The notes beneath the pieces were generated by a model that saw only the letters and a list, made by a program, of their open reading frames with translations, ran no database searches and was not told the DNA's origin. From assembly GCF_003316765.1 (NCBI RefSeq), contig NZ_NIJF01000067.1, positions 1-64,000 of the forward strand: a DNA stretch of 64,000 nucleotides, in the 5' to 3' direction. Shown one piece after another: positions 1-64,000 of this stretch; the first letter of the stretch is position 1, and the number at the start of each line of letters is the position of its first letter. Made by a program: the position numbers and the translations under genes. Source of the stretch: Bacillus sp. P14.5. Its GTDB lineage: Bacteria; Bacillota; Bacilli; Bacillales; Bacillaceae_B.

Positions 1-761
1 AAGTCGGTGACTCCCTTAGGAGTTGAACCTCTTTTAGTCTTACAAGAACCTTATTATTCGATAAAGAACTGTCTTACATGGTTGAATGATTCTTCATTAG
101 TCTAGTGGCTATCCCTCCAGGTTGATTAGACCGTTCATTGGTACTGTGCCACCACTTTCACTGATATAAAGAGAAGTTATACAACAACTATTATCATTAT
201 TGCTTTCCTTATCACCGTTTCATTAGGAGTAAGCCCTCCACGTTATCAGCTTACAACGTTGAATTATATCTATTATAGATTGAACTTAGGTGCTTCCTGT
301 AAGCCTGTTAGCATTCATACGCCTGTAACGTATCATGGATTTTAATATTAATTAATCTTACTCACCCATATCTAACCTCACAATTTGGTGATATACACAT
401 TTCTATGTATCGCAGGTATAGACCCGTACATCCAGAAGTTTGTCAGCTTAACCTTTTCTTTAGGTCATTTAAGCATTCTCACCATATTCAATCAACCCAA
501 GCATCATGATTTACACCACCCCCGCGGGTAGGCTTTCGTCAGCTCATTTTAGCTGATACGGTAAATTCTTACGCCTTTTCACCGAGCTCTTAACACTATC
601 TTTCTTACTAAATCCAGTGCTAATCGACTAAGAGAGAACCCTTCCAAGCGTTACCTCTTCATTTGATTCTTCGATATAATCCTTCAATTCCATAAGGAAT
701 TGTCTACCTTTTACCTGAGTAATGTGTAACCACTCTCAGCTGTAGTAGAAACATTTCGCAC
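1..761 (-). mobile_element. Group II intron, 5' part (truncated by the window edge)
   Basis: Read on the minus strand, this stretch begins at 761 with GTGCGAAATG, which fits the GUGYG 5' end of bacterial group II introns. It then runs about 760 bases without a credible ORF but with many short self-complementary segments, including a CTGATACGG/GAAAAGC-type region at roughly 540-600 (minus strand) that resembles the domain I core of known introns. The length and lack of coding fit domains I-III ahead of the intron-encoded reverse transcriptase, which would lie left of base 1. The flank just upstream of the 5' splice site contains an imperfect hairpin (about 776-795), a kind of site used by some introns. 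Domain V and the reverse transcriptase cannot be seen, so class and integrity are unknown. The alternative is another structured RNA. Confidence 0.65.
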
Positions 762-852
762 AATTAACCCGCTCCGTTAGCAGAAGATGCTGACGTAAAA
801 GAAGGTAGGCCGCTGCTTGTTCAGCAAACGCCCCCAATAGTTGAAGAATAAT

Positions 853-1014
853 TTACTTATTTTCTACATCGTCTATCCGCTTTTCTAAGTTATTTATCCT
901 TTCATTTGTTTCATTATTGGAGTTGTTCATTCGATTGGATACCATTTTAAACAACGATATAAAGAATAAGACTAAGACAAAAGCACCTAGTAAATACCCT
1001 ATAATGATTTCCAC
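853..1014 (-). CDS. Small single-pass membrane protein with charged C-terminal helix (53 aa)
   Basis: The GTG start at 1014 is preceded by GAAGGAG with a 7-base gap. The product has one hydrophobic segment (about residues 3-23, beginning MEIIIGYLLGAF) followed by a charged Asn/Glu/Arg-rich tail with heptad spacing (INNLEKRIDDVE), probably a short coiled coil. It is too short to be called by length alone, but the ribosome binding site and the membrane-plus-coil design support it. It lies between the group II intron insertion and another small membrane protein on the same strand. I do not recognise the family. It resembles short phage- or accessory-region membrane proteins, but no function can be assigned. 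Confidence 0.5.
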   Translation of the reverse strand: MEIIIGYLLGAFVLVLFFISLFKMVSNRMNNSNNETNERINNLEKRIDDVENK

Positions 1015-1125
1015 ATAATCACTCCTTCATATCTTTATTCAATTATCCCATTGAAATTGGGAAATAGCCGGCTAGATTACCCGATTTTTTAATTGTTGCA
1101 TCCGACTATTGAGTAACTTCATTTT

Positions 1126-1377
1126 TCATTTTCTTTTGAAGCACAAAGTAACTATCGATAAACCAATGCTAATAAGCACCATACCAAACCCCATAATTAT
1201 CGACACATTAAACCCTTGTATTAGTGAATAAGTTATTATTAATATGGTAATGGCAAGGCTGACAAGTCCTTTTGTTTTATTCTTAATGTAAATTGATGTG
1301 AAAATAGCAAATGCCAAGGAAACCCCGACTAACTGTGATAAAAAAACCGTTATATACATCCAAATACTAAAGTCCAT
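1126..1377 (-). CDS. Hypothetical small membrane protein (83 aa, three membrane segments)
   Basis: The ORF has three hydrophobic stretches at about residues 7-28, 37-55 and 58-78, separated by the short basic loop IKNKTKG, and ends in a basic CFKRK tail. An AAGGGG sequence lies about nine bases before the ATG. It is one of three consecutive small membrane proteins on the minus strand (853, 1126, 1515) in an AT-rich accessory region. The spacing of more than 100 bases between them argues against tight translational coupling. No family is recognised and nothing in the sequence indicates a function. Confidence 0.5.
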   Translation of the reverse strand: MDFSIWMYITVFLSQLVGVSLAFAIFTSIYIKNKTKGLVSLAITILIITYSLIQGFNVSIIMGFGMVLISIGLSIVTLCFKRK

Positions 1378-1514
1378 TTATTTACGCCCCTTACAAGTCA
1401 TACTTTTAGTTCAATAGATAAATTCCACTTTAATACTCTTACAGTAAAGATAAGTAAATGTTACAACTAACCTCTCATTCCGTAGAGCTGCCTTGCATCT
1501 GAAGATAATATCTT

Positions 1515-1706
1515 TTATGAAAGGATAGATGGATTCTTTTTCCGCAGACACCCCATCATTTTACTGAAAAAACCGGATATCCAAACAATTAGATACATTG
1601 GAGCCGCAACTATAATCATCCCTGCAAATAAATAGCTAATCGATCTAATAATAAATTTCAAAATATCATATGTAGCACCTACTAGATCATCAATACACCT
1701 TAACAC
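1515..1706 (-). CDS. Hypothetical small membrane protein (63 aa)
   Basis: The GTG start at 1706 is preceded by GAGGGA at a 6-base gap. The product has an amphipathic N-terminus (LRCIDDLVGATYDILKFI), one long hydrophobic segment (about residues 23-50) and a basic CLRKK C-terminus, so it is probably a single- or double-pass membrane peptide. It lies downstream of the anti-sigma gene on the same strand but 138 bases away. The family is not recognised. It could equally be a chance ORF. Confidence 0.4.
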   Translation of the reverse strand: MLRCIDDLVGATYDILKFIIRSISYLFAGMIIVAAPMYLIVWISGFFSKMMGCLRKKNPSILS

Positions 1707-1844
1707 AAAAGTCCCTCGACGACGTATAGCTTGGTAATTTCATTTTAATATCTTTTTATATCCTATATTCAACATTATATCTTCTTAATGTCTTTTAGAG
1801 TCGATGAAGAGCGACCACATATATAATGCAATCGCTCAAAATTA

Positions 1845-2864
1845 TTATTCAGAAACCGGTACAACGAATTCAAGTTCACTCAAACTTTTATCTTTACCCT
1901 CCTCCTCCTTAACAACAGGAATTATAGTTATGGATTTCACATCTTCTTCTATTGGTTCAAAATATATTTGACTGCTTAAATAGAGACGACTTCCCCTGTG
2001 GTCAATAAGAATTCTACCAGTCTTTATCAAGCCCATTTCTTCCCCATTATCTGCGATTAGTTTAAAGGTTAATGCTTGTTCATTGAAATTTAAGTTCGAG
2101 GGAAGTGAAAAGACATACTTCACCTTTGTACTACTAGGAGTTAATTCCATTGAGTCAATACTGAAACTATATTTTCCTGATTTGATATCTTTTTTAGGAA
2201 TAATTATCTTTTCTTTTTCTGTTTTCTTGGCCGCTAAGTCAAATCGCCAATGTCCTTTCTTGTTTAACACATCCGTGATATCCAGCTTAACATTAACTAA
2301 ATCTGAAGACTTTGGTAACTCATCACCTGCTATTGTAATTATGCCGGTAATATAGTCATTTTGATAAGTTGCCTTAGACGAATACCCAACCTGCTTCCTA
2401 TCAACATAGATTTCTGCATCTGAAATTCCTAAAATTTTATATTGTTTTAACACTTCTTTATCCTTAACCTTTAATGGTATAGAATATCCTATTTCCAATC
2501 TTGAATCATCATAATATAAATCTGTAATTGTAATAGCTACTCCATCTTCTTCAACTGTTTGACCTATTGATTTTACTAATCCTTTTTCATTTGCAGCCTT
2601 TAAACCGTCATCAGCGTATGGTAATACTGAGTTAATTAGAGGAATCTTACTTAATACAGTTGCCATTGTTGGTGAAACAAAACCGCTTCCAAGTAAAACG
2701 GTCAAGAATAGTACAGCTGCTGTAGACAAATAAGCAATTTTTTTCCCTCTTTTATTACTATTAGAGCTTTTATATATAGTCTTACTGATTATTAAATCCA
2801 ACTCTTCTTCTGGTATCTCAATCCGTTCAATATCCTCTTTAAACTTGATTATTGGCTTATTCAT
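1845..2864 (-). CDS. Anti-sigma factor-like membrane protein, DUF4179 type (339 aa)
   Basis: The short acidic N-terminal cytoplasmic part (residues 1-40, including the run IEIPEEELDLII) would be the sigma-binding region. It is followed by a single membrane helix (about 46-66, beginning YLSTAAVLFLTVLLG) and a large extracytoplasmic beta-rich domain with repeated ITDLYYDDSR and FSIDSMELTPSSTKV elements. This is the DUF4179/DUF5643 layout known in Bacillus anti-sigma proteins. The ATG at 2864 was chosen because AAGGAGG lies nine bases upstream; a GTG two codons earlier is the alternative. The gene overlaps the sigma factor gene by eight bases, so the pair is translationally coupled. The role (holding the sigma factor until an envelope signal) is inferred from the family. 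Confidence 0.8.
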   Translation of the reverse strand: MNKPIIKFKEDIERIEIPEEELDLIISKTIYKSSNSNKRGKKIAYLSTAAVLFLTVLLGSGFVSPTMATVLSKIPLINSVLPYADDGLKAANEKGLVKSIGQTVEEDGVAITITDLYYDDSRLEIGYSIPLKVKDKEVLKQYKILGISDAEIYVDRKQVGYSSKATYQNDYITGIITIAGDELPKSSDLVNVKLDITDVLNKKGHWRFDLAAKKTEKEKIIIPKKDIKSGKYSFSIDSMELTPSSTKVKYVFSLPSNLNFNEQALTFKLIADNGEEMGLIKTGRILIDHRGSRLYLSSQIYFEPIEEDVKSITIIPVVKEEEGKDKSLSELEFVVPVSE

Positions 2865-3381
2865 TAACACAATCCTCCTTCAACAAGATTCTGAGTTCTT
2901 GTATTGCACGATGAAGATTTGACTTAACAGTACCTTCCGGAAGATCCAGTATCTTTGCTATCTGTTTTAATGTTTTATCTTGATAATATTTAAGGATAAT
3001 AAGTGTTTTATAACGCTCATTTAGATGGTCAATTGCAGTGAAAAGTTCTAACCTATCAACTATATTAGCTTCTCTGCTAGGAGTACTGACATCAATTTCA
3101 AAATCAATAGACACAACTTTCTTTCTCTTTTTGATAAAATCCAAAGATTTATTAATTAGGATTCTCATTAACCAACTGGAAAAGTAGGTCGGCTCTTTTA
3201 GATTCTTTATTGAAATAAGTGCTTTATAAATAGTTTCCTGAACAATATCGAGTGAATCATCCTTATTCTTAGTGTATAAAAAAGCAGTTCTATATAGTTT
3301 AGTCTTTTCGGCTTCAATAAGTTGAGTAAAAGCATTTTTATCACCTTTTTTTGCTTTGTTTATTAACTTGTAATTTTTCAT
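2857..3381 (-). CDS. ECF-type RNA polymerase sigma factor (174 aa)
   Basis: The protein has sigma region 2 at about residues 25-85 (LYRTAFLYTKNKDDSLDIVQE, then SWLMRILINKSLDFIKKR) and a sigma region 4 helix-turn-helix at about 120-165 (KTLKQIAKILDLPEGTVKSNL). Length and domain content match small extracytoplasmic-function sigma factors such as SigV or SigW of Bacillus. The ATG is preceded by AAAGGAGG. The overlapping downstream gene encodes a membrane anti-sigma protein, the usual partner. Such sigma factors direct polymerase to envelope-stress promoters and often their own. A TGGAAC element about 55 bases upstream is a possible -35 of an autoregulated promoter, but I cannot fix a matching -10. 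No obvious target genes lie nearby. Confidence 0.88.
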   Translation of the reverse strand: MKNYKLINKAKKGDKNAFTQLIEAEKTKLYRTAFLYTKNKDDSLDIVQETIYKALISIKNLKEPTYFSSWLMRILINKSLDFIKKRKKVVSIDFEIDVSTPSREANIVDRLELFTAIDHLNERYKTLIILKYYQDKTLKQIAKILDLPEGTVKSNLHRAIQELRILLKEDCVNE

Positions 3382-3849
3382 ATTGACCTCCTTTCCCTTA
3401 TTAGACCTTGTTGTATATTTTTTAGTTCCAAGAATAGAGAAATTATTTTAAAGAAAATTAAAATAAGACGAAACATAAGTTCCGTCTAACTTTAACAGAT
3501 CTTCCATTAAATGGCCCTTTAACGGAATAACTTTTTAGACCAAGATTTATTCAATCGAGATGAACCTAAAAAGATAACATCCATAAATTCCTATTTCACA
3601 ACACAAAGGTAGATAATTAATTTATTGGGATGCATTTTAAGTTACGAATTAAATTCTGAGCTAGCATAGATTACTACCTAATTGGATAAACCTAAGGAAA
3701 GTTAAAGGAATATTAATAAGTCACTCGGTCTATTCGAACCTTTTACAGGGTTATATTTCCAAGAAGAGTAAGAATAATAAATGGGGACCAACTTAATCAT
3801 TGTCTTTACTGAACTAATTATTCATCCTCAAATATGAAGGAGGCCAGCA
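3382..3849. other. Intergenic region, no gene seen
   Basis: AT-rich stretch between the sigma factor start and a small plus-strand ORF. I see no ORF with a ribosome binding site, no long inverted repeat and no RNA gene. Confidence 0.5.
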
Positions 3850-3975
3850 ATGTCCAATCAAAGACGAAAAATTCCACACAACCCTAATAAACGTCCTTGT
3901 ATAGCCAAAAATATTACATTCCCTGTACAAAAAGAAAATGAATACTGGATACGATTACTATCTAGCAAAAAATAA
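3850..3975 (+). CDS. Small basic hypothetical protein (41 aa)
   Basis: The ATG is preceded by GAAGGAGG at a good distance. The peptide begins MSNQRRKIPHNPNKRPC and ends WIRLLSSKK. It is basic and hydrophilic, with one Cys and no membrane segment. The strong ribosome binding site in an otherwise empty 1.2-kb stretch is the main support. The family is not recognised. Short basic proteins of this kind occur in sporulation and in accessory regions, but no role can be inferred. Confidence 0.5.
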   Translation: MSNQRRKIPHNPNKRPCIAKNITFPVQKENEYWIRLLSSKK

Positions 3976-4220
3976 ACTCAGATAATTAAGCACTGTCATC
4001 TCTCTGTGGTTTCTGTGTGAAAGTGTAATAAAAGGCAAATTTGAATCGTAAAATAAGAATTATGTTTTCTAGTTCATTTCTATGTAATAGTGATTATAAA
4101 AAAATGCTTGCAGCATAAACGTTCGTCCCACTCGCTATTCATTAGATTAGAATTCATTTATTATAAAAATCAATCAAATCCATATTATCAACAGTCTTCT
4201 TTTACTTCTTCGTAAGTTCT

Positions 4221-4298
4221 TCATCTTTTTATTTGTTCGATTGCTTTGTTTAATATTAAATCTTCACTGTATTGATAATAATACTTTTTATCATCCAT
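4221..4298 (-). CDS. Possible 25-aa peptide
   Basis: The ATG at 4298 follows GGAGGTG at nine bases. The peptide reads MDDKKYYYQYSEDLILNKAI then EQIKR. It is polar, with a Tyr-rich start and an amphipathic helix. The only support is the ribosome binding site, so it may be a remnant or a chance ORF. Confidence 0.3.
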   Translation of the reverse strand: MDDKKYYYQYSEDLILNKAIEQIKR

Positions 4299-4408
4299 TT
4301 CTCCAACACCTCCACTCTATTGTACAAAAGCAAATTAATTTTATAAACAGAATGAAAAGACAAGGGATCTTCCTTTATCAAATAAATAGAAATTCTTTCT
4401 AACTTAAA

Positions 4409-4441
4409 ATGAGCGGAAGTTTAAAAAACTCCCACTCATTC
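4409..4441 (-). terminator. Hairpin downstream of the permease operon
   Basis: An almost perfect 15-bp stem (AATGAGTGGGAGTTT against AAACTTCCGCTCATT on the minus strand, two wobble pairs) is followed by TTTTAAG. It lies about 150 bases beyond the last permease gene. The T-run is weak, so it may be a processing or stabilising hairpin. Confidence 0.5.
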
Positions 4442-4596
4442 ATATAACGTTAATTATGTAAAGAGTAATCTCTCATTTTACTAACTCATTAACTCTAGAT
4501 CCCCTAATGAAAATGAACTTAAGGGTGCATCTATATTGCCTTACAAAAATATAAGATGAAGACACGGGTAAAAAATTAATTACATATATAACATTC

Positions 4597-5628
4597 TTAA
4601 TATTTCTGCTGATTGACAATAACAAAATCCCCATCACCAGGATGAATGGTATCAGTTTGTGAGTATTGCTTAACCTTTTTGCTTCTCCTTTTAATGCCAA
4701 CTATTTTTCCTTCGATTAGAACATCACTAAGAACCGACTTAATTTCATTAACGCAATAGATTGTTACAGCAAAGAACAGCAAAGGTCCTAGTACCAGGTA
4801 AGGCTTAATAAATACCTGTTGTATATTGATACTGATTGTCGCAGCCCATTCATTTGTAGCTGAAAAGTAAACTGGATTAGATTCCAATATGCCGAAATTT
4901 TCAGTCACCAGCCCACCTAAACAAATTTGAAGAATACCAAGCTGAATTAAAAGAAGAAGGGTCTGGGACAGTTGCTCCGAAAACATTACCACTGAATGAC
5001 GACTGAATTGCGGCCACAGATGTTTTCGAACCAAATGAAAACGACTAGCTCCCATCTGACGTGATACTTGAATGAATTCATTTTTAAGAAAGTCATTCAT
5101 CCCTTGCCCGACATACATCCCAAGAGAAGGAATAACCATGAGTGCAATAACAAAGATCTCGATTAAAAGAAACGTAAAAGAGTTAAGAGATCCTGCTGCA
5201 TATTCTAGCTGAAGAGGATACAGAAGTATGAAACCGACGATTGCTAATGGGATGAAATTGAAAGTGTCCCACAGACCTTTGAATATCGAACGAAACCAAT
5301 TTGGCATGAATGCATAAAAGAGACCGGTAACAAATCCACCTATCATCCTGAGAAAAGCAATTGCCAATGCTGAGAGCAATGTATACTTAGCTCCACTTAG
5401 TAGCATAACAAATTGGTTTCTTCCAAGTTTATCACTCCCTATAGGTGGCATTTCGGAAGGTGAATAAGGTGGTGCTGCGATGACCTTGCTTGATTTCGGA
5501 TCTTTTAAATATGAAGGTCCTGACTCTTGAAAGTCAGGATTTAACATAGGAACTAAAAAGCTCGCGAATATCATACCCGTTATAATAAGAAAAGGTAACC
5601 AAAATCGAAAAGACCTAAATAATGTCAT
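4597..5628 (-). CDS. ABC transporter permease, OppC/DppC-like (343 aa)
   Basis: A membrane helix at about residues 7-27 is followed by a periplasm-side segment containing PPIGSDKLGRNQF, the typical OppC/DppC entry motif (P.GTD..GRD). The binding-protein-dependent permease domain then has about five helices and an EAA-like loop (VSRQMGASRFHLVRKHLWPQ). The ATG at 5628 overlaps the stop of the preceding permease as ATGA, so translation is coupled; an upstream in-frame start at 5673 lies inside the neighbour and is rejected. The domain is diverged from canonical oligopeptide permeases. No ATPase or solute-binding protein gene is adjacent, so it must borrow one or be part of an incomplete system. 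The substrate is unknown; peptide or nickel would be typical of the family. Confidence 0.8.
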   Translation of the reverse strand: MTLFRSFRFWLPFLIITGMIFASFLVPMLNPDFQESGPSYLKDPKSSKVIAAPPYSPSEMPPIGSDKLGRNQFVMLLSGAKYTLLSALAIAFLRMIGGFVTGLFYAFMPNWFRSIFKGLWDTFNFIPLAIVGFILLYPLQLEYAAGSLNSFTFLLIEIFVIALMVIPSLGMYVGQGMNDFLKNEFIQVSRQMGASRFHLVRKHLWPQFSRHSVVMFSEQLSQTLLLLIQLGILQICLGGLVTENFGILESNPVYFSATNEWAATISINIQQVFIKPYLVLGPLLFFAVTIYCVNEIKSVLSDVLIEGKIVGIKRRSKKVKQYSQTDTIHPGDGDFVIVNQQKY

Positions 5629-6506
5629 ACTCCCACTTCCCCCCCTGAAGTTTTGATGATTAAGAGTCTCCAAAAGTTAAAAAGAATAAAAAATGGAATG
5701 TATACTAGAAGCATTCCAATAAAAAAGGCACTTGGTTCATCAGTGGCAGTGTTAAGCATAGCAATCATAAATCCGTTAATATTAAATAATATTTCAATAA
5801 TCAGCAGATTCGAAAGCATTAGCAAGAAAATAGGCTTTAGGTGATAATAAAATTGAACCCATACATTTCGGAAAAGGTGTACCCAAACCGTATATGCCTT
5901 AGAAAATCCTTTTGAAAAAGAAAATTCAACATATGGCTTATCCTTTTCTTCCCTAATTTGAAACAGAAAGTGCTTTGTCAAGAAAGCAATAGGTAATATG
6001 GACAGACAAAGTATAGGAAGAACGAAAATTTTCTCCTCTCCAAGTGTATAAATATCAAATAAAAGGATATCAGTTTTCTTAAAAAGCCATATGATAAATA
6101 ATTGTAAAAGCACAACAATGAGGACATCAGGGAGAGAATCGAATAAGTCTAGGACACGTAGGAGAGCTCTATATATCCTTCTAGGAAGAAACATGAACAA
6201 ATAACTGGCTATTACTGAAATGGCAACTGCCAAAATAAATGAAGTTGCAAGAAGAAGAAAGGAATAACCAAACAGCTTTAAAAGAATAGGAAAGATGGGA
6301 TAAACCTTATCTCCCTCTCCAATTTTTATAAGAACAGAATCTGGATGCATTACGTTATAGAAGATTTGCTTCAGTGTGTGTAAGTACTTTGCAAAGTTTA
6401 TAACAAGTTCATAATCATACATGAGTAACGAACCCGCTCCACTAAATAGAAAGAGCCCGATACAAGTGAGTAGAAACTGAATCGGTAACCATATAACCTG
6501 TTTCAT
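5625..6506 (-). CDS. ABC transporter permease, OppB/DppB-like (293 aa)
   Basis: There is an N-terminal helix (about residues 7-25), a variable outer segment, then four or five helices of the binding-protein-dependent permease fold. An EAA-like loop is seen around FSKAYTVWVHLFRN. The ATG at 6506 is preceded by AGGAGGGG at five bases; the ORF extends upstream but without a site. The gene overlaps the next permease by four bases (ATGA), and together they would form the heterodimeric channel of an Opp-type importer. Sequence identity to classical OppB looks low by eye. The neighbouring lipoprotein gene is not a typical solute-binding protein. Family is fairly sure, substrate unknown. Confidence 0.78.
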   Translation of the reverse strand: MKQVIWLPIQFLLTCIGLFLFSGAGSLLMYDYELVINFAKYLHTLKQIFYNVMHPDSVLIKIGEGDKVYPIFPILLKLFGYSFLLLATSFILAVAISVIASYLFMFLPRRIYRALLRVLDLFDSLPDVLIVVLLQLFIIWLFKKTDILLFDIYTLGEEKIFVLPILCLSILPIAFLTKHFLFQIREEKDKPYVEFSFSKGFSKAYTVWVHLFRNVWVQFYYHLKPIFLLMLSNLLIIEILFNINGFMIAMLNTATDEPSAFFIGMLLVYIPFFILFNFWRLLIIKTSGGEVGV

Positions 6507-6559
6507 GCCTACCCCTCCTATTTGTTGAACACATTTTATAATCCTTAATCTATATTTGG

Positions 6560-7150
6560 TCATCTCATTGGCCTTGACTGTGAAATAGAAGGAGCTAGAC
6601 TCCAAGAACCTCCATATTCACTAATGATTGGAGCATACTTTACAAAACCTGTTAAACTTTCCCCTTCTACATCATACTTTATTAAACCATCGCCTTTATC
6701 TATGAATTCTCCATTTTTCCCGTATCTATCTTGAACTGTTTCGTCTTGTAGGTTTGGTCTAAACCAAACTTCTAGTTGAAACTGTTGATCATCCCTTTCT
6801 TTATCAATTACCTTTGTAAATTCACCAGCTTCATCAATTTCCGCGGTATACTCTCTAGTAAAGTCTTTTGAGATCTGACCCTTCCCCTCCAAAATTTCTG
6901 TGTTTTTTATATTTTCCGGAAAACTTCTTAAACCTATTAGAATTATAGTTCCTTTAGGTAAGTTGGTCTGACCTCGAATCACTAATCTGGCGTTCTCTAT
7001 ATGTACACTTCCTTCTAAAGTCACTTCTACACTTTTTTTACTTATGGTGGGTTGGGAGTCTAAAGATTCATCATAAAAAACAACTCTACAACCAGTAAGA
7101 AGTACCACCAATATTACAATTGGAATTAAAATTTGAATTCTTTTAACCAT
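6560..7150 (-). CDS. Small lipoprotein associated with the permease pair (196 aa)
   Basis: A type II signal peptide ends in the lipobox LLTGC (Cys about residue 21 from the ATG at 7150), so the mature protein is membrane-anchored outside the cell. The rest is beta-rich with a possible immunoglobulin-like fold (VEVTLEGSVHIENARLVIRG). It is far too short for an Opp-type solute-binding protein, which has more than 500 residues. The ATG at 7150 was chosen because AAGGAG lies nine bases upstream; an ATG six codons earlier is the alternative. It is the first gene of an operon with the two permeases, spacing about 50 bases. I do not recognise the family. It may be an accessory or atypical substrate-capture subunit. 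Confidence 0.7.
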   Translation of the reverse strand: MVKRIQILIPIVILVVLLTGCRVVFYDESLDSQPTISKKSVEVTLEGSVHIENARLVIRGQTNLPKGTIILIGLRSFPENIKNTEILEGKGQISKDFTREYTAEIDEAGEFTKVIDKERDDQQFQLEVWFRPNLQDETVQDRYGKNGEFIDKGDGLIKYDVEGESLTGFVKYAPIISEYGGSWSLAPSISQSRPMR

Positions 7151-7577
7151 TCCTATAATCTCCTTCATAAATATATAACTGCCAGGTATATAGTGATTTC
7201 CTTTAGTAGAATATTAGGTACATAACTTACCAAGAAATATTAGCCTCTAACAATGGGTATAATTATTTTAGTAATTTTCCTTCCCCCATAAAGCATCCTC
7301 CTTTTTTTAACTCTTCAAATTTATCTCTTACAAACTGTGGACTAATACTTTTGGCTAAAATTCATAATATAAAATTTTCAGCCATGGTGAACAGGTGACA
7401 TTAGACTGATCTCGTTTGTAATCAATCACCCTTTCCACTCATAGTACTATATCTATTTAAACAGCGTTTCTCCTGATTTAAGCCATTTTCAAAAGTTTTT
7501 TTAGTTGAATCTATCTTAAATGTCCTTTATCAATCTATAATATAAATATCTTTATTTTTGTGAGGAGAATAATTATT

Positions 7578-8443
7578 ATGGAGATGATTTCAACGATTGG
7601 TAAAAGTTTAAAGGACTTAAGAACATACCAAAAGGTTTCTCAAAAAAACTTAGCCAAGGATATTTGTACTCAAGCATATGTAAGTATGATAGAAAAGGGC
7701 GAAATTATACCATCGGCTCATATTTTACACGCTTTTGCCCAAAAGCTCGGTGTACCGATTGATTATTTTTTTGATACTCCAGACAGTACAATCCATGAAT
7801 ATCATTCTGAGTTTATTAGTCAAGTTCGTATGGCAATTAAAAAAATGAATATTCAGTTGTACAAGGTATGGTTTCGTCCCAAAGAGACAACCCTCTTTTT
7901 CAAACAGTGAAAATGAGGAAGTTTATCGAATATCATTTAGGAATCTGTAAATATTATCTTGATAAGGATCTTACTGGGTCATTAGATACCCTTAGAAATA
8001 TTCTAAGTGATAAGGATCACCAATATTTTCAGGAAGATGTAGAAACATTAATTGCTATTGCTAATATTCTATCTGAAGAAAAGCACTTGGAAGAATCAGA
8101 AGAATATTATCTAAAAGCGCTTGAGCTTCTTGGCAATAGACCAGCTGATTCAAACTACCAACAAAAACTCCGCTTATATTATAACTATCAGAGGTTTTTG
8201 AAAAATACTGAGAAATACAGCAAAGCTGTAGAGTATGCTAATAAGGGAATCAGGGTTTGTATTCTTCATGAAACTCTTTATCTTCATGGTGAATTTTATT
8301 TTTATAAAGGTGTTTCACTAATCAAACTAAAAGAAACGAAAAAAGGAATTGAATCCCTTCAAAAGGCAATGGATATCTTTACTATAGCGGAGAAGGAAAA
8401 GTTTAAAGAAGCTGCCCAAAAACTAATTAAAAATTATTCGTAA
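7578..8443 (+). pseudogene. XRE-TPR transcriptional regulator, PlcR/RNPP-like, split by a frameshift
   Basis: Residues 1-65 form an XRE helix-turn-helix (LKDLRTYQKVSQKNLAKD, then AYVSMIEKGEIIPS). The rest, from about residue 95, is a TPR-like helical repeat domain (EYHLGICKYYLDKDLTGSLD, SLQKAMDIFTIAEKEKF). This is the layout of PlcR, NprR and other RNPP regulators that bind imported peptides. The frame is broken at the seven-A run 7839-7845. One extra A gives a continuous frame reading KNEYSVVQGMVSSQRDNPLF through the junction, so a sequencing undercall is likely. The start is the ATG at 7578 with AGGAG ten bases upstream. It is divergent from the lipoprotein-permease operon and 427 bases away. 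I found no obvious signal-peptide gene behind it. Confidence 0.75.
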
Positions 8444-9554
8444 GAAATTATTTAGTATTTTCTTATTTGAAAAGGACATACAAAAAAATACTTGTGATTT
8501 GAAAATTTATTACGAGACGAATTTAATAATTGCTTGTATTATCACTATCTTCCCTTTCATAAAAATGCTTTTAAACGATATATCTCATTAAAAAATCTAA
8601 TGGAGCTACGTCTAATGATTTTTATATATGGGTAAACTAAATAAAGTTATGTCCACCAATAAATGAACATAACTGCCAAGGACGTTTTCCGATAATCTTT
8701 TATCCCGACCTAATATTTATAGGAAGTTAACGATAATGTGATTTTCTCAAACTTCTAACATATATTATAGGAAGCAAAGTAAAAATGGTTAATTTCGTCT
8801 CATAACCCAAGAATACTACTAATATTGAGACGAACAAAAAAATTTCTTTGTTGTTCATTGCCAATAAAATTTTCTTAGTTATAAACATATTTAGTTCGGT
8901 TATAGGATTCTTACATATAATCCTCAGCAAAAACATTTTTAATTGAGACTTTAATGTCCAAATTACTTTGTTTCAATGTGATTTAAACAATATTAATTCA
9001 AATTTGTTCCTCTTCCTCATGCTTGAATTTCTTAGTAAGTTAACATAATATAGATTACCTTAACTACAAATCCAAGGGTTATTTGGTGATCTTAAATTTA
9101 CATATCTTTGCTGAATTAATTTGAAATTGCTGAATTAACACCCTATTTCTTCGTAACCATAAAGATAGAAAATCATTTCTTACCCACCAATAGAATCTGA
9201 TATGAATGCAATTGTATTCTCTGCAATATGCGAACAGCCCCTCCCTCTTTTCGCAAGTTTTGTTTCTATTTTATATGTATTTCAAAGATATACAGCCAAC
9301 AAAAGAAAAGAGCCGCTCTCCTTTTCAGACAATAAACCCTTAGTTTCCACTTGTTACTTATTATTTATAAGAACAAATAAAATCCTGTCGAAAGGCAACA
9401 GGATTATTAGTTTGACTAGGTTACTATGAAGCAGCTTTCTGCTTTTTTGTGTTCTTATTATGAGATTTACTGTCTCTGCCACCAAACAGTGTACACGGTC
9501 ACAAGCTTAAGCGGTTAAATCAGCTGTTAGACCTAAAGAGCTTAGTAATTAAAA
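8444..9554. other. 1.1-kb region without a convincing gene
   Basis: AT-rich. Two ORFs of 69 and 75 codons lie here (8727-8936 minus, 9202-9429 plus), but neither has a ribosome binding site and neither looks like a known family. Two small hairpins are seen: AATCCTGT/ACAGGATT at about 9387-9409, with a T-rich tail on the minus strand, and AAGCAG-CTTT-CTGCTT followed by TTTTT at about 9430-9448, shaped like a plus-strand terminator. These suggest a decayed gene between them. Confidence 0.4.
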
Positions 9555-9862
9555 TTAGGAAGCCTCCTCTTGGATTGCAATTACAAACTGTTTATTTCGT
9601 TTATCAATATAAAGACAGTATTCTTTTTCAGTAGAAATATTTGCATTATCACGAATTTCTTTAGGTATTAACACTGTATTTTTTCTGAAACTAATCGTTT
9701 GTTACAGGTACTATTGGGGTTTGCTTTTCGAATATAAATGACTTCTGAGTCATACTCAATATCTACTTTCGTTCCAAACTCAATGTGGAATTCTTTTCCC
9801 CATTTAGAAGGCAGAAACAAATTCCCGGTACTGGTGAATTCTCTGCATTTGTACTTTTCCAT
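9555..9862 (-). pseudogene. Tandem AbrB/SpoVT-like DNA-binding protein, split by a frameshift
   Basis: The first part (residues 1-45) has the swapped-hairpin AbrB pattern (FTSTGNLFLPSKWGKEFHI, VDIEYDSEVIYIRK). A second AbrB-like unit follows in another frame (NTVLIPKEIRDNANI, EKEYCLYIDKRNKQFVIAIQ), giving a 102-residue protein with two units if joined. The break is at a six-base T-run (9679-9684, A-run on the coding strand, context GAAAAAATAC). Adding one A joins the units exactly. The ATG at 9862 is preceded by AAGGAGGACTC. Most AbrB proteins have one such unit and dimerise, so a tandem form is less usual. A transition-state-type regulatory role is only a family inference. Confidence 0.65.
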
Positions 9863-10136
9863 ATAATGAGTCCTCCTTATTGATGATATAAACCCTATAA
9901 CACAAAATACTGTTAAATAATCATTCTTATAGGCATGATTGGTCTTCTGAATTGATAATCAATCCAATTTTCAAGTTTTCCATTCAATAAATTTAAGTGA
10001 CCCAGGTCTCGAAAAGTTAGAAACTTCTTTTGTTTCTTCTCATTGATCCGGAAGCCCTTAATAAAAGTCTTCTGCTTCCCAAGTCTAAATTACCAGTTGT
10101 CTTCAAATAAAAATTTGCTGCCTGGATTCTAACGAT

Positions 10137-11738
10137 TTAATGAGCCATCATTTCATCCGCTATTTCTTTTCCGCTCATGTCTGATGGATAAAAGGTTGGC
10201 CAATTAGTGACTTCATCCAATAAGGCCTTACGGTCGTCACCCCAATAAAGGTGATAGTGATCAGCTTTAGTTGGGTAAATACTATGGTCACTGAATTGAA
10301 TGTAATTAGGCATTCCTTCTGCCTCTCCATCTAGTTTATATATGAAGCGTACTCCTCTATTTCCGGCTTCGTAGGTAAGGATTTCGTATCCATCATACAC
10401 ATACTCACCGGAGCTTTCTTTCCCATTTTCAAAAAAGGTTACTTTATTACCTTCAAACAGAATCCGATCCACATCTGTTTCATATCCTACTTCATAATAG
10501 TTCTTGTATTCCAGGGCTGTTTTCTCTCCATCTTGTTCTGCTTTATGAGCAAATACTTCATCAAGCGTGCCATCCTGAAGGTATGGATATACGGACTGCC
10601 AGTCGCCTTCCCAATCAGAAAGTGCGCGGTCTTTCACTTGACTGTCTTCAAAATGACCTTTATAAATTTCTTCTGTTTCTTCATTATGAGCATGGTCATG
10701 ATCGTGTGTGTGTTCATTTCCTGAAATATCAGAAGGAATTGAAAGAGCTTCTGACAGGACTTCTAAATTTTGATGCATAAGTGACAGGTAATCCTCATCA
10801 TTTTTAACATCTTCTTCAGTGAGTACAGATAGATTATGTATGCGCAACGCTTCTGCACCGATTTCTTTTCTAACGATTTCTACCACTCTTGGAGTTACGT
10901 TTTGTTCAAACAGAACATATTTTAAACCATATTCTTCTGCAGTTTCTATGATAGTTTGCAGCTCTTTTTGAGAAGGTTCATTGTCAGGGCTCAAACCCGA
11001 GACAGCAATCTGCTCAATTCCATATGCCTTTTCCCAGTACCCATATGCAGCATGAGACACAATGATTTTATTTTCTGGTAAACTTTCTATTTCTGTATGG
11101 AATTCTTGGTCTAATTCTTCCAGGCTTCTTTTTAACTCTTCAAAGTTCTTGTTAAATGTGTCTTCTTGCTCTGGTCTAATTTCAACTAATGTTTCTTTAA
11201 TGTTTTCAGCAAGTTCAATCGAACGGATCGGGTCCAGCCAGATGTGGGGGTCCTTATCTCCATGTTCATGCTCTTCATGCTCGTCTTCATGTGTCCCATC
11301 TTCTTCCTGCTCATGACCATCTTCATGTTCTTTTTCATGATCATGATCATGTGAGTGATTAATTAATTCCAGCCCTTTTGAAGCTTCTATTAATTTGACC
11401 TTTTCGGATTTAACGGCTTCTGATATTTTTTCAGCGTAAAGCTCTAAACCTGATCCATTGTATATAAAAGCATCAGATTCAGCAATTTTCATCATATCAT
11501 CCGTTGTTGGTTCATAATTATGTGGATTGGATCCAGGCGGCAGGATGGATTCGACGTCTGCCTCATCGCCTGCAATTTGTTCAGTGAAATATTCGAGAGG
11601 GTAAACAGTAGTATATACCTTCAAGCTTTCATTCGTTTCACTATTTACTTCATTTCCATTTGTATTTTCATTCCCGCATGCAGCTGCCCCTAAAATTAAA
11701 GCAGACAGACTTAACGCCCCTGCAACTTTTTTAAACAT
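10137..11738 (-). CDS. adcA: Zinc ABC transporter substrate-binding lipoprotein with C-terminal ZinT domain (AdcA-like, 533 aa)
   Basis: A signal peptide with a lipobox-like GAAACG anchors the protein. Residues about 35-330 form a ZnuA/TroA-type cluster A-1 metal-binding domain with conserved His in NPHNYEP, in DPHIWLDP and in VSHAAYGYW. The His/Glu/Asp-rich loop (SHDHDHEKEHEDGHEQEE onward) is typical of zinc binders. After a second His-rich linker, residues about 355-533 form a ZinT domain (YKGHFEDSQVKDRALSDWEG) ending with the HYHLYWG metal-site motif. The fused ZnuA-ZinT layout is known from AdcA of streptococci and bacilli. The ATG at 11738 has GGAGGAG upstream. Two Zur boxes lie upstream, so zinc limitation should induce it. 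No permease or ATPase gene is adjacent. Confidence 0.93.
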   Translation of the reverse strand: MFKKVAGALSLSALILGAAACGNENTNGNEVNSETNESLKVYTTVYPLEYFTEQIAGDEADVESILPPGSNPHNYEPTTDDMMKIAESDAFIYNGSGLELYAEKISEAVKSEKVKLIEASKGLELINHSHDHDHEKEHEDGHEQEEDGTHEDEHEEHEHGDKDPHIWLDPIRSIELAENIKETLVEIRPEQEDTFNKNFEELKRSLEELDQEFHTEIESLPENKIIVSHAAYGYWEKAYGIEQIAVSGLSPDNEPSQKELQTIIETAEEYGLKYVLFEQNVTPRVVEIVRKEIGAEALRIHNLSVLTEEDVKNDEDYLSLMHQNLEVLSEALSIPSDISGNEHTHDHDHAHNEETEEIYKGHFEDSQVKDRALSDWEGDWQSVYPYLQDGTLDEVFAHKAEQDGEKTALEYKNYYEVGYETDVDRILFEGNKVTFFENGKESSGEYVYDGYEILTYEAGNRGVRFIYKLDGEAEGMPNYIQFSDHSIYPTKADHYHLYWGDDRKALLDEVTNWPTFYPSDMSGKEIADEMMAH

Positions 11739-11761
11739 ATTTTCTCCTCCATACATTCTAA

Positions 11762-11782
11762 TTTGCGTAATGATTACGATTT
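11762..11782 (-). promoter_or_regulatory. Zur box, gene-proximal
   Basis: CGTAAT-G-ATTACG is a perfect 6+1+6 palindrome matching the Bacillus Zur operator core, with AAAT/ATTT-like flanks. It lies about 24 bases upstream of the adcA start codon, close to the ribosome binding site. Confidence 0.8.
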
Positions 11783-11944
11783 ACAGTCTGTGTTTTCCAG
11801 TTTACTAAACGCTTTTCTCCCCTTACCTAGTGGCAATCAATTTGGCTGCTTTGTTACTTATTAAAGTTAAGAATATGTATGTCTTAATATTTTCCACTGC
11901 AATCCTCTCATGCCCTGAATTATGTTATTTCTGTTTAGTTTTAT

Positions 11945-12002
11945 AAATCGTAACCATTACGATTATCTGTTCAAGTTTAGCTTATACTTCTTAGGCAGTC
12001 AA
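11945..12002 (-). promoter_or_regulatory. Promoter with second Zur box upstream of adcA
   Basis: On the minus strand, TTGACT (11997-12002), a 17-base spacer and TAAACT (11974-11979) form a good sigma-A promoter. Starting about ten bases after the -10, a second near-perfect Zur operator (CGTAAC-C-ATTACG, 11945-11965) covers the expected start site, a classic repressor position. It faces adcA and would give a leader of about 230 bases containing the second operator. I see no small gene in the leader. Confidence 0.72.
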
Positions 12003-12193
12003 CAGGTTTTAGAGAAATTTTTATTTAATTCTTGTGTTTCAACTTTTTTCTGCATATATTTTAGATATATTGTTATGCTGAAGAGTTGGACATCATGTAA
12101 GAGAATTTCCTTTATAACAGAATAAAAACATTCTCCTTGTAAGGAAAGAAAAAATTTTTCAGGAACACTACCTTCCTGAAAATTTACGCCAAC

Positions 12194-12236
12194 AAAAAAG
12201 CACTCATGAAGTGTTAACCCCTTCATGAGTGCTTTT
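12194..12236 (-). terminator. Rho-independent terminator after dus
   Basis: Perfect 16-bp stem (AAAAGCACTCATGAAG and its complement) followed on the minus strand by a T-run. It is almost symmetrical, so it could also act on the plus strand. Confidence 0.85.
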
Positions 12237-12326
12237 ATTCCTATCCGATTTAAAGATTGCCCATAGCAGTTCTATTCAAAGTGCTCATGGATAATCTTGT
12301 ACTAGGGTAAAACTTTGTATTCAGTC

Positions 12327-13310
12327 TTAATCTAAAATATATTCTTCATTCTTAAGTTCAAAACTATTAAGCAATTCGCGTACCTCAACCGTTGTTTCTG
12401 TATCCATCAATTGATGTCTTAGTTCGCTGGCTCCTCTGAATTCACGAACATAAATTTTGAAAAATCGACGAAGCGGCTTAAATGGACGCGGTTCGAATTC
12501 ACTGGAATATTGATCGAAGAGGTCAAGGTGCAGCCTTAGAAGATCGAGTAATTCTTTGCTGCTGTGTTCTTTCTTTTCCTTTTCGAAAGCAAATGGATTG
12601 TTAAAGATTCCACGCCCTATCATAACCCCGTCGACACCGTATTTTTCGACTAGCTCCAAACCGGTTTGACGGTCAGGGATATCTCCATTGATAGTTAAGA
12701 GAGTATGGGGTGCCACTTCATCACGAAGTTTCTTAATTTCCGGGATCAGTTCCCAATGGGCATCCACTTTACTCATTTCCTTTTTTGTACGTAGATGAAT
12801 TGATAAGTTGACGATGTCTTGTTCCAATAAGTGTTTAAGCCACTCACGCCATTCATCTACTTCTGTATATCCAAGCCTTGTTTTGACGCTTACAGGCAGT
12901 CCGCCAGCTTTTGCGGCTTGTATGAGCTCTGCTGCAACATCGGGGCGGCGGATAAGGCCGGAGCCCTTTCCATTCCCGGCCACATTCGCTACAGGACACC
13001 CCATATTGATATCAATTCCCCGGAAACCCTCTTTAGCCATGCCAATACTCATTTCACGGAAAAACTCAGGTTTATCTCCCCATATATGAGCCACTATTGG
13101 CTGTTCATCCTCAGTATAGGTCAAACGCCCGCGAACACTTTGGCGGCCGTTTGGATGACAATAACTTTCAGAGTTCGTAAACTCTGTAAAAAACACATCA
13201 GGTCTGGCTGCCTCACTCACTACATGACGGAAAACGACATCTGTCACATCCTCCATTGGTGCCAGTATAAAAAACGGTCGTGGTAATTCACGCCAGAAAT
13301 TATCTTTCAT
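12327..13310 (-). CDS. tRNA-dihydrouridine synthase (327 aa)
   Basis: FMN-dependent TIM-barrel enzyme that reduces uridines of the tRNA D-loop to dihydrouridine using NADPH. Family marks seen: [12 protein letters not shown] near residues 17-28, the [20 protein letters not shown] signature at about 99-118 (Cys of the MGCP motif is the catalytic acid), SVKTRLGY for substrate and FMN contact, and the phosphate-binding [18 protein letters not shown]. The length is normal. The SGL in the signature and the ENEYILD end resemble the DusC-like branch common in Bacillaceae. The ATG follows GAGAGG. It is monocistronic, with its own terminator. Confidence 0.92.
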
Positions 13311-13670
13311 ACCAAATTCAATCCTCTCATCATCAGGTTATCAGGAATAATCCAGATATAACCTCAAAATAAAAAGCAAAGCTGTCTTGCTTCTTTACTT
13401 CCTTTACACTTATAACATGATTAAGGTCTATTTATCAATCTATTTTCATTTCCTTGCTATAATTTTATCTTGTTCAGTCAGTAACCCAAAGAATTTAATC
13501 TCTTTTACACGGAAGCTTGATGAATAATAAAGAAGAGAAGGAATCTATCGTATTTTCTATAGGCTGCAGTTTTCTCATAAGCAGGACTTTTTTGTTCAAA
13601 TTGGTTGAGAGCTTATTTTTATTATTCAAGATAGTTTAGTAGCATTTGTAATTTATTTAGAGAGAATAAA

Positions 13671-13700
13671 AAAACTGAAAAGGTTCGTTACCCCTTCAGT
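13671..13700 (-). terminator. Terminator after the staygreen gene
   Basis: On the minus strand, ACTGAAGGGG-TAACGAA-CCTTTTCAGT (G-U pairs allowed) is followed by TTTTTTT. Confidence 0.75.
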
Positions 13701-13711
13701 CAATTAATTTC

Positions 13712-14170
13712 TTATTTCAGTAAATAACGTCTTGGTGTTTCAAAATAGTGTATTCCCTGAAACTCTGGAAAATAGGATTCAAATGCAATATAGATGGGAG
13801 CATCAAGCAGCCATGGATAGTAGGAGAAAAATCCCTGGTCACCATTCACTATAGCTGACAGTGCAAGGGACATTTCTTTTTTAAAGATCATATAACGGAC
13901 TTTTGAAAGATTTTCATCAAATTCTCCACCGCTTATATATACTTTTCCGGAAAGTGTATACTGCCCCATCACTCTAACCCATTTGGCCAGGACTTCATCT
14001 CTCATGCTTGCATCAATTTTAGCCATGTCATAAACGCACCCTATACTCAGAAACAGATCACCCGTCATATCTGAGTGAGTTAACGTATATTTTCTAGCAT
14101 CAAGAGGGCTGAAAACCGATGCAGGCGGTAGATAGGTAACTGTAAGCTTTTCTGGATCAAATTTACTCAT
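13712..14170 (-). CDS. Staygreen family protein (152 aa)
   Basis: The protein matches the bacterial staygreen family remembered from Bacillus: LPPASVFSPLDARKYTLTHS near residue 15, DMTGDLFLSIG, VYISGGEFDE and a C-terminal FETPRRYL. In plants the homologue removes magnesium from chlorophyll a. In non-photosynthetic firmicutes the natural substrate is unknown. The ATG at 14170 was chosen because GAGGTG lies seven bases upstream; the longer ORF adds six residues without a site. It has no signal peptide, so it is cytoplasmic. It lies 80 bases downstream of an exported protein on the same strand, so the two may be co-transcribed. Confidence 0.85.
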   Translation of the reverse strand: MSKFDPEKLTVTYLPPASVFSPLDARKYTLTHSDMTGDLFLSIGCVYDMAKIDASMRDEVLAKWVRVMGQYTLSGKVYISGGEFDENLSKVRYMIFKKEMSLALSAIVNGDQGFFSYYPWLLDAPIYIAFESYFPEFQGIHYFETPRRYLLK

Positions 14171-14251
14171 CGTAAGCCACCTCACCATTCATGATGTGTG
14201 TTTGCTTACCATAAAGTATGATAAATGCCTATAAAAGGTTCTTTCTTCTTT

Positions 14252-15007
14252 CTATAACTCTTCCCACTTGATATCAATCAAGTTCCATTTTCTATTTTCG
14301 TAATACCAGTAAGAATATACATCTCCTACGCCATCCGCTTGATAAGCACCGCTGATCCTTTGAACTCCCCTTAGACCTTTTCCTTCTTTACCTTTTATTC
14401 TGACAGGTTCGAACATTGCATACGGAATAACCATCATTTCTGTCGGTTCATTCAGTTTTCCGTCTTGGTAAATACCCAGCCTCTCATAATCTTCTTTACG
14501 CTCACTCAGATCTACAGTAAAAGATTCATTTGTATCTGAAAAAGTGATAACTCCCTTATAATTGTTTTCAAAGTGGGCATCAATAGACAATGCAGGGGGC
14601 ATGCCGATATCTATCTTTTTATTATTCGCCAGTGTATATAAACTATAATTATAAAGGCCCCCGCTTCCTCCCGTTGCAGATGATTGCAGAAGATCCTGTA
14701 CGCCGTCATGATTTAAATCAGGAAATTGAATTTGCGGTTCATAGCCGCCCTCATAGTCAATTCTGAAATTCTTTCCATCAGCGGTCTCGATTTCTGCCCA
14801 AATCTCATGATAAAATAGAGCACCAGGTTCATATGGTTTTCCCCATAAAGTAATCTTGTCTTTTGCTTTATCTCCCGTTACATCCTTTTCATAAGTAGTG
14901 ATAACTAGAATATTGGGCTGATCTTGCTCTTCTGCAAAATTCCCGGCAATAGCGTGCAGCGACATGAAAAAGAAAGCGGCGAAAGCAAATAACAATTCCT
15001 TTCTCAT
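14252..15007 (-). CDS. Exported protein with FG-GAP/VCBS-like segment (251 aa)
   Basis: An N-terminal signal peptide (about residues 1-22, RKELLFAFAAFFFMSLHAIA) is probably cleaved after an AGN-type site. The mature protein is beta-rich. FPDLNHDGVQDLLQSSATGG resembles the calcium-binding D.N.DG..D loop of FG-GAP/VCBS repeats, and the C-terminus is Trp/Tyr-rich (YSYWYYENRKWNLIDIKW). The position next to alsT and parC recalls the uncharacterised gene found there in B. subtilis, though similarity was not tested. It is probably secreted or wall-associated. Function unknown. Confidence 0.75.
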   Translation of the reverse strand: MRKELLFAFAAFFFMSLHAIAGNFAEEQDQPNILVITTYEKDVTGDKAKDKITLWGKPYEPGALFYHEIWAEIETADGKNFRIDYEGGYEPQIQFPDLNHDGVQDLLQSSATGGSGGLYNYSLYTLANNKKIDIGMPPALSIDAHFENNYKGVITFSDTNESFTVDLSERKEDYERLGIYQDGKLNEPTEMMVIPYAMFEPVRIKGKEGKGLRGVQRISGAYQADGVGDVYSYWYYENRKWNLIDIKWEEL

Positions 15008-15130
15008 CAGTATCTCTCCTTATAATCTCGTTTTTCTTATCTTCTCCAAAAGAGGAGTTTATATGTAAATATAATGGTATTAATAGCTGAAGAAACTCCA
15101 TGACTCCAATTAGCAGTTGGTTTAAAGAAA

Positions 15131-15613
15131 AGGCTCTTTTCGTAAACTTTGTTGCTATTTAATATGTAATTCGGAAAATAATGCCGGAATTCCCCCGAAA
15201 TATCCTGGTAAGCAAGAAAGAAAAGAGCTACACCCTCCGTTTATAGAGGAATCCTTCGTATCCGGGGAAAAATCCGGCTCTTGGGATTTTTCCGAAAGCA
15301 ACAATCAATGCGAAAACAGCCAAAGAAAAAATGGGATTAATCAGAGTCAGGGGCTTATTCCATTTATGGATAAAGACCATCAGCTGCTGCAGCTTGATGC
15401 AGACCAATATCAAAATCCAGTCAGTAATTTATAACTTATAATAAGGATATTCTCGTAAACTTTGTTGCTTTTTGCCTGTCGGGTCTGATCAGAGCGCTAT
15501 GACTTTTTATACAGGCGCAGCCGAGGAGCTCACAACCCGCCCAGCCGAGTCGTATGCCTCGAGTGGAATGTCATTACTTTTCAATGGCCTAAACCTTTGC
15601 GAAAAGAGCGTAA
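15131..15613. repeat. Intergenic repeat region (GC-rich element with CTCTTTTCG ends)
   Basis: The stretch between the exported protein and alsT holds two copies of the short repeat GGCTCTTTTCGTAAACTTTG (15131 onward, and a shorter form at 15451), a GC-rich piece containing ACAGGCGCAGCCGAGGAG, and ends with TTTGCGAAAAGAGCGTA, an inverted copy of the repeat start. The same building blocks occur at 27402-28050. The inverted ends suggest a non-autonomous mobile or REP-like element. A 61-codon ORF inside is not supported. Confidence 0.65.
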
Positions 15614-15615
15614 AA

Positions 15616-15648
15616 TAAAAACGGATGACCATGTACTGGTCATCCGCT
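15616..15648 (-). terminator. Terminator after the AGCS transporter gene
   Basis: Stem CGGATGACCA/TGGTCATCCG followed on the minus strand by TTTTTATTTT. Confidence 0.88.
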
Positions 15649-15653
15649 CGTAA

Positions 15654-17105
15654 TTATCTCTGTCTTTTTTTCAATTCTTCTTCAGGCATACTATCCCAGC
15701 ACTCAATATTATCCAGGCCCGGTATCGAGTTTGAATAAAATACTGGATCTTTTCCTTCTTTTCTTTGAAGGCGGTAATCCTTCAAAGCTGCTGCCGCTAT
15801 TTTCGCCAGCAGTGTAATGGCTATCAAGTTAATGATGGCCATGAAGCCCATGGATAGATCAGCCAGCCCCCATACGACTTCAAGTTCTACAGTCGCCCCA
15901 AACACAACCATTCCAAGTACGGCAAGACGATAGAGAAATAGAGAAACAGGGCTGTATTTAATGAATTCAATGTTGGTTTCCCCGTAATAGTAGTTTCCAA
16001 TAATGGAACTGAAGGCAAACAAGAAAATCGCTGTGGCAACGAAGATGCCTGCCCAGTCTCCTACGTGATGAGTCAACGCAGCTTGTGTCAAGCTGATGCC
16101 GTCCAGTCCGCCTGTATACTGATCAGATAAGATGATGATAAAAGCTGTTGAAGTGCAAATAATCAACGTATCTGTAAAAACACCAAGTGTCTGAATCAAT
16201 CCCTGCTTTGCCGGATGGGTGACAGCGGCTGTTGCGGCAGCGTTCGGCGCACTACCCATTCCTGCTTCATTCGAAAACAAACCTCGCTTGATTCCCATCA
16301 TCAGGGCAGCTCCTACTCCTCCGCTGACAACCTCACGCAAACCGAATGCACTCTCAAAGATAAGAATGAACATATCCGGAAGAACGGTTATATTCCTAAT
16401 CAATATGAACAAAGCCAGAAGAATATATAAAATCGCCAGTACCGGGACGAGAATCTGGGTTACGTGAGCGATTCGCTTAATGCCGCCAAAAATGACGACA
16501 GCGGTTAATCCTGCAAGAATCAGTCCTATTGTCAGCCTGTTCAGGCCATACGACTCGTTTACTGCTATAGAAATTGTATTAGATTGCACAGAATTAAACA
16601 CAAGTCCAAAACTGAAGGTGATTACTACAGCGAAGATGATCCCCATCCACCTTGCTTTTAAACCTTTCTCCATATAGTAAGCAGGGCCGCCGCGGAATCC
16701 ATCTTTATCCTTAACTTTATAAATCTGGGCTAGTGTACTCTCCACGAATGATGTAGCACCGCCTAATAACGCAATGAGCCACATCCAGAATACAGCCCCT
16801 GGCCCTCCGCCAGCTATGGCAGTAGCCACTCCCGCAAGGTTCCCTGTCCCTACACGTGAGGCAGTTGACACGGTAAACGCCTGGAAGGAAGAGATTCCTC
16901 TTTTTCCGTCCGCTGAAATCGTCGCTTTATCGGTAAGAAGCTTAAACATTTCCCCAATATAGCGGAATTGAACCCACTTAAGCCTGATGGAAAAATAAAT
17001 GCCAAGTGCAATCAGGGCGGCAATCAGGATATACGTCCAAATAAACGTATTCAGTGAGCCTGTTATAGTTGTGAAATAGTCCATGAAATTCTTCTCTGTC
17101 TCCAT
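15654..17105 (-). CDS. alsT: Sodium:alanine/glycine symporter, AGCS family (483 aa)
   Basis: A secondary transporter that imports alanine, glycine or glutamine with sodium. The AGCS signature is seen as FSIRLKWVQFRYIGEMFKLL near residue 40, then GVATAIAGGGPGAVFWMW at about residue 95, the FRGGPAYYMEKGL segment, and GLFSNEAGMGSAPNAAATA near residue 285. About ten to eleven membrane helices are visible and the length is usual. The charged C-terminus ends EEELKKRQR. It lies directly downstream of parC, as alsT does in B. subtilis, but parC has its own terminator and alsT its own ribosome binding site (AGGAGG). The substrate is not decided by sequence alone. Confidence 0.9.
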   Translation of the reverse strand: METEKNFMDYFTTITGSLNTFIWTYILIAALIALGIYFSIRLKWVQFRYIGEMFKLLTDKATISADGKRGISSFQAFTVSTASRVGTGNLAGVATAIAGGGPGAVFWMWLIALLGGATSFVESTLAQIYKVKDKDGFRGGPAYYMEKGLKARWMGIIFAVVITFSFGLVFNSVQSNTISIAVNESYGLNRLTIGLILAGLTAVVIFGGIKRIAHVTQILVPVLAILYILLALFILIRNITVLPDMFILIFESAFGLREVVSGGVGAALMMGIKRGLFSNEAGMGSAPNAAATAAVTHPAKQGLIQTLGVFTDTLIICTSTAFIIILSDQYTGGLDGISLTQAALTHHVGDWAGIFVATAIFLFAFSSIIGNYYYGETNIEFIKYSPVSLFLYRLAVLGMVVFGATVELEVVWGLADLSMGFMAIINLIAITLLAKIAAAALKDYRLQRKEGKDPVFYSNSIPGLDNIECWDSMPEEELKKRQR

Positions 17106-17181
17106 TGTGGTTCCTCCTGTAAGTTACTGTGAAGCCAAAAACATATCTTGGCTTTACCCTTGAGTCTTAGTTGTAAAACCG

Positions 17182-17220
17182 AAAAAATAAGAAGCAGACA
17201 CTCTATCAGTGCCTGCTTCG
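17182..17220 (-). terminator. Terminator after parC
   Basis: GAAGCAGGCACT/AGTGTCTGCTTC stem with one mismatch, followed on the minus strand by TTATTTTTTC. Confidence 0.85.
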
Positions 17221-17229
17221 ATTATTCTG

Positions 17230-19658
17230 TTATAAAGTAGGGCGCGGTTCACGCCAAATTTTGATTACTGGCCCGCTTTCTCCCTGATCTAAAATAAATG
17301 AACCATTTGAATAACGGTCATTTTTTTTGAAAGTGGCAGCCTGTATTGTTTCCACATGCCCCTTGCTGGTTTCAAGAGAAACCGCGTCTATTTCTTCTAC
17401 GACTTCCATCCCAGCCAGCCGGTGAGGATTAGCTTTTAATTCCCGCAGCATCACGACACCGCGTTTAGCTCTCGAGGTCTTCTCAAACTCTGACAGCTTC
17501 ATCTTTTTCACTGCACCGCGCTGCGTGGCAATCAAGATTGATTCAACCACTGGGTTTTTGATGGTTTTTCCACCAACCACAAAGTCCCCGTCTTTCAGGT
17601 TAACCCCTTTGACTCCCGCGGCTCTTGGTCCCACAACACTGACTTCTTCCTCGCTGAACCATAGTCCAAAGCCGAAATGGGTGGCAAGGAAAAGATCCTG
17701 GCTTCCATCAGTCAAGTGAATGTCGATTAGTTCATCATCTTTTTTCAGGTTAAGAGCTACCAAAGCCTTCGAATACCGCTGAGCTTTATACTGGCTTAAC
17801 AGCGATTTTTTGGCCATGCCATTTTTTGTTATGAACAAGAGATAGCGTTTGTCATCAAATTCTTTAATCGGCATGGCACTGATAAGATTTTCATCCTTAT
17901 CAATTGAAATAAAGTTCGCTACATGCTGCCCCAGATCCTTCCAGCGGATGTCAGGCAGTTCATGAACCGGACAATAAAGGTAACTGCCTTTGTCCGTAAA
18001 CAGTAACAGGACATCAGTTGTATTCATCTCCTGCTGAATCAGGATCCTGTCCGTTTCCTTCATAGCCAGATCCTGCCCGTTGGAAGCTGCGAATGATCGA
18101 AGGCTCGTCCTCTTAATGTAACCGTCTTTAGTAACCGTCACCATAACATCCTCATTGGCAATCATGACTTCGAGGTTCACCTTGATTTCTTCGATTTCCG
18201 CTTCTATGACAGAGCGTCTTTCATCGGCAAACTGTTTTTTGATTGCTCTCATCTCTTTTTTGATGACACTTAACAATTTGCTTTCACTTTCCAGGATGGC
18301 TGTAAGTTCACTGATAAGGTTAGCCAATTCTTCCGCTTCTTTCTTAAGAGCTGTGATATCCGTGTTTGTCAGTCGATATAACTGCAAGGACACAATGGCT
18401 TCAGCCTGTGCTTCGGAGAACTCGAACTTGGCAATCAAGTTGTTCTTGGCATCCCGTTTATCTTTGGAAGCACGGATGGCAGCAATTACTTCGTCCAGTA
18501 TTGATAAAGCTTTCATCAAACCTTCGACAATATGCTGTCTCTCTTGTGCTTTTTTCAGATCATATTTAGACCTGTTTGTGACCACTTCTTTTTGGTGGTC
18601 GATATAAGCGTCCAGCAGCTGGCGGAGTCCCATCAGCTGAGGGCGGCGGTTATGGATGGCGACCATATTGAAGTTATAGGCAACTTGAAGGTCTGTATTC
18701 TTATAAAGAAACATAAGGACGCCGTCTGCATCGGCATCTTTCTTCAGCTCGATGACGATGCGGAGTCCTGTACGGTCCGTTTCATCTCTCACTTCTGCGA
18801 TGCCCTCGACTTTGCGGTCAAGGCGGTATTCGTCCATTTTCTTGACCAGGTTTGCTTTATTGACTTCATAAGGGATTTCCGTGATGACGATTTGCTGCTT
18901 TCCTCCTCGGACAGGTTCAACTTCCGATTTTCCTCGCACCACAATTTTTCCTTTGCCTGTTTCATAAGCCTTTTTTATTCCTTCAACGCCTTGAATTGTT
19001 CCGCCTGTAGGAAAATCCGGTCCCTTAATGACAGTCATCAAGTCATCAACTGATGATTCTGGCTTGTCCATGCGCATGATGACCGCATCGATGACTTCTC
19101 CCAGATGATGGGGAGGGATGTCTGTTGCGTATCCAGCAGAAATTCCTGTTGAACCATTTACGAGCAAACTTGGAAAACGTGCCGGCAGGACAGTCGGTTC
19201 TTTTGATGTATCGTCAAAATTCGGTACGAAATCTACCGTATTTTTTCTATATCACGTAGAAGCTCTGTCGATATCGCTGATAATCGTGCTTCTGTATAAC
19301 GCATTGCTGCTGGAGGATCACCATCAACACTTCCGTTATTCCCATGCATCTCGACGAGCAATTTTCTGAGCTTCCATTCCTGACTCATACGCACCATCGC
19401 ATCGTAAACGGATGTATCACCATGAGGATGATAATTACCGATTACGTTTCCGACGGTCTTGGCTGATTTCCTGAAGCCTTTTTCATGAGTATTCCCTTCA
19501 AAATGCATGGCATAAAGGATCCGTCGCTGTACAGGCTTTAAGCCATCACGGGCATCCGGCAATGCACGTTCTTGAATGATATATTTACTGTATCGTCCAA
19601 ACCGGTCGCCTATTACATCTTCAAGCGGCAGGTCCTGATATCGTTCTTGAGTTGTCAT
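17230..19658 (-). CDS. parC: DNA topoisomerase IV subunit A, interrupted by a one-base frameshift
   Basis: ParC is the DNA-cleaving subunit of topoisomerase IV, which unlinks daughter chromosomes. The N-terminal part (19658-19233) carries the quinolone-resistance region ([20 protein letters not shown]; Ser replaced by Asp or Asn at some positions cannot be judged) and the catalytic Tyr in [11 protein letters not shown]. The larger part (19167-17230) has the coiled-coil gate and the C-terminal beta-pinwheel. The frame breaks at a six-T run, 19241-19246. One extra A on the coding strand gives [20 protein letters not shown], the expected family sequence, and a full length of 809 residues. Because parC is normally essential, a sequencing error is the best explanation. 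The start overlaps the parE stop as ATGA. Confidence 0.92.
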
Positions 19659-21634
19659 ACATCTCCCTCCTCAGTGACAGATACGTTTTCATTTTCCAAT
19701 ATGCTCCCATCTTCTTCAAGACCAAAGGCAACATTGCTTTCGATCCATTTCCGGCGAGGCTCTACTTTATCACCCATCAACGTTGTCACGCGGCGTTCTG
19801 CCCTTGCTGCGTCATCAATCTTGACTCGGATAAGAGTCCGGGTATCGGGATCCATCGTCGTTTCCCAAAGCTGGTCAGCGTTCATCTCGCCAAGACCTTT
19901 GTAGCGCTGGATCATATAGCCTTTGCCAACCTTTTTGATTGCATCGTCCAATTCATCATCCGTCCAAGCATACTCGATTACTTCTTTCTTTCCAGAGCCT
20001 TTGCTGACCTTGAACAGAGGCGGAAGGGCAATATAGACTCTCCCCGCTTCCAACAGCGGCTTCATGTAACGGTAGAAGAAGGTTAAGAGAAGGACCTGGA
20101 TATGCGCTCCATCCGTATCTGCATCCGTCATGATTACGATTTTATCGTAGTTGATGTCACCTAAATTAAATTCTGGACCGACACCTGCTCCGATTGCATG
20201 GATGATGGTATTGATCTCTTCATTTTTAAAGATATCCTGCAATTTAGCCTTTTCCGTATTGATGACTTTACCCCTAAGCGGCAATATTGCCTGGAATTTA
20301 CGATCCCTTCCTTGCTTAGCAGAGCCGCCTGCGGAGTCACCCTCCACAAGATATAATTCATTCTTCTGAGGATTTCTTGACTGAGCAGGAGTCAGCTTCC
20401 CTGAAAGGATGGTTTCAGAACGCTTTCTCTTTTTGCCATTCCTGGCATCCTCACGGGCTCTTCTGGCAGCTTCCCTGGCCTGAGCCGCTTTGATTGACTT
20501 CTTGATCAGAAGTGAACTGGTATCAGGGTTTTCTTCCAGGAAATAAAGCAAATGCTCCGAAACGACAGCATCAACCGCCGACCGAGCCTCACTTGTTCCC
20601 AGTTTGCCTTTTGTCTGCCCTTCAAATTGAAGTAATTCCTCAGGTATACGGACGGATACAATACCAGCAAGCCCTTCACGTATATCAGTTCCTTCAAGAT
20701 TTTTGTCTTTATCGCGTAAAATCCCTGCTTTACGTGCGTATTCATTGAAAACACGGGTCATCGCGGTCTTGGCTCCGGCTTCATGAGTCCCGCCGTCTTT
20801 TGTACGGACATTATTGACGAAGGAAAGAATGTTTTCGGAGAAACCGTCATTGAATTGAAAAGAGAACTCCACTTCAATGCTGTTATGTTCTCCTTCAAAG
20901 AAGACCACCGGATGGATACTATCCTTTTCCTCATTCAAGTACTGAACGAAAGCCTGTATCCCGCTTTCAAAATGGAAGACGTCTTGCTGGTCATGCCTTT
21001 CATCGGTAATGGTGATTTTCAGCCCTTTAAGAAGAAAGGCTGATTCACGGAGGCGCTCACATAACGTGTCATAATTATAGGAGGTAACACTGAAAATGGA
21101 GGGATCGGGTTTAAAGCTGATCCTCGTTCCCGTTTTCTTTGTTTTCCCCACTTTCTCTAAGGTCGTTTGAGGTTTCCCACCATTAACGAACAATTGTTCG
21201 TAAACGAATCCATCTCTCATGATGGTCACTTTCAGCCACTCTGATAGCGCGTTAACCACAGAAGCACCGACCCCATGCAGCCCGCCGCTTGTTTTGTATC
21301 CTCCCTGCCCGAACTTTCCTCCGGCATGAAGTACAGTCAATATGATTTCAGGCGTCGGTTTGCCCATTTTATGCATACCCGTAGGCATTCCCCTGCCGCT
21401 GTCTTCAATACTCAGGCTGTTATCTTTATGTATCGTAACAGTGATTTCATCTCCATAGCCAGCTAAAGCTTCATCTACAGAGTTATCAACGATTTCATAA
21501 ACTAAATGGTGCAACCCTCTGGTGTCAGTAGATCCGATATACATACCAGGTCTTTTTCTGACTGCTTCAAGACCTTCCAGCACCTGTATCGCATCATCAT
21601 TATAATCCATGGACTGGTTATTTCTTTTGGCCAC
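19655..21634 (-). CDS. parE: DNA topoisomerase IV subunit B (659 aa)
   Basis: The ATPase subunit of topoisomerase IV. The GHKL ATP-binding domain is at residues about 1-220: [13 protein letters not shown] near residue 45, then the DSGRGMP box and [15 protein letters not shown]. The transducer follows, then a TOPRIM domain with [17 protein letters not shown] and the metal-binding [13 protein letters not shown], and [20 protein letters not shown] near the C-terminus. The length matches ParE rather than the shorter GyrB arrangement. I chose the GTG at 21634, giving the start MAKRNNQ, because AAAGGGG is seven bases upstream; the ATG two codons earlier is too close to the site. It is followed by parC with a four-base overlap. 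Confidence 0.95.
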
Positions 21635-21881
21635 GAACATTCCCCTTTCAAAACTTATCTCTGTCTAGTAGTGGTGAACATTTTACACAAAAGAACATTT
21701 GTTCGCTCTTTTATTCTACCACATCAATGTCTAACATCTCTGCTTTATTGTATCGTTTTATTTTAATTTCGCAAATTTATTTTTAATATTCGACTTAAAA
21801 AGAAGGCAATATTATCAGTATTCCCGGCCGTTTTTTGTTTTTCAGAACCATTAAGTAAACGCTTTAACAATCCTTCTCCAT

Positions 21882-21918
21882 AAAAAAACAAGCGGGGGCT
21901 CCTTCCCGTCGCTTGTTC
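21882..21918 (-). terminator. Terminator after the CoA-binding protein gene
   Basis: ACAAGCGACGGG/CCCCCGCTTGT stem followed on the minus strand by a run of seven T. Confidence 0.85.
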
Positions 21919-21924
21919 GAATCC

Positions 21925-22332
21925 TTATCGTGTTAGCGCATGTTCTACTTTGATACAGCGGTCCATAATAACGGTATATCCTTTGCTTTTTAAAAAGTCA
22001 TAGGCTTCATCATTGTATACACCAAGCTGTGCCCAGAAGATATCTGCATCGATTTCATCGAATTCTTTTGCTATCTCAGGAAGAAATTCCGACCTTCGGA
22101 AAACATTTACAATATCTAAATGCTTTCCGATATCCTTAAGTGAGGGCACTGCCTTCACTCCCAGCGCTTCGTCGATCACCGGGTTGACGGGAATAATTTC
22201 ATATCCGCTATCCTGCATAGCTTTTGAAACCATGTAAGAGGTTCTGTCAGGATTATCACTTAATCCCACTACCGCTATCACTTTTGACTTATCAAGAAGC
22301 GGTTTCATTTCATTTCTTGTTAAATGTTCCAT
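21925..22332 (-). CDS. yneT: CoA-binding (Rossmann) domain protein, YneT-like (135 aa)
   Basis: A small Rossmann-fold protein of the CoA-binding family (succinyl-CoA ligase-like nucleotide site). VIAVVGLSDNPDRTSYMVSK near residue 20 carries the glycine-rich turn, followed by GYEIIPVNP, a conserved DIVNVFRRSEFLP strand and the end DRCIKVEH. The start at 22332 is supported by AAGGAG nine bases upstream; an in-frame extension to 22440 lies without a site and overlaps the neighbour's end region. It lies upstream of parE and parC, where B. subtilis has yneT. The biochemical role is not established. Confidence 0.88.
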   Translation of the reverse strand: MEHLTRNEMKPLLDKSKVIAVVGLSDNPDRTSYMVSKAMQDSGYEIIPVNPVIDEALGVKAVPSLKDIGKHLDIVNVFRRSEFLPEIAKEFDEIDADIFWAQLGVYNDEAYDFLKSKGYTVIMDRCIKVEHALTR

Positions 22333-22442
22333 TTTCATCAACTCCTTATTTACGTAATTCGATAAAGGATGGAAAAATCCTGCCGAAAAAAGCTGGTCTA
22401 CAGGTTTTTTACCCTTTAAGACCAGCTTAAATCCCTTCATTC

Positions 22443-23336
22443 TTATTCTTCTATGATTCCTTTTGATATCAGGAAGTCTCTTGCCACATCTGCAGGTTCT
22501 TCTTTATCAATGTCCACTCTTGCGTTTAATTCACTCATCTCTTCTTCGGTGATGGTGCCGGCAAGTTCATTGATTGCATCCTCAAGTTCTGGATGTTCAT
22601 CCAGTACTTCCTGTCTTACGATTGGTGCTGCATAGAAAGGAGGAAAGAACCCTTTATCGTCTTCAGTGGTAGCCAGGTCATACCGCTGTATTCTTCCATC
22701 TGTCGTAAAAGCAGGAATCAAGTCTACATCGCCATTTTTCACAGCTTCATACATGATGTTGGGATCATAGCTCTCTGTACTTTCAAAATTAAAATCATAG
22801 GTCTTGATTAAGTCGTCGTAACCATCACCAGAACGTTCATAGAACTGATGAGGTGCACCAAAGACCATTTCCTCAGACTTGCCTTCCAAATCAGAGTAGG
22901 TTTCTGCATCGATACCTTCATCCTTGCGGTAGGCTAGTGTGTAGGTGTTTTCGAATCCTAGAGGTTCAAGCCACGTGACACCAAATTTTTCTTCATAGCC
23001 TGTTTTTACTTGTTCAAAGATGGCATCAGCATCTGCACCCTCTTCAGCTTCCTCTTTCAATACCGCTTTTAGTCCAGTCCCCGTGTATTCGACATACATA
23101 TCGATGTCGCCTTTTTCAATTGCCGGGGTCAAGATGGAAACTTCCCCGAGTGCCTCCTCGCGTTCTACATTCAACTCAGTGTTTTCTTCAACGACTTGTG
23201 CCAGCATTTCCGTCAAGATGTATTGTTCAGTCCACATTTTTCCGGAAATAACGACCGTATCATTTCCATCACCATTCCCGCATGCAGAAAGGATAAGCAT
23301 CAGCGAAAGTCCCGCTAATATCAAGCTTTTTTTCAT
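22443..23336 (-). CDS. Glycine betaine/choline-type substrate-binding lipoprotein, OpuBC/OpuCC-like (297 aa)
   Basis: A lipoprotein signal with lipobox ILSAC (about residues 15-19) is followed by an OpuAC-type binding domain: VVISGKMWTEQYILTEMLAQ, VEYTGTGL near residue 85, and KNGDVDLIPAFTTDGRIQRY with Asp/Thr residues typical of the family. This is the last gene of an ATPase-permease-binding protein operon in the order 24971 to 22443. It captures quaternary ammonium osmoprotectants outside the cell; the exact ligand (betaine, choline or carnitine) cannot be read here. The ATG at 23336 has AAAGGGG nine bases upstream. Confidence 0.88.
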   Translation of the reverse strand: MKKSLILAGLSLMLILSACGNGDGNDTVVISGKMWTEQYILTEMLAQVVEENTELNVEREEALGEVSILTPAIEKGDIDMYVEYTGTGLKAVLKEEAEEGADADAIFEQVKTGYEEKFGVTWLEPLGFENTYTLAYRKDEGIDAETYSDLEGKSEEMVFGAPHQFYERSGDGYDDLIKTYDFNFESTESYDPNIMYEAVKNGDVDLIPAFTTDGRIQRYDLATTEDDKGFFPPFYAAPIVRQEVLDEHPELEDAINELAGTITEEEMSELNARVDIDKEEPADVARDFLISKGIIEE

Positions 23337-23353
23337 AATCAATTACCCCTTTA

Positions 23354-24013
23354 TTATTTTCTGGCCTTTAACCCTTTAGGGGTTGCGGCCTTTTCCAAAA
23401 TTTTCAACAAATAATCGAAAAACAGGGCAAGCAAGGCTGCTGGAAGTGCCCCCGCAAGGACCAAGCTGTTGTTCCATGAGGAGAGCCCCCTGTAAATGAT
23501 ATCACCAAGTCCGCCGGCACCTACGAATGTTGCCAGAGTGGCCACTCCGACTGTCAATACAGTGGCTGTACGGATTCCAGCCATGATGAAAGGAAGTGAC
23601 AGCGGCAGTTCAACTTTATAGAGAAGCTGGCGTTTTGTCATGCCCATTCCTTTTCCTGCTTCTATGACGGCCTGGTCCACACCAGTAATCCCTGTATAAG
23701 TGTTCCTAAGAATCGGCAAAAGGGCATAAACCGTCAAGGCAATGATGGCAGTGGTGCTGCCAGTCCCGAGCAGCGGGACAAGGAAACCAAACAGGGCAAG
23801 GCTCGGTATGGTCTGAAAGATCGCGGTAATTCCAATGAAGAACTCTGCTGAACTTCTTTTCCGTGATATATAGATGCCCAGCGGAAGTGAAATCAATATG
23901 GCAATGAAAATAGAAACAAAAGAGAGTATCAAATGTTCTATCAATCCCTGCATAATGACATCAGACCTGCTGCTTACGGTCGTCCAGAAGGTAGTGAAAA
24001 TATTACCCAGCAT
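23354..24013 (-). CDS. Glycine betaine/choline-type ABC permease (219 aa)
   Basis: There are five to six membrane helices with the binding-protein-dependent permease signature: VIEAGKGMGMTKRQLLYKVE is the EAA loop that contacts the ATPase. The N-terminus LIEHLILSFVSIFIAILISL is typical of the OpuB/OpuC permease subunits. The ATG follows AAGGAGGGA at seven bases and overlaps the ATPase stop by eleven bases, giving coupled translation. B. subtilis OpuC and OpuB have two permease subunits, while this operon has only one, so the channel would be a homodimer. Confidence 0.9.
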   Translation of the reverse strand: MLGNIFTTFWTTVSSRSDVIMQGLIEHLILSFVSIFIAILISLPLGIYISRKRSSAEFFIGITAIFQTIPSLALFGFLVPLLGTGSTTAIIALTVYALLPILRNTYTGITGVDQAVIEAGKGMGMTKRQLLYKVELPLSLPFIMAGIRTATVLTVGVATLATFVGAGGLGDIIYRGLSSWNNSLVLAGALPAALLALFFDYLLKILEKAATPKGLKARK

Positions 24014-24971
24014 AAGGCGGTCCCTCCTTATCTGCTATCGCTTGGAGGATATCCTCACTTGTTACGAAACCGATAACTTCTCCATTTTCCATTACTTTTA
24101 AGCCATCCAGTTTTGATTTAAGCAGCATCCCTGCAGCCTGGGAAATGGTTGAGCCGGATGAGATGGCGTCGGCAGTGTTTCCGGGGATATTTGCAGACCC
24201 GCTTGACATGACGTCCCTTACATACAGGCCGGCCTGTCCCTTGTTTATGCGGTGTTCTCCGATGAAAGCCTTAACAAATTCGTTGGCAGGGCTGCTTAGG
24301 AGTTCATCAGGAGAGCCGTATTGTTCAATTACTCCGTCTCTCATGACGGCAATATTATCGGCAATCTTTAAAGCTTCATCCATGTCATGGGTAACGAACA
24401 CAATAGTTTTATGTATTTTCTGTTGAAGGCTCTTTAACTCATCCTGAAGCTGCTCCCGGCTGATGGGATCCAGAGCACTGAAAGGCTCATCCATCAAGAT
24501 AATCGGAGGTTCTGCAGCAAGAGCCCTGATGACGCCCACCCGCTGCTGCTGTCCGCCGCTGAGCTCAAGCGGATACCTTTTTTTATAAACCTCTGGTTCC
24601 AGACCGACGAGCTCCATGAGTTCATTTACCCTCGGTGAGTATTCCTCTTTCTTCCAGCCCTTCAGTTTAGGAATGAGTGCTATGTTTTCCTCAATAGTCA
24701 TGTGCGGAAGCAAACCAATCCGCTGAATGACATATCCAATATTCCTGCGCAATTCCACTTCGTTCTTCGAAGCGATTTCTTCACCGTTTATGTATATCTT
24801 TCCATCTGTAGGCACAATCAGCTTATTGATCATCTTCATAGTTGTCGTTTTTCCGCATCCACTTGGACCGATTAAAGCTGTCAATTCTCCTTCAGGAATG
24901 ACAAGGTCTATTCCCTTTATTGCCTCTGTTCCATCCTCAAATTTCTTTCTGACCTTCTTGAATTCAATCAT
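24003..24971 (-). CDS. Glycine betaine/choline-type ABC transporter ATP-binding protein (322 aa)
   Basis: ATPase of the OpuCA/ProV type. Walker A is GPSGCGKTTTMKMINKL near residue 35, the signature LSGGQQQRVGVIRAL near 140, Walker B PPIILMDEPFSALDP near 160 and the switch His in FVTHDMDEAL. A C-terminal CBS domain region (YVRDVMSSGSANIP, then ENGEVIGFVTSEDILQAI) replaces the regulatory CBS pair of OpuCA and may sense ionic strength or nucleotides. The first gene of the operon. The start is the ATG at 24971; the ribosome binding site is weak (CAGGTG). Confidence 0.92.
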   Translation of the reverse strand: MIEFKKVRKKFEDGTEAIKGIDLVIPEGELTALIGPSGCGKTTTMKMINKLIVPTDGKIYINGEEIASKNEVELRRNIGYVIQRIGLLPHMTIEENIALIPKLKGWKKEEYSPRVNELMELVGLEPEVYKKRYPLELSGGQQQRVGVIRALAAEPPIILMDEPFSALDPISREQLQDELKSLQQKIHKTIVFVTHDMDEALKIADNIAVMRDGVIEQYGSPDELLSSPANEFVKAFIGEHRINKGQAGLYVRDVMSSGSANIPGNTADAISSGSTISQAAGMLLKSKLDGLKVMENGEVIGFVTSEDILQAIADKEGPPYAG

Positions 24972-25254
24972 CACAACACCTGCTTAAATTATAAAATCAT
25001 ATTAATATTTCCCTGCCCATCACAAGTTAAACATATATTAATTTAATTATAAACAGATAATGCTTGATAAATACGCTATGGGTGCAGAGTCATGCTGCAG
25101 CTTGCCTTTGCAAACGAAGAAAAAGGAGATTTCCTGGCTGTCGTGGAGAGTGGTCATACTAATTTAAGTCACTTTTTCGGAGTGATTCGTATCAGGAGCT
25201 AAATGTGCCATTTATTACTGCGATTAATTGATGATTGAATGTTTTTATGCTGTC

Positions 25255-25410
25255 AACTCGGAGTTCCTTTTAGCTAATGGTATGTTTCAACGCTAATCGT
25301 ACCATTAACTCGGAGTTCCTTTTAGCTAATGGTATGTTTCAATGCTAAACGTTCCATTAACTCATGGGTTCCCTTCAACAACAGCACGTTTTCCAGTAAC
25401 GTGCAGTTAA
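25255..25410. repeat. 52-bp tandem repeat, two good copies and a degenerate third
   Basis: AACTCGGAGTTCCTTTTAGC begins units at 25255 and 25307, which differ in only a few positions (for example AACGCTAATCGTACC against AATGCTAAACGTTCC). A third start, AACTCATGGGTTCCC, lies at 25359 with the same period of 52. Each unit holds the near-palindromic pair GCTAATGGTA and a later GCTAA...CCATT. It lies in the ~990-bp gap upstream of the betaine-type ABC operon. No ORF. Confidence 0.8.
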
Positions 25411-25615
25411 ACGAGGAAAGTCGCTTAGATAAGGGCATCTTTCCAAGCTAAGCATTCAACCTCTCTCTCGATAAGTCAACATTACTTCGATTTGTTGGTT
25501 TGTTTCCGTTGCTTTACAGTATGTCCCGCAGATTCATCTTCCTTGAACTGAATCCACACAGCCAAAAAATCAAAACCACCAGTGAGTACTGGCGGATTGC
25601 TCTGCGGCTTTGAAG

Positions 25616-25937
25616 CCTCTCTTACCGGCATCGGACAAAAAGATCCACTAATTAGTTTCATCAGTAATTTATCCCCAATGAATAAATTTTAAGAAATAAG
25701 CGGAGAAATTCCGCTTAACTGCTAAAAATATGTAAAAATGAGCCATTCTGCCGTACTAAAGCGGAATAATTCCGGTTATATACCCCGTATCGAATGCAAT
25801 AGCAGCTTAGCCGGAAAAATTCCGCTTATTTTAGATTATACATGTCCTCCACAGGTAAACCTTCTGTAGAAATGTCAGGGAAATCTGCTGATCGCTCATG
25901 AAAGGAGATTTTCTATACCTCGCAACAAACTCGCTGC
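25616..25937 (+). repeat. Dispersed repeat R3, copy A
   Basis: About 320 bases sharing blocks in the same order with 53914-54305: CCTCTCTTACCGGC at the start, TTTCATCAG, AATAAGCGGAGAAATTCCGC, CTTAGCCGGAAAAATTCCGC, TTTTAGATTATACATG, and the end CTCGC..CAA..CTCGCTG. Internal AAGCGGAAATTCCGCTT palindromes would form small hairpins. No ORF. It is probably a non-autonomous or regulatory intergenic element. Confidence 0.75.
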
Positions 25938-25967
25938 CCCCCTCCCGGAACCCTTAAAGATCATCAA

Positions 25968-26004
25968 TAAAAAGCACCAGCCTGTATTAATTCCGGCTGG
26001 TGCT
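25968..26004 (-). terminator. Terminator after the NCS2 permease gene
   Basis: AGCACCAGCC/GGCTGGTGCT stem followed on the minus strand by TTTTTATTG. Confidence 0.85.
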
Positions 26005-26025
26005 CATTATCCATTTAATGACCTG

Positions 26026-27306
26026 CTACTTTTTTCCCTTCCTTATCAGAACCTGCTCTACCACAATGGCGGCAATCGTCCCGATGATCAATCCGTTATT
26101 CAAAATTGAAGCAGCTACTGCCGGCACGCCTTCAAAAGCTGTTGGAGGAACAAACATCAACCCCACACCTGCAATCAGAGCGACTCCCGCTGCAAAATTG
26201 GACCTCTCTGAGTTTTCCCCTTTTTTGTATTCTCCAAGAGCCAGGCCAACCATGTTGATGAAAATTACATAGGTAACCGCATAACCAACCGGAGCTGGCA
26301 GTGTAGCTAAAATGTTCATAATATCAGGAAAAAGACTTATGACCACAACAAGCGATGCACCTATCACGAAGGGAACGATCGATAGAATCCCTGTCGCTGA
26401 AACGAAACCTGCTGCACCGGAAATCGGAACAGACCCCACTGCAGAGAAAAGTCCTCCCAGTACCTGGTTGATTCCTGATACGGTCCCAGCGCTATTATAC
26501 CTTTTGTGTAGCTTCATATTATTCCTGTTCATAACTTCTTCCATCACCCGAATAGAAGCAATCATATTAGTGATTAACAATAAGGTTATGAAGAAGGAAG
26601 TAATGATGATTCCTAGATCGAATTTGGGCAGACCAAACACAAAAATTCCAGGAAGCGATACTATTTCTCCAGTCTTTTCCGGAACACTCCCTGTCTTTCC
26701 TATCAAGATAAATACCAGCCACCCAATAATCAACGAAAAAATGATCGAGTACCGCTTGATCCAGGATACTTTATGATTGGATAAGTATAATGTCAGAAAA
26801 AAAGTGAACAAGCTTCCAGCCAGGATGGTTAAATCAATGGTGGGCTGTTCCCCTGACAAGCCCAACATTCCTTTAATGAATGATCCGCTGAGCTGAAAAA
26901 TCAACAGCAGCAGATAGATAAAGGTAATAGTCGGCGTAAACAATTTTGTGAGCTTTGAGAGCCCTCCTGTCACCGCGAATATAAAGAAGAACAATCCACT
27001 GACAAGCATGCCTCCCTGCAGAAGCTGAAGGACTTCCCCTCCGGTTCCATATATTGTTCCGACAAATCCGGCATAGATGGCGAATACTCCCCACCATAAA
27101 CCAGCTGGACCTTCGTTAATTGGCATCCTATGACCAATTAACGCCTGCAGCACTCCGGCTGCGCCCAATACAAACATGGTTCTTTGGATAAAGCCCGCCG
27201 TCTCAGAAGCGGGCAGATTAAAAAGATCTGCAATTGCTATGGGAGCCGCTATTGAACCAGCAACCATAAAGGCCATCCATTGCAGGCCAGTAAGAAATAT
27301 TTTCAT
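26026..27306 (-). CDS. Nucleobase permease, NCS2 (uracil/xanthine) family (426 aa)
   Basis: A polytopic membrane protein with about twelve to fourteen helices. NCS2 features are visible though diverged: QWMAFMVAGSIAAPIAIADL in the N-terminal half-helix region, GPAGLWWGVFAIYAGF, and an NQVLGGLFSAVGSVPISGAA region near residue 285, which corresponds to the substrate-binding turn. The C-terminus is basic (LIRKGKK). The best recalled relatives are the YwdJ-type putative purine/pyrimidine permeases of Bacillus. The gene is monocistronic with its own terminator. The substrate is not determined by sequence; a nucleobase is expected. Confidence 0.8.
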   Translation of the reverse strand: MKIFLTGLQWMAFMVAGSIAAPIAIADLFNLPASETAGFIQRTMFVLGAAGVLQALIGHRMPINEGPAGLWWGVFAIYAGFVGTIYGTGGEVLQLLQGGMLVSGLFFFIFAVTGGLSKLTKLFTPTITFIYLLLLIFQLSGSFIKGMLGLSGEQPTIDLTILAGSLFTFFLTLYLSNHKVSWIKRYSIIFSLIIGWLVFILIGKTGSVPEKTGEIVSLPGIFVFGLPKFDLGIIITSFFITLLLITNMIASIRVMEEVMNRNNMKLHKRYNSAGTVSGINQVLGGLFSAVGSVPISGAAGFVSATGILSIVPFVIGASLVVVISLFPDIMNILATLPAPVGYAVTYVIFINMVGLALGEYKKGENSERSNFAAGVALIAGVGLMFVPPTAFEGVPAVAASILNNGLIIGTIAAIVVEQVLIRKGKK

Positions 27307-27401
27307 CGCTGCTGCACCTCATTCTTGAAAATCTACCCTCCATTCTAGCACAATCCATTGGTAGTTGATGGTACTTTAATTTCATTTAATTGGTCTCTCT
27401 T

Positions 27402-28050
27402 CATAAACTTTGTTGCTATTAGATATAAAAATGAAAAAAATCGGCTTAACTCACTAGAAGAATCGGTTGCATAAGAAAAGAGCTTCTCTTTCAATCAGAA
27501 AGAGAAGCTTTAGTGGGAAAGTCTGCATTTGTGATTTAAGAAAACAGCTTTGTAATAAGCTCTTTTATGAAATATTATTGCCCTTGAATACTTCTCCCCT
27601 CCTCACCTTTTTACGCAGGTGGATTGGAGTGGAAGGGTACGATTCTCCTGCGGGAAAAGCGGGCAGGTGAGACCCCAATCCAGTTCCAGCGCCCAGCTCC
27701 TCGGTGACAAATAACCCGAAGAGAATAAAAGGAAAACCGCCTTTTTTTCTCTTCGGAACATTTACCTGTCGGAGCTAACCAGGGCGCTTCCACTTTTTAT
27801 ACAGGCAAAACCGAGGAGGCCAATCTAGCTCCAGCGGCCACCGACTAGCAGATTTCGGTCTCTCTCCTTGCGATAAGTCATCATCGAACCGCTTAAGCTC
27901 TTCGTGATTCCTTTTCATACGAGAGCCCTGAAATCTGTACGTCGCTGAACGGCCGCTTCTGCTTTTTAATTCACCGCACGCCCTGCGGAGTAGTGCGCCT
28001 GGAGCGGAAATCCCTTACTATTAGAGCAGCCGCATTCTTGCGAAAAGAGC
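27402..28050. repeat. Composite intergenic repeat (GC-rich element with CTCTTTTCG-like ends)
   Basis: The stretch from CTCTTCATAAACTTTGTTGC (27402) to TTGCGAAAAGAGCGTATTAA (28034) contains a hairpin GCTTCTCTTTC/GAAAGAGAAGC (27481-27508), the block GGAGTGGAAGGGTACGATTC followed by GGGACAGGTGAGACCCC-like sequence, TTTTTATACAGGCAAAACCG, and GGAGCGGAAATC near 28010. The same blocks occur at 15131-15613, 30462-30590 and 31485-31556. No convincing ORF. The whole gap between the NCS2 permease and plsY consists of it. Confidence 0.7.
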
Positions 28051-28253
28051 GTATTAATAAAAGCATACGACAAATGACTTTATTATTTTCAACATCTTGG
28101 GCGGACTAATATCAGCAACTTATTATAGCTGGTCATAATTTTTACCATCGTCTCTCCCAAACTGTCTGTTTTCATGGTAAAATAATGTTTACTCATATAA
28201 AAAGCCGTTAACCTTATAACATTAACGGAATTCAGGTTAAAGGGGTTGTAATA

Positions 28254-28847
28254 GTGATCATTGCACTTATCATTGTACTGGCATATTTATTAGGCTCGAT
28301 TCCATCAGGATTAATTATCGGGAAGGCTTTCTTCGGTAAAGACATCAGGGAGCATGGAAGCGGCAATCTTGGCGGGACCAACAGCTTCAGGACTCTCGGA
28401 ATAAAGGCCGGGATGGTCGTGACAATCATGGATATCCTGAAAGGAACAGCTGCAGTGCTGCTTCCGCTTCTATTTGATTCAGAACTTCATATGCTGATCG
28501 CTGGTGTAGCGGCGGTTATCGGTCATATGTATCCTGTTTTCGCTAACTTCCGGGGCGGAAAAGCAGTGGCGACCTCGGGCGGTGTTCTTCTTGGATATGT
28601 TCCAATTTTATTCGTCTTATTGCTGCTCGTATTTTTCTTTTGTTTATTCTTAACGAAATATGTATCTCTTTCGTCTATTCTTGTAGCAATATTTGCGTTC
28701 ATCTACTCATTATTCACAGGAGACATCCCGCTGATCATCGTTATCGGTGCCCTTTCTTTCTTCGTTGTCTACAGGCATAGAGCCAATATCAGCCGAATCA
28801 TTAACAAAACAGAGCCAAGAATCACCTGGCTTTCGTTTAAAAGATAG
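28254..28847 (+). CDS. plsY: Acyl-phosphate glycerol-3-phosphate acyltransferase (197 aa)
   Basis: The membrane enzyme that acylates sn-1 of glycerol-3-phosphate using acyl-phosphate, the first step of phospholipid synthesis in Gram-positive bacteria. The three PlsY active-site motifs are visible: [15 protein letters not shown] near residue 10, [15 protein letters not shown] at about 35-50, and [20 protein letters not shown] near 100. About five helices, usual length. Start is GTG with AAAGGGG upstream. Sits between yneR- and yneT/parE-like genes as in B. subtilis (yneS), but on the opposite strand to parE and parC here. Confidence 0.95.
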
Positions 28848-28853
28848 GTCAGT

Positions 28854-28891
28854 ATGCCATAAACCCAATCAAACAGTTTATGGCATTTTTT
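28854..28891 (+). terminator. Terminator after plsY
   Basis: ATGCCATAAAC/GTTTATGGCAT stem of 11 bp followed by TTTTTT. Confidence 0.9.
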
Positions 28892-29208
28892 ATGCGCTTT
28901 TTTAATAAGAGTGCTTTAGTCCTAAGCGTTAAGCTGCAATTTTAACGGCAGGTTTAATTAAGGATTGACTTTATGGCGGGGTATTCTCTAATCCGTGCCT
29001 CCCTCACCACCACGATGTCATCTAGTGGAGACTAATCTCTGCAGCATAATTATCTCTTCCTTAAGTGCCCCTCAAAAGATTATAAAAACTCATTTTTCGC
29101 CAGCATTTTTTTACAATTATCTGTTTATTTATGTGCTCTCGAGCACTATAATGGATAAGAAGGACTATTATACTGATATATATTAAGCAGAGAGAAGTTG
29201 GTTGAATA

Positions 29209-30354
29209 ATGAACAAAAAGGTTTTATGGGGTTCTACTATAGTTGTTATCCTGGTCTTTACTGCCTCAGCCTTGCTTTTAAGCCAGTTTAGATCGGCAGA
29301 GGATACTTCAGGGGAGAATCGTCCTCCAATCCCGCACTCCACTATACAAAGTGCTCTTAAGGAAAAGACTTATACAAGCCAGGCTGTCATTGGCGCAATC
29401 GGTGATGTCCTTCTTCATAATACTGTCTATGAAGATGCCGAAGAAGGCGGAACGTATGATTTTATGCCTATGTTCCAAGATGTAGAGACTTTTTTGCAAA
29501 GCCCTGATTTTATGATTGCCAATCAGGAATCGCTGCCTGGAGGGGCTCATCTGGGTGTTTCAAGCTATCCTGCCTTCAACAGTCCATATGAAATTGTCGA
29601 TGCCCTGCAAAAACTTGGTGTAGATGCGGTAACCACGGCAAACAATCACACATTGGATAAAGGGGCGAAAGGAGCCCTAAGCGCAATATCCCATTATGAA
29701 GAAATCGGCATGCCTTATACTGGGTCGTTTAAGAATGAAGAAGATCGTAAAGACATCAGGACATTTAATGTTAACGGGATTTCCTTTGCTTTGCTTGCTT
29801 ATACTTATGGGACGAATGGGATCCCTGTTCCTCAAGGGCAGGACTATCTCGTTAACCTGATCGATTTAGAACTAATGAAGAGTGATATAAAAAAAGCAAA
29901 AGAGCTCGGGGTGGATATGGTCATACTCGCTGCCCACTGGGGTAACGAATATGAAAGATATCCTAATGATACCCAGGAAATGCTCGCCCGGGAGCTGACC
30001 AATGCCGGTGTGGATTTGCTTATCGGCCATCACCCGCATGTGCTTCAGCCCATTGAAAAAATGACAACAGAAGATGGACGTGAGGCTGTCGTTATCTATT
30101 CATTAGGAAATTTCCTATCCGGCCAGGAAGGTGAACTCAAAAATATAGGGGGCATTGCCAATATTACTGTACAAAAGGTAATTGATGAAAATGGTAAACG
30201 AATCTCGTTTCCCGAAATTGGCTTTCAACCTACATTTGTCACTCAATCACGATATGAAAACTACCGCATCCTTCCACTAAATGCAGCCCATCAAAGCGGA
30301 TTGGTTTCCTTTCCCGAAGAAGAAATGGTCTCCCATGTGATGAGCAACGAGTAA
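29209..30354 (+). CDS. CapA/PgsA-type metallophosphatase-fold membrane protein (381 aa)
   Basis: An N-terminal signal anchor (residues about 5-25) is followed by a CapA domain with calcineurin-like metal-site motifs: AIGDVLLHNTVYEDA near residue 65, FMIANQESLPGG with the Asn-Gln-Glu triad position, TTANNHTLDKGAKGALS near 145, ILAAHWGNEYERYP near 245 and DLLIGHHPHVLQPIEKM near 270. The family includes CapA/PgsA of poly-gamma-glutamate synthesis (YwtB in B. subtilis). No capB/C-type genes are adjacent, so poly-glutamate export is not implied; many CapA-like proteins are orphan wall-associated hydrolases. The start codon has a weak upstream site (AGAGAAG). Confidence 0.88.
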   Translation: MNKKVLWGSTIVVILVFTASALLLSQFRSAEDTSGENRPPIPHSTIQSALKEKTYTSQAVIGAIGDVLLHNTVYEDAEEGGTYDFMPMFQDVETFLQSPDFMIANQESLPGGAHLGVSSYPAFNSPYEIVDALQKLGVDAVTTANNHTLDKGAKGALSAISHYEEIGMPYTGSFKNEEDRKDIRTFNVNGISFALLAYTYGTNGIPVPQGQDYLVNLIDLELMKSDIKKAKELGVDMVILAAHWGNEYERYPNDTQEMLARELTNAGVDLLIGHHPHVLQPIEKMTTEDGREAVVIYSLGNFLSGQEGELKNIGGIANITVQKVIDENGKRISFPEIGFQPTFVTQSRYENYRILPLNAAHQSGLVSFPEEEMVSHVMSNE

Positions 30355-30408
30355 TGAAACACCAAAAATCCTGCCCGGGTAAGGTTGCCACTGAATCATA
30401 AAGGAAGT

Positions 30409-30456
30409 AAAAGCCGTCTCTTCACTCTATTAAAGGAATGAAAGACGGCTTTTTTC
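30409..30456 (+). terminator. Terminator after the CapA-like gene
   Basis: AAGCCGTCTCTTC/GAAAGACGGCTT stem with a mismatch, followed by TTTTT. Confidence 0.82.
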
Positions 30457-30461
30457 TCCCG

Positions 30462-30590
30462 TTAATTGGAGTGGAAGGTGCACGATCTACTGCGGGACTA
30501 GCGGGACAGGTGAGACCCCGCAATCCAGTTTCAGCGCTTCCACTTTTCGTCCGCCCCGCGGAGTCGTGCACCTGGAACGGAAATCAGGAG
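30462..30590. repeat. GC-rich intergenic repeat
   Basis: Contains TTGGAGTGGAAGGTGCACGA, GGGACAGGTGAGACCCCGC, CCGCCCCGCGGAGTCGTGCA and CTGGAACGGAAATC. The outer parts are inverted relative to each other (GGTGCACGA near the start, TCGTGCACC near the end), so the RNA can fold as a long stem. Related to 27402-28050 and 31485-31556. A recurrent Bacillaceae intergenic type by memory. Confidence 0.75.
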
Positions 30591-30597
30591 CCTGAAC

Positions 30598-30640
30598 TGA
30601 AAAAGGCAGAATCGCTCTTTAAAGTGAGCGATTCTGCCTT
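30598..30640 (-). terminator. Terminator after the 89-aa membrane protein gene
   Basis: A 15-bp perfect stem (AAGGCAGAATCGCTC and its complement) is followed on the minus strand by TTTTTC. It is symmetrical enough to work both ways. Confidence 0.85.
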
Positions 30641-30696
30641 AATAATTAGTATTGGACTTTTTTCAGTTCCCACCAGGTAAGGGCAGGATTTTTGTG

Positions 30697-30966
30697 TTAA
30701 TGAGGGGCAGGAAACAGTACATGGTGGAACATGACAGCTGTAACTGCTAGGAGAGCCAGTACAAACACTGTTGTCGTAAATGCCTTTTTCAAGCCCTTTT
30801 GGAAAAGCCAGAGCAGTGCAGCGTATACAGCCGCAGTTATGGCAATGAATACTAGTGCTTCAATTCTGTAATCAGGTTTCAGCTGAATAAAAGTCATAAT
30901 AGCCAAGCCCCCAAATATACCCGCTCCTATGATGATAAAGAGTTTAAGGTTGGTCAATCTTTTCAA
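30697..30966 (-). CDS. Hypothetical membrane protein (89 aa, three helices)
   Basis: Three hydrophobic segments at about residues 8-26, 35-54 and 61-80, with a His-rich end (MFHHVLFPAPH). AAGGAGT lies about eight bases before the ATG. It faces the yneR gene from the opposite strand and has its own terminator. Family not recognised; no function can be given. Confidence 0.7.
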   Translation of the reverse strand: MKRLTNLKLFIIIGAGIFGGLAIMTFIQLKPDYRIEALVFIAITAAVYAALLWLFQKGLKKAFTTTVFVLALLAVTAVMFHHVLFPAPH

Positions 30967-31113
30967 CTCCTTTATTAATATGTATTAGTATTTAAGATAA
31001 CACGGAGAGTATGCCTCCTTCCATTAATTTCACTCCTATGAGCCGATGATTGGCTGAAGAAAAGGGAAACATCATATAATAGACGAAGACAGCGAAAAGA
31101 AAGGAGCATAACA

Positions 31114-31404
31114 ATGAATATTTCTTTTTCTGATAAAGCATTAAATTGGTTTAAAGAAGAAATGGATATTGAAGAAGGGGATTTCATCCGTTTCTATGTC
31201 CGGTATGGCGGGTCAAGCCCCCTCCACGAATCATTCTCTTTAGGAGTGAATAAAGAAGAGCCCATTGATATGGGCACAAAAAAAGAAGTGGATGGAACGA
31301 CTTTCTTTATTGAAGAAAATGACCTATGGTTCTTTATGGAGCATGATCTCCACGTTAATTTTAATGATGAACTTCACGAGCCCTCTTATGAATATAAGAA
31401 ATAA
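31114..31404 (+). CDS. yneR: HesB/IscA-like iron-sulfur biosynthesis family protein, YneR-like (96 aa)
   Basis: A small protein with the HesB/YneR fold: ISFSDKALNWFKEEMDIEEG at the N-terminus, FIRFYVRYGGSSP and FSLGVNKEEP in the middle, FFIEENDLWFF and HDLHVNFNDE near the end. It lacks the C-x-CGC cysteines of true A-type Fe-S carriers, as does B. subtilis YneR, so cluster binding is doubtful. The ATG follows AAAGGAGC. Flanked by a good terminator. Position between the plsY and yneP-type genes agrees with the B. subtilis order. Confidence 0.85.
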   Translation: MNISFSDKALNWFKEEMDIEEGDFIRFYVRYGGSSPLHESFSLGVNKEEPIDMGTKKEVDGTTFFIEENDLWFFMEHDLHVNFNDELHEPSYEYKK

Positions 31405-31406
31405 AT

Positions 31407-31445
31407 GAAGTGAAGGCTGGATAATCCCGCCTTCACTTCTTTCTT
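31407..31445 (+). terminator. Terminator after yneR
   Basis: GAAGTGAAGGC/GCCTTCACTTC stem of 11 bp followed by TTTCTT. Confidence 0.88.
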
Positions 31446-31484
31446 AATTTTTTGCTTTTTTCGCAAAGGTTGTTGTTGTTGAAG

Positions 31485-31556
31485 AGTGTTGGATTTCCGC
31501 TCCAGCGGCACGACTCCGCGGGGCGGGCGGTGAGCAACAAAGTTCACGAAAACAGC
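31485..31556. repeat. GC-rich intergenic repeat, short copy
   Basis: GGATTTCCGCTCCAGCGGCA, CGACTCCGCGGGGCGGGCGG and then GCAACAAAGTTCACGAAAAC, which is the reverse complement of the short repeat seen at 15131, 15451 and 27402. Here the GC-rich block and the short repeat are directly joined, showing that they belong to one element. It abuts the stop codon of the histidine kinase gene. Confidence 0.7.
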
Positions 31557-31557
31557 C

Positions 31558-34386
31558 TTACTTTTTAAGATTATTTAAGACCATTGTGGACAACTTGCTT
31601 GGTGAGTAAGGCTTTACCAAGAACCCTTCAGCTCCCAGTGCCATCACCTTTTCCCGTTCGTCCAGTGCAGTCGAGACGAACACCGGAATCCCGTTGAGCT
31701 TCGGATCTGCCTTAACTGCTTGGAGGATATCAAGACCATCCATGTCCGACATGCTTAACATAATATCAAGAACGATGGCATCAGGTGGATTATCACTGAT
31801 AAACTTCAAGGCGGCTTCCCCCTTAGAAAAGGTTTTGATGATAAACCCGCTCTCCGTCAGTTCATTGGACAGCAGTGAAGCCAGCTGCTGATCGTCTTCC
31901 ACCACAACGACCCTCTTCCCATCAGCTTCCGAGAAGTAAGTCGCTGAATCTGTTACAGTAATACCTGTGACCTTGGGAAGAATTACAGAAAAGGTACTTC
32001 CTTTGCCTAGTTCTGTGTCTAGAGTTATATCTCCATCATGTGCTTTAATAATCTCTTTTGCTATAGCAAGCCCAAGACCAGTTCCTCCGATTTTTCTTCT
32101 GTCAGAGTTATCTACACGGAAAAATTTGGTGAAAAGGGCAGGTATGGCATCTTCAGGCACGCCAAGTCCTTCATCCCTAACGGAAACATGGAGGTCATTT
32201 GAAATGGTCTTCAATTTAATCATAATGTTCCCGCCGTCCGGCGAATATTTTACAGCATTTTGAATGAGATTTTGGAAGACCTGCAGGAGTTTATCTCTGT
32301 CCCCCAGCACAAAATCATCCTCGGATTCACTGACAAATTGAATATCATGCAGCTTAGTGTTGATCCTTAGCCCCTCTATTACTTTCTTTAATATAGGAGT
32401 TAGAGACTCATACTTTTTATCATAGGTCTGCTTTCCTGACTCCATCCGCTGAACATCAAGAAAATCATTGATGAGCGCTGTAAGCCTGGCAGCTTCCTGA
32501 TAAATAGTATTTAAATACTTCTTTTGTCTCTCAGGCCTTAATTCGCGATTAATCAACAGTTCTGTATAACCAAGAACACTTGCAAGCGGGGTTCGCAATT
32601 CATGAGATACAGTACTAACGAGTTCATTCTTCATCTGGTCCGCCTCATATTCTTTCGAGAAATCCCTGTGAACCAAAACCCAGCCTGAAAGAACTTCGTT
32701 TCTGTACAAAGGTTCAGCGTATACCTGTACCATCTTCTCTTGACCATTGATAAGTTTGTATTGAGTCTGTTTAGAAACACTCTTTTCACTAGTAAACAAA
32801 TTATTGACAAAACCCAGAAGATCATCTGGATTTTCGACCTTATTCCGTATACCCTCAAACCATTGTGAGAACAACTTTTCTATTTCTTGTTTGGGATTGA
32901 TGCATCCATAAATGGAACAAAAGGTATCATTTATGTGAAGGATCCGTCCCTTTGTATCGAGAAGTTGGATTCCTTCATGGATTGTGTTCAATATATCATT
33001 ATTCATAATACGGTCTGCTTCTGAAGCTTCGTATACCTTGATCTTCTCCAAAGAAATAGAAACTTGTTTAGACAGCGAAAAATACTCTTGAATTTCCTCT
33101 GAAGAATACCCTTCTGAAAAACGTGTGTAAACCATGACAGCTTCAATCTCACCCAAATGAGATAAAACTGGGAGATACAAATCCCAGCAAGGCTGCTCTT
33201 CATAATGAATACCTTTTTCTTCACGGGAAATTCTCCTTTTGATCACAAATCCTTCTTTTTCTTCCTGCAGCCTTTCTATTATCCCTTTTGTCAGGGAGTT
33301 AATGAATTGTTCCGCACCTTCTGATGACACTCCCCATTTTGCAAAGGTCATTTCTGAATCAAGAAGGACTACCAATCCTCTGTCCGCATGAAGAACCCCT
33401 GAGAATCCCCTTACTATAGCGTTTAACACCTTATGCTTATCCAAGGAATTAGATAAGCTGTTTATGAGTTCATTTCTGTGGCGCAGCTGATTTTCCCTAT
33501 TCTCCATTTGTCCAAGAAGGTTTTCAAGCTCGAACTGTTGAGCCTGCAGCTCTTCCTGCTGTTCAGAAAGCTCATCATTGTTGTCAATTAATCGCTGTTC
33601 ATTTTCTTTAATCGAGGAAAACATTTTGATGAAGCTGCTTTTCAAGACAGAAATCTCGTCGTTCCTCTTATCTTGTGTCAAAATGATTTTCGAATCTTCT
33701 CCATTACTGACTCTATCAGCGGCGATCGCCAGTTCACTCAATGGTTTCCCAATCCTGTTCAGGCTGATACGGGTGATAGATAACAAGACAATCAACATAA
33801 AAAGAACAAAAGTAAACATGATCCACTGCATTCTATGATAAATGGCGGCCAGTCTTTCGCTGTTCTCTTCCACTAGATCATCAAGGGTTAAGCGGTAACG
33901 ATTCAAATTACTTTGGAAGGTTTGAATCTGAGCAGTAGCAGAATCGTTTGCCCGGTTGACTATTGCCTCCATGTCTCCCAGTTTGTAGTCTTCTAAAGTA
34001 GGAGGAAGCATTTCCTCAAAATAGTGCATATAGAAAGAATTCATTTCTTGAAGAAAGAGCTGCTCCTTGCTTGTTAGCGGAAGTTCACTAAAACTGGCAA
34101 GCTGCCTCTGGATTTCCTCCTGCTGTTCGACAGCCGTCTCCCTTAACCTCTCATTTCCGAAAGCTATATATCCACGGACATCCATAATGGCCTGATTGAA
34201 GCTTTCATCAATGTCTATTATAATTTCTTCTTTTTGTTCAGCCAGATCATTTTTCGCCTGAAAATCCTGTTCAATCTTGAACTGTATAATTAGTATAATG
34301 ATAGCGCCTATTAGGAATAAAAAGATAAATAAAATCATCAGGTAGGCGAAACGCTTTGATAAACTTGTTTGAAAGTAACTATTCAT
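31558..34386 (-). CDS. Hybrid sensor histidine kinase with C-terminal receiver (942 aa)
   Basis: Two membrane helices (about residues 13-34 and 184-205) enclose an extracellular helical sensor resembling CHASE3. Then come HAMP (about 205-260), a long coiled coil (NNDELSEQQEELQAQQFELE), a GAF-like domain (about 310-460), a PAS domain (about 470-580), a HisKA dimerisation domain with phospho-acceptor His in TVSHELRTPLASVLGYTELL (about residue 594), a HATPase domain with NLIQNAVKYSP near 707 and GGTGLGLAIAKEII near 768, and a receiver with the acceptor Asp in IVLDIMLS near 875. The start overlaps the stop of the preceding receiver gene by eight bases. It is the last gene of a three-gene signalling operon and would autophosphorylate and feed its own and the neighbouring receivers. 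Confidence 0.93.
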   Translation of the reverse strand: MNSYFQTSLSKRFAYLMILFIFLFLIGAIIILIIQFKIEQDFQAKNDLAEQKEEIIIDIDESFNQAIMDVRGYIAFGNERLRETAVEQQEEIQRQLASFSELPLTSKEQLFLQEMNSFYMHYFEEMLPPTLEDYKLGDMEAIVNRANDSATAQIQTFQSNLNRYRLTLDDLVEENSERLAAIYHRMQWIMFTFVLFMLIVLLSITRISLNRIGKPLSELAIAADRVSNGEDSKIILTQDKRNDEISVLKSSFIKMFSSIKENEQRLIDNNDELSEQQEELQAQQFELENLLGQMENRENQLRHRNELINSLSNSLDKHKVLNAIVRGFSGVLHADRGLVVLLDSEMTFAKWGVSSEGAEQFINSLTKGIIERLQEEKEGFVIKRRISREEKGIHYEEQPCWDLYLPVLSHLGEIEAVMVYTRFSEGYSSEEIQEYFSLSKQVSISLEKIKVYEASEADRIMNNDILNTIHEGIQLLDTKGRILHINDTFCSIYGCINPKQEIEKLFSQWFEGIRNKVENPDDLLGFVNNLFTSEKSVSKQTQYKLINGQEKMVQVYAEPLYRNEVLSGWVLVHRDFSKEYEADQMKNELVSTVSHELRTPLASVLGYTELLINRELRPERQKKYLNTIYQEAARLTALINDFLDVQRMESGKQTYDKKYESLTPILKKVIEGLRINTKLHDIQFVSESEDDFVLGDRDKLLQVFQNLIQNAVKYSPDGGNIMIKLKTISNDLHVSVRDEGLGVPEDAIPALFTKFFRVDNSDRRKIGGTGLGLAIAKEIIKAHDGDITLDTELGKGSTFSVILPKVTGITVTDSATYFSEADGKRVVVVEDDQQLASLLSNELTESGFIIKTFSKGEAALKFISDNPPDAIVLDIMLSMSDMDGLDILQAVKADPKLNGIPVFVSTALDEREKVMALGAEGFLVKPYSPSKLSTMVLNNLKK

Positions 34387-34750
34387 CTTCTGATAAAATT
34401 TCCTCCACTTTTTCCATAAGCATCATAGGGCTGAAAGGCTTAGACAGGAAATAGTCTGCGCCCGCTTCCAGAATCATCTTTTCATCGGATTTCTGGCTCT
34501 TGGCCGTCAGCATCATGATTTTCGTTTCTTTATTAATACACTCTTTTCTAATACTGCTGATGACCTCCAACCCTGTTTTGGCAGGCATCATATAGTCCAG
34601 TAATATGAGATCGAATTTTTTTGAGGCAGCCAGGGATTCAGCTTCCTCCCCATCACACGCCTCGTGGATTTCATAGCCTTCGTCCTCCAAGGTATCCATG
34701 ATAAGAGTACGAAGGACATCTTCATCTTCGGCTAAAAGTATCTGTTTCAT
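34379..34750 (-). CDS. Stand-alone response regulator receiver (123 aa)
   Basis: A CheY-like single receiver domain: acidic pair in ILLAEDEDVLR, acceptor Asp in LILLDYMMPAKTGLE (about residue 52), switch Thr in IMMLTAKSQ and the conserved Lys in YFLSKPFSPMMLME. No output domain. The ATG follows AAGGAGATG. It lies between the Hpt-REC-GGDEF-REC gene (11 bases) and the hybrid kinase gene (eight-base overlap), which fits a shuttle between the kinase and the Hpt domain or a Spo0F-like intermediate. Confidence 0.93.
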   Translation of the reverse strand: MKQILLAEDEDVLRTLIMDTLEDEGYEIHEACDGEEAESLAASKKFDLILLDYMMPAKTGLEVISSIRKECINKETKIMMLTAKSQKSDEKMILEAGADYFLSKPFSPMMLMEKVEEILSEDE

Positions 34751-34761
34751 TTCACATCTCC

Positions 34762-36380
34762 TTAGGAATGATCGAGCAATTTATTCAGATAAAAATGAAT
34801 CTTGTTTTCAAGCGATTTAATGGAAAATGGTTTAATGACATAATCAGCCACACCCAGCTCTATAGCTTGTATCATCTCTGTCTTTCTTGTTTCAGCAGAT
34901 AGCATTAGAACCGTAAAGTGGCTAAAATCGGCTTTTTTCAATGTCTCTATGCCGCTCATCCCGTCCATAAAGATATTGAGCAGTACCATTCCCTTATGGT
35001 TTTGGTCCATCCAACCGCTCTCCAAAAATTGCTCGCCGCTTTCAAACTTAGAGATTTCAATAGGTATTTTATACTCAGAGGCCGTCTGCTTGATCGTATT
35101 GGAAAGAAGCACCTGCATGATAGGATCATCTTCCAGCAGAGCCATTGGTACAGCTTTCTGTGAGGAAGACATTTTTCTGTCAAAAATGGTTACTTGGCTG
35201 CGTCCATTTTCTTTTGACTGATAAAGAGCTAGATCTGCCATATCAAGCCAGTAGGAAAGGGATGTCGATACGGAGCCATCCACTTCCACAACACCTGATG
35301 AAAAAGTACAGGTGAACTCCTGGCCGCCTTCAGCTTTAAAAGTATAGGCCGAGAATTCTTTTAGAATTTTTTCAAGGAGCACTTTTCCTCTCTGGGCAGA
35401 GGTATCAGGAGAAAGGAGGACAAACTCCTCCCCTCCATACCTGATCAGAATATCTTCAGGCCTAATTCTTTGTAGAACAAAAAGCGAGAATTCTTTCAGT
35501 ACGGTATCCCCAGTCAGATGGCCATACTGATCGTTAACCTTCTTGAAGTAATCAATATCAAGGAAAGCAATCGAGACGGCCAACTCATCTTCCCACTGCT
35601 TGGCACATAACTGGGAAAAGGAGTTACGCAGATATTTACGGTTATATAATCTTGTCAGTTCATCCACCAGAATCAAGTGATCGACGAATCCTTTTCTTTC
35701 AATTTGCCTGTTTACCCGTATGAAAAGTTCCTCTAATAAGAAAGGCTTTTGGATAAAATCATCTGCGCCTTTCTGATAACTCTCCATCCGCAGGCTGTCT
35801 GAATCGTTTTCCGACAACATCACTACAGGTACGTATTGTTTTTGTACAGTTTTGGTAATATGTGACAGGGTGTCAAGCCCATTTCGGTCACCGAGGAATA
35901 AATCGAGAAGGATACAGTCAGGTTTCACGTCATATAATGCAGATATAGCCTTATCCGCATCAGTAAATCCAAAAACATGAAAGCCCCTTTTTTCAAGATA
36001 ATCTTTAATAAAAATGAGAAAGCTGGTATCATTTTCCACGAGAAATACAATCTTTCTTTTTTATTGAGGTCAGACATTATGGGGAAATCAATTTCATTCT
36101 CATACTCAAACTGATAACACTCTTTCAAAAGAGGGGAAATGATTTCCTGGATGTTCTTTCTATTCCAACCGGTATCCCCCCTCCTTTCCACTATCTTCAT
36201 CGACTCAGACGCCAGCCTCCCAATCTCCTCTAATTTAATGGTAGGTGCGGTTCCGCTTATGGAATGAAAAAACCTCAAGACTTCTGAGTAATGGATTTCA
36301 TTATTAGAACTAAGCCAGTCTGATAATTGCTTCCTGATATTATCAATAAGCTTGTGCTGGTAAACTTTCATTTTAGTCAT
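34762..36380 (-). CDS. Hpt-REC-GGDEF-REC signalling protein, interrupted by a one-base frameshift
   Basis: An N-terminal Hpt-like domain (VLRFFHSISGTAPTIKLEEI, His about residue 39) is followed by a receiver (IVFLVENDTSF, acceptor Asp in CILLDLFLGDRNG), a diguanylate cyclase domain with RYGGEEFVLLSPD (GGEEF active site, expected to make c-di-GMP) and a second receiver. In the second receiver the acceptor position reads LLNIFMDGMSG, with Asn instead of Asp. The frame breaks at the six-T run 36057-36062. One extra A joins NKK to RKIVFLVENDTSF and gives 539 residues. Upstream ORF start is the ATG at 36380. First gene of an operon with the receiver and the hybrid kinase. A phosphorelay controlling c-di-GMP is inferred. 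Confidence 0.85.
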
Positions 36381-36600
36381 ATAGTACTCCAGTAATTAAT
36401 TTAATAGATAAGTAGAACGTACTCTTATTATCATAGTAAGTCAATATGTCATTTTTCGACAAATTTCAAATAGATTGAATTATTGTTGGGTACGTCCTTT
36501 CCGAACACTCCAAGTAAAGGCAGCAAAATTAATAAATTCTAGTATGGACTTTTAGCTTAGTAAGTATGCTTGATCAAAAAAATATGACCAAGCAAGAATT

Positions 36601-36903
36601 TTATCGAAAAAACCTGTTCAAATGACTGTGAAGATTTTCGTTTTCAAGAATCATTTTTTGCTTGTCTCCTAAAAGATCAAAGTGTGGATATTCCTTCTTG
36701 CGGTCATCAATCCACTCTCGTTTCAAACCATATTTCTTTCCCCATTCTGCAAGCTGGTCTATATCTTTGGCTCCTGCTTTTGTTACCGTTTTACAATCGG
36801 GAAATCGCTCATCTAGCCAATAATGTGTAAGAAATGCAATTTTTCCATTATCTATTTCTTGTTTCCACTCTCTCAAATCTTTTCTGTTAATCCCAAATGC
36901 CAT
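36601..36903 (-). CDS. yneQ: YneQ-like conserved protein (100 aa)
   Basis: A small soluble protein resembling YneQ of Bacillus: FGINRKDLREWKQEIDNGKI at the N-terminus, HYWLDERFPDCKTVTKAGA, and WGKKYGLKREWIDDRKKEYP. Rich in charged and aromatic residues, no membrane segment, function unknown. Follows the thioesterase gene by 21 bases on the same strand, so probably co-transcribed. A site (GGTTTTGAGATGGA) is weak. Synteny with tlp-yneP-yneQ supports the name. Confidence 0.78.
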   Translation of the reverse strand: MAFGINRKDLREWKQEIDNGKIAFLTHYWLDERFPDCKTVTKAGAKDIDQLAEWGKKYGLKREWIDDRKKEYPHFDLLGDKQKMILENENLHSHLNRFFR

Positions 36904-36924
36904 TCCATCTCAAAACCTTTGTGA

Positions 36925-37341
36925 TTATTTTTTTGCATTCTCATAAGCCTTATGCCATTCAGGATAATGTCTCTTAACTGATATCGGCCGGAATGTATCT
37001 TTCTTTACACATACATGCTTAGATGCAGCTGTTACAGATAATTCTCCTTTTTCATTTACTATCTCATACCCATATGTGACCCTAAGTCCATCATAGGATT
37101 CTATCCATGTTTTAACGATTGCTTCTTCACCATATCTTACAGGGCGTTTGTAACTGATTTCAATATCCATTACAGGAGAAATAATTCCGTCCTTTTCCAT
37201 ATCTGCGTATCTAAAACCAAGATCTTCTATCAGCTTGGTTCTGCCTAATTCCATCCAGACTAAATAGTTTGCATGATAGACTACTCCCATTTGATCTGTT
37301 TCCGCGTATCGTACTTCTATTGTTTTTTCTGATATGTACAC
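36925..37341 (-). CDS. yneP: Acyl-CoA thioesterase, hotdog fold, YneP-like (138 aa)
   Basis: A 4-hydroxybenzoyl-CoA thioesterase/YbgC-type hotdog protein. The active-site motif is RYAETDQMGVVYHANYLVWM (Asp in the family's D..G.v.h..Y pattern, about residue 16), followed by VMDIEISYKRPVRYGEEAIV and a beta-sheet C-terminal half. It hydrolyses acyl-CoA thioesters; substrate range unknown. Start is GTG with AAGGTG seven bases upstream. Lies between tlp and yneQ as in B. subtilis. Confidence 0.87.
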   Translation of the reverse strand: MYISEKTIEVRYAETDQMGVVYHANYLVWMELGRTKLIEDLGFRYADMEKDGIISPVMDIEISYKRPVRYGEEAIVKTWIESYDGLRVTYGYEIVNEKGELSVTAASKHVCVKKDTFRPISVKRHYPEWHKAYENAKK

Positions 37342-37403
37342 ATTAATTCACCTTACCTTAATAAAAATTCACTACCAATTTTATCATATTTGAAGCACTG
37401 TCC

Positions 37404-37436
37404 ATAGAAGAAGCTGCCGGGTAATTACCGGCAGCT
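37404..37436 (-). terminator. Terminator after sspN-tlp
   Basis: GCTGCCGG-TAATTA-CCCGGCAGC stem followed on the minus strand by TTCTTCTAT. Confidence 0.75.
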
Positions 37437-37441
37437 GAAAT

Positions 37442-37696
37442 TTAGTTGTACTGATTATTTTGTCCATTTTTTTGAAAAGCCGCTTCATCCTTCAATTCAC
37501 TTCTGAACGCATCTATACTCTCGCGTCTTCGTTCATTCTTGGATTGAATAGACTGAAGCTGTTCTTCACTATCTGTATACGCCATGGATTCTTCGGCTCT
37601 CTCCATGTTCTGAATGGTATGGAATACCTTGCTTTGAAGTTTTTCTACATTATCACTGCGGTCATCCGGATTAGGTCTGTTTTGCTGTTCAGCCAT
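37442..37696 (-). CDS. tlp: Small acid-soluble spore protein Tlp (84 aa)
   Basis: A minor spore protein made in the forespore. RPNPDDRSDNVEKLQSKVFH at the N-terminal part, followed by QNMERAEESMAYTDSEEQLQ and a charged helical tail (KNERRRESIDAFRSELKDEA), matches Tlp of Bacillus in layout and length. The ATG at 37696 was chosen because GAAGGAGG lies eight bases upstream; the longer ORF would overlap the sspN stop region. Follows sspN by 38 bases and shares its terminator, as in the known sspN-tlp operon. Confidence 0.9.
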   Translation of the reverse strand: MAEQQNRPNPDDRSDNVEKLQSKVFHTIQNMERAEESMAYTDSEEQLQSIQSKNERRRESIDAFRSELKDEAAFQKNGQNNQYN

Positions 37697-37734
37697 GTTA
37701 GTTCCTCCTTCAAGTAAGTGTTGATCTTTTGAGG

Positions 37735-37878
37735 TCATTCACCTTTTGTCTGGATTACCTGTGCGTGTTTCCCTGACTTGTCCTGCATTTGTTTCCCTTT
37801 ATTTCCGCCTGCTTTACGGGGCTGAGTTCCTATATGATTCGGCACAAAATGTTCACTGCTTCTTTTTGGATTGCTCAT
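37735..37878 (-). CDS. sspN: Small acid-soluble spore protein N (47 aa)
   Basis: A very basic small protein reading [20 protein letters not shown], then [16 protein letters not shown], with an Asn/Gln/Lys-rich end. These are the features of SspN. Start supported by GGGAGGG upstream. It heads the sspN-tlp pair. Expression in the forespore under sigma-G is known for the family; I did not fix a promoter. Confidence 0.88.
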
Positions 37879-37980
37879 AAAAAAATCCCTCCCTTAGTCA
37901 TTAGAATTTCCAAAGGGAGAGAAGATATGAGTGTTGTTTCATTAGTTAATCCTGCCTGCACTGGCATAAAAAATTTTATG

Positions 37981-38124
37981 TTACTCAGCTTTATCCATTC
38001 GCTTGATTTCCAATCTTGATTCAATTCTTTCTTCAATGGCATTAATGGCTTCTGCGTCCATCATCAAAGCTTGTTTATTTTCATTAACTAAATCGGCAAA
38101 TGACTTTTTTCTAGGTTTTCGCAT
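37981..38124 (-). CDS. FbpB-like small basic protein (47 aa)
   Basis: MRKPRKKSFADLVNENKQAL followed by an Asp/Glu-rich helix (AEAINAIEERIESRLEIKRM) matches the FbpB family of small basic proteins, which in B. subtilis are Fur-controlled partners of the iron-sparing small RNA FsrA. AGAGAGGG lies before the ATG. An AT-rich stretch upstream (GAAAATTTAATTATAATTAC) resembles a degraded Fur box but the match is weak. Lies between sspN and yneN, where B. subtilis has no such gene by memory. Confidence 0.75.
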   Translation of the reverse strand: MRKPRKKSFADLVNENKQALMMDAEAINAIEERIESRLEIKRMDKAE

Positions 38125-38475
38125 CAGTATACCCTCTCTTCTGTCATAGTTTACTCCTATTATGGACAGACACTGCCGTAATTATAATTAAATTTTCAAA
38201 AATTTTTAAAAAGCGAGGGTTTTCGTACAATGGGTTTACTCACAGAGATACTAGCCATAATGAATAACTCTCTGAACAGTCCACCAAGAGCAGCCTGCGA
38301 GTAAAACTGTTTTATACAGAAAGGTTAATTAAGGCTGTTTACTCATAAATTGCTGCTTTCGAAAATCTCCGGATAGTAGAGTTTTTCTCTTTATTCTGAG
38401 TGAGTAGCTCTTTTCTTTAATTCTTCCCAGGATATAGCAGGGGAAATTTGGCGTTATCTCACCAAATTCATGTTT

Positions 38476-38506
38476 AATAAGCAGCAAAGTTTACGAAGAG
38501 CACCTT
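38476..38506 (-). repeat. Short intergenic repeat R2
   Basis: The minus strand reads GGTGCTCTTCGTAAACTTTG then CTGCTTATTA, a copy of the short repeat at 15131. It lies in the 415-bp gap between the FbpB-like gene and yneN, which is otherwise empty apart from small hairpins. Confidence 0.7.
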
Positions 38507-38539
38507 AAATAAATAAAAGGTCTGTAGGGTAGACTTGCA

Positions 38540-39109
38540 TCATTGAACGAAAACATGAAATCCTTCTTCGTCCAGGGCACCGATTTGTTTGTTTACGACA
38601 AAACCTTCTTCGTTTATTAATATGGTAGTTGGAATCGAGATTACTCCATATGCTTCGTTCACCTTATCATCTTCATCCAATAGGACCGGAAACGAAACTC
38701 CAGCTTTCTCCGCGAACTCCTTTGCCCGATCTTCAGGATCTATGTTGATTGATAGCACTTCTACCCCTGTATTTGCTTTTTTAAACGCTTCAAGTGCAGG
38801 AAGTTCCTTAGTACATGGAGCACACCATGCTGCCCAAAAATTAATCAAGACTTTTTTTCCTCTATAATCCGTTAAATATATGGATTCCTCAGATAATGTG
38901 TTCAAGGAGAATTCCGGAGCAAGTTTACCTATCGCTGGACCGGGAAGCCGGTCGGGAGTGTCACTTGCCAGTGTGCTGTTCACAAGTAATTCCCCAGCAT
39001 TTGCATGTTCACTGTCACTCCACTTCCTCATAGAAGAAAGTGATGTATTTTCCAGGTAGATCACGAACAAAAAAGAGATCATCAACAATATTCCAATCAG
39101 CTTTTTCAC
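38540..39109 (-). CDS. yneN: Membrane-anchored thioredoxin-like protein, ResA/YneN type (189 aa)
   Basis: An N-terminal signal anchor (residues about 3-20, GILLMISFLFVIYLE) is followed by a thioredoxin fold outside the membrane, with the redox motif WAAWCAPCTKELPALEAF (Cys-Ala-Pro-Cys) and the cis-Pro in VISIPTTILINEEG. This resembles ResA/StoA/YneN, which reduce disulfides in apocytochromes or spore-envelope proteins. Start is GTG with GGAGGG upstream. Located just downstream of the aconitase gene as in B. subtilis, with a separate terminator between. Confidence 0.88.
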   Translation of the reverse strand: MKKLIGILLMISFLFVIYLENTSLSSMRKWSDSEHANAGELLVNSTLASDTPDRLPGPAIGKLAPEFSLNTLSEESIYLTDYRGKKVLINFWAAWCAPCTKELPALEAFKKANTGVEVLSINIDPEDRAKEFAEKAGVSFPVLLDEDDKVNEAYGVISIPTTILINEEGFVVNKQIGALDEEGFHVFVQ

Positions 39110-39248
39110 TGACAGCCCTCCAATATACTATTACTTTCATTTTATGAAGGCTTGTCAGTTTTTATTAGTCGAATTGCTGATTTCACTATTTGAGAGTTGG
39201 ATTATTCCCCTTAATACTCTTTCCCTACTTAGCTGGGAAAGGATTCAT

Positions 39249-39290
39249 AAAAAAAACACCCGTCTCCAGGTGGAGTACGGATGTTTTTTT
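39249..39290 (-). terminator. Terminator after the aconitase gene
   Basis: ACATCCGT-A-CTCC/CTGGAGACGGGTGT imperfect stem followed on the minus strand by TTTTTTT. Confidence 0.85.
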
Positions 39291-39296
39291 GGAGTA

Positions 39297-42005
39297 TTAT
39301 GCTTTTAATTTATCACGCAATACCATTTGCAGGATACCGCCGTGACGATAGTAATCAACTTCAACTTCAGAGTCGAAACGGACAAGAGCTTCGAAATGAG
39401 TTTTGTTGCCATCTTCGTCAGTTGCAGTTACTTTCACCACATCACGAGGTTTCACATTATTATTAAGGTCTACAGAGATGGACTCTGTACCTTTCAAGCC
39501 AAGTGTATCAGCATTTTCGTCCCTCTTGAATTGAAGCGGAAGAACGCCCATCATGACAAGGTTCGAACGGTGGATACGCTCGTAGCTTTCTGCGATAACT
39601 GTTTTGATTCCAAGAAGGTTTGTACCTTTGGCAGCCCAGTCACGAGAAGATCCCATTCCGTAATCTTTCCCTGCAAGAACAGCCAGGCCGATTCCTTGCT
39701 CTTTGTATTTCATGCAAGCATCATACATCGCCATTACTTCATCTTCAGGCCAGTATGTTGTATATCCGCCTTCAGTTCCTGGAGCAATGCGGTTTCTGAT
39801 ACGGATATTGGCAAAAGTTCCACGCATCATCACTTCGTGGTTGCCTCGACGTGAACCATAAGAGTTGAAGTCGCGAGGCTCCACGCCCTTGCTGCGCAGG
39901 TGTTTACCGGCAGGTGTATCTTTACCGATTGCACCGGCAGGCGAAATGTGGTCAGTTGTTACTGAGTCACCGAACTTACCAACGATTTTCAAACCATCCA
40001 GTGCCTGGATGTCCTCAGGAGTCTCAGCTAACCCTTCAAAGAACGGCGGATTTTGGATGTAAGTTGATTCATCATCAAAGCTGTACAATGGTTCGTTGCT
40101 AGTCTGAATTTCGTTCCAGCGTTTGTTATCGTTGAATACATTTTCGTACTCTCTGCGGAACAATTCAGGCGTTACAGTGCGCTTCACAACGTCCTTCACT
40201 TCATCCTGTGTCGGCCAGATATCGGCAAAGAAGACGTCGTTGCCATCTTTATCTTTACCAAGTGAATCTTTTTGAAGATCGATATCCACTGTTCCGGCAA
40301 GCGCATATGCCACCACCAAAGGAGGTGAAGCAAGATAGTTTGCTTTTACAAGCGGATGGATACGCCCTTCAAAGTTACGGTTACCAGAAAGAACTGATGT
40401 AAGAAGCAGGTCAGCTTCCGCCACAGCTTTTTCAATCTCTGGGCGTAATGGGCCTGAGTTACCGATACATGTTGTACACCCATAACCTACAAGGTTAAAT
40501 CCAAGTTTTTCAAGCGGTTCAAGCAAGCCTGAATCTTCAAGATAGCCTGTAACTACTTTAGAACCAGGTGCTAATGAAGTTTTAACATAATCCGGCACGA
40601 TCATTCCTTTTTCTGCTGCTTTTTTAGCAACAAGACCTGCACCAAGCATTACGTAAGGATTGGAAGTGTTCGTACAAGACGTAATTGCAGCGATACCGAT
40701 GCCGCCAGTTGGGATTTTCACTTCTTCGCCGTTTTGATTAGTATAAGAAGCTTTCTTATCGATTTCGTTCTCAGTAAGACCAAATCCTTGAACTCCTTCA
40801 GGATTTGTAATCGCTTCATGGAATGAAGGCTTCATTTCAGAAAGCGGAATCAAATCTTGTGGTCGTTTAGGACCAGAAAGGTTTGGCTCAATTTCAGATA
40901 AGTTAATCTCTACTACATCTGTGTAGATTGGATCTTCTTTATCAGGTGTGAAGAACATATCATTTTCTTTCAAATATTGTTCCACTACGTTAATATGCTC
41001 TTCTGAACGGCCAGTCAAACGCATATAGTCAAGGGACTCTGCGTCAACCGGGAAGAATCCGCACGTCGCACCGTATTCCGGAGCCATGTTGGCAATTGTC
41101 GCGCGGTCAGCAAGCGGAAGTGTTGCAACCCCTTCTCCGAAGTACTCGACAAACTTGCCGACAACCCCTTTTTTGCGAAGGACCTGAGTCACTTTAAGAG
41201 CCAAGTCAGTTGCAGTTGCACCATTAGGAAGTGCTCCTGTCATCTTCACGCCGATAACTTCAGGAATCGGGAAGTATGAAGGCTGTCCAAGCATTCCTGC
41301 TTCTGCCTCAATACCACCTACACCCCATCCAAGTACACCGATGCCATTGATCATTGTTGTATGGGAGTCAGTACCGACAAGTGTATCAGGATAAGTTTCA
41401 AATTCACCGTCTTCATTCTCGACTGCATGAACGACATTAGCAAGATACTCAAGGTTAACCTGGTGGACAATACCAGTTGCCGGCGGTACAGCACGATAAT
41501 TTTTAAATGCTTTTTGAGCCCAGCTTAAGAACTGGTAACGCTCTGCATTTCGTTCGAATTCAAGGTCCATGTTGACTGCAAGAGAGTCAGCTGTACCATA
41601 TTTATCAACCTGTACCGAGTGGTCAATTACCAGATCAACCGGAATTTCAGGATTGATTTTGTCAGGGTTTCCGCCGATGTCAGCCATTGCCTTACGCAGT
41701 GAAGCCAGGTCTACCACGGCTGGAACACCTGTGAAATCTTGTAGGATTACACGTGAAGGCTTGAATGGTACTTCAGCCTCCTGAACATCTGCAGAACCCC
41801 AGTTTGCAAGGTTTTCCACATGCTCTTTGTTGATTACACGGCCGTCAAATTGACGCAGCACTGATTCAAGCAGTACCTTAACTGAGTAAGGTAAGCGTGA
41901 AACCTTTGCTACGCCCGCCTCTTCTAATGCTTTCAAACGATAAAAATGATAGCGTTTCCCAGCTGCTTCGAATGAAGAACGGGAGTTAAATACGTCTTTC
42001 GCCAT
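39297..42005 (-). CDS. citB: Aconitate hydratase (902 aa)
   Basis: The [4Fe-4S] enzyme of the TCA cycle converting citrate to isocitrate; in Bacillus it also binds iron-responsive RNA. Cluster ligands are seen in [20 protein letters not shown] and [18 protein letters not shown]. Other family marks are [40 protein letters not shown] and the swivel domain ([35 protein letters not shown]). Full length. The ATG at 42005 was chosen because AGAGGGGGAA lies upstream; the ORF's longer N-terminus has no site. Known in the family to be catabolite- and CcpC/CodY-controlled; no operator was fixed here. Confidence 0.97.
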
Positions 42006-42333
42006 CTCGATTCCCCCTCTTAGAGATTGTAACGATTTTACGTGCGCTGAAAAGTTTGATTCTGTTTTTTTCAACTTTGTTCACATTAACATCTTAATAC
42101 AAGCGATTACATAAGTAAATATCAAGAAAGTTATTGTGTTTGATAAGTTTTTCTTATGAGTAATTCATCTTAGCCTTTTTTGTTGTTTGTAAAAGCTGAT
42201 AAATCACATTTGCTATGGAATTACTCAATGTTCCAAGTGAGTGATTTATTATCCTGAGAAAATAAAATTAATGGCTTTTCACTAATAGGATAACCTGCCC
42301 CGGGAAACATAAGCTGAAGGGGAGGTGACTTCA

Positions 42334-42483
42334 ATGGCCAAAAGAAAAGCAAATCATATCCGAGAAGGCATGAATGCTGCCAAAGCTCAAGGTACTGGTG
42401 CTGGATATAATGAAGAGTTCTCTAATGAACCTTTGACTGCCGCACAAAAACAAAACAACAAAAAGCGCAAGAAAAACCAATAA
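42334..42483 (+). CDS. sspO: Small acid-soluble spore protein O (49 aa)
   Basis: [20 protein letters not shown], then [20 protein letters not shown] and a Lys/Asn/Gln end, match SspO (CotK) of Bacillus in composition and length. GAAGGGGAGGTGA lies before the ATG. Divergent from the aconitase gene, separated by about 330 bases, as in B. subtilis. Forespore expression is inferred from the family. Confidence 0.9.
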
Positions 42484-42623
42484 TCAAACAATTTCAACTA
42501 TATAGTAACAAATAGTGCTACAAATACTCAATTGAAAGGCCTTGCATTTTCAATAAAAACTGCTGTGTCCCTTTAATTAAGGCAGAAGCTTTACGTGACA
42601 TCCATGTCTCTCGGAATATCAAC

Positions 42624-42690
42624 AAAAAAGGAGTATCCTTAATTACCCTGGATACTCAAAAAGCGCTCCTCTCGCCTTTCGAGAGGAGCG
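42624..42690 (-). terminator. Two tandem terminator hairpins
   Basis: On the minus strand the first hairpin is CGCTCCTCTCG-AAAGG-CGAGAGGAGCG followed by CTTTTTG (42659-42690). The second is GAGTATCC/GGATACTC followed by CTTTTTTG (42624-42657). Both lie downstream of the 85-aa protein gene. sspO reads towards them from the other side. Confidence 0.85.
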
Positions 42691-42773
42691 TCTGTCTTTT
42701 AAGGGAAATCCTGCTTTCGAGATTTTCACACCGGATCAATGGATAAGGATCCTGCTATTTAAATGGTTCAGTT

Positions 42774-43031
42774 CTAATCCTGGTTTACCTTCTGCATTAC
42801 GGATGAGAGATCTCCCCTCATCTTTTCAAGCTGTTCGCGCTGATGTTCAGATGCTGTTTCAAGAGCGTTCTCTATCTGCTGGTAAGCCTCATTGACTTCG
42901 TTCTTTAAATGGGCGAGCTGGTGACCGTAATCTGCACCTTCCAAAACTAGCTCATTGACAGCATCCTGTACTTCTTCGTGACCTTGTTGAGCTGCCTGAA
43001 ATGCCTGCTGTTTATTTTTATGGTACGGCAT
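42774..43031 (-). CDS. YtzC/DUF2524-like small helical protein (85 aa)
   Basis: Entirely helical, with heptad patterns (AVNELVLEGADYGHQLAHLK, VNEAYQQIENALETASEHQR) and a QREQLEKMRGDLSSVMQKV end that recalls YtzC (DUF2524) of Bacillus. GAAGGAGATGACG lies before the ATG. Cytoplasmic, Gln- and His-rich, function unknown. The YtzC assignment is by memory of the pattern. Confidence 0.65.
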   Translation of the reverse strand: MPYHKNKQQAFQAAQQGHEEVQDAVNELVLEGADYGHQLAHLKNEVNEAYQQIENALETASEHQREQLEKMRGDLSSVMQKVNQD

Positions 43032-43382
43032 ATAACGTCATCTCCTTCAGAAATTATCCATTGTTATATTCTCCTTTTATACAAGAGGTTATACATGCCT
43101 CCATTTGGCAGAAGGATTAAGGAGGGAGTTTTTTCGGTCAGGAGAGACTGGTTTATGGCCAGATATGTATGATGTTTGGGGCACTTCTGTCCTGAGAGGT
43201 GCACTTTTGATTCTGTTATGCAGGAAACAGGCGTACCTTCAGACTAAGAACTATTCAATTTCCCTGAAGAAGAAGCTGTAACTGCCAATTGAAAAGGCAC
43301 CTAAATTCAATGCTCAATTAGGAATTCCTGGATGTATATCTAGATCAAAAATTCCGCACTCTACCTTTAGGAGGGATGTAAA

Positions 43383-43526
43383 ATGAACAAAAATGATGGA
43401 AAAGATATGCGTCGAAATTCAACTAAAGGGCAGCCTTCAGGACAACCTGAACCATTAAGTGGATCTAAAAAAGTCAAAAATCATAATCATACCAGGCAAA
43501 AACATAACCAGCACCATGATATGTAA
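43383..43526 (+). CDS. sspP: Small acid-soluble spore protein P (47 aa)
   Basis: [20 protein letters not shown], followed by [13 protein letters not shown] and a His/Asn/Gln-rich end ([15 protein letters not shown]), matches SspP (CotL). Good site TAGGAGGG before the ATG. In B. subtilis sspO and sspP form an operon; here the 85-aa gene lies between them on the other strand, so sspP must have its own promoter. Confidence 0.85.
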
Positions 43527-43532
43527 CTAAAA

Positions 43533-43560
43533 ATAGTCCCTCATAAGGGGACTGTTTTTA
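43533..43560 (+). terminator. Terminator after sspP
   Basis: AGTCCC-TCATAA-GGGGACT stem followed by GTTTTTA. It lies just beyond the selA stop on the other strand and may serve both. Confidence 0.78.
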
Positions 43561-43566
43561 GTAAAA

Positions 43567-44991
43567 TCATTCAACAGTAGCTGCTGAAATCTCATCCAAT
43601 TGCAAAAAGAACTGGCAAATCAATGCTGTTTCACTTTCATTAACAGCCCTGAAATCCAGCAAAAATTCCTCATGCTGAATTCTGCCGATGATCGGGATAG
43701 CAGCCGTGCGGAAAGCTCTTTCTAATTGTGATGCGTCAAGAAATTTATGTTTGAGGGAAAGGACGTAAGTATCCAGTTCCACATCTGGCATTGTTCCTCC
43801 GCCTACCTGGCTTTTATCTCGTTTGACAATAGCAGAAAAATTGCTAGTCCTTTCTTCCAAAAAGGATTTTAGATCTTCTGCAATAAGTCTTAATTCCTCG
43901 GCATCAATTAAAAGTGACCTATAAGCAGGAATGTTGCTTTCGTTGCCTTTTAAGTAGTCAATCAGTGTTCCTTCCAATGCCGCAAGCGTCATTTTATCAA
44001 CACGAAGGACACGTGCCAGCTGATGTTTTTTCAAGATATCTATATACTCTTTTTTTCCGGCAATGATTCCCGCTTGCGGACCGCCAAGAAGTTTATCGCC
44101 GCTGAAGGAGACTATATCCGCTCCTTTGGTGATGACATCCTTTACTAATGGTTCCGATCCGATTCGGTGCTTCTTTAAATCATAAAGCATGCCGCTGCCT
44201 AAATCCTCATAAAAGATAACGTGCTCGTTGGTTGAAGAAAGCTGCACCAGTTCCTCTGTTTCTGTTTCTTCAGTAAATCCTTTTATAACAAAATTGCTTC
44301 TATGTACCTTCATCAGCATAGAAGTATTTTCGGTTATATTTTCAGCATAATCAGCTTGTCTAGTCTTGTTCGTTGTCCCAACTTCCACCAGTATTGCCCC
44401 ACTTTCCTCCATTATGGAAGAAACCCGGAAGGAACCGCCTATTTCAACAAGCTCCCCCCTAGATACGATTACTTCTTTTTCTTTTGCCATAGCAGATAAA
44501 ATCAGGAACACTGCTGCGGCATTATTATTCACAACCATTGCGGCTTCTGCGCCGGTTACTTCTTTAATAAGAGTTTCCGCATGAGTGTGCCGGGAACCTC
44601 TTGTCCCCCTACTGATATCGTACTCCAGATTGCTGTAGTTGCCTGCTATTTCGATGACATGCTGAGAGGCCGTGTCACTTAATCTGGCCCTTCCCAGATT
44701 CGTATGTAAAATCGTTCCGCTGGCATTAATGACCTTCTTTAAGGTATAAGCATATTTTTCCCCTGCAGTTTTTTCAGCTTTTTGAATTAAATAGGCATTT
44801 AGATCTGTACTGCCTGGCAGCGGCCCGTTCCAGGCTCCATTCAAGATTTTCTCCCTCATGCTTGCAACTTCTTCTTTTATAAGTTGTGTTCCCTGTTCTA
44901 TTGAAATATTGACGTCCCTAACCATTTTATCGAAAAGTATATCTTGTTGAATTTCATGGATAGAAGGGATTTTCCTTAGCAGTTCCTTCAT
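43567..44991 (-). CDS. selA: L-seryl-tRNA(Sec) selenium transferase (474 aa)
   Basis: A PLP enzyme that converts seryl-tRNA(Sec) to selenocysteinyl-tRNA(Sec) with selenophosphate. Family features: RKIPSIHEIQQDILFDKMVR at the N-terminus, VINASGTILHTNLGRARLS near residue 85, SNLEYDISRGTRGSRHTHAE, the aldehyde-lysine motif IVSFSGDKLLGGPQAGIIAG near residue 282, and DKMTLAALEGTLIDYLKG. The ATG at 44991 was chosen because GGGAGGA lies about six bases upstream; the ORF's longer N-terminus has no site. The length is normal. selB, which usually follows, is not next to it, and selD is not in the window. The nearby UGA-containing SelW-like gene is a plausible client. Confidence 0.95.
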   Translation of the reverse strand: MKELLRKIPSIHEIQQDILFDKMVRDVNISIEQGTQLIKEEVASMREKILNGAWNGPLPGSTDLNAYLIQKAEKTAGEKYAYTLKKVINASGTILHTNLGRARLSDTASQHVIEIAGNYSNLEYDISRGTRGSRHTHAETLIKEVTGAEAAMVVNNNAAAVFLILSAMAKEKEVIVSRGELVEIGGSFRVSSIMEESGAILVEVGTTNKTRQADYAENITENTSMLMKVHRSNFVIKGFTEETETEELVQLSSTNEHVIFYEDLGSGMLYDLKKHRIGSEPLVKDVITKGADIVSFSGDKLLGGPQAGIIAGKKEYIDILKKHQLARVLRVDKMTLAALEGTLIDYLKGNESNIPAYRSLLIDAEELRLIAEDLKSFLEERTSNFSAIVKRDKSQVGGGTMPDVELDTYVLSLKHKFLDASQLERAFRTAAIPIIGRIQHEEFLLDFRAVNESETALICQFFLQLDEISAATVE

Positions 44992-45229
44992 ATTCTTTCC
45001 TCCCGAATGAATCACTGAATAAATCACATTATACCACCCACACATCCTCACCTAAAGCGAATAGACTATTTAAAAGGAAAGCTGTATTCATAAGGGTTCT
45101 GACGCTTCAGACATGATTAATTTCCGGTTCCACCCAGGCTGTCCGGCCGATTGTAGCTGGATAAGGGGTTTATCATCTAGCAGCCAGCTGCCTTATTGAA
45201 TAGTGCTTTTAGGAAAGATGGAGGAAATC

Positions 45230-45616
45230 ATGTCTAATACGGGAGATGAGTTCACCTTAGAAGAGTGGGAACAATGGATGAAGGATTGGCTACTTGATCC
45301 TTATACAACAAAGCTTGATGAAACTCAATTCAGAGTGGATCTGTTTGATACCACTGACGCTTATATAGTGGAAGCAACACCGTCTGATTTCACAATGCAG
45401 GAAGTGAAACTCGAAAAACAGGAGCAGACTCTTTCAATAGAAATTCTGCCGGCAGATGACATTACTATAAGGAAACGGTCCCTTGAGTTTCCTTTTTCAC
45501 TGAAATATAATCCAATTAGATTATATCTCCGAAAAGGATTTATTGAAATTCATATATTGAAAGCGCTCGATAAAAAACCAGGTCCTTCCGTGATACGATG
45601 TCAGGGGCAAATCTGA
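45230..45616 (+). CDS. Hsp20/alpha-crystallin-like protein (128 aa)
   Basis: FTLEEWEQWMKDWLLDPYTT precedes a beta-sandwich region (FRVDLFDTTDAYIVEATPSD, LSIEILPADDITI, RSLEFPFSLKYNPIRLYLRK, GFIEIHILK) arranged like an alpha-crystallin domain, with a short C-terminal extension lacking a clear I-x-I motif. Similar small Hsp20-type proteins occur in Bacillus spore coats (CotM, CotP), but a coat role is only a guess. The ATG at 45230 was chosen over 45203 because GGAGGAAATC precedes it. Divergent from selA, convergent with the SelW-like gene, with a shared terminator. Confidence 0.7.
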   Translation: MSNTGDEFTLEEWEQWMKDWLLDPYTTKLDETQFRVDLFDTTDAYIVEATPSDFTMQEVKLEKQEQTLSIEILPADDITIRKRSLEFPFSLKYNPIRLYLRKGFIEIHILKALDKKPGPSVIRCQGQI

Positions 45617-45622
45617 ACCACC

Positions 45623-45655
45623 AAAAGGATCGGCCATTGCAGCCGATCCTTCTTT
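45623..45655. terminator. Bidirectional terminator
   Basis: AAGGATCGGC-CATTGCA-GCCGATCCTT, a 10-bp perfect stem. On plus it is followed by CTTTA. On minus it is followed by TTGGTGG, weak. It lies between the convergent Hsp20-like and SelW-like genes. Confidence 0.75.
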
Positions 45656-45896
45656 ACTTCTCGTTCTCGATTTGTTTAATTATTTCATCAGCATCAGGAA
45701 AGATGCCGGATTCAAGTTTAGAATAAAGTCTCTTTCCATTAACGGTCACTTCAAAAGCACCGCCTGAGGAAGGAATCAATTTCATTTCTTCCAAGTCTGA
45801 ACGAAAATGGCTAAAAAGTTCTTCCGCGAACCTCGCGGCTTTAGGTGCGTAGTTTCACTGCATGCAAAACTCAACGGATACTGCAATTGTGTTCAT
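45654..45896 (-). CDS. SelW/SelT/SelH (Rdx) family selenoprotein with in-frame UGA (80 aa)
   Basis: Start ATG at 45896 with AAGGAGG ten bases upstream. The frame reads MNTIAVSVEFCMQ, then TGA at 45855-45857 (codon 14), then NYAPKAARFAEELFSHFR, LIPSSGGAFEVTVNGKRLYS and a TAA at 45654. The C-M-Q-U arrangement is the CxxU redox motif of the Rdx family, a thioredoxin-like fold, and the downstream SSGG-FEV-NG pattern is its conserved core. The UGA is followed 16 bases later by a strong hairpin with a GGU loop (a SECIS candidate), and selA lies nearby. Read as selenocysteine, the protein has the full family length; as a stop, only a 13-aa peptide is made. A point mutation from TGC or TGT is the alternative. 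Confidence 0.85.
45824..45838 (-). promoter_or_regulatory. Bacterial SECIS-like hairpin inside the SelW-like gene
   Basis: On the coding strand CCGCGA-GGT-TCGCGG forms a perfect 6-bp, GC-rich stem with a three-base GGU loop, starting 17 bases after the UGA. In known bacterial SECIS elements SelB recognises a G (often GGU) in an apical loop about 16-37 bases after the UGA; here the loop lies 23 bases after it. The element is translated as part of AKAARFAE. Confidence 0.78.
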
Positions 45897-46065
45897 TTGG
45901 CATTATCCTCCTTTATTATTCATCATATTATTAATTGTAATATACGATAAAATATAGTGCAAATGACGGTAAGGCTATTTGCAGCTGTTGTTCATTTGCC
46001 TGGTGCCCGATCATCCTATTGATCCGGATTTACCCTGCTTGAAAGCACATCAGAGTCGAGAGCCA

Positions 46066-48308
46066 CTAATACAAGGTTTCCTCATAAGCTTTATAAAATT
46101 TACTTGAAAATACTCTTGGCCTGTATGAAAAGTCCTCATAGTCCATATTTCCTGAATGAAAACTTCCAAACCACAAAACTTTCTTATCAAGCCCGATAAA
46201 AGGATGATAGAAATCCCTGGGGTCATATTTGAAGCTTGTCAATGGAATTTTCCCCTTTTGTTTACATAATATTATTATAGTTAAATAACTTTCTCTTCTT
46301 TTAAGGACTTCCCATATTTCTAAGGAAACATCCTCTGCCTTCTCAAAGGACAACACAACTACATCCTTCGCAGCAGCAATATCTTTTTTCAGCTTTTCAT
46401 TCTCTTTTACACCGTACCACCGCAGTCTTTTGGTATGTGTTTGAGAAAAAACAATGGCTGTATCTCTTTTGTATTGTTTACTTTTTTCCTCTAAGTGGTG
46501 GATCAGCTTCCTGATCGGCTTATCCTCGCGAACATTTTTTTTAATATATCCATCGTCTCCGAGTAAAATAAATTTCCCCTTTGCCCTGGTAACCGAAACA
46601 TTGATAAGCCTGCCGCTTTCCATTTTGGTAAGAAGGGTCCCCGCTTTTTCTTGAGGATAGCTGTCAGTCAGATCAACTATCATCAAGTCCTTCTCAGAAC
46701 CTTGAAATTTATGAATGGTGGATGCAAATATGTCTGCAGAAACCGAAAGATCTCGCTGGTTAAAAAAGATAGGAAGAACCCTGTTCATCCATCTGGCCTG
46801 TGCTCGGTAAGGCGTTGCATAACCAATGGAATCTATTGCTGATTTATTGGCAGACAGCATCAGCTGTATCGCTGCCAGGCTGTTCATAAGGTTCCAGCGG
46901 GAGCCTCTGTCTGTATGACACCAGGGCAGATGATCAGTCATAGACATCAATACCGCTGCCTGTTTTGCAAAAGGGGAACGCTTGGCAATATGTGCCCGCT
47001 GATTGAGCGTTTCAGGATGGTCACTGACTAAAGAATGGTAAAATTGTTTATTTGTGAAAGCGGAAATATCAGGATGCATCCTTCTTTGAATCGGCAAGAG
47101 CATTAATTGAGGATGCTCGAGTCTTCTTTCCACCCAATCGGTTATTCCTGACAGGTGGAAGATATCCTGCTTCAGCCATTTCTCCACCAAGCCATGTCTG
47201 GATACAGCGATAGGCGGAAGCTGCTTAAAATCTCCGCAAATGATAACCCGTGTGCCAAGCGTAGCTGCATAGGCAATTTGCGGTGCATAAGCCATGCTGG
47301 CCTCATCAATAATGATCAGATCAAAATGGTTACTATAGATTACTGGATCGGTAGCTGCCTTAGATAAAGTCGTGGCTACCACCTGTGCCTCCTCTACAAA
47401 AATACTTTCCTTTTTCTTAGCTTTTCTCTGACTTTTGCCAGTCCAACCTCAATTTTTGTAAGATTAGCCGAGTCTTTTGCTGTAAAACTCTGCGAAAGTC
47501 TCTTTTTTAGTGTGAACCTTTTCTTTTCAAACTTACGTTTCCTTTCCCCTGTAATACTATCATCCAATTCTGCAAGCTTTGCGGCACTAAGTTCTGGATG
47601 GGTGTGGACTTCTTCTTTTTCAGGATGCCCATATCGGATCACTTCTCCCCCTGTCCATTTGTCTTTTTCCTGCAGAAATTCACACATTTCTAGAGTTAAA
47701 ACATCGATTGCAGCATTGCTGTGGGACAGTAAAAGGATTTTTTTGCCATTAACATATTGATAAGCTGCTGCTCGTGCAAGATTGTAGGTTTTGCCTGTTC
47801 CCGGGGGTCCCCAAATATAGGTCACCGGATTGTACTTTGATCTTAATACCGCCTCGTGAACAGTACTTTGTGCTTTTCCCTTGGGGTGATAGGTTATCTC
47901 AGATGGGGTCATGACGTTTTGTATTGTCTTCAGCTTAAGTGGATCTTCTTCGATCTCTTCAAGCCTCTCAATTAATTTATTGAGAAGGTCCCAAGGTTCG
48001 TTATGCAAAACCCCTTTACCAATTTCATCTCCTAGATCGATATCCAGTTCTGCTATGACATCTGTTCCCTCACAGGACAGTATATTTCCTTCTGCCTTCT
48101 TACCGTTATATTCAAATATCACAGCTCCCCCGGGAAACAGCTTTGCGGGATAAGCCATAACGAGCCAGTATACAGCCCCTCCTTCGGTGAAAGCTAAATG
48201 CTGGCCCTTGAGAACGAAAATCCCTCTGCCTTCGTATTCTTTCAACTTCTGGATTTCTGCAATCAGCGCTGTTCTCCACTGCTGTATCATTCTTCTGGTT
48301 GAGTCCAT
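46066..48308 (-). CDS. SF1 (Upf1/Dna2-like) DNA/RNA helicase, interrupted by a one-base frameshift
   Basis: The N-terminal piece (48308-47394) has Walker A in YIWGPPGTGKTYNLARAAAY and motif Ia in KKILLLSHSNAAIDV. The second piece (47382-46066) has motif II as DLIIIDEASMAYAPQIAYA, motif III GDFKQLPPIAVS, motif IV-V parts (QRRMHPDISAF, STIHKFQGSEKDLMIVDL) and motif VI ISVTRAKGKFILLGD as NVSVTRAKGKF. This is the AAA_11/AAA_12 pair of Upf1/Dna2-type helicases. The frame breaks at a five-T run (47411-47415). One extra A restores KLRKKESIFVEEAQVVATTL and gives 747 residues. A C-terminal PLD-like region is possible (residues after about 620). Monocistronic; start after AGGAG. Confidence 0.85.
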
Positions 48309-48421
48309 AAATTTCTCCTAAATTGGTTAATTGTATGTTTAGCTCATATTTTCATTTTCTCTATTCTCTACTCTCAGCAGTATCGCAGACCAACTTATAG
48401 CTATACCCATTTTTCCTCCTG

Positions 48422-48447
48422 GTTTAACTTTGAGATGTTCTGTGTAT
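48422..48447 (+). promoter_or_regulatory. Sigma-B-type promoter
   Basis: GTTTAA (48422-48427), a 14-base spacer and GTGTAT (48442-48447) match the Bacillus sigma-B consensus GTTTAA-N12-15-GGGTAT at 11 of 12 positions. It lies about 45 bases upstream of the GlsB-like gene start, whose B. subtilis relatives belong to the general stress response. Confidence 0.65.
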
Positions 48448-48492
48448 ATTTTATCTAAGAAATATAAAAATATATCAAAGGAGGTAATAAGA

Positions 48493-48747
48493 ATGGGATT
48501 CATTTTGTATTTAATCGTAGGTGGAATAATCGGGTGGCTTGCAGGATTGATTCTCGGCAGAGATGTACCCGGCGGCATTATTGGTAACATCATCGCAGGT
48601 ATAATCGGGGCATGGCTTGGAGGTGCTCTCTTTGGAGACTTTGGTCCGGATCTTGCAGGTATCGCCATTATTCCTGCATTAATAGGTGCCATCATTCTAG
48701 TTTTCCTGTTGAGCCTGATTATGAAAAGCATGAGAAAAAAGAGTTAG
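48493..48747 (+). CDS. GlsB/YeaQ/YmgE family stress membrane protein (84 aa)
   Basis: Three glycine-rich helices: FILYLIVGGIIGWLAGLILG, GIIGNIIAGIIGAWLGGALF and IIPALIGAIILVFLLSLIM, with a basic end. This is the transglycosylase-associated (GlsB/YeaQ) family; YwzA is the Bacillus relative. The ATG at 48493 was chosen because CAAAGGAGG lies upstream; a longer ORF from 48430 lacks a site. A sigma-B-like promoter and a strong terminator bracket it. Confidence 0.88.
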   Translation: MGFILYLIVGGIIGWLAGLILGRDVPGGIIGNIIAGIIGAWLGGALFGDFGPDLAGIAIIPALIGAIILVFLLSLIMKSMRKKS

Positions 48748-48778
48748 TAAACAGGTCCTCAAGCACTTTTTAAAAAAG

Positions 48779-48817
48779 AAACAGGCTGCTATATAAATCA
48801 CTTGGCAGCCTGTTTTT
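48779..48817 (+). terminator. Terminator after the GlsB-like gene
   Basis: AACAGGCTGC/GCAGCCTGTT stem followed by TTTAAAA on the plus strand; on the minus strand TTTCTTTTTT follows. Confidence 0.82.
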
Positions 48818-48929
48818 AAAAAGCTGTTTTCTCCCGTATTGTTGCTCTTGGAATAATCCCAATATCCAGGTTCCCCTGAATACTAAGCTTTCTCTCTCTA
48901 GGAAGAGAAAGCAATTCTACCTCACAGCA

Positions 48930-49541
48930 TTACATTTCTTCTTTTTTGTACCTCTCAGCATAGTACAAAACATCCTCTACATATTGTTCGCTGTGATTGT
49001 ATGCAAAGACAGCTCTTTCTATATCTCCATCCGCGGCCCCATTACTGGCCAGATAATTTGCAGCACTATAGACAGCATCTTCAATATCCCAAGGGTCAGC
49101 TTTACCGTCCCCATTGGCATCTACCCCATATCCGCCATATTTAGCAATGATACCAGGATCCGTTAGATCTTCATCGGGTATATCTCCTTGGCCAAGACCC
49201 TCACAAGTGGGGTGTGACCAGCCGACAAAGGTACATGGCATAAACTGCAGATGTCCCTCTGCTCCTACAGGAGAAACCATTGTTTCCATTTGAGAGAACC
49301 TGGTTTCTACCCTATGATGGGCAGCCAGGAGGTTCCAGGGTACCCCGTACTTTTGTGAAGCATCTTTATAAATAGGAATATACTCTGAAGGTATTTCTTC
49401 CTTCGCCTCTTCTGATAATTCCTGAAATGTAAGAAAACCTCCATATACGATAAAATAAACAAGTAAAATTGCTGCGGGTATCATCAATATTTTCACCGGT
49501 GAATCTTTCTTCAAGCTTCGTTTCGGTCTCTTTTTCGCCAT
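48930..49541 (-). CDS. Membrane-anchored lysozyme-like (lytic transglycosylase) protein (203 aa)
   Basis: A basic N-terminus and one membrane helix (about residues 18-38) are followed by an extracytoplasmic lysozyme-like domain: YKDASQKYGVPWNLLAAHHR with a putative catalytic Glu in VETRFSQMETMVSP, GAEGHLQFMPCTFVGW, and a DANGDGKADPWDIEDAVYSA segment followed by RAVFAYNHSEQYV. This matches the PF13702-type lysozyme-like family, for example the N-terminal part of CwlT. It would cleave peptidoglycan at the outer face. A calcium-type DxNxDG loop is present. Monocistronic, ribosome binding site AAAGGACG. Confidence 0.85.
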   Translation of the reverse strand: MAKKRPKRSLKKDSPVKILMIPAAILLVYFIVYGGFLTFQELSEEAKEEIPSEYIPIYKDASQKYGVPWNLLAAHHRVETRFSQMETMVSPVGAEGHLQFMPCTFVGWSHPTCEGLGQGDIPDEDLTDPGIIAKYGGYGVDANGDGKADPWDIEDAVYSAANYLASNGAADGDIERAVFAYNHSEQYVEDVLYYAERYKKEEM

Positions 49542-49876
49542 CAGAATGCATCGTCCTTTTAATAAGTCTACATCTTATTCTAAGAAATATTGTATGCATT
49601 AGCAACATTTTACCTCTTTGAGAAAGCTGCCTTCCCCATTACTGGACGCTTGGAAAACTGAAATTCGCATTTAACTCATAATCTTCAGCATAGAATCACC
49701 ATTTTTGAAGGCTCCTTCTCATATAAATCGGACACTTAGATTATTCCCTGCAGGCAAAATAATAAGAAAATCTTAGAGATTGTTACCTCCTTACCGGCTA
49801 TGAGAAGCAGCAGGTCTTATCGGCAAATCGCAAATGAAAATATAAATATCCTATTATCTGTGTAAGAAACAAACAG

Positions 49877-49920
49877 AAAACAGCTCCAGAAGAATATACC
49901 TCCTGAAGCTGTTTCTCTTT
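49877..49920 (-). terminator. Terminator after the YjcZ-like gene
   Basis: AAACAGCTTCAG/CTGGAGCTGTTT on the minus strand, followed by TCTGTTTG. The tail is better on plus (TCTCTTTAT) than on minus, so direction is uncertain. The rest of 49542-50010 has no gene. Confidence 0.6.
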
Positions 49921-50010
49921 ATGTCCATGGCAATGTCGGGCTTAGGCAGAAAGCCGCCATGACTTGACAGCTCCCAGTAAAGCCGATTTAATTAGCTCTT
50001 TAAAAACAAG

Positions 50011-50130
50011 TTAGCTTACATAAGCTGCACCAACAATAATTAATAGAATGAACAGAACCACAATCAGCACAAAGCTTCCGCCATAGCCGTTTCCGCCGCC
50101 ATAGCCATATCCTCCGCCGTAACCGTACAT
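50011..50130 (-). CDS. YjcZ family sporulation protein (39 aa)
   Basis: [20 protein letters not shown] is followed by one hydrophobic helix ([19 protein letters not shown]). This Gly/Tyr-rich head with a single membrane tail is the YjcZ/SscA family made during sporulation in Bacillus. AAAGGAGGTGGTACTGT precedes the ATG. Too short for normal ORF calling but unmistakable in composition. Confidence 0.9.
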
Positions 50131-50213
50131 ACAGTACCACCTCCTTGTACAATGGTTAATATACTGTATGCCGCCCTTGGCTGATTGACTGTGAAAACGC
50201 CCTTAAATAATAA

Positions 50214-50241
50214 AAACAGGCCTCCAGTGAAGACCTGTTTT
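50214..50241 (-). terminator. Terminator after the BCCT gene
   Basis: AACAGG-stem (AACAGGTCTTCACTGGAGGCCTGTT on the minus strand, imperfect) followed by TTTTATTATTTA. Confidence 0.8.
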
Positions 50242-50245
50242 CTCT

Positions 50246-51763
50246 TTATCGAACTTTATTGCGCGGTTTTGGTTTAAGATACAATCCCAATTCTTTCTTT
50301 TCTTTTGAAAGCGCCCGATAAAGGGAAACCATCATCAGAATCATAATCATCGAGAAAGGAAATGCTGCGATAATCAAAGCATTCTGCAATGCTTGCAGCC
50401 CTCCGCTGTACATAAGAATCAATGCTACGGTCGACTGGGCAATTCCCCACGTCAGCTTTACCGTATTCGGCGGTGTTAATGAACCGTAGGTTGTCTGCAT
50501 CCCAAGGACAAAAGTCGCAGAATCAGCAGATGTAATAAAGAATGTGCTGACAAGAATAACGGCAATTATCGAGAGAACAGCAGATAACGGAACCTGATTA
50601 AACACGGCAAACAAAACTTCCTCCGTGGCATAAGCAGCCAAGTCCACAGCGCCTGATTGCTGTATATCAATCGCGGAAGTTCCGAAAACCGAGAACCAGA
50701 TCAAACTGACCAATGATGGCAGCATTAATACTCCAAACAGGAATTCACGAATGGTTCTTCCTCGTGAGACCCTTGCGATAAAGATCCCAACGAATGGAGA
50801 CCATGATATCCACCATGCCCAGTAGAATATAGTCCAACCATTAATCCATGTTTGGTGATCCTCATTCAGCGGTGCGATCCGGAAGGACATCCTGACTAAG
50901 TTTTGAACATAAGCGCCAAGTGTATCGGTGAATAAATTCAAGATGAGCAATGTCGGACCGACGATGAACATAATAACTAGTAAGGCCAGTGCGAGAATCA
51001 TATTGGTGTTACTCAAATATTTAATTCCTTTACTCAAACCAGACCAGGCAGAAATCATGAAAAGGACTGTTACAACAGCGATAATAACAAATTGCACAAA
51101 GAAGTTATTCGGAATGCCCAGCAGATAGGACAGCCCTCCATTAATCTGTGCAGCACCGAAACCTAGTGTCGTGGCAACACCCACAACCGTAGCGAATACT
51201 GCCAGTACATCAACCACGACACCCAGAGGACCTTTCATTAGATCACCGAACAAAGGTTTCAATGTGGCGGACACCAGTCCAGGCTCCCCTTTTCTAAATT
51301 GGAAGTAAGCCAGGGAAAGTGCTACCAGGGCATAAATCGCCCAAGCATGGACTCCCCAGTGGAAGAAGGTATGGCGCATTCCCTCTTTAACCGCTTCATT
51401 TGATCCTCCTTCTGCCAATGGAGGTGAAATAAAGTGAGAAAGCGGTTCAGCAGCTCCCCAGAAAACAAGCCCTATACCCATTCCCGCGCTGAAAAGCATA
51501 GCGAACCAGGTAGTTGTACTATATTCCGGTTTTTCATCCGGTTTCCCAAGACGAATTGTACCGATAGGACTGATAATAAGAAAGACACAAAAAATTACGA
51601 TCGTAGTGACGAGTATCAGATAGTACCAGCCAAAGTTCGTGCTGATGAAGGTTTGAACACGCCCTGTGAAATTCTCAAAGCTTTCAGGTAAAAAAGCCCC
51701 GAAAACCAGTGCAGCCAATACAATGGCCACTGTGATCCAAAATACACTTGATATTTTTTTCAT
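50246..51763 (-). CDS. BCCT family betaine/carnitine/choline transporter (505 aa)
   Basis: A twelve-helix osmoprotectant importer. Family marks: [20 protein letters not shown] near residue 85, [10 protein letters not shown], and the aromatic box region [20 protein letters not shown] near residue 320, followed by [18 protein letters not shown]. Ion- or proton-coupled. OpuD of B. subtilis is the best-known relative, but glycine betaine, carnitine, choline and ectoine importers all share these motifs. The ATG at 51763 was chosen from three consecutive ATGs because AAAGGGG lies seven bases upstream. With the ABC system at 22-25 kb it gives two osmoprotectant routes. Confidence 0.93.
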
Positions 51764-52074
51764 CATCATTCCCCTTTCATATGTAATTGTCAGTTTCAGT
51801 TGTTCTCTTTACATGTATTAACCTAGCTTCCGCTCTTTAAAACAACATTCTAAACCTTAACAGATTGATACACCCTATTCAACCAATAAGCCTTTTTCAG
51901 ATATTTCCCTCAAAAAAGCTTCCTTTAAATTTATGAATGCAATGAGTATTTTCTCCTTTAAAATCAAATTGATACCTTAGAATATATACCTGGAGTTATT
52001 TCAATACATGAATGAATCTCATTGCACATACAAAAGCTAATAAAGATCAAAAAAGTATATAAGGAGGAAAAAAC

Positions 52075-52194
52075 ATGAGCAGACAAAACCAACCCTCTCA
52101 ACACCAAGCTGCAAAAGAATTGGCAGAAAGACAAATGAGCGACAGAAAAGAAATTCAGTCCATCAAAAACCCGAACTCAAAACCTGGACGTTAA
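52075..52194 (+). CDS. Small hydrophilic protein (39 aa)
   Basis: MSRQNQPSQHQAAKELAERQ, then MSDRKEIQSIKNPNSKPGR. Strong site AAGGAGGAAAAAAC before the ATG and a good terminator 58 bases after the stop, so it is a real transcription unit. No membrane segment; Gln/Asn/Lys-rich like minor spore proteins, and a CATACAA element about 40 bases upstream resembles a sigma-F/G -10, but the -35 is unclear. Family not recognised. Confidence 0.6.
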   Translation: MSRQNQPSQHQAAKELAERQMSDRKEIQSIKNPNSKPGR

Positions 52195-52251
52195 TACGCT
52201 AAAGCGTTAAAAGAGACAGTCCTTCCCGGCACGTTTACGTTTGATATAAAC

Positions 52252-52295
52252 AAGAAAACCACTCATCTTCTAAGATAAGTGGTTTTCTGTTCTTC
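52252..52295 (+). terminator. Terminator after the 39-aa protein gene
   Basis: AGAAAACCACT/AGTGGTTTTCT stem around ATCTTCTAAGAT, followed by GTTCTTCTTTT. Confidence 0.85.
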
Positions 52296-52481
52296 TTTTG
52301 AGCTGCTTTCGCATATCTTTCTGCTTGGGGAAAAAATTCCTGAGCCGGATTACTCCCCCGGTTACCCTTGCTAATAGGAGGAAACAGCTCTTATCTTTCT
52401 AGCTTCAAAAAATAACTGGTGAATTATAGCGTTAGCTTAAGAATTACAGAAAAAACAACAGAGTTTATGTTAGAACCCCTA

Positions 52482-53057
52482 TTATTCAATAACTTGTACT
52501 TTTATACTTTTCACACCATATTCCAGCGCTTCCTCACGTGAAGGTATGAAGATATCGATCCTGTTTCCTTTAATCGCACTTCCTGTATCTTCCGCAGTGG
52601 CGTACCCAAATCCTTCAACATACACTTTTGATCCTAACGGGATGACTGCCGGGTCAACAGCTATGACTTTTTCATCCGGATTAGCACGTAAATCAACACC
52701 TGTTTTGGTAATTCCAATGCATCCTTCACAATAGGCGGTATAGGCAGTAGCTTTAACATCTACTTCCTTGATAATATTTTTTTCATTCTTCTCTTGTGAT
52801 CCATCAGATTCTTCAGATTGTTTTGGACTTATTGCTTCTTTCCCTTTATGGATAAGCTGCTGCCTTGTTTCTACGGTTAAAACAGCTTCCTCATGTTTGG
52901 AAGCCAAATTCCATAACATATCTCCCTCGGTAATATTATGATAGCTTTCTACAGTAACGCCTGATTCAGATTCACTATTTTTTTCTGCCTGAACAGCTAT
53001 AGTATAAATTCCAAATACAAATAGAGTTAGTATTAATAGTAATAAATGCTTTTTCAA
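52482..53057 (-). CDS. 3D-domain secreted/wall protein (191 aa)
   Basis: Signal peptide (residues 1-24) then a single degenerate LysM-like segment (VESYHNITEGDMLWNLASKH), a polar linker and a C-terminal 3D domain: DVKATAYTAYCEGCIGITKT, AVDPAVIPLGSKVYVEGFGY and TAEDTGSAIKGNRIDIFIPS carry the three conserved Asp residues of the family. The 3D fold is shared with YocH/YorM and lytic transglycosylases (MltA-like). Start is TTG with GGGAGGAA five bases upstream. Paralogous to the gene at 54384, which keeps two LysM domains; the two flank a helicase-free 1.3-kb region with a VLRF1 remnant and a dispersed repeat. Confidence 0.88.
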   Translation of the reverse strand: MKKHLLLLILTLFVFGIYTIAVQAEKNSESESGVTVESYHNITEGDMLWNLASKHEEAVLTVETRQQLIHKGKEAISPKQSEESDGSQEKNEKNIIKEVDVKATAYTAYCEGCIGITKTGVDLRANPDEKVIAVDPAVIPLGSKVYVEGFGYATAEDTGSAIKGNRIDIFIPSREEALEYGVKSIKVQVIE

Positions 53058-53365
53058 GTTGATTCCTCCCTTAAGTCCGTAAAGACCAACAGAGGAAATA
53101 GTAACATAGACTCATCTCACAGCGGTGACAAAATAATGATGAAATCATTACATTTCATTACAACCTGTAAAGATTCAGGAAGATTTTCACTCACTGTCCA
53201 AAATGAAGAACCTTCTCACTTTTTTTCCACTACTATTCCTATTTATTTGGAAAAATGTTTATCGCTCTTCATTTACAAATAAATAGAAACTAACTGATAT
53301 CTAGAAATTCCCAGGTCTGCACCAATTTAATTATGAAAAAAACACTTCATAAGGAGAATACACAG

Positions 53366-53706
53366 ATGATATTCAGAAAAAGAATAAGTAAGTTGGAAAA
53401 AGAATGGCAAAGGCATGCAGGACCGCAGCCTGCCAATATCTACTTCGGTAGCAACGGAGGAAGTGCCACCCAGGATGACCACTTCCGGCAGAGGGTTGAA
53501 GCGAATCAAAAACGCTGTTTCAAAAGCTTTGGAAGCAAGCTGGATAAAGTGGCTGCTGATCGAAAATGGGATAAAATCTTAGTTCTTGGTGACAAAGGAA
53601 CTGACCATATGCTAAATGAAAATATGAGCAAAGAGGTAGACGGGGTTATCCAAAAAAACTTCTAAACGAAAAAGAAGAAAAAGTTCTGGAGGAAGTATTT
53701 TCATAA
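53366..53706 (+). pseudogene. Truncated VLRF1-type (Vms1/eRF1-like) release factor family fragment, frameshifted
   Basis: LEKEWQRHAGPQPANIYFGS, GGSATQDDHFRQRVEANQKR and KLDKVAADRKWDKILVLGDK resemble the middle and C-terminal part of the Bacillus VLRF1-family (eRF1-like, Vms1-type) proteins, which are usually two to three times longer. The N-terminal half is missing. The end is also split: at the seven-A run 53652-53658 one extra A changes IQKNF-stop into IQKKLLNEKEEKVLEEVFS-stop, the expected tail, ending at 53706. AAGGAG lies nine bases before the ATG at 53366, so a short product might be made. A remnant is the best reading. Confidence 0.62.
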
Positions 53707-53763
53707 TGAAGGCTTTGTTCGTAAACCTTTTTGAAATTTAACATGATACCGAAGAATTTAGTA

Positions 53764-53797
53764 AAAAGGAAAGGCGCTACGCCTTTCCTTTTTATTT
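53764..53797 (+). terminator. Terminator after the VLRF1 fragment
   Basis: AAGGAAAGGCG-CTA-CGCCTTTCCTT stem of 11 bp followed by TTTATTT. Confidence 0.88.
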
Positions 53798-53913
53798 AAA
53801 GAAACAATCTCAATAGGGAATCTCTCTTTCTAAAAGAATCTCTGAATTAAGCAGCATTAGTTACAGGAGGAACAATTCAAAATTACCTTTGGTTTGCTAT
53901 CCCCTGCAAAAAA

Positions 53914-54305
53914 CCTCTCTTACCGGCCACGGACTAAAAGAGCCACTGATTGATTTCATCAGCAATTTATCTCTAATGGAAAAAATTTAATAAATAAGGG
54001 GAGAAATTCCGCTTATTTTAAAAAGAGCACCAGAAACAGCTAATTTAGGCGGAGGTATTCCGCTTATTTGCTAAAAATATATTACAATTGGTCCATTTAT
54101 TTTAGCTGTGCTTAATCGGAAAATTTCCGCTTATATACCCCATATCGAATGCAATTTCGCAGCTTAGCCGGAAAAATTCCGCTAATTTTAGATTATCCAT
54201 GTGCTTCAAAGGTACCCCCACTGCTTGAAGTGGAAGAAGTTTTACGGAAATCTGTTTATCCCATTATGGAGGGAGTTCTTCTATTCCTCGCTATAAGCTC
54301 GCTGG
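53914..54305 (+). repeat. Dispersed repeat R3, copy B
   Basis: Shares ordered blocks with 25616-25937 in the same orientation, but is about 70 bases longer because an extra GGCGGAGGTATTCCGC unit is present. Contains four AGCGGAAATTCCGC-type palindromes (one per about 60-70 bases). No ORF. Confidence 0.75.
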
Positions 54306-54340
54306 AACCACCGGAATAACCAGGGTTTTCAAGACCATTA

Positions 54341-54374
54341 AAAAAGAAGCAAAGGCAGCAGCCTTTGCTTCTTA
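54341..54374 (-). terminator. Terminator after the LysM-3D protein gene
   Basis: AAGAAGCAAAGGC/GCCTTTGCTTCTT stem of 13 bp followed on the minus strand by TTTTAATGG. Confidence 0.9.
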
Positions 54375-54383
54375 CTTTATTGA

Positions 54384-55217
54384 TTAATCAAGAATTGTAA
54401 CTTTTACTGAACGTACTCCCCAATCAAGGGCATCTTGTCTTTCAGGGATAAATACGTCAATTTTATTACCTTTAATTGCTCCGCCAATATCTTGGGCAGT
54501 CGCATAGCCATATCCTTCAACATAGACTTCAGTACCAAGCGGAATAACATTAGGGTCTACCGCAATGACTTTCGCGTCTGGATTAGCATTCAGGTCGACA
54601 CCAGTCTTGGTAACACCTGAACATCCAATACAATCAGCCGTATAGGCTGTTGCAGAAACAGTGATGGCATTTGCTTCTTCCTGGGTTGGCTGAGTATTCA
54701 CAGGAGTTTCAGCCGGCTGTGCGGGAACAGTTTCCTGTACTTCAGCAGGTTCAGCAGCTGCAGTTTCTTGCGCTGCAGGCTCAGTTTTAGACTCTTCTGC
54801 TGGAGCTTGCTCTGGGGAAGAAGCTTGTTCCTGCTTATTAACAAGAGTAGCTACTCCACGGTTGTCCAAATCAATGACAAGGTTTTGACCTGGGTGAATT
54901 ATATCTGAATTCAGTGAATTGGTATTCATAAGTCCATCCACTGATACGCCGTAATATTTAGCAATTCCCCATAAGGTATCTCCAGACTCTACTGTATAAT
55001 TTTCAGTAGATGATACTCTCAATTGTTGATTAGGGAAAATTAAATCGGAGTTTAAGTTATTCCATCTTAGAAGATCCTCAACAGATGTACCATATTCTTT
55101 TGATAACCCCCAAAGAGTATCGCCCTTCTTAACTTCTACATTTTCCGCAGAGGCACCTGCGCCCATTGTTAGAGTTAAACTTGCTGCCGTTGCAAGAGTG
55201 ATAACTGTTTTCTTCAT
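54384..55217 (-). CDS. yocH: LysM-LysM-3D wall-associated protein, YocH-like (277 aa)
   Basis: Signal peptide (1-25, ending ASA) followed by two LysM repeats (VEVKKGDTLWGLSKEYGTSV at about 27, YTVESGDTLWGIAKYYGVSV at about 73) that bind peptidoglycan. A Glu/Pro/Thr/Ala-rich linker follows, then a 3D domain with VDPNVIPLGTEVYVEGYGYA and QDIGGAIKGNKIDVFIPERQ. Layout and length match YocH, a WalRK-controlled cell-wall hydrolase-like protein in B. subtilis. WalR operator not fixed here. The ATG has AAAGGAG upstream. Confidence 0.9.
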   Translation of the reverse strand: MKKTVITLATAASLTLTMGAGASAENVEVKKGDTLWGLSKEYGTSVEDLLRWNNLNSDLIFPNQQLRVSSTENYTVESGDTLWGIAKYYGVSVDGLMNTNSLNSDIIHPGQNLVIDLDNRGVATLVNKQEQASSPEQAPAEESKTEPAAQETAAAEPAEVQETVPAQPAETPVNTQPTQEEANAITVSATAYTADCIGCSGVTKTGVDLNANPDAKVIAVDPNVIPLGTEVYVEGYGYATAQDIGGAIKGNKIDVFIPERQDALDWGVRSVKVTILD

Positions 55218-55644
55218 TCTAGTAATCCTCTCCTTTGTTAGTAAGTGGTACGATATCTTTACTCACATTCTTCATGCTAACACAGGAGTAATACAGTACA
55301 ATTACGAGAGTATAATAGAGTCACTACATTTGTGTTTCACCATTGTAATGGGATTTTATTCCTAGGTATGAATGAAATGGTATCTTTATAGAGTGGTTTT
55401 AATATGCAGGTTTAGGGAGGGAGTGGGAATGGTATATAAATACGTTGCTAACCTCTATAATACTCCGATTCTGATGCCTATTCAATAGTAGTAAGGAAAT
55501 TTCTTAATAAGATTAAGGAAATTGGGTTGCTTAAAATGAAAGTATTAGTTCTTATCAAAAGTGTGGGGAGATGCGCCCTCTCAGCCGAGCTTCCATGTAG
55601 ACATTCTATTAAAAGCTTTTTATGGACTAAATAAACCTCAAAAT

Positions 55645-55680
55645 AAAACGAACAGCCTGTGAATTCTCACAGGCTGTTCA
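55645..55680 (-). terminator. Terminator after the methionine aminopeptidase gene
   Basis: TGAACAGCCTGTGAG/CTCACAGGCTGTTC type stem followed on the minus strand by GTTTTATTTTG. The rest of 55218-55644 holds no gene. Confidence 0.85.
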
Positions 55681-55705
55681 TGAAAATCAGATCTAAAAGG
55701 GGTTC

Positions 55706-56458
55706 TCACTCAGCTCCAAGGGTCAATATGATGGGCTCCCCTTTAGTCACCACAATGGTATGCTCAATCTGGGCTACATAACTTTTATCTTCTGTAACGA
55801 ATGTCCACCCATCATCCTCCTGGACAATTTCTTCAGCATTTGTAGATACGAAAGGTTCGAAGGCGATTACCATTCCATCTGCAAGAAGACCGTTATCCCA
55901 TGGATCAAAATAATTCATGATATGGGACGGTTCTTCATGAAGAGACTTTCCAACTCCATGTCCTGTGAGGTTCTTGATGACTGTATAGCCGTTTCTCCGT
56001 GCCTCATTATGGACAGCCTTACCGATTCCGTTTAATTTAGAACCTGCTTTTATCTTTTTAAGTCCAGCGTCAAATGACTTCTTGACGGCTTCACATAAAT
56101 CCTGAAGCTTTTCACTGCCTTCCCCTATAACAAAAGAGATACCTGTATCAGCATAAAATCCATTCTTTGAACCGGAAACATCAATATTAATGAGATCGCC
56201 TTCCTTAATCACCCGGTCACCAGGGATTCCATGAGCAACTTCTTCATTAATGCTGATACAGGTAAAGCCAGGAAAATCATACTCTTGTTTTGGAGCAGAA
56301 ATGGCACCATGCTTTTCGAAAAGCGTCGCTCCCAGGTTATCCAGCTCTTTTGTAGTCATTCCGGGCTTTGCGGCATTTTTCATGTCATCCCTGATGGATG
56401 CGACTACCTTCCCAATCTCTCTCATGGCTTGTAACTCTTGATCGTTTTTAATAATCAT
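55706..56458 (-). CDS. map: Type I methionine aminopeptidase (250 aa)
   Basis: A dinuclear-metal enzyme that removes the start methionine. Metal ligands of the pita-bread fold are visible: DLINIDVSGSKNGFYADTGI (two Asp), NLTGHGVGKSLHEEPSHIMN (His), VIAFEPFVSTN (Glu) and VAQIEHTIVVTK (Glu). Length fits type Ia and is closer to the second Bacillus enzyme (MapB/YflG) than to the ribosomal-operon Map, which is a few residues different. The ATG follows AAGAAGGAAG. Confidence 0.93.
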   Translation of the reverse strand: MIIKNDQELQAMREIGKVVASIRDDMKNAAKPGMTTKELDNLGATLFEKHGAISAPKQEYDFPGFTCISINEEVAHGIPGDRVIKEGDLINIDVSGSKNGFYADTGISFVIGEGSEKLQDLCEAVKKSFDAGLKKIKAGSKLNGIGKAVHNEARRNGYTVIKNLTGHGVGKSLHEEPSHIMNYFDPWDNGLLADGMVIAFEPFVSTNAEEIVQEDDGWTFVTEDKSYVAQIEHTIVVTKGEPIILTLGAE

Positions 56459-56543
56459 CGAAATCTTCCTTCTTTTATAGTTTTCTGTTTATATTATACA
56501 GATTAAAGCAAAAATGAGAAGAAAATTACCCTCTAAATATGAA

Positions 56544-57815
56544 TCAGTTTATAGCACTTTGAAGTTCAGTTATTTTATCGTCCAGGAATTTCAAATCCCA
56601 CTCTTGCAATTCTTCTTTATCGATGTTCTGAAGAATATATTTATGAAAACTGTATACAGTTTCCTGCCTTCCTTCCGGCATCTCCTTTTGTATAATGACC
56701 ATTGCTTCAAGGAGAGCGAGAATGACTGAAATATCCTGATCTGCATAATGTACAATTTGATAAAAGGATTTATACAGTAATTCTTCAAAGACGAAAAATG
56801 GTATTCTAACCCGCTGCTTGTTTTCCTTGTCCATCATCGTCAAATGACCGTCATTCAATTCCGCGGTTTCTCCCAGCAATACTCCTAAATACCGAATACA
56901 ATCCCTCGCTGTATTGGGATCATTAATGGAAGGGGATACAGCCCGCACAGCTATCTCGGAAATCCTCTGCAGAGAGAACTCCAAGTCATACTTCCCCATC
57001 CTCTCGCTGCCGAAGGATAAGTATTCCGATAAATCGCCACTGCTTTCTTTTTGACTGTATATGGTGTAAAGGTGCTGTCCTTTTCTGATGAACATCCCTA
57101 CTTTAATCTCAAAATCAATAAAGAAATCGTTAGCAGCTGTGCATTCCAATAAACCCTCAAAATCGACAAATTGGAGAAAGCCGCTTTCCTGGCTGCAGAC
57201 TTCTTTCTTGTTCAAAAACCTGCCATGGTCCATCATTTGTTCTTGAACAACGTTATTCTTTTGCAGCTCTTTATAGAACTTCACTATTTTCATCGCATCT
57301 CTTTCCAGCCTTCCGATTAAACTGCTGATCTGAATCGAAGTAGCCACATGATGGATGAAATAAGCAAAGTATGCAAGACATACAATGGCATACACCACGC
57401 CAAAAAACGCAGCAATAACCAAATCCTCATTAGGTGTGTTCCTCATGAACAGCAATGTGATTATGGAGTAAATGAAGCCACCCATGAAAATACCCAGTCC
57501 CCTGACAGTCTTCTTGTCATTCACAAAATGTTTGAGGGCTCTTGGTGAGAATTGAGAAGAGTAAGTAGTCAAAACAACCATCACTGTAGAAAAAGTAAAG
57601 GTGGTCATCGTTAAAAGCGATCCTGCTATTGTGCTTAACACCGTTTGTGCAAGATCAACTTTCGTCAGCATAAATGCGGGCAGGTATTCTTTCATCGAAG
57701 CGGCCCAGTAGTAATCAACTACTATCGTGACTACTGCCATAATCAATGACAATAGACTATAAAGTGATGGCACAAACCAGATTCGATCCTTCAAGTTAAT
57801 CAAAAAGCTTTTCAA
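56544..57815 (-). CDS. DUF2254 family membrane protein (423 aa)
   Basis: Four membrane helices are seen in the first 160 residues (about 16-38, 58-80, 105-125, 135-155), including STIAGSLLTMTTFTFSTVMV and SQFSPRALKHFVNDKKTVRG, the conserved core of DUF2254. The C-terminal cytoplasmic half contains RISEIAVRAVSPSINDPNTA, a family mark. Function is unknown; proteins of this type are widespread integral membrane proteins. Start is TTG with GAGGAAG nine bases upstream. Confidence 0.85.
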   Translation of the reverse strand: MKSFLINLKDRIWFVPSLYSLLSLIMAVVTIVVDYYWAASMKEYLPAFMLTKVDLAQTVLSTIAGSLLTMTTFTFSTVMVVLTTYSSQFSPRALKHFVNDKKTVRGLGIFMGGFIYSIITLLFMRNTPNEDLVIAAFFGVVYAIVCLAYFAYFIHHVATSIQISSLIGRLERDAMKIVKFYKELQKNNVVQEQMMDHGRFLNKKEVCSQESGFLQFVDFEGLLECTAANDFFIDFEIKVGMFIRKGQHLYTIYSQKESSGDLSEYLSFGSERMGKYDLEFSLQRISEIAVRAVSPSINDPNTARDCIRYLGVLLGETAELNDGHLTMMDKENKQRVRIPFFVFEELLYKSFYQIVHYADQDISVILALLEAMVIIQKEMPEGRQETVYSFHKYILQNIDKEELQEWDLKFLDDKITELQSAIN

Positions 57816-57880
57816 CTAATCACTTCCTCTCGCATTTCAAGAGTTCAATTATGTCATATTCACGGTAAAAACAAAATAAG

Positions 57881-57905
57881 AAAAACCGGCCTCAATAGCC
57901 GGCTT
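57881..57905 (-). terminator. Terminator after the DJ-1/PfpI gene
   Basis: CCGGC-TATTGAG-GCCGG stem followed on the minus strand by TTTTTCTTATTTTG. Confidence 0.82.
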
Positions 57906-57919
57906 ATCCTTTATTTATT

Positions 57920-58582
57920 CTATTGAAGCTGTTCAACAAAAGCTTTTGCGGTGCTCAAACCGGATTGGGGATTTTGACCTGTGACAAAACCTGTATCCGA
58001 CACTACATAGTCTGAAAACGCGCTTCCCTTTTGAAAGTCTGCCCCATTTTCCCTTAATCTGGATTCCATTAAGAAAGGCACCAATGAATCCATATCGGAC
58101 TGCTGTTCTTCCTCATTCGTAAAGCCGGTAATCTGTTTCCCTTCTACAAGATACCTGCCGGAAGATAACTTGACATCAACAAACCCTGCAGGTCCATGGC
58201 ATACAGCACCAATCAGTTTGTTATTCTCTGCAAAATGTGTTAATGCCTGCTGCAACGCCGGATTACCTGGTAAATCAAACATAGTGCCATGTCCTCCAGG
58301 TAGAAAAATCGCATTATAATCATTTACATTTACTTGTGATAAAACCAACGTACTTTCCAGTTCATGAATGGCTCCTTCCCATTCATCCGGGGGCATCTCA
58401 CCTTCGGTCACACTATTGGGATCAACTGGTACTCTTCCCCCTTTTATGCTGGCGACACTCACGCTGTACCCACTGCCTGTAAATTCAACGTACGGCTCCG
58501 CGAATTCAGATAACCACAAGCCAGTTTGGTGATCTTTATCGATTTGTTCAGTATTTGTAAGGACCATTAATATCTTTTTCAT
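57920..58582 (-). CDS. DJ-1/PfpI family (type 1 glutamine amidotransferase-like) protein (220 aa)
   Basis: A cytoplasmic alpha/beta-hydrolase-like fold with the nucleophile elbow IGAVCHGPAGFVDVKLSSGR (Cys followed by His-Gly) near residue 124, FLPGGHGTMFDLPGNPALQQ near 92 and the N-terminal Glu-region AEPYVEFTGSGYSV. Such Hsp31/DJ-1-like proteins act as glyoxalases or chaperones. C-terminal FVTGQNPQSGLSTAKAF is the family end. AAGGAGGAATGATTCT precedes the ATG. Monocistronic with terminator. Confidence 0.9.
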   Translation of the reverse strand: MKKILMVLTNTEQIDKDHQTGLWLSEFAEPYVEFTGSGYSVSVASIKGGRVPVDPNSVTEGEMPPDEWEGAIHELESTLVLSQVNVNDYNAIFLPGGHGTMFDLPGNPALQQALTHFAENNKLIGAVCHGPAGFVDVKLSSGRYLVEGKQITGFTNEEEQQSDMDSLVPFLMESRLRENGADFQKGSAFSDYVVSDTGFVTGQNPQSGLSTAKAFVEQLQ

Positions 58583-58842
58583 AGAATCATTCCTCCTTCG
58601 GTCTTGTTAACCTGTATTTATCCTTGGGAAAAGGGAGTTAAACAATATTAGGTTGACAAGTTTTTAATAATATTTTTCAACGCTTTTCATAAGGGTGTCT
58701 GCGAATAGATTGTTGTTTATACTCTCAACTAGTTAACCCTTTTCATACGACAGACTTAAGGAAAGCATATATACTTAAGGTTAATCAGGAAGCAGTTAAC
58801 CGCTAAACAGAGCAATTTCAGAACAGAAAGGAGCTTTTTTAC

Positions 58843-59217
58843 ATGAATCAATTTGCTCGAATCCTTCTATTGTTTACTCTCATTCCTATTGCGCTTTTGG
58901 CTTGCAGTTCCAGTAACCAGGAAGAACTGACGAATGAAAAAGCCAAGCAAATGATTGATGCCGGTGAGGTCGAAGTCATAGACGTCAGAAGCGAAGAAGA
59001 ATATTCACAAGGACATTTACAACACAGCTTGTTGATTCCTTTAGATGATCTTCAAAACAGGTTGGATGAGCTGGATAAAAACCAACCCTATTTGGTAGTT
59101 TGCAGAACCGGTAATCGCTCTTCTCAAACAGCAGAAATATTGAAGAGCAATGGATTTACTTCTGTCTATAATCTAAAATCAGGACTAAGTGCATGGAGCT
59201 ATCCCCTGGAAAGTTAA
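58843..59217 (+). CDS. Rhodanese-like lipoprotein (124 aa)
   Basis: A lipoprotein signal (lipobox LLACS, Cys about residue 21) anchors a rhodanese domain: VEVIDVRSEEEYSQGHLQHS near residue 43 and the active-site loop YLVVCRTGNRSSQTAEILKS (Cys about 84), with the C-terminal GLSAWSYPLE. It may transfer sulfane sulfur or act in redox chemistry outside the membrane. GAAAGGAGCTTTTTTAC precedes the ATG. Followed by a strong terminator. Confidence 0.9.
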   Translation: MNQFARILLLFTLIPIALLACSSSNQEELTNEKAKQMIDAGEVEVIDVRSEEEYSQGHLQHSLLIPLDDLQNRLDELDKNQPYLVVCRTGNRSSQTAEILKSNGFTSVYNLKSGLSAWSYPLES

Positions 59218-59260
59218 AGAGCCAGATGCTGAATGAAAATCAGCACCTGGCTCTTTTTCT
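59217..59260 (+). terminator. Terminator after the rhodanese gene
   Basis: AGAGCCAGATGCTGA/TCAGCACCTGGCTCT stem (one bulge) followed by TTTTTCTTATT. Confidence 0.92.
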
Positions 59261-59331
59261 TATTATATATTCACCTATGTTAGTCACGTCTCGTACCCGT
59301 TGCCAGAGCTGGACGCTTCAGTTTATGAGCT

Positions 59332-60431
59332 TCAGTCGATGATTTGCAAATCTTTCGGAAACTTCGTCAACGTTTCATATCCATTTTCAGTAACGAGTAC
59401 ATCATCTTCAATACGGACTCCGCCGATTTTAGGAATATAAATTCCTGGTTCAATAGTATAAACCATTCCTTCTTTGAGGATGCCATCATTTGAATGGCTC
59501 ATTGAGGGAAATTCATGAACATTAATTCCCATTCCATGACCGATTCGGTGAGGGAAATATTCTCCATAGCCCGCATCTGAAATGATTTTACGGGCAGTGC
59601 TGTCCAAATCGCCGATCCTGTTTCCAGGTTTACTCATCTCAAGTGAAGCCAATTCTGCCCTAAGCACAGTATCGTAAATTTCTTTTTGTTTATCTGTTGC
59701 TGATTTAAATGCCACCGTACGAGTGATATCAGAGCAATAACCATCAAGGACAACACCTAAGTCAAATAAGACAAGATCTCCTGATTTTAACTGGCGGCCC
59801 CCAGGATTACCGTGGGGTTCACCGGATTTCTCACCAAAGAGGACCATTGTGGAGAATGACATTTGGCGAATCCCTTTTTCTTCAATTCATATTCAATCTT
59901 GGCGAGGACTTCCATCTCTGTTATCCCCTCTTGAAGTGCTTCGACTCCTGTTTTCACTCCGAAGTCAGCCATTTCAGCTGCTCTGCGTATGGTTTCAATC
60001 TCCTTTTCATCCTTGACAACCCGGAGCTCGTTCAATTTATCCTCGGCATTGATGACCTCCGCCTTAGGAAAAAGAGACAAAAATGCCTCACTGCGAGAGT
60101 AAGATAGCACTTCTTTTTCGATAGCCAGTTTTTCTGGAGCGCCTGTCTCTCTCCGCTCGATCGAAGTTTTAATAAAGTCCCACGGGTTTTCATGGTCACC
60201 ATAACCAATAATTTCATACTCCCACCCGGCATTCTTCAATTGTCCCTTTTCCATTGCTGGAAGTACAAATAAAGGATCTGACTCCTTGAATAGAAACAGG
60301 CCCATAAGGCGTTCGTGGGGATCAGTAAGAAAATCTGACAAGTAAAAAACATTTTCTTTAGAGTTAATAAAAACTGCTTCGATGTTTTGTTCCTTTAACC
60401 AATTTTGAACTTTTTCTATACGTTTACTCAT
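59332..60431 (-). CDS. M24 family (Xaa-Pro dipeptidase-like) metallopeptidase, interrupted by a one-base frameshift
   Basis: The N-terminal creatinase-like domain (IEKVQNWLKEQNIEAVFINS, VFYLSDFLTDPHERLMGLFL) is followed, in another frame, by the pita-bread catalytic domain: DLVLFDLGVVLDGYCSDITR (two Asp), HRIGHGMGINVHEFPSM (His), YTIEPGIYIPKIGGVRIEDD (two Glu). The break is at a five-T run (59875-59879); one extra A gives LKKKGIRQMSFSTMVLFGEK and 366 residues, the normal length of YkvY/PepQ-like Bacillus enzymes. Hydrolyses Xaa-Pro dipeptides by family. The ATG at 60431 is preceded by GGAGTG. Confidence 0.88.
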
Positions 60432-60734
60432 TCAGCGACACTCCAATTCATTACATATGTATATCTTATCTATAATGATTTATTAGAAACGCTGGATTGT
60501 CAACCGCTAATCATATTGAGGTTATAAAACGAAAGGTTAAGTAACCTTGCATCATCAATCTCTATAAGGATTATAAATGTTGAATAAAAATAAGTGGTCT
60601 TTTAAATACCTAGATCAAGAATCTCCCCTGGATACTAATGCGTTTCTCACTAAAAGGTGGAGCATCTCTTCTCTTCTTGCTTACCAGAATATTTGAATAA
60701 ATAATGCAGTTACTTTACAAGATTCATATAAAAT

Positions 60735-60760
60735 AGCTGCAAAGTTTACGAAAAGAGCTT
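60735..60760 (-). repeat. Short intergenic repeat R2
   Basis: The minus strand reads AAGCTCTTTTCGTAAACTTT followed by GCAGCTATTT, a close copy of the repeat at 15131. The surrounding 60432-60836 has no gene. Confidence 0.72.
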
Positions 60761-60836
60761 AAAAATATTAGGAACCTTCAGAGGACTAAACCATAACCGT
60801 TTTCCTCTGCATCCATTAGTTTTTTCTTTTTCGCAC

Positions 60837-60875
60837 AAAAAAACACCCTCTTTTCAATAATGAAAGAAGATGTCT
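60837..60875 (-). terminator. Terminator after the 89-aa protein gene
   Basis: ACATCTTCTTTC-ATTATT-GAAAAGAGGGTGT stem (one mismatch, one wobble) followed on the minus strand by TTTTTTT. Confidence 0.82.
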
Positions 60876-60885
60876 TTATACAGCA

Positions 60886-61155
60886 TTATACCTCTGCTGT
60901 TCCGATGAAGTCTTTTAAAAGTTCCTCTGCCTGAATGCGGGCTTCGACATTTTCAGTGCTGATTGGCGTGAATTCCAACTGACCTGCGCGTTCGGAAACT
61001 TCAATCATAATTTCGTTCGTTACATGAAATGGAAATAAACTTCTAGGAAGATGCTGCATTGCACTTTCTAAGATCTCTGTTTCCTCATTTTCAAATAATG
61101 TTAAAGTAATGATTTCGTCTGACATATTTTCGATTTTATATAGACCTATATCCAC
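60886..61155 (-). CDS. Conserved hypothetical protein (89 aa)
   Basis: Acidic soluble protein with no Cys and a beta/alpha pattern (DIGLYKIENMSDEIITLTLF, HLPRSLFPFHVTNEIMIEVS, FTPISTENVEARIQAEELLK). Start is GTG with GAGGAG about ten bases upstream; an ATG at codon 11 is the alternative. Has its own terminator and lies between the M24 peptidase and topB. Family not recognised. Presence of a good site and terminator makes it a real gene. Confidence 0.65.
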   Translation of the reverse strand: MDIGLYKIENMSDEIITLTLFENEETEILESAMQHLPRSLFPFHVTNEIMIEVSERAGQLEFTPISTENVEARIQAEELLKDFIGTAEV

Positions 61156-61333
61156 TTACAGCTCACTCCTCTATGAATATTTATGAATAAGTAGTTATTG
61201 TAAACTTACCCTCTCAGCTGAAGTTGAAACTGTTTTAGTGAAAAATATTTTTCAGCTGTATATTAAACTGTATTAGATAGTCAGCCTTTTCCATGTCAAT
61301 CGGAACTAATTAAGAAATTATTTTACTATAGTT

Positions 61334-63483
61334 TTAATTTTGGAATTCAAATTGAACTTTCTTTTCCTTGTCATTCCATTTAAGAATGGCGTCAAAGGAT
61401 TTGTCCCCTTTTTTGAAGCCTTTGATAACATCTGTTTTTCCTTCATCGATCAGTTTTTTTGCATTTGTTTGGGAGATTTTCTTTTTCATGATTACTTTTG
61501 AAAGAGTGAAACTGCACTTTGATTTTTTATAAGCACTGCAGCCATAGAATTCGCCTTTATCAATGACCTTTGCCCTGCAATAAGGACATGAACCGATGGA
61601 CTTGCCGAGTGATGCTTTCGAACCTGTTCTTTGTATGGTTTCAGTATCGATCCCTTCAAAGGACCATCCCTTTGAAGCCTCAATGGCATCATCGATGATT
61701 TTTCCGCTAAGTTTTTTACCTGTTCCATGAATTGAGGTGCAGATGCCTTGCCCTGGCCGATTTCCCGCAGCCTCTGCTCCCATTTAGCGGTCATTTCAGG
61801 GGAAGCCAAAATCTTTTCACCGATCGCTTCAATTAATACTTTTCCCTTATCGGTTGCAAAAACAGCATTACGTTTTACATCAATATATTTTCTGTCTTTC
61901 AGGCCGGCAATGATGCTGGCTCTTGTTGCCTCTGTCCCAAGTCCTTCTGTACTCGAAAGGACTTTTTCCAGATCTTCATTATCTAAATGCTTTCCAGCGG
62001 TTTTCATCAAGGTAATCAGTTGTCCCTCTGTGTAACGTTTAGGGGGTTGAGTTTTTCCTTCTTTTACCTTAACGCTTTTTACACACCCTGGATCACCTTC
62101 TTTTACGTTGGGCAGCAGTTGTTCATCGTCTTTCTCTTGTTGGAAAATTACTTTTCTCCAGCCTTCCTGTACCTGAATCTTTCCTTTGGAGATGAATTCA
62201 GCTCGTCCATCTACAAGCGTTATTAACGGACTATAGTCAAAAATCGATTTTTCAAAATGAGCAGCAATCAGCCTTCGAACGACAAGATCATAGATTTTCT
62301 GCTCATCAGGAATCAGCTTTTCAGGGTTTTTCACTTGTTCGGTAGGAATGATGGCATAGTGATCGGTCACTTTTTGTTCATTGACATATCGTCTGTTATT
62401 CATCAACGATTTGACCGGCAGAGGGAACAGGTCCTGATACGCAGGCATTCTGCTGAATTTTTCCATGATTTCTGGAAAGGTTTCTGCTTCTCCTTTTGTT
62501 ACATAATTGGAATCGGAACGTGGATATGAAACAATTCCCTTTTGATAAAGCTTTTGAAGCGTTTCCAGTGTTTTTTGTGGAGAAAATTTATAGAGTTTGT
62601 TGGCAGTGGCCTGGAGGGAAGAAAGATTAAACAGCAATGGAGGCTGATACTCTTTTCTTTCCGTGGAAAGTTCTTTGATTTCTGCAGGTTTCCCTTTACA
62701 GAAATCAGCGATTTTCAACGCAGTCTCTTTGTCTTTTAATCTCGGCTGCTTATCTTTTTCCCACTTCCCCTGGTATACATTACCGTCTACATCAAAATCA
62801 GCGGTTACCTCCCAGAAAGGTTCACTTACAAAGCTTTCAATCTCTCTTTCTCTTTTCACTATAAGCGCAAGCGTAGGCGTCTGCACACGGCCGGCAGAAA
62901 AGACATCGGAGATTCCCTTCTGCTTTAGAAGTATACTGTAGATTCTAGAAGCATTCATGCCGATGATCCAGTCCGCACAAGCCCTTGAATAAGCTTCATA
63001 GAAGACGCTTCTCGTTTCACTTTCATCCAGCAGTTTCGAAAAACCCTCTGTTACCGCTTTTGGTGTAAGAGAGGAGATCCATAATCTTTTCATAGGTTTT
63101 TTGATCCCGGACATATTGATAATATTTCGTACAATCAATTCCCCTTCCCGTCCTGCATCCCCAGCATGAATGATTTCATTTACTGCCGGTTTCTGCAATA
63201 AAGATTTAACCGCATTAAATTGCTTGTATTTTGAACGGGTCACTTCATATTTGAATCTATCCGGAATCATCGGTAACGATTCAATATTCCACTTCTTCCA
63301 CTTCGCATCATATTTTTCAGGAGATTGAAGCTGTAAAAGATGTCCGATTGCCCAGGTTATATAGGCACCTTCCGGAAACAGCTGGTTGGGCAGGACTTCA
63401 ATGAATCCTTGCCCTTTCTTATGAGGAAAAGGTTTTGCTAATGCAGCTCCTTGGTCAGGCTTTTCAGCAATAATAACTTTCAT
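61334..63483 (-). CDS. topB: DNA topoisomerase III, interrupted by a one-base frameshift
   Basis: A type IA topoisomerase that decatenates DNA. MKVIIAEKPDQGAALAKPF and IIHAGDAGREGELIVRNIIN form the TOPRIM part (acidic triad), SSLTPKAVTEGFSKLLDESE follows, VFSAGRVQTPTLALIVKRER and KGIVSYPRSDSNYVTKGEAE (catalytic Tyr in SYPRSDS) lie in the cap and gate, then RASIIAGLKDRKYIDVKRNA. A C-terminal Cys zinc-like motif (GSCPYCRAKVIDKGEFYGCS) lies in the second ORF. The frame breaks at the six-T run 61712-61717; one extra A joins QVKKLSGKIIDDAIEASKGW and gives 716 residues. The ATG at 63483 was chosen because AAAGGAG precedes it; the longer ORF start at 63507 is rejected. Confidence 0.93.
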
Positions 63484-63748
63484 TGTTAACTCCTTTTTGC
63501 AATTCATTTAGGTAATTTCTGTTCATCCTTTTAGAGGTTTTACACTTCTTTGACCAGTTAGGATTTAAGTCGTGCAATTAAATGTGAACCCATCTTTGGA
63601 ATTTTTTTATTACAAATATTTTTATTGTAGCACATTGAAAAAGTCCTCTACTATCATTTTAATTGTCCTTGAGGAAAACTGGCGGGTTATTTGATAAAGT
63701 ATAAATAGATAGTAAAATAGGAACAGTTTGAAGAAAAGAGGAAAAGAT

Positions 63749-64000
63749 ATGTCAGAGAGTACAAATAATCCTTCTAACAAAAATCGTTTTATACGGTTAC
63801 TGAAAATCGGCAAGCCTTCAAAAATGATTTTTTCAGGAGCATTGGTATTAAGTTTATTTGAAACAGCTGCCTCCCTCATAGTTCCGCTTTTCACCATATC
63901 TCTAGTGGACCAAATATCAGGATCCGGGATTGAAATGAGTCTCATTTTCCTTCTCCTTGCAGCATTCATTGTGCAGGCAGTCGCCGGCGGATTTTCTCAT
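63749..64000 (+). CDS. ABC exporter (permease-ATPase fusion), 5' end only
   Basis: The ATG at 63749 follows AGAGGAAAAGAT. The visible 84 residues begin MSESTNNPSNKNRFIRLLKI and contain two hydrophobic segments (SKMIFSGALVLSLFETAASL and MSLIFLLLAAFIVQAVAGGF), the start of a type 1 ABC exporter transmembrane domain as in BmrA/YvcC-like multidrug or lipid exporters. The ATPase half lies beyond the window, so the family is an inference. A longer minus-strand ORF (63622-63969) is its shadow. Confidence 0.7.
   Translation, partial: MSESTNNPSNKNRFIRLLKIGKPSKMIFSGALVLSLFETAASLIVPLFTISLVDQISGSGIEMSLIFLLLAAFIVQAVAGGFSH

Follow-up and report, generated by a model that had tools for sequence, protein, structure and literature searches.

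We found, on the minus strand of a 64,000-nucleotide stretch of DNA from Bacillus sp. P14.5 (hereafter, the window), a gene, rdx, that almost certainly encodes an Rdx/SelW-like selenoprotein in which an in-frame UGA is decoded by SelB and a hairpin, and in which Cys-11 and Sec-14 likely form a redox pair (Table 1). The UGA at codon 14 is very probably read as selenocysteine (Sec) through a downstream SECIS, as suggested jointly by the match to the Rdx family, the Sec genes of the genome, conservation of the TGA, co-occurrence of Rdx with selA, a co-evolving hairpin, and Cys-type relatives without an intact stem. We infer the following steps of Sec insertion, SelB binding, and redox activity. 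SelA, the product of the neighboring gene, would make Sec together with SelD and tRNA-Sec, and, with the ribosome positioned at UGA 14, SelB with Sec-tRNA(UCA) would bind the hairpin immediately downstream. The codon would then yield Sec instead of a stop, and Cys-11 and Sec-14 of the complete 80-residue protein would act as the redox pair.

Table 1. Features of the rdx-selA region (positions are those of the window)
Feature	Position	Strand	Evidence
rdx (SelW-like) selenoprotein gene, ATG to TAA, 80 residues	45654..45896	minus	translation; PF10262, 84.6 bits; TIGR02174, 70.6 bits
TGA codon 14 of rdx, very probably selenocysteine in C-M-Q-U	45855..45857	minus	translation; 30/30 congeneric genes
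Shine-Dalgarno-like AAAGGAGG, 10 nt ahead of the rdx ATG	45907..45914	minus	read from sequence
Hairpin of the bacterial SECIS type, CCGCG-AGGUU-CGCGG, separated from the TGA by 16 nt	45824..45838	minus	zero synonymous change; compensatory changes; centroid fold
Convergent ORF between rdx and selA, at most 137 aa	45203..45616	plus	tblastn: 84/139 loci, 30/30 congeneric
Terminator-like site, would end the convergent ORF	45625..45651	plus	1 found versus 0.6 expected from shuffles; weak
selA, L-seryl-tRNA(Sec) selenium transferase	43567..45051	minus	TIGR00474, 542 bits (cut-off, 267.9)

Gene structure and family membership

The first-pass annotation had described, with no strand named, an 80-codon frame with TGA at codon 14 and a terminal TAA, and this frame is indeed present on the minus strand. 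With TGA read as U, the product is MNTIAVSVEFCMQUNYAPKAARFAEELFSHFRSDLEEMKLIPSSGGAFEVTVNGKRLYSKLESGIFPDADEIIKQIENEK, followed by TAA. U14 is the final residue of C11-M-Q-U14, a CxxU motif near the N terminus as PF10262 expects, and its codon is the single internal stop of the frame. Under the standard bacterial code the frame ends at this codon, and standard annotation would truncate rdx there. The ribosome binding site that had been noted before the ATG was also located (Table 1), and promoter-like sites ahead of rdx were at chance level (2 found, 1.4 expected). Read on the plus strand, the interval contains two in-frame TGA codons, and that frame was rejected on this count.

Membership in the Rdx family, which had likewise been proposed, was borne out by profile searches of the product with Cys substituted for Sec: both PF10262 (cut-off, 22.6; E value, 5.6e-24; profile positions 2 to 74 of 74) and TIGR02174 (cut-off, 34.2) matched above their cut-offs. 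The assembly has an estimated contamination of 6.4%, although rdx and selA lie on one contig and orthologues of rdx occur in congeners.

Conservation of the UGA codon

Rdx was found in 30 of the 36 genomes of the genus, each with one TGA, and the TGA occupies the identical codon in all 30 genes; selA was present in the same 30 genomes, and G004, G011 to G014, and G022 carried neither. Rdx was present in 165 of the 397 genomes sampled from the order (tallied together as 150, 3 [G002, G009, and G020], and 12), and in every one of these genes a single in-frame TGA was the only internal stop. Homologues of the genus and order thus agree with the first-pass reading of the codon. Another 109 loci, in part from genomes of the genus set, all showed the C-x-x-U motif, and the residues behind the TGA are conserved. 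No Cys form of Rdx was seen among the 165 order genomes carrying the gene.

Matches to selA at an E value of 0.001 occurred in 280 of the 397 order genomes, 181 of them over the cut-off, and these 181 (E value, <1e-100) were used for comparison with Rdx. Both genes were present in 165 genomes, Rdx alone in 0, selA alone in 16, and neither in 216, so that Rdx was absent from all 216 genomes without selA over the cut-off; the Fisher P value for the Rdx/selA association ignores relatedness.

The class sample yielded 60 Rdx matches in 56 of 398 genomes (9 of the 56 from the order), with one TGA in 55 matches, two in 2, and none in 3. The three TGA-free genes encode CxxC proteins, one of them in a genome (G417) with an additional one-TGA copy, and Cys occupies the Sec position both in these Cys-type class genes and in the four best PDB relatives. 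The two genes with two TGA codons are second Rdx copies at the class level (L204, G574:C12:8288-8503; L205, G555:C30:823-1038), in which U-T-G-U (UxxU) replaces CxxU and the hairpin is intact behind the second TGA, and they are possible double-Sec Rdx proteins. A UxxU motif is published for a Prx-like family in a passage of PMC2398784.

Linkage of rdx and selA

All 30 congeners carry Rdx and selA on one strand, with Rdx upstream, and the two matches are separated by 552 to 959 bp. Positions of both genes were listed for 136 of the 165 order genomes: in 126, Rdx was upstream on the same strand at less than 1.5 kb, within 200 bp in 86 of these, and the other 10 comprised 3 with Rdx upstream by 1.7 to 5.5 kb, 3 with the genes on opposite strands 84 to 96 kb apart, and 4 with the genes on different contigs. 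In a hand-picked subset of 40 order genomes, Rdx and selA were adjacent in 33.

The convergent ORF between the two genes (Table 1) matched no family at an E value of 0.001 and gave only weak matches below cut-off at E values up to 1. No terminator-like site was called on the rdx strand between rdx and selA; the sole site, on the plus strand, was not above chance and was rejected as evidence of a terminator between the genes. Co-transcription of rdx and selA is doubtful in the genus because of the convergent ORF, although it may still occur, since the terminator-like site is weak and on the other strand.

The arrangement raises the idea that the UGA and hairpin act in addition as a selenium-sensing switch, in which low Sec would halt translation at codon 14 and lower the expression of downstream selA. 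Such a switch would fit the gene order in every congener, where Rdx precedes selA on one strand by <1 kb, and the short gaps in most of the 136 order genomes, whereas the convergent ORF in the genus and the 10 order genomes with distant, oppositely oriented, or separately located pairs argue against it, and we consider it distinctly unlikely. Rdx was always of the Sec type in the order genomes sampled, occurred in 165 of the 181 selA genomes, and usually stood beside selA. From this we tentatively suggest, as an improbable reading, that Rdx may be a principal reason why the order keeps the Sec machinery and that the UGA and SECIS may couple selenium supply to selA expression.

Elsewhere in the window, two adjacent minus-strand ORFs (46066 to 48308), 11 nt apart, match opposite ends of one IGHMBP2-like helicase, indicating a split or disrupted gene, and positions 488 to 687 of the minus strand match the D1-D4 domain of a Group II intron (110.8 bits).

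Selenocysteine machinery

In addition to selA, the genome contains selB on contig 9 (366 bits; cut-off, 242.25), a tRNA-Sec with anticodon TCA approximately 11 kb from selB on the same contig, and selD on contig 23 with its own in-frame TGA within GGUGCK; selA, selB, and selD all scored above their cut-offs. The tRNA-Sec model matched 12 places in the genome, of which 1 was above the gathering score, and ARAGORN labels that one SeC. Among 14 control genomes, selA was above the cut-off in 1, selB in 2, and selD in 2, and tRNA-Sec was above the gathering score in 5. Thus selB, selC, and selD, whose absence would have counted against a Sec reading, were all found.

The interval L051:1617-5407 holds selD and then a phnD-phnE-phnC-like ABC transporter, the binding protein of which matches the putative selenate-binding model TIGR04553 below its cut-off. 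A formate dehydrogenase (FDH) was considered as a third selenoprotein: locus L162 (G000:C118:33162-35153) is FDH-like with one TGA and scored 663.5 bits against a cut-off of 666.25. Its TGA lies off the active site and its N-terminal CxxCGMQCGM is in another frame, so we attributed the TGA to frame disruption, not Sec, and rejected the candidate. A second FDH-like match in the genome had no stop.

SECIS-type hairpin

The rdx hairpin has a stem of 5 bp and a loop, AGGUU, identical to that of the selD hairpin in the same genome; we presume that it also resembles the loop of Escherichia coli fdhF. Its folding energy was ordinary in comparison with shuffled sequences (z, -0.28 and -0.75), and conservation was therefore used as the evidence for a SECIS. 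The six hairpin codons, 20 to 25 (GCC GCG AGK TTC GCG GAA), showed no synonymous difference in the 30 congeneric genes, in which on average 0.50 of same-residue pairs differed at the 71 remaining codons for which synonyms exist.

Pairing was maintained over a far wider set of sequences. Across 139 loci (100 distinct 48-mers), 499 of 500 pair cells hold, with a maximum of 478 in shuffles. The full stem set of 159 loci comprised 30 from the genus, 109 further (some from genomes of the genus), and 20 from the class, and was reduced to 113 distinct Sec-type sequences by counting identical ones once; 12 + 6 order loci and the class matches without a locus stood outside this set, with the Cys-type genes reserved for control comparisons and the two UxxU genes considered separately. 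Pairing held in 564 of 565 cells of these 113 sequences, compared with maxima of 325 for slid partners and 506 for column shuffles, a control that ignores the relatedness of the sequences. Compensatory changes were present at three of the five stem pairs (C-G to U-A at two, and G-C to A-U, C-G, and U-A at the third), and three loci (L136, L137, and L151) kept the pairing despite two residue changes, A-A-S-F-A to A-V-S-F-T. The hairpin stands directly behind the UGA, and position 2 of its small apical loop carries G in every one of the 113 distinct sequences. Of the five pairs, the three Cys-type genes, for which no SECIS is needed, retain 0, 2 (including one T-G), and 3; since these genes are divergent and two keep some pairs, the control is suggestive.

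Hence the SECIS-like hairpin of the first-pass annotation was found, ordinary in energy and unusual in conservation, and the use of Sec, which had been deduced from the hairpin and selA, gains support from the conserved TGA, the compensatory stem changes, and selB, selC, and selD. The co-varying set is a clean resource for bacterial SECIS models.

The UGA might in principle be read as another amino acid, by suppression or a reassigned code. We found no point in favor of this, and the complete set of Sec genes in the genome, the lack of any Rdx in the 216 order genomes without selA, and a SECIS-type hairpin with a single unpaired cell across the 113 Sec-type sequences make it highly improbable. 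A pseudogene or sequencing error, in which the TGA would be a true stop and the protein would end at residue 13, accords with the stop that the standard code places at codon 14 but is scarcely credible, since no such error would be repeated across this many genomes (the same TGA in the 30 congeneric genes and exactly one in each of the 165 order genes) and the conserved residues behind the TGA speak strongly against it.

Predicted fold and function

With Sec at codon 14 as the preferred reading, the product is predicted to have a thioredoxin-like fold of the SelW type, on the basis of an AlphaFold model built from a 12-sequence alignment (mean pLDDT, 89.2; pTM, 0.78). The best Foldseek match was 2fa8, a putative SelW-related protein (E value, 1.1e-9; TM, 0.90); the best solved structural matches are bacterial SelW-related proteins, and mouse SelW (2npb) ranks 22. 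A passage of PMC1088965 calls the function of the SelW-like family unclear and reports an interaction with glutathione. Cys-11 and Sec-14 likely form a redox pair on the thioredoxin-like fold, and Rdx most likely serves a small set of partners, either as a thiol-dependent oxidoreductase or by carrying electrons. The host group consists of aerobic, easily grown bacteria, and the strict link between Sec-only Rdx and selA makes the role of bacterial SelW-like proteins testable in tractable Bacillaceae.

Comparison with known selenoproteins

SelW-like CxxU selenoproteins of bacteria were already in print by 2005 at the latest, judging from the passages cited here, and rdx adds a member to them. 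Bacterial SelW-like selenoproteins are described in sections of PMC1088965 and PMC1794560, and the family is listed under PF10262 with CxxU in parts of PMC9312934 and PMC13188914. In the relevant section of the 2005 report on the Sargasso Sea (PMC1088965), which cites earlier detection, SelW-like proteins were the most abundant family, with 48 genes, as they were in marine samples according to a passage of PMC2398784. The corresponding counts were 10 SelW-like selenoproteins in 2006 (PMC1794560) and 35 organisms in 2016 (PMC5029168), as given in excerpts of these papers. The Sec-only tendency was also noted in 2006: an excerpt of PMC1794560 names SelW-like proteins among the families for which Sec-using organisms have hardly any Cys homologues or none, and puts the number of selenoproteins in Bacillales at only 3. 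In a limited search of open PMC papers, we found neither the breadth of Rdx in the order (165/397) nor its adjacency to selA, no paper pairing Rossellomorea with selenocysteine, and none joining Bacillaceae, selenoprotein, selenocysteine, and UGA.

Among known proteins, mouse SelW is a remote relative of the rdx product (Foldseek E value, 7.7e-4; TM, 0.72), with a weak sequence match (E value, 0.015); in eukaryotes the SECIS sits in the 3' untranslated region, as stated in a passage of PMC1088965. The product scored 82.5 bits (E value, 1.9e-23) with NF041051 (SelTWH_Campy), below the cut-off of 88, and therefore falls outside that equivalog. The Cys-type bacterial Rdx structures 2fa8, 3dex, 2p0g, and 2obk share the fold (query-normalized TM, 0.83 to 0.92) and the position of the motif, but they have CxxC, with Cys in place of Sec, and so need no SECIS. 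The closest likeness is to the bacterial SelW-like selenoproteins (PF10262 Rdx, CxxU), which the rdx product resembles in family, length, motif, in-frame UGA, and a SECIS whose small apical loop contains a guanosine. Thus, it is the same in kind as these proteins, and it differs from them in its occurrence in Bacillaceae, its location beside selA, and the lack of a Cys form in the 165 order genomes.
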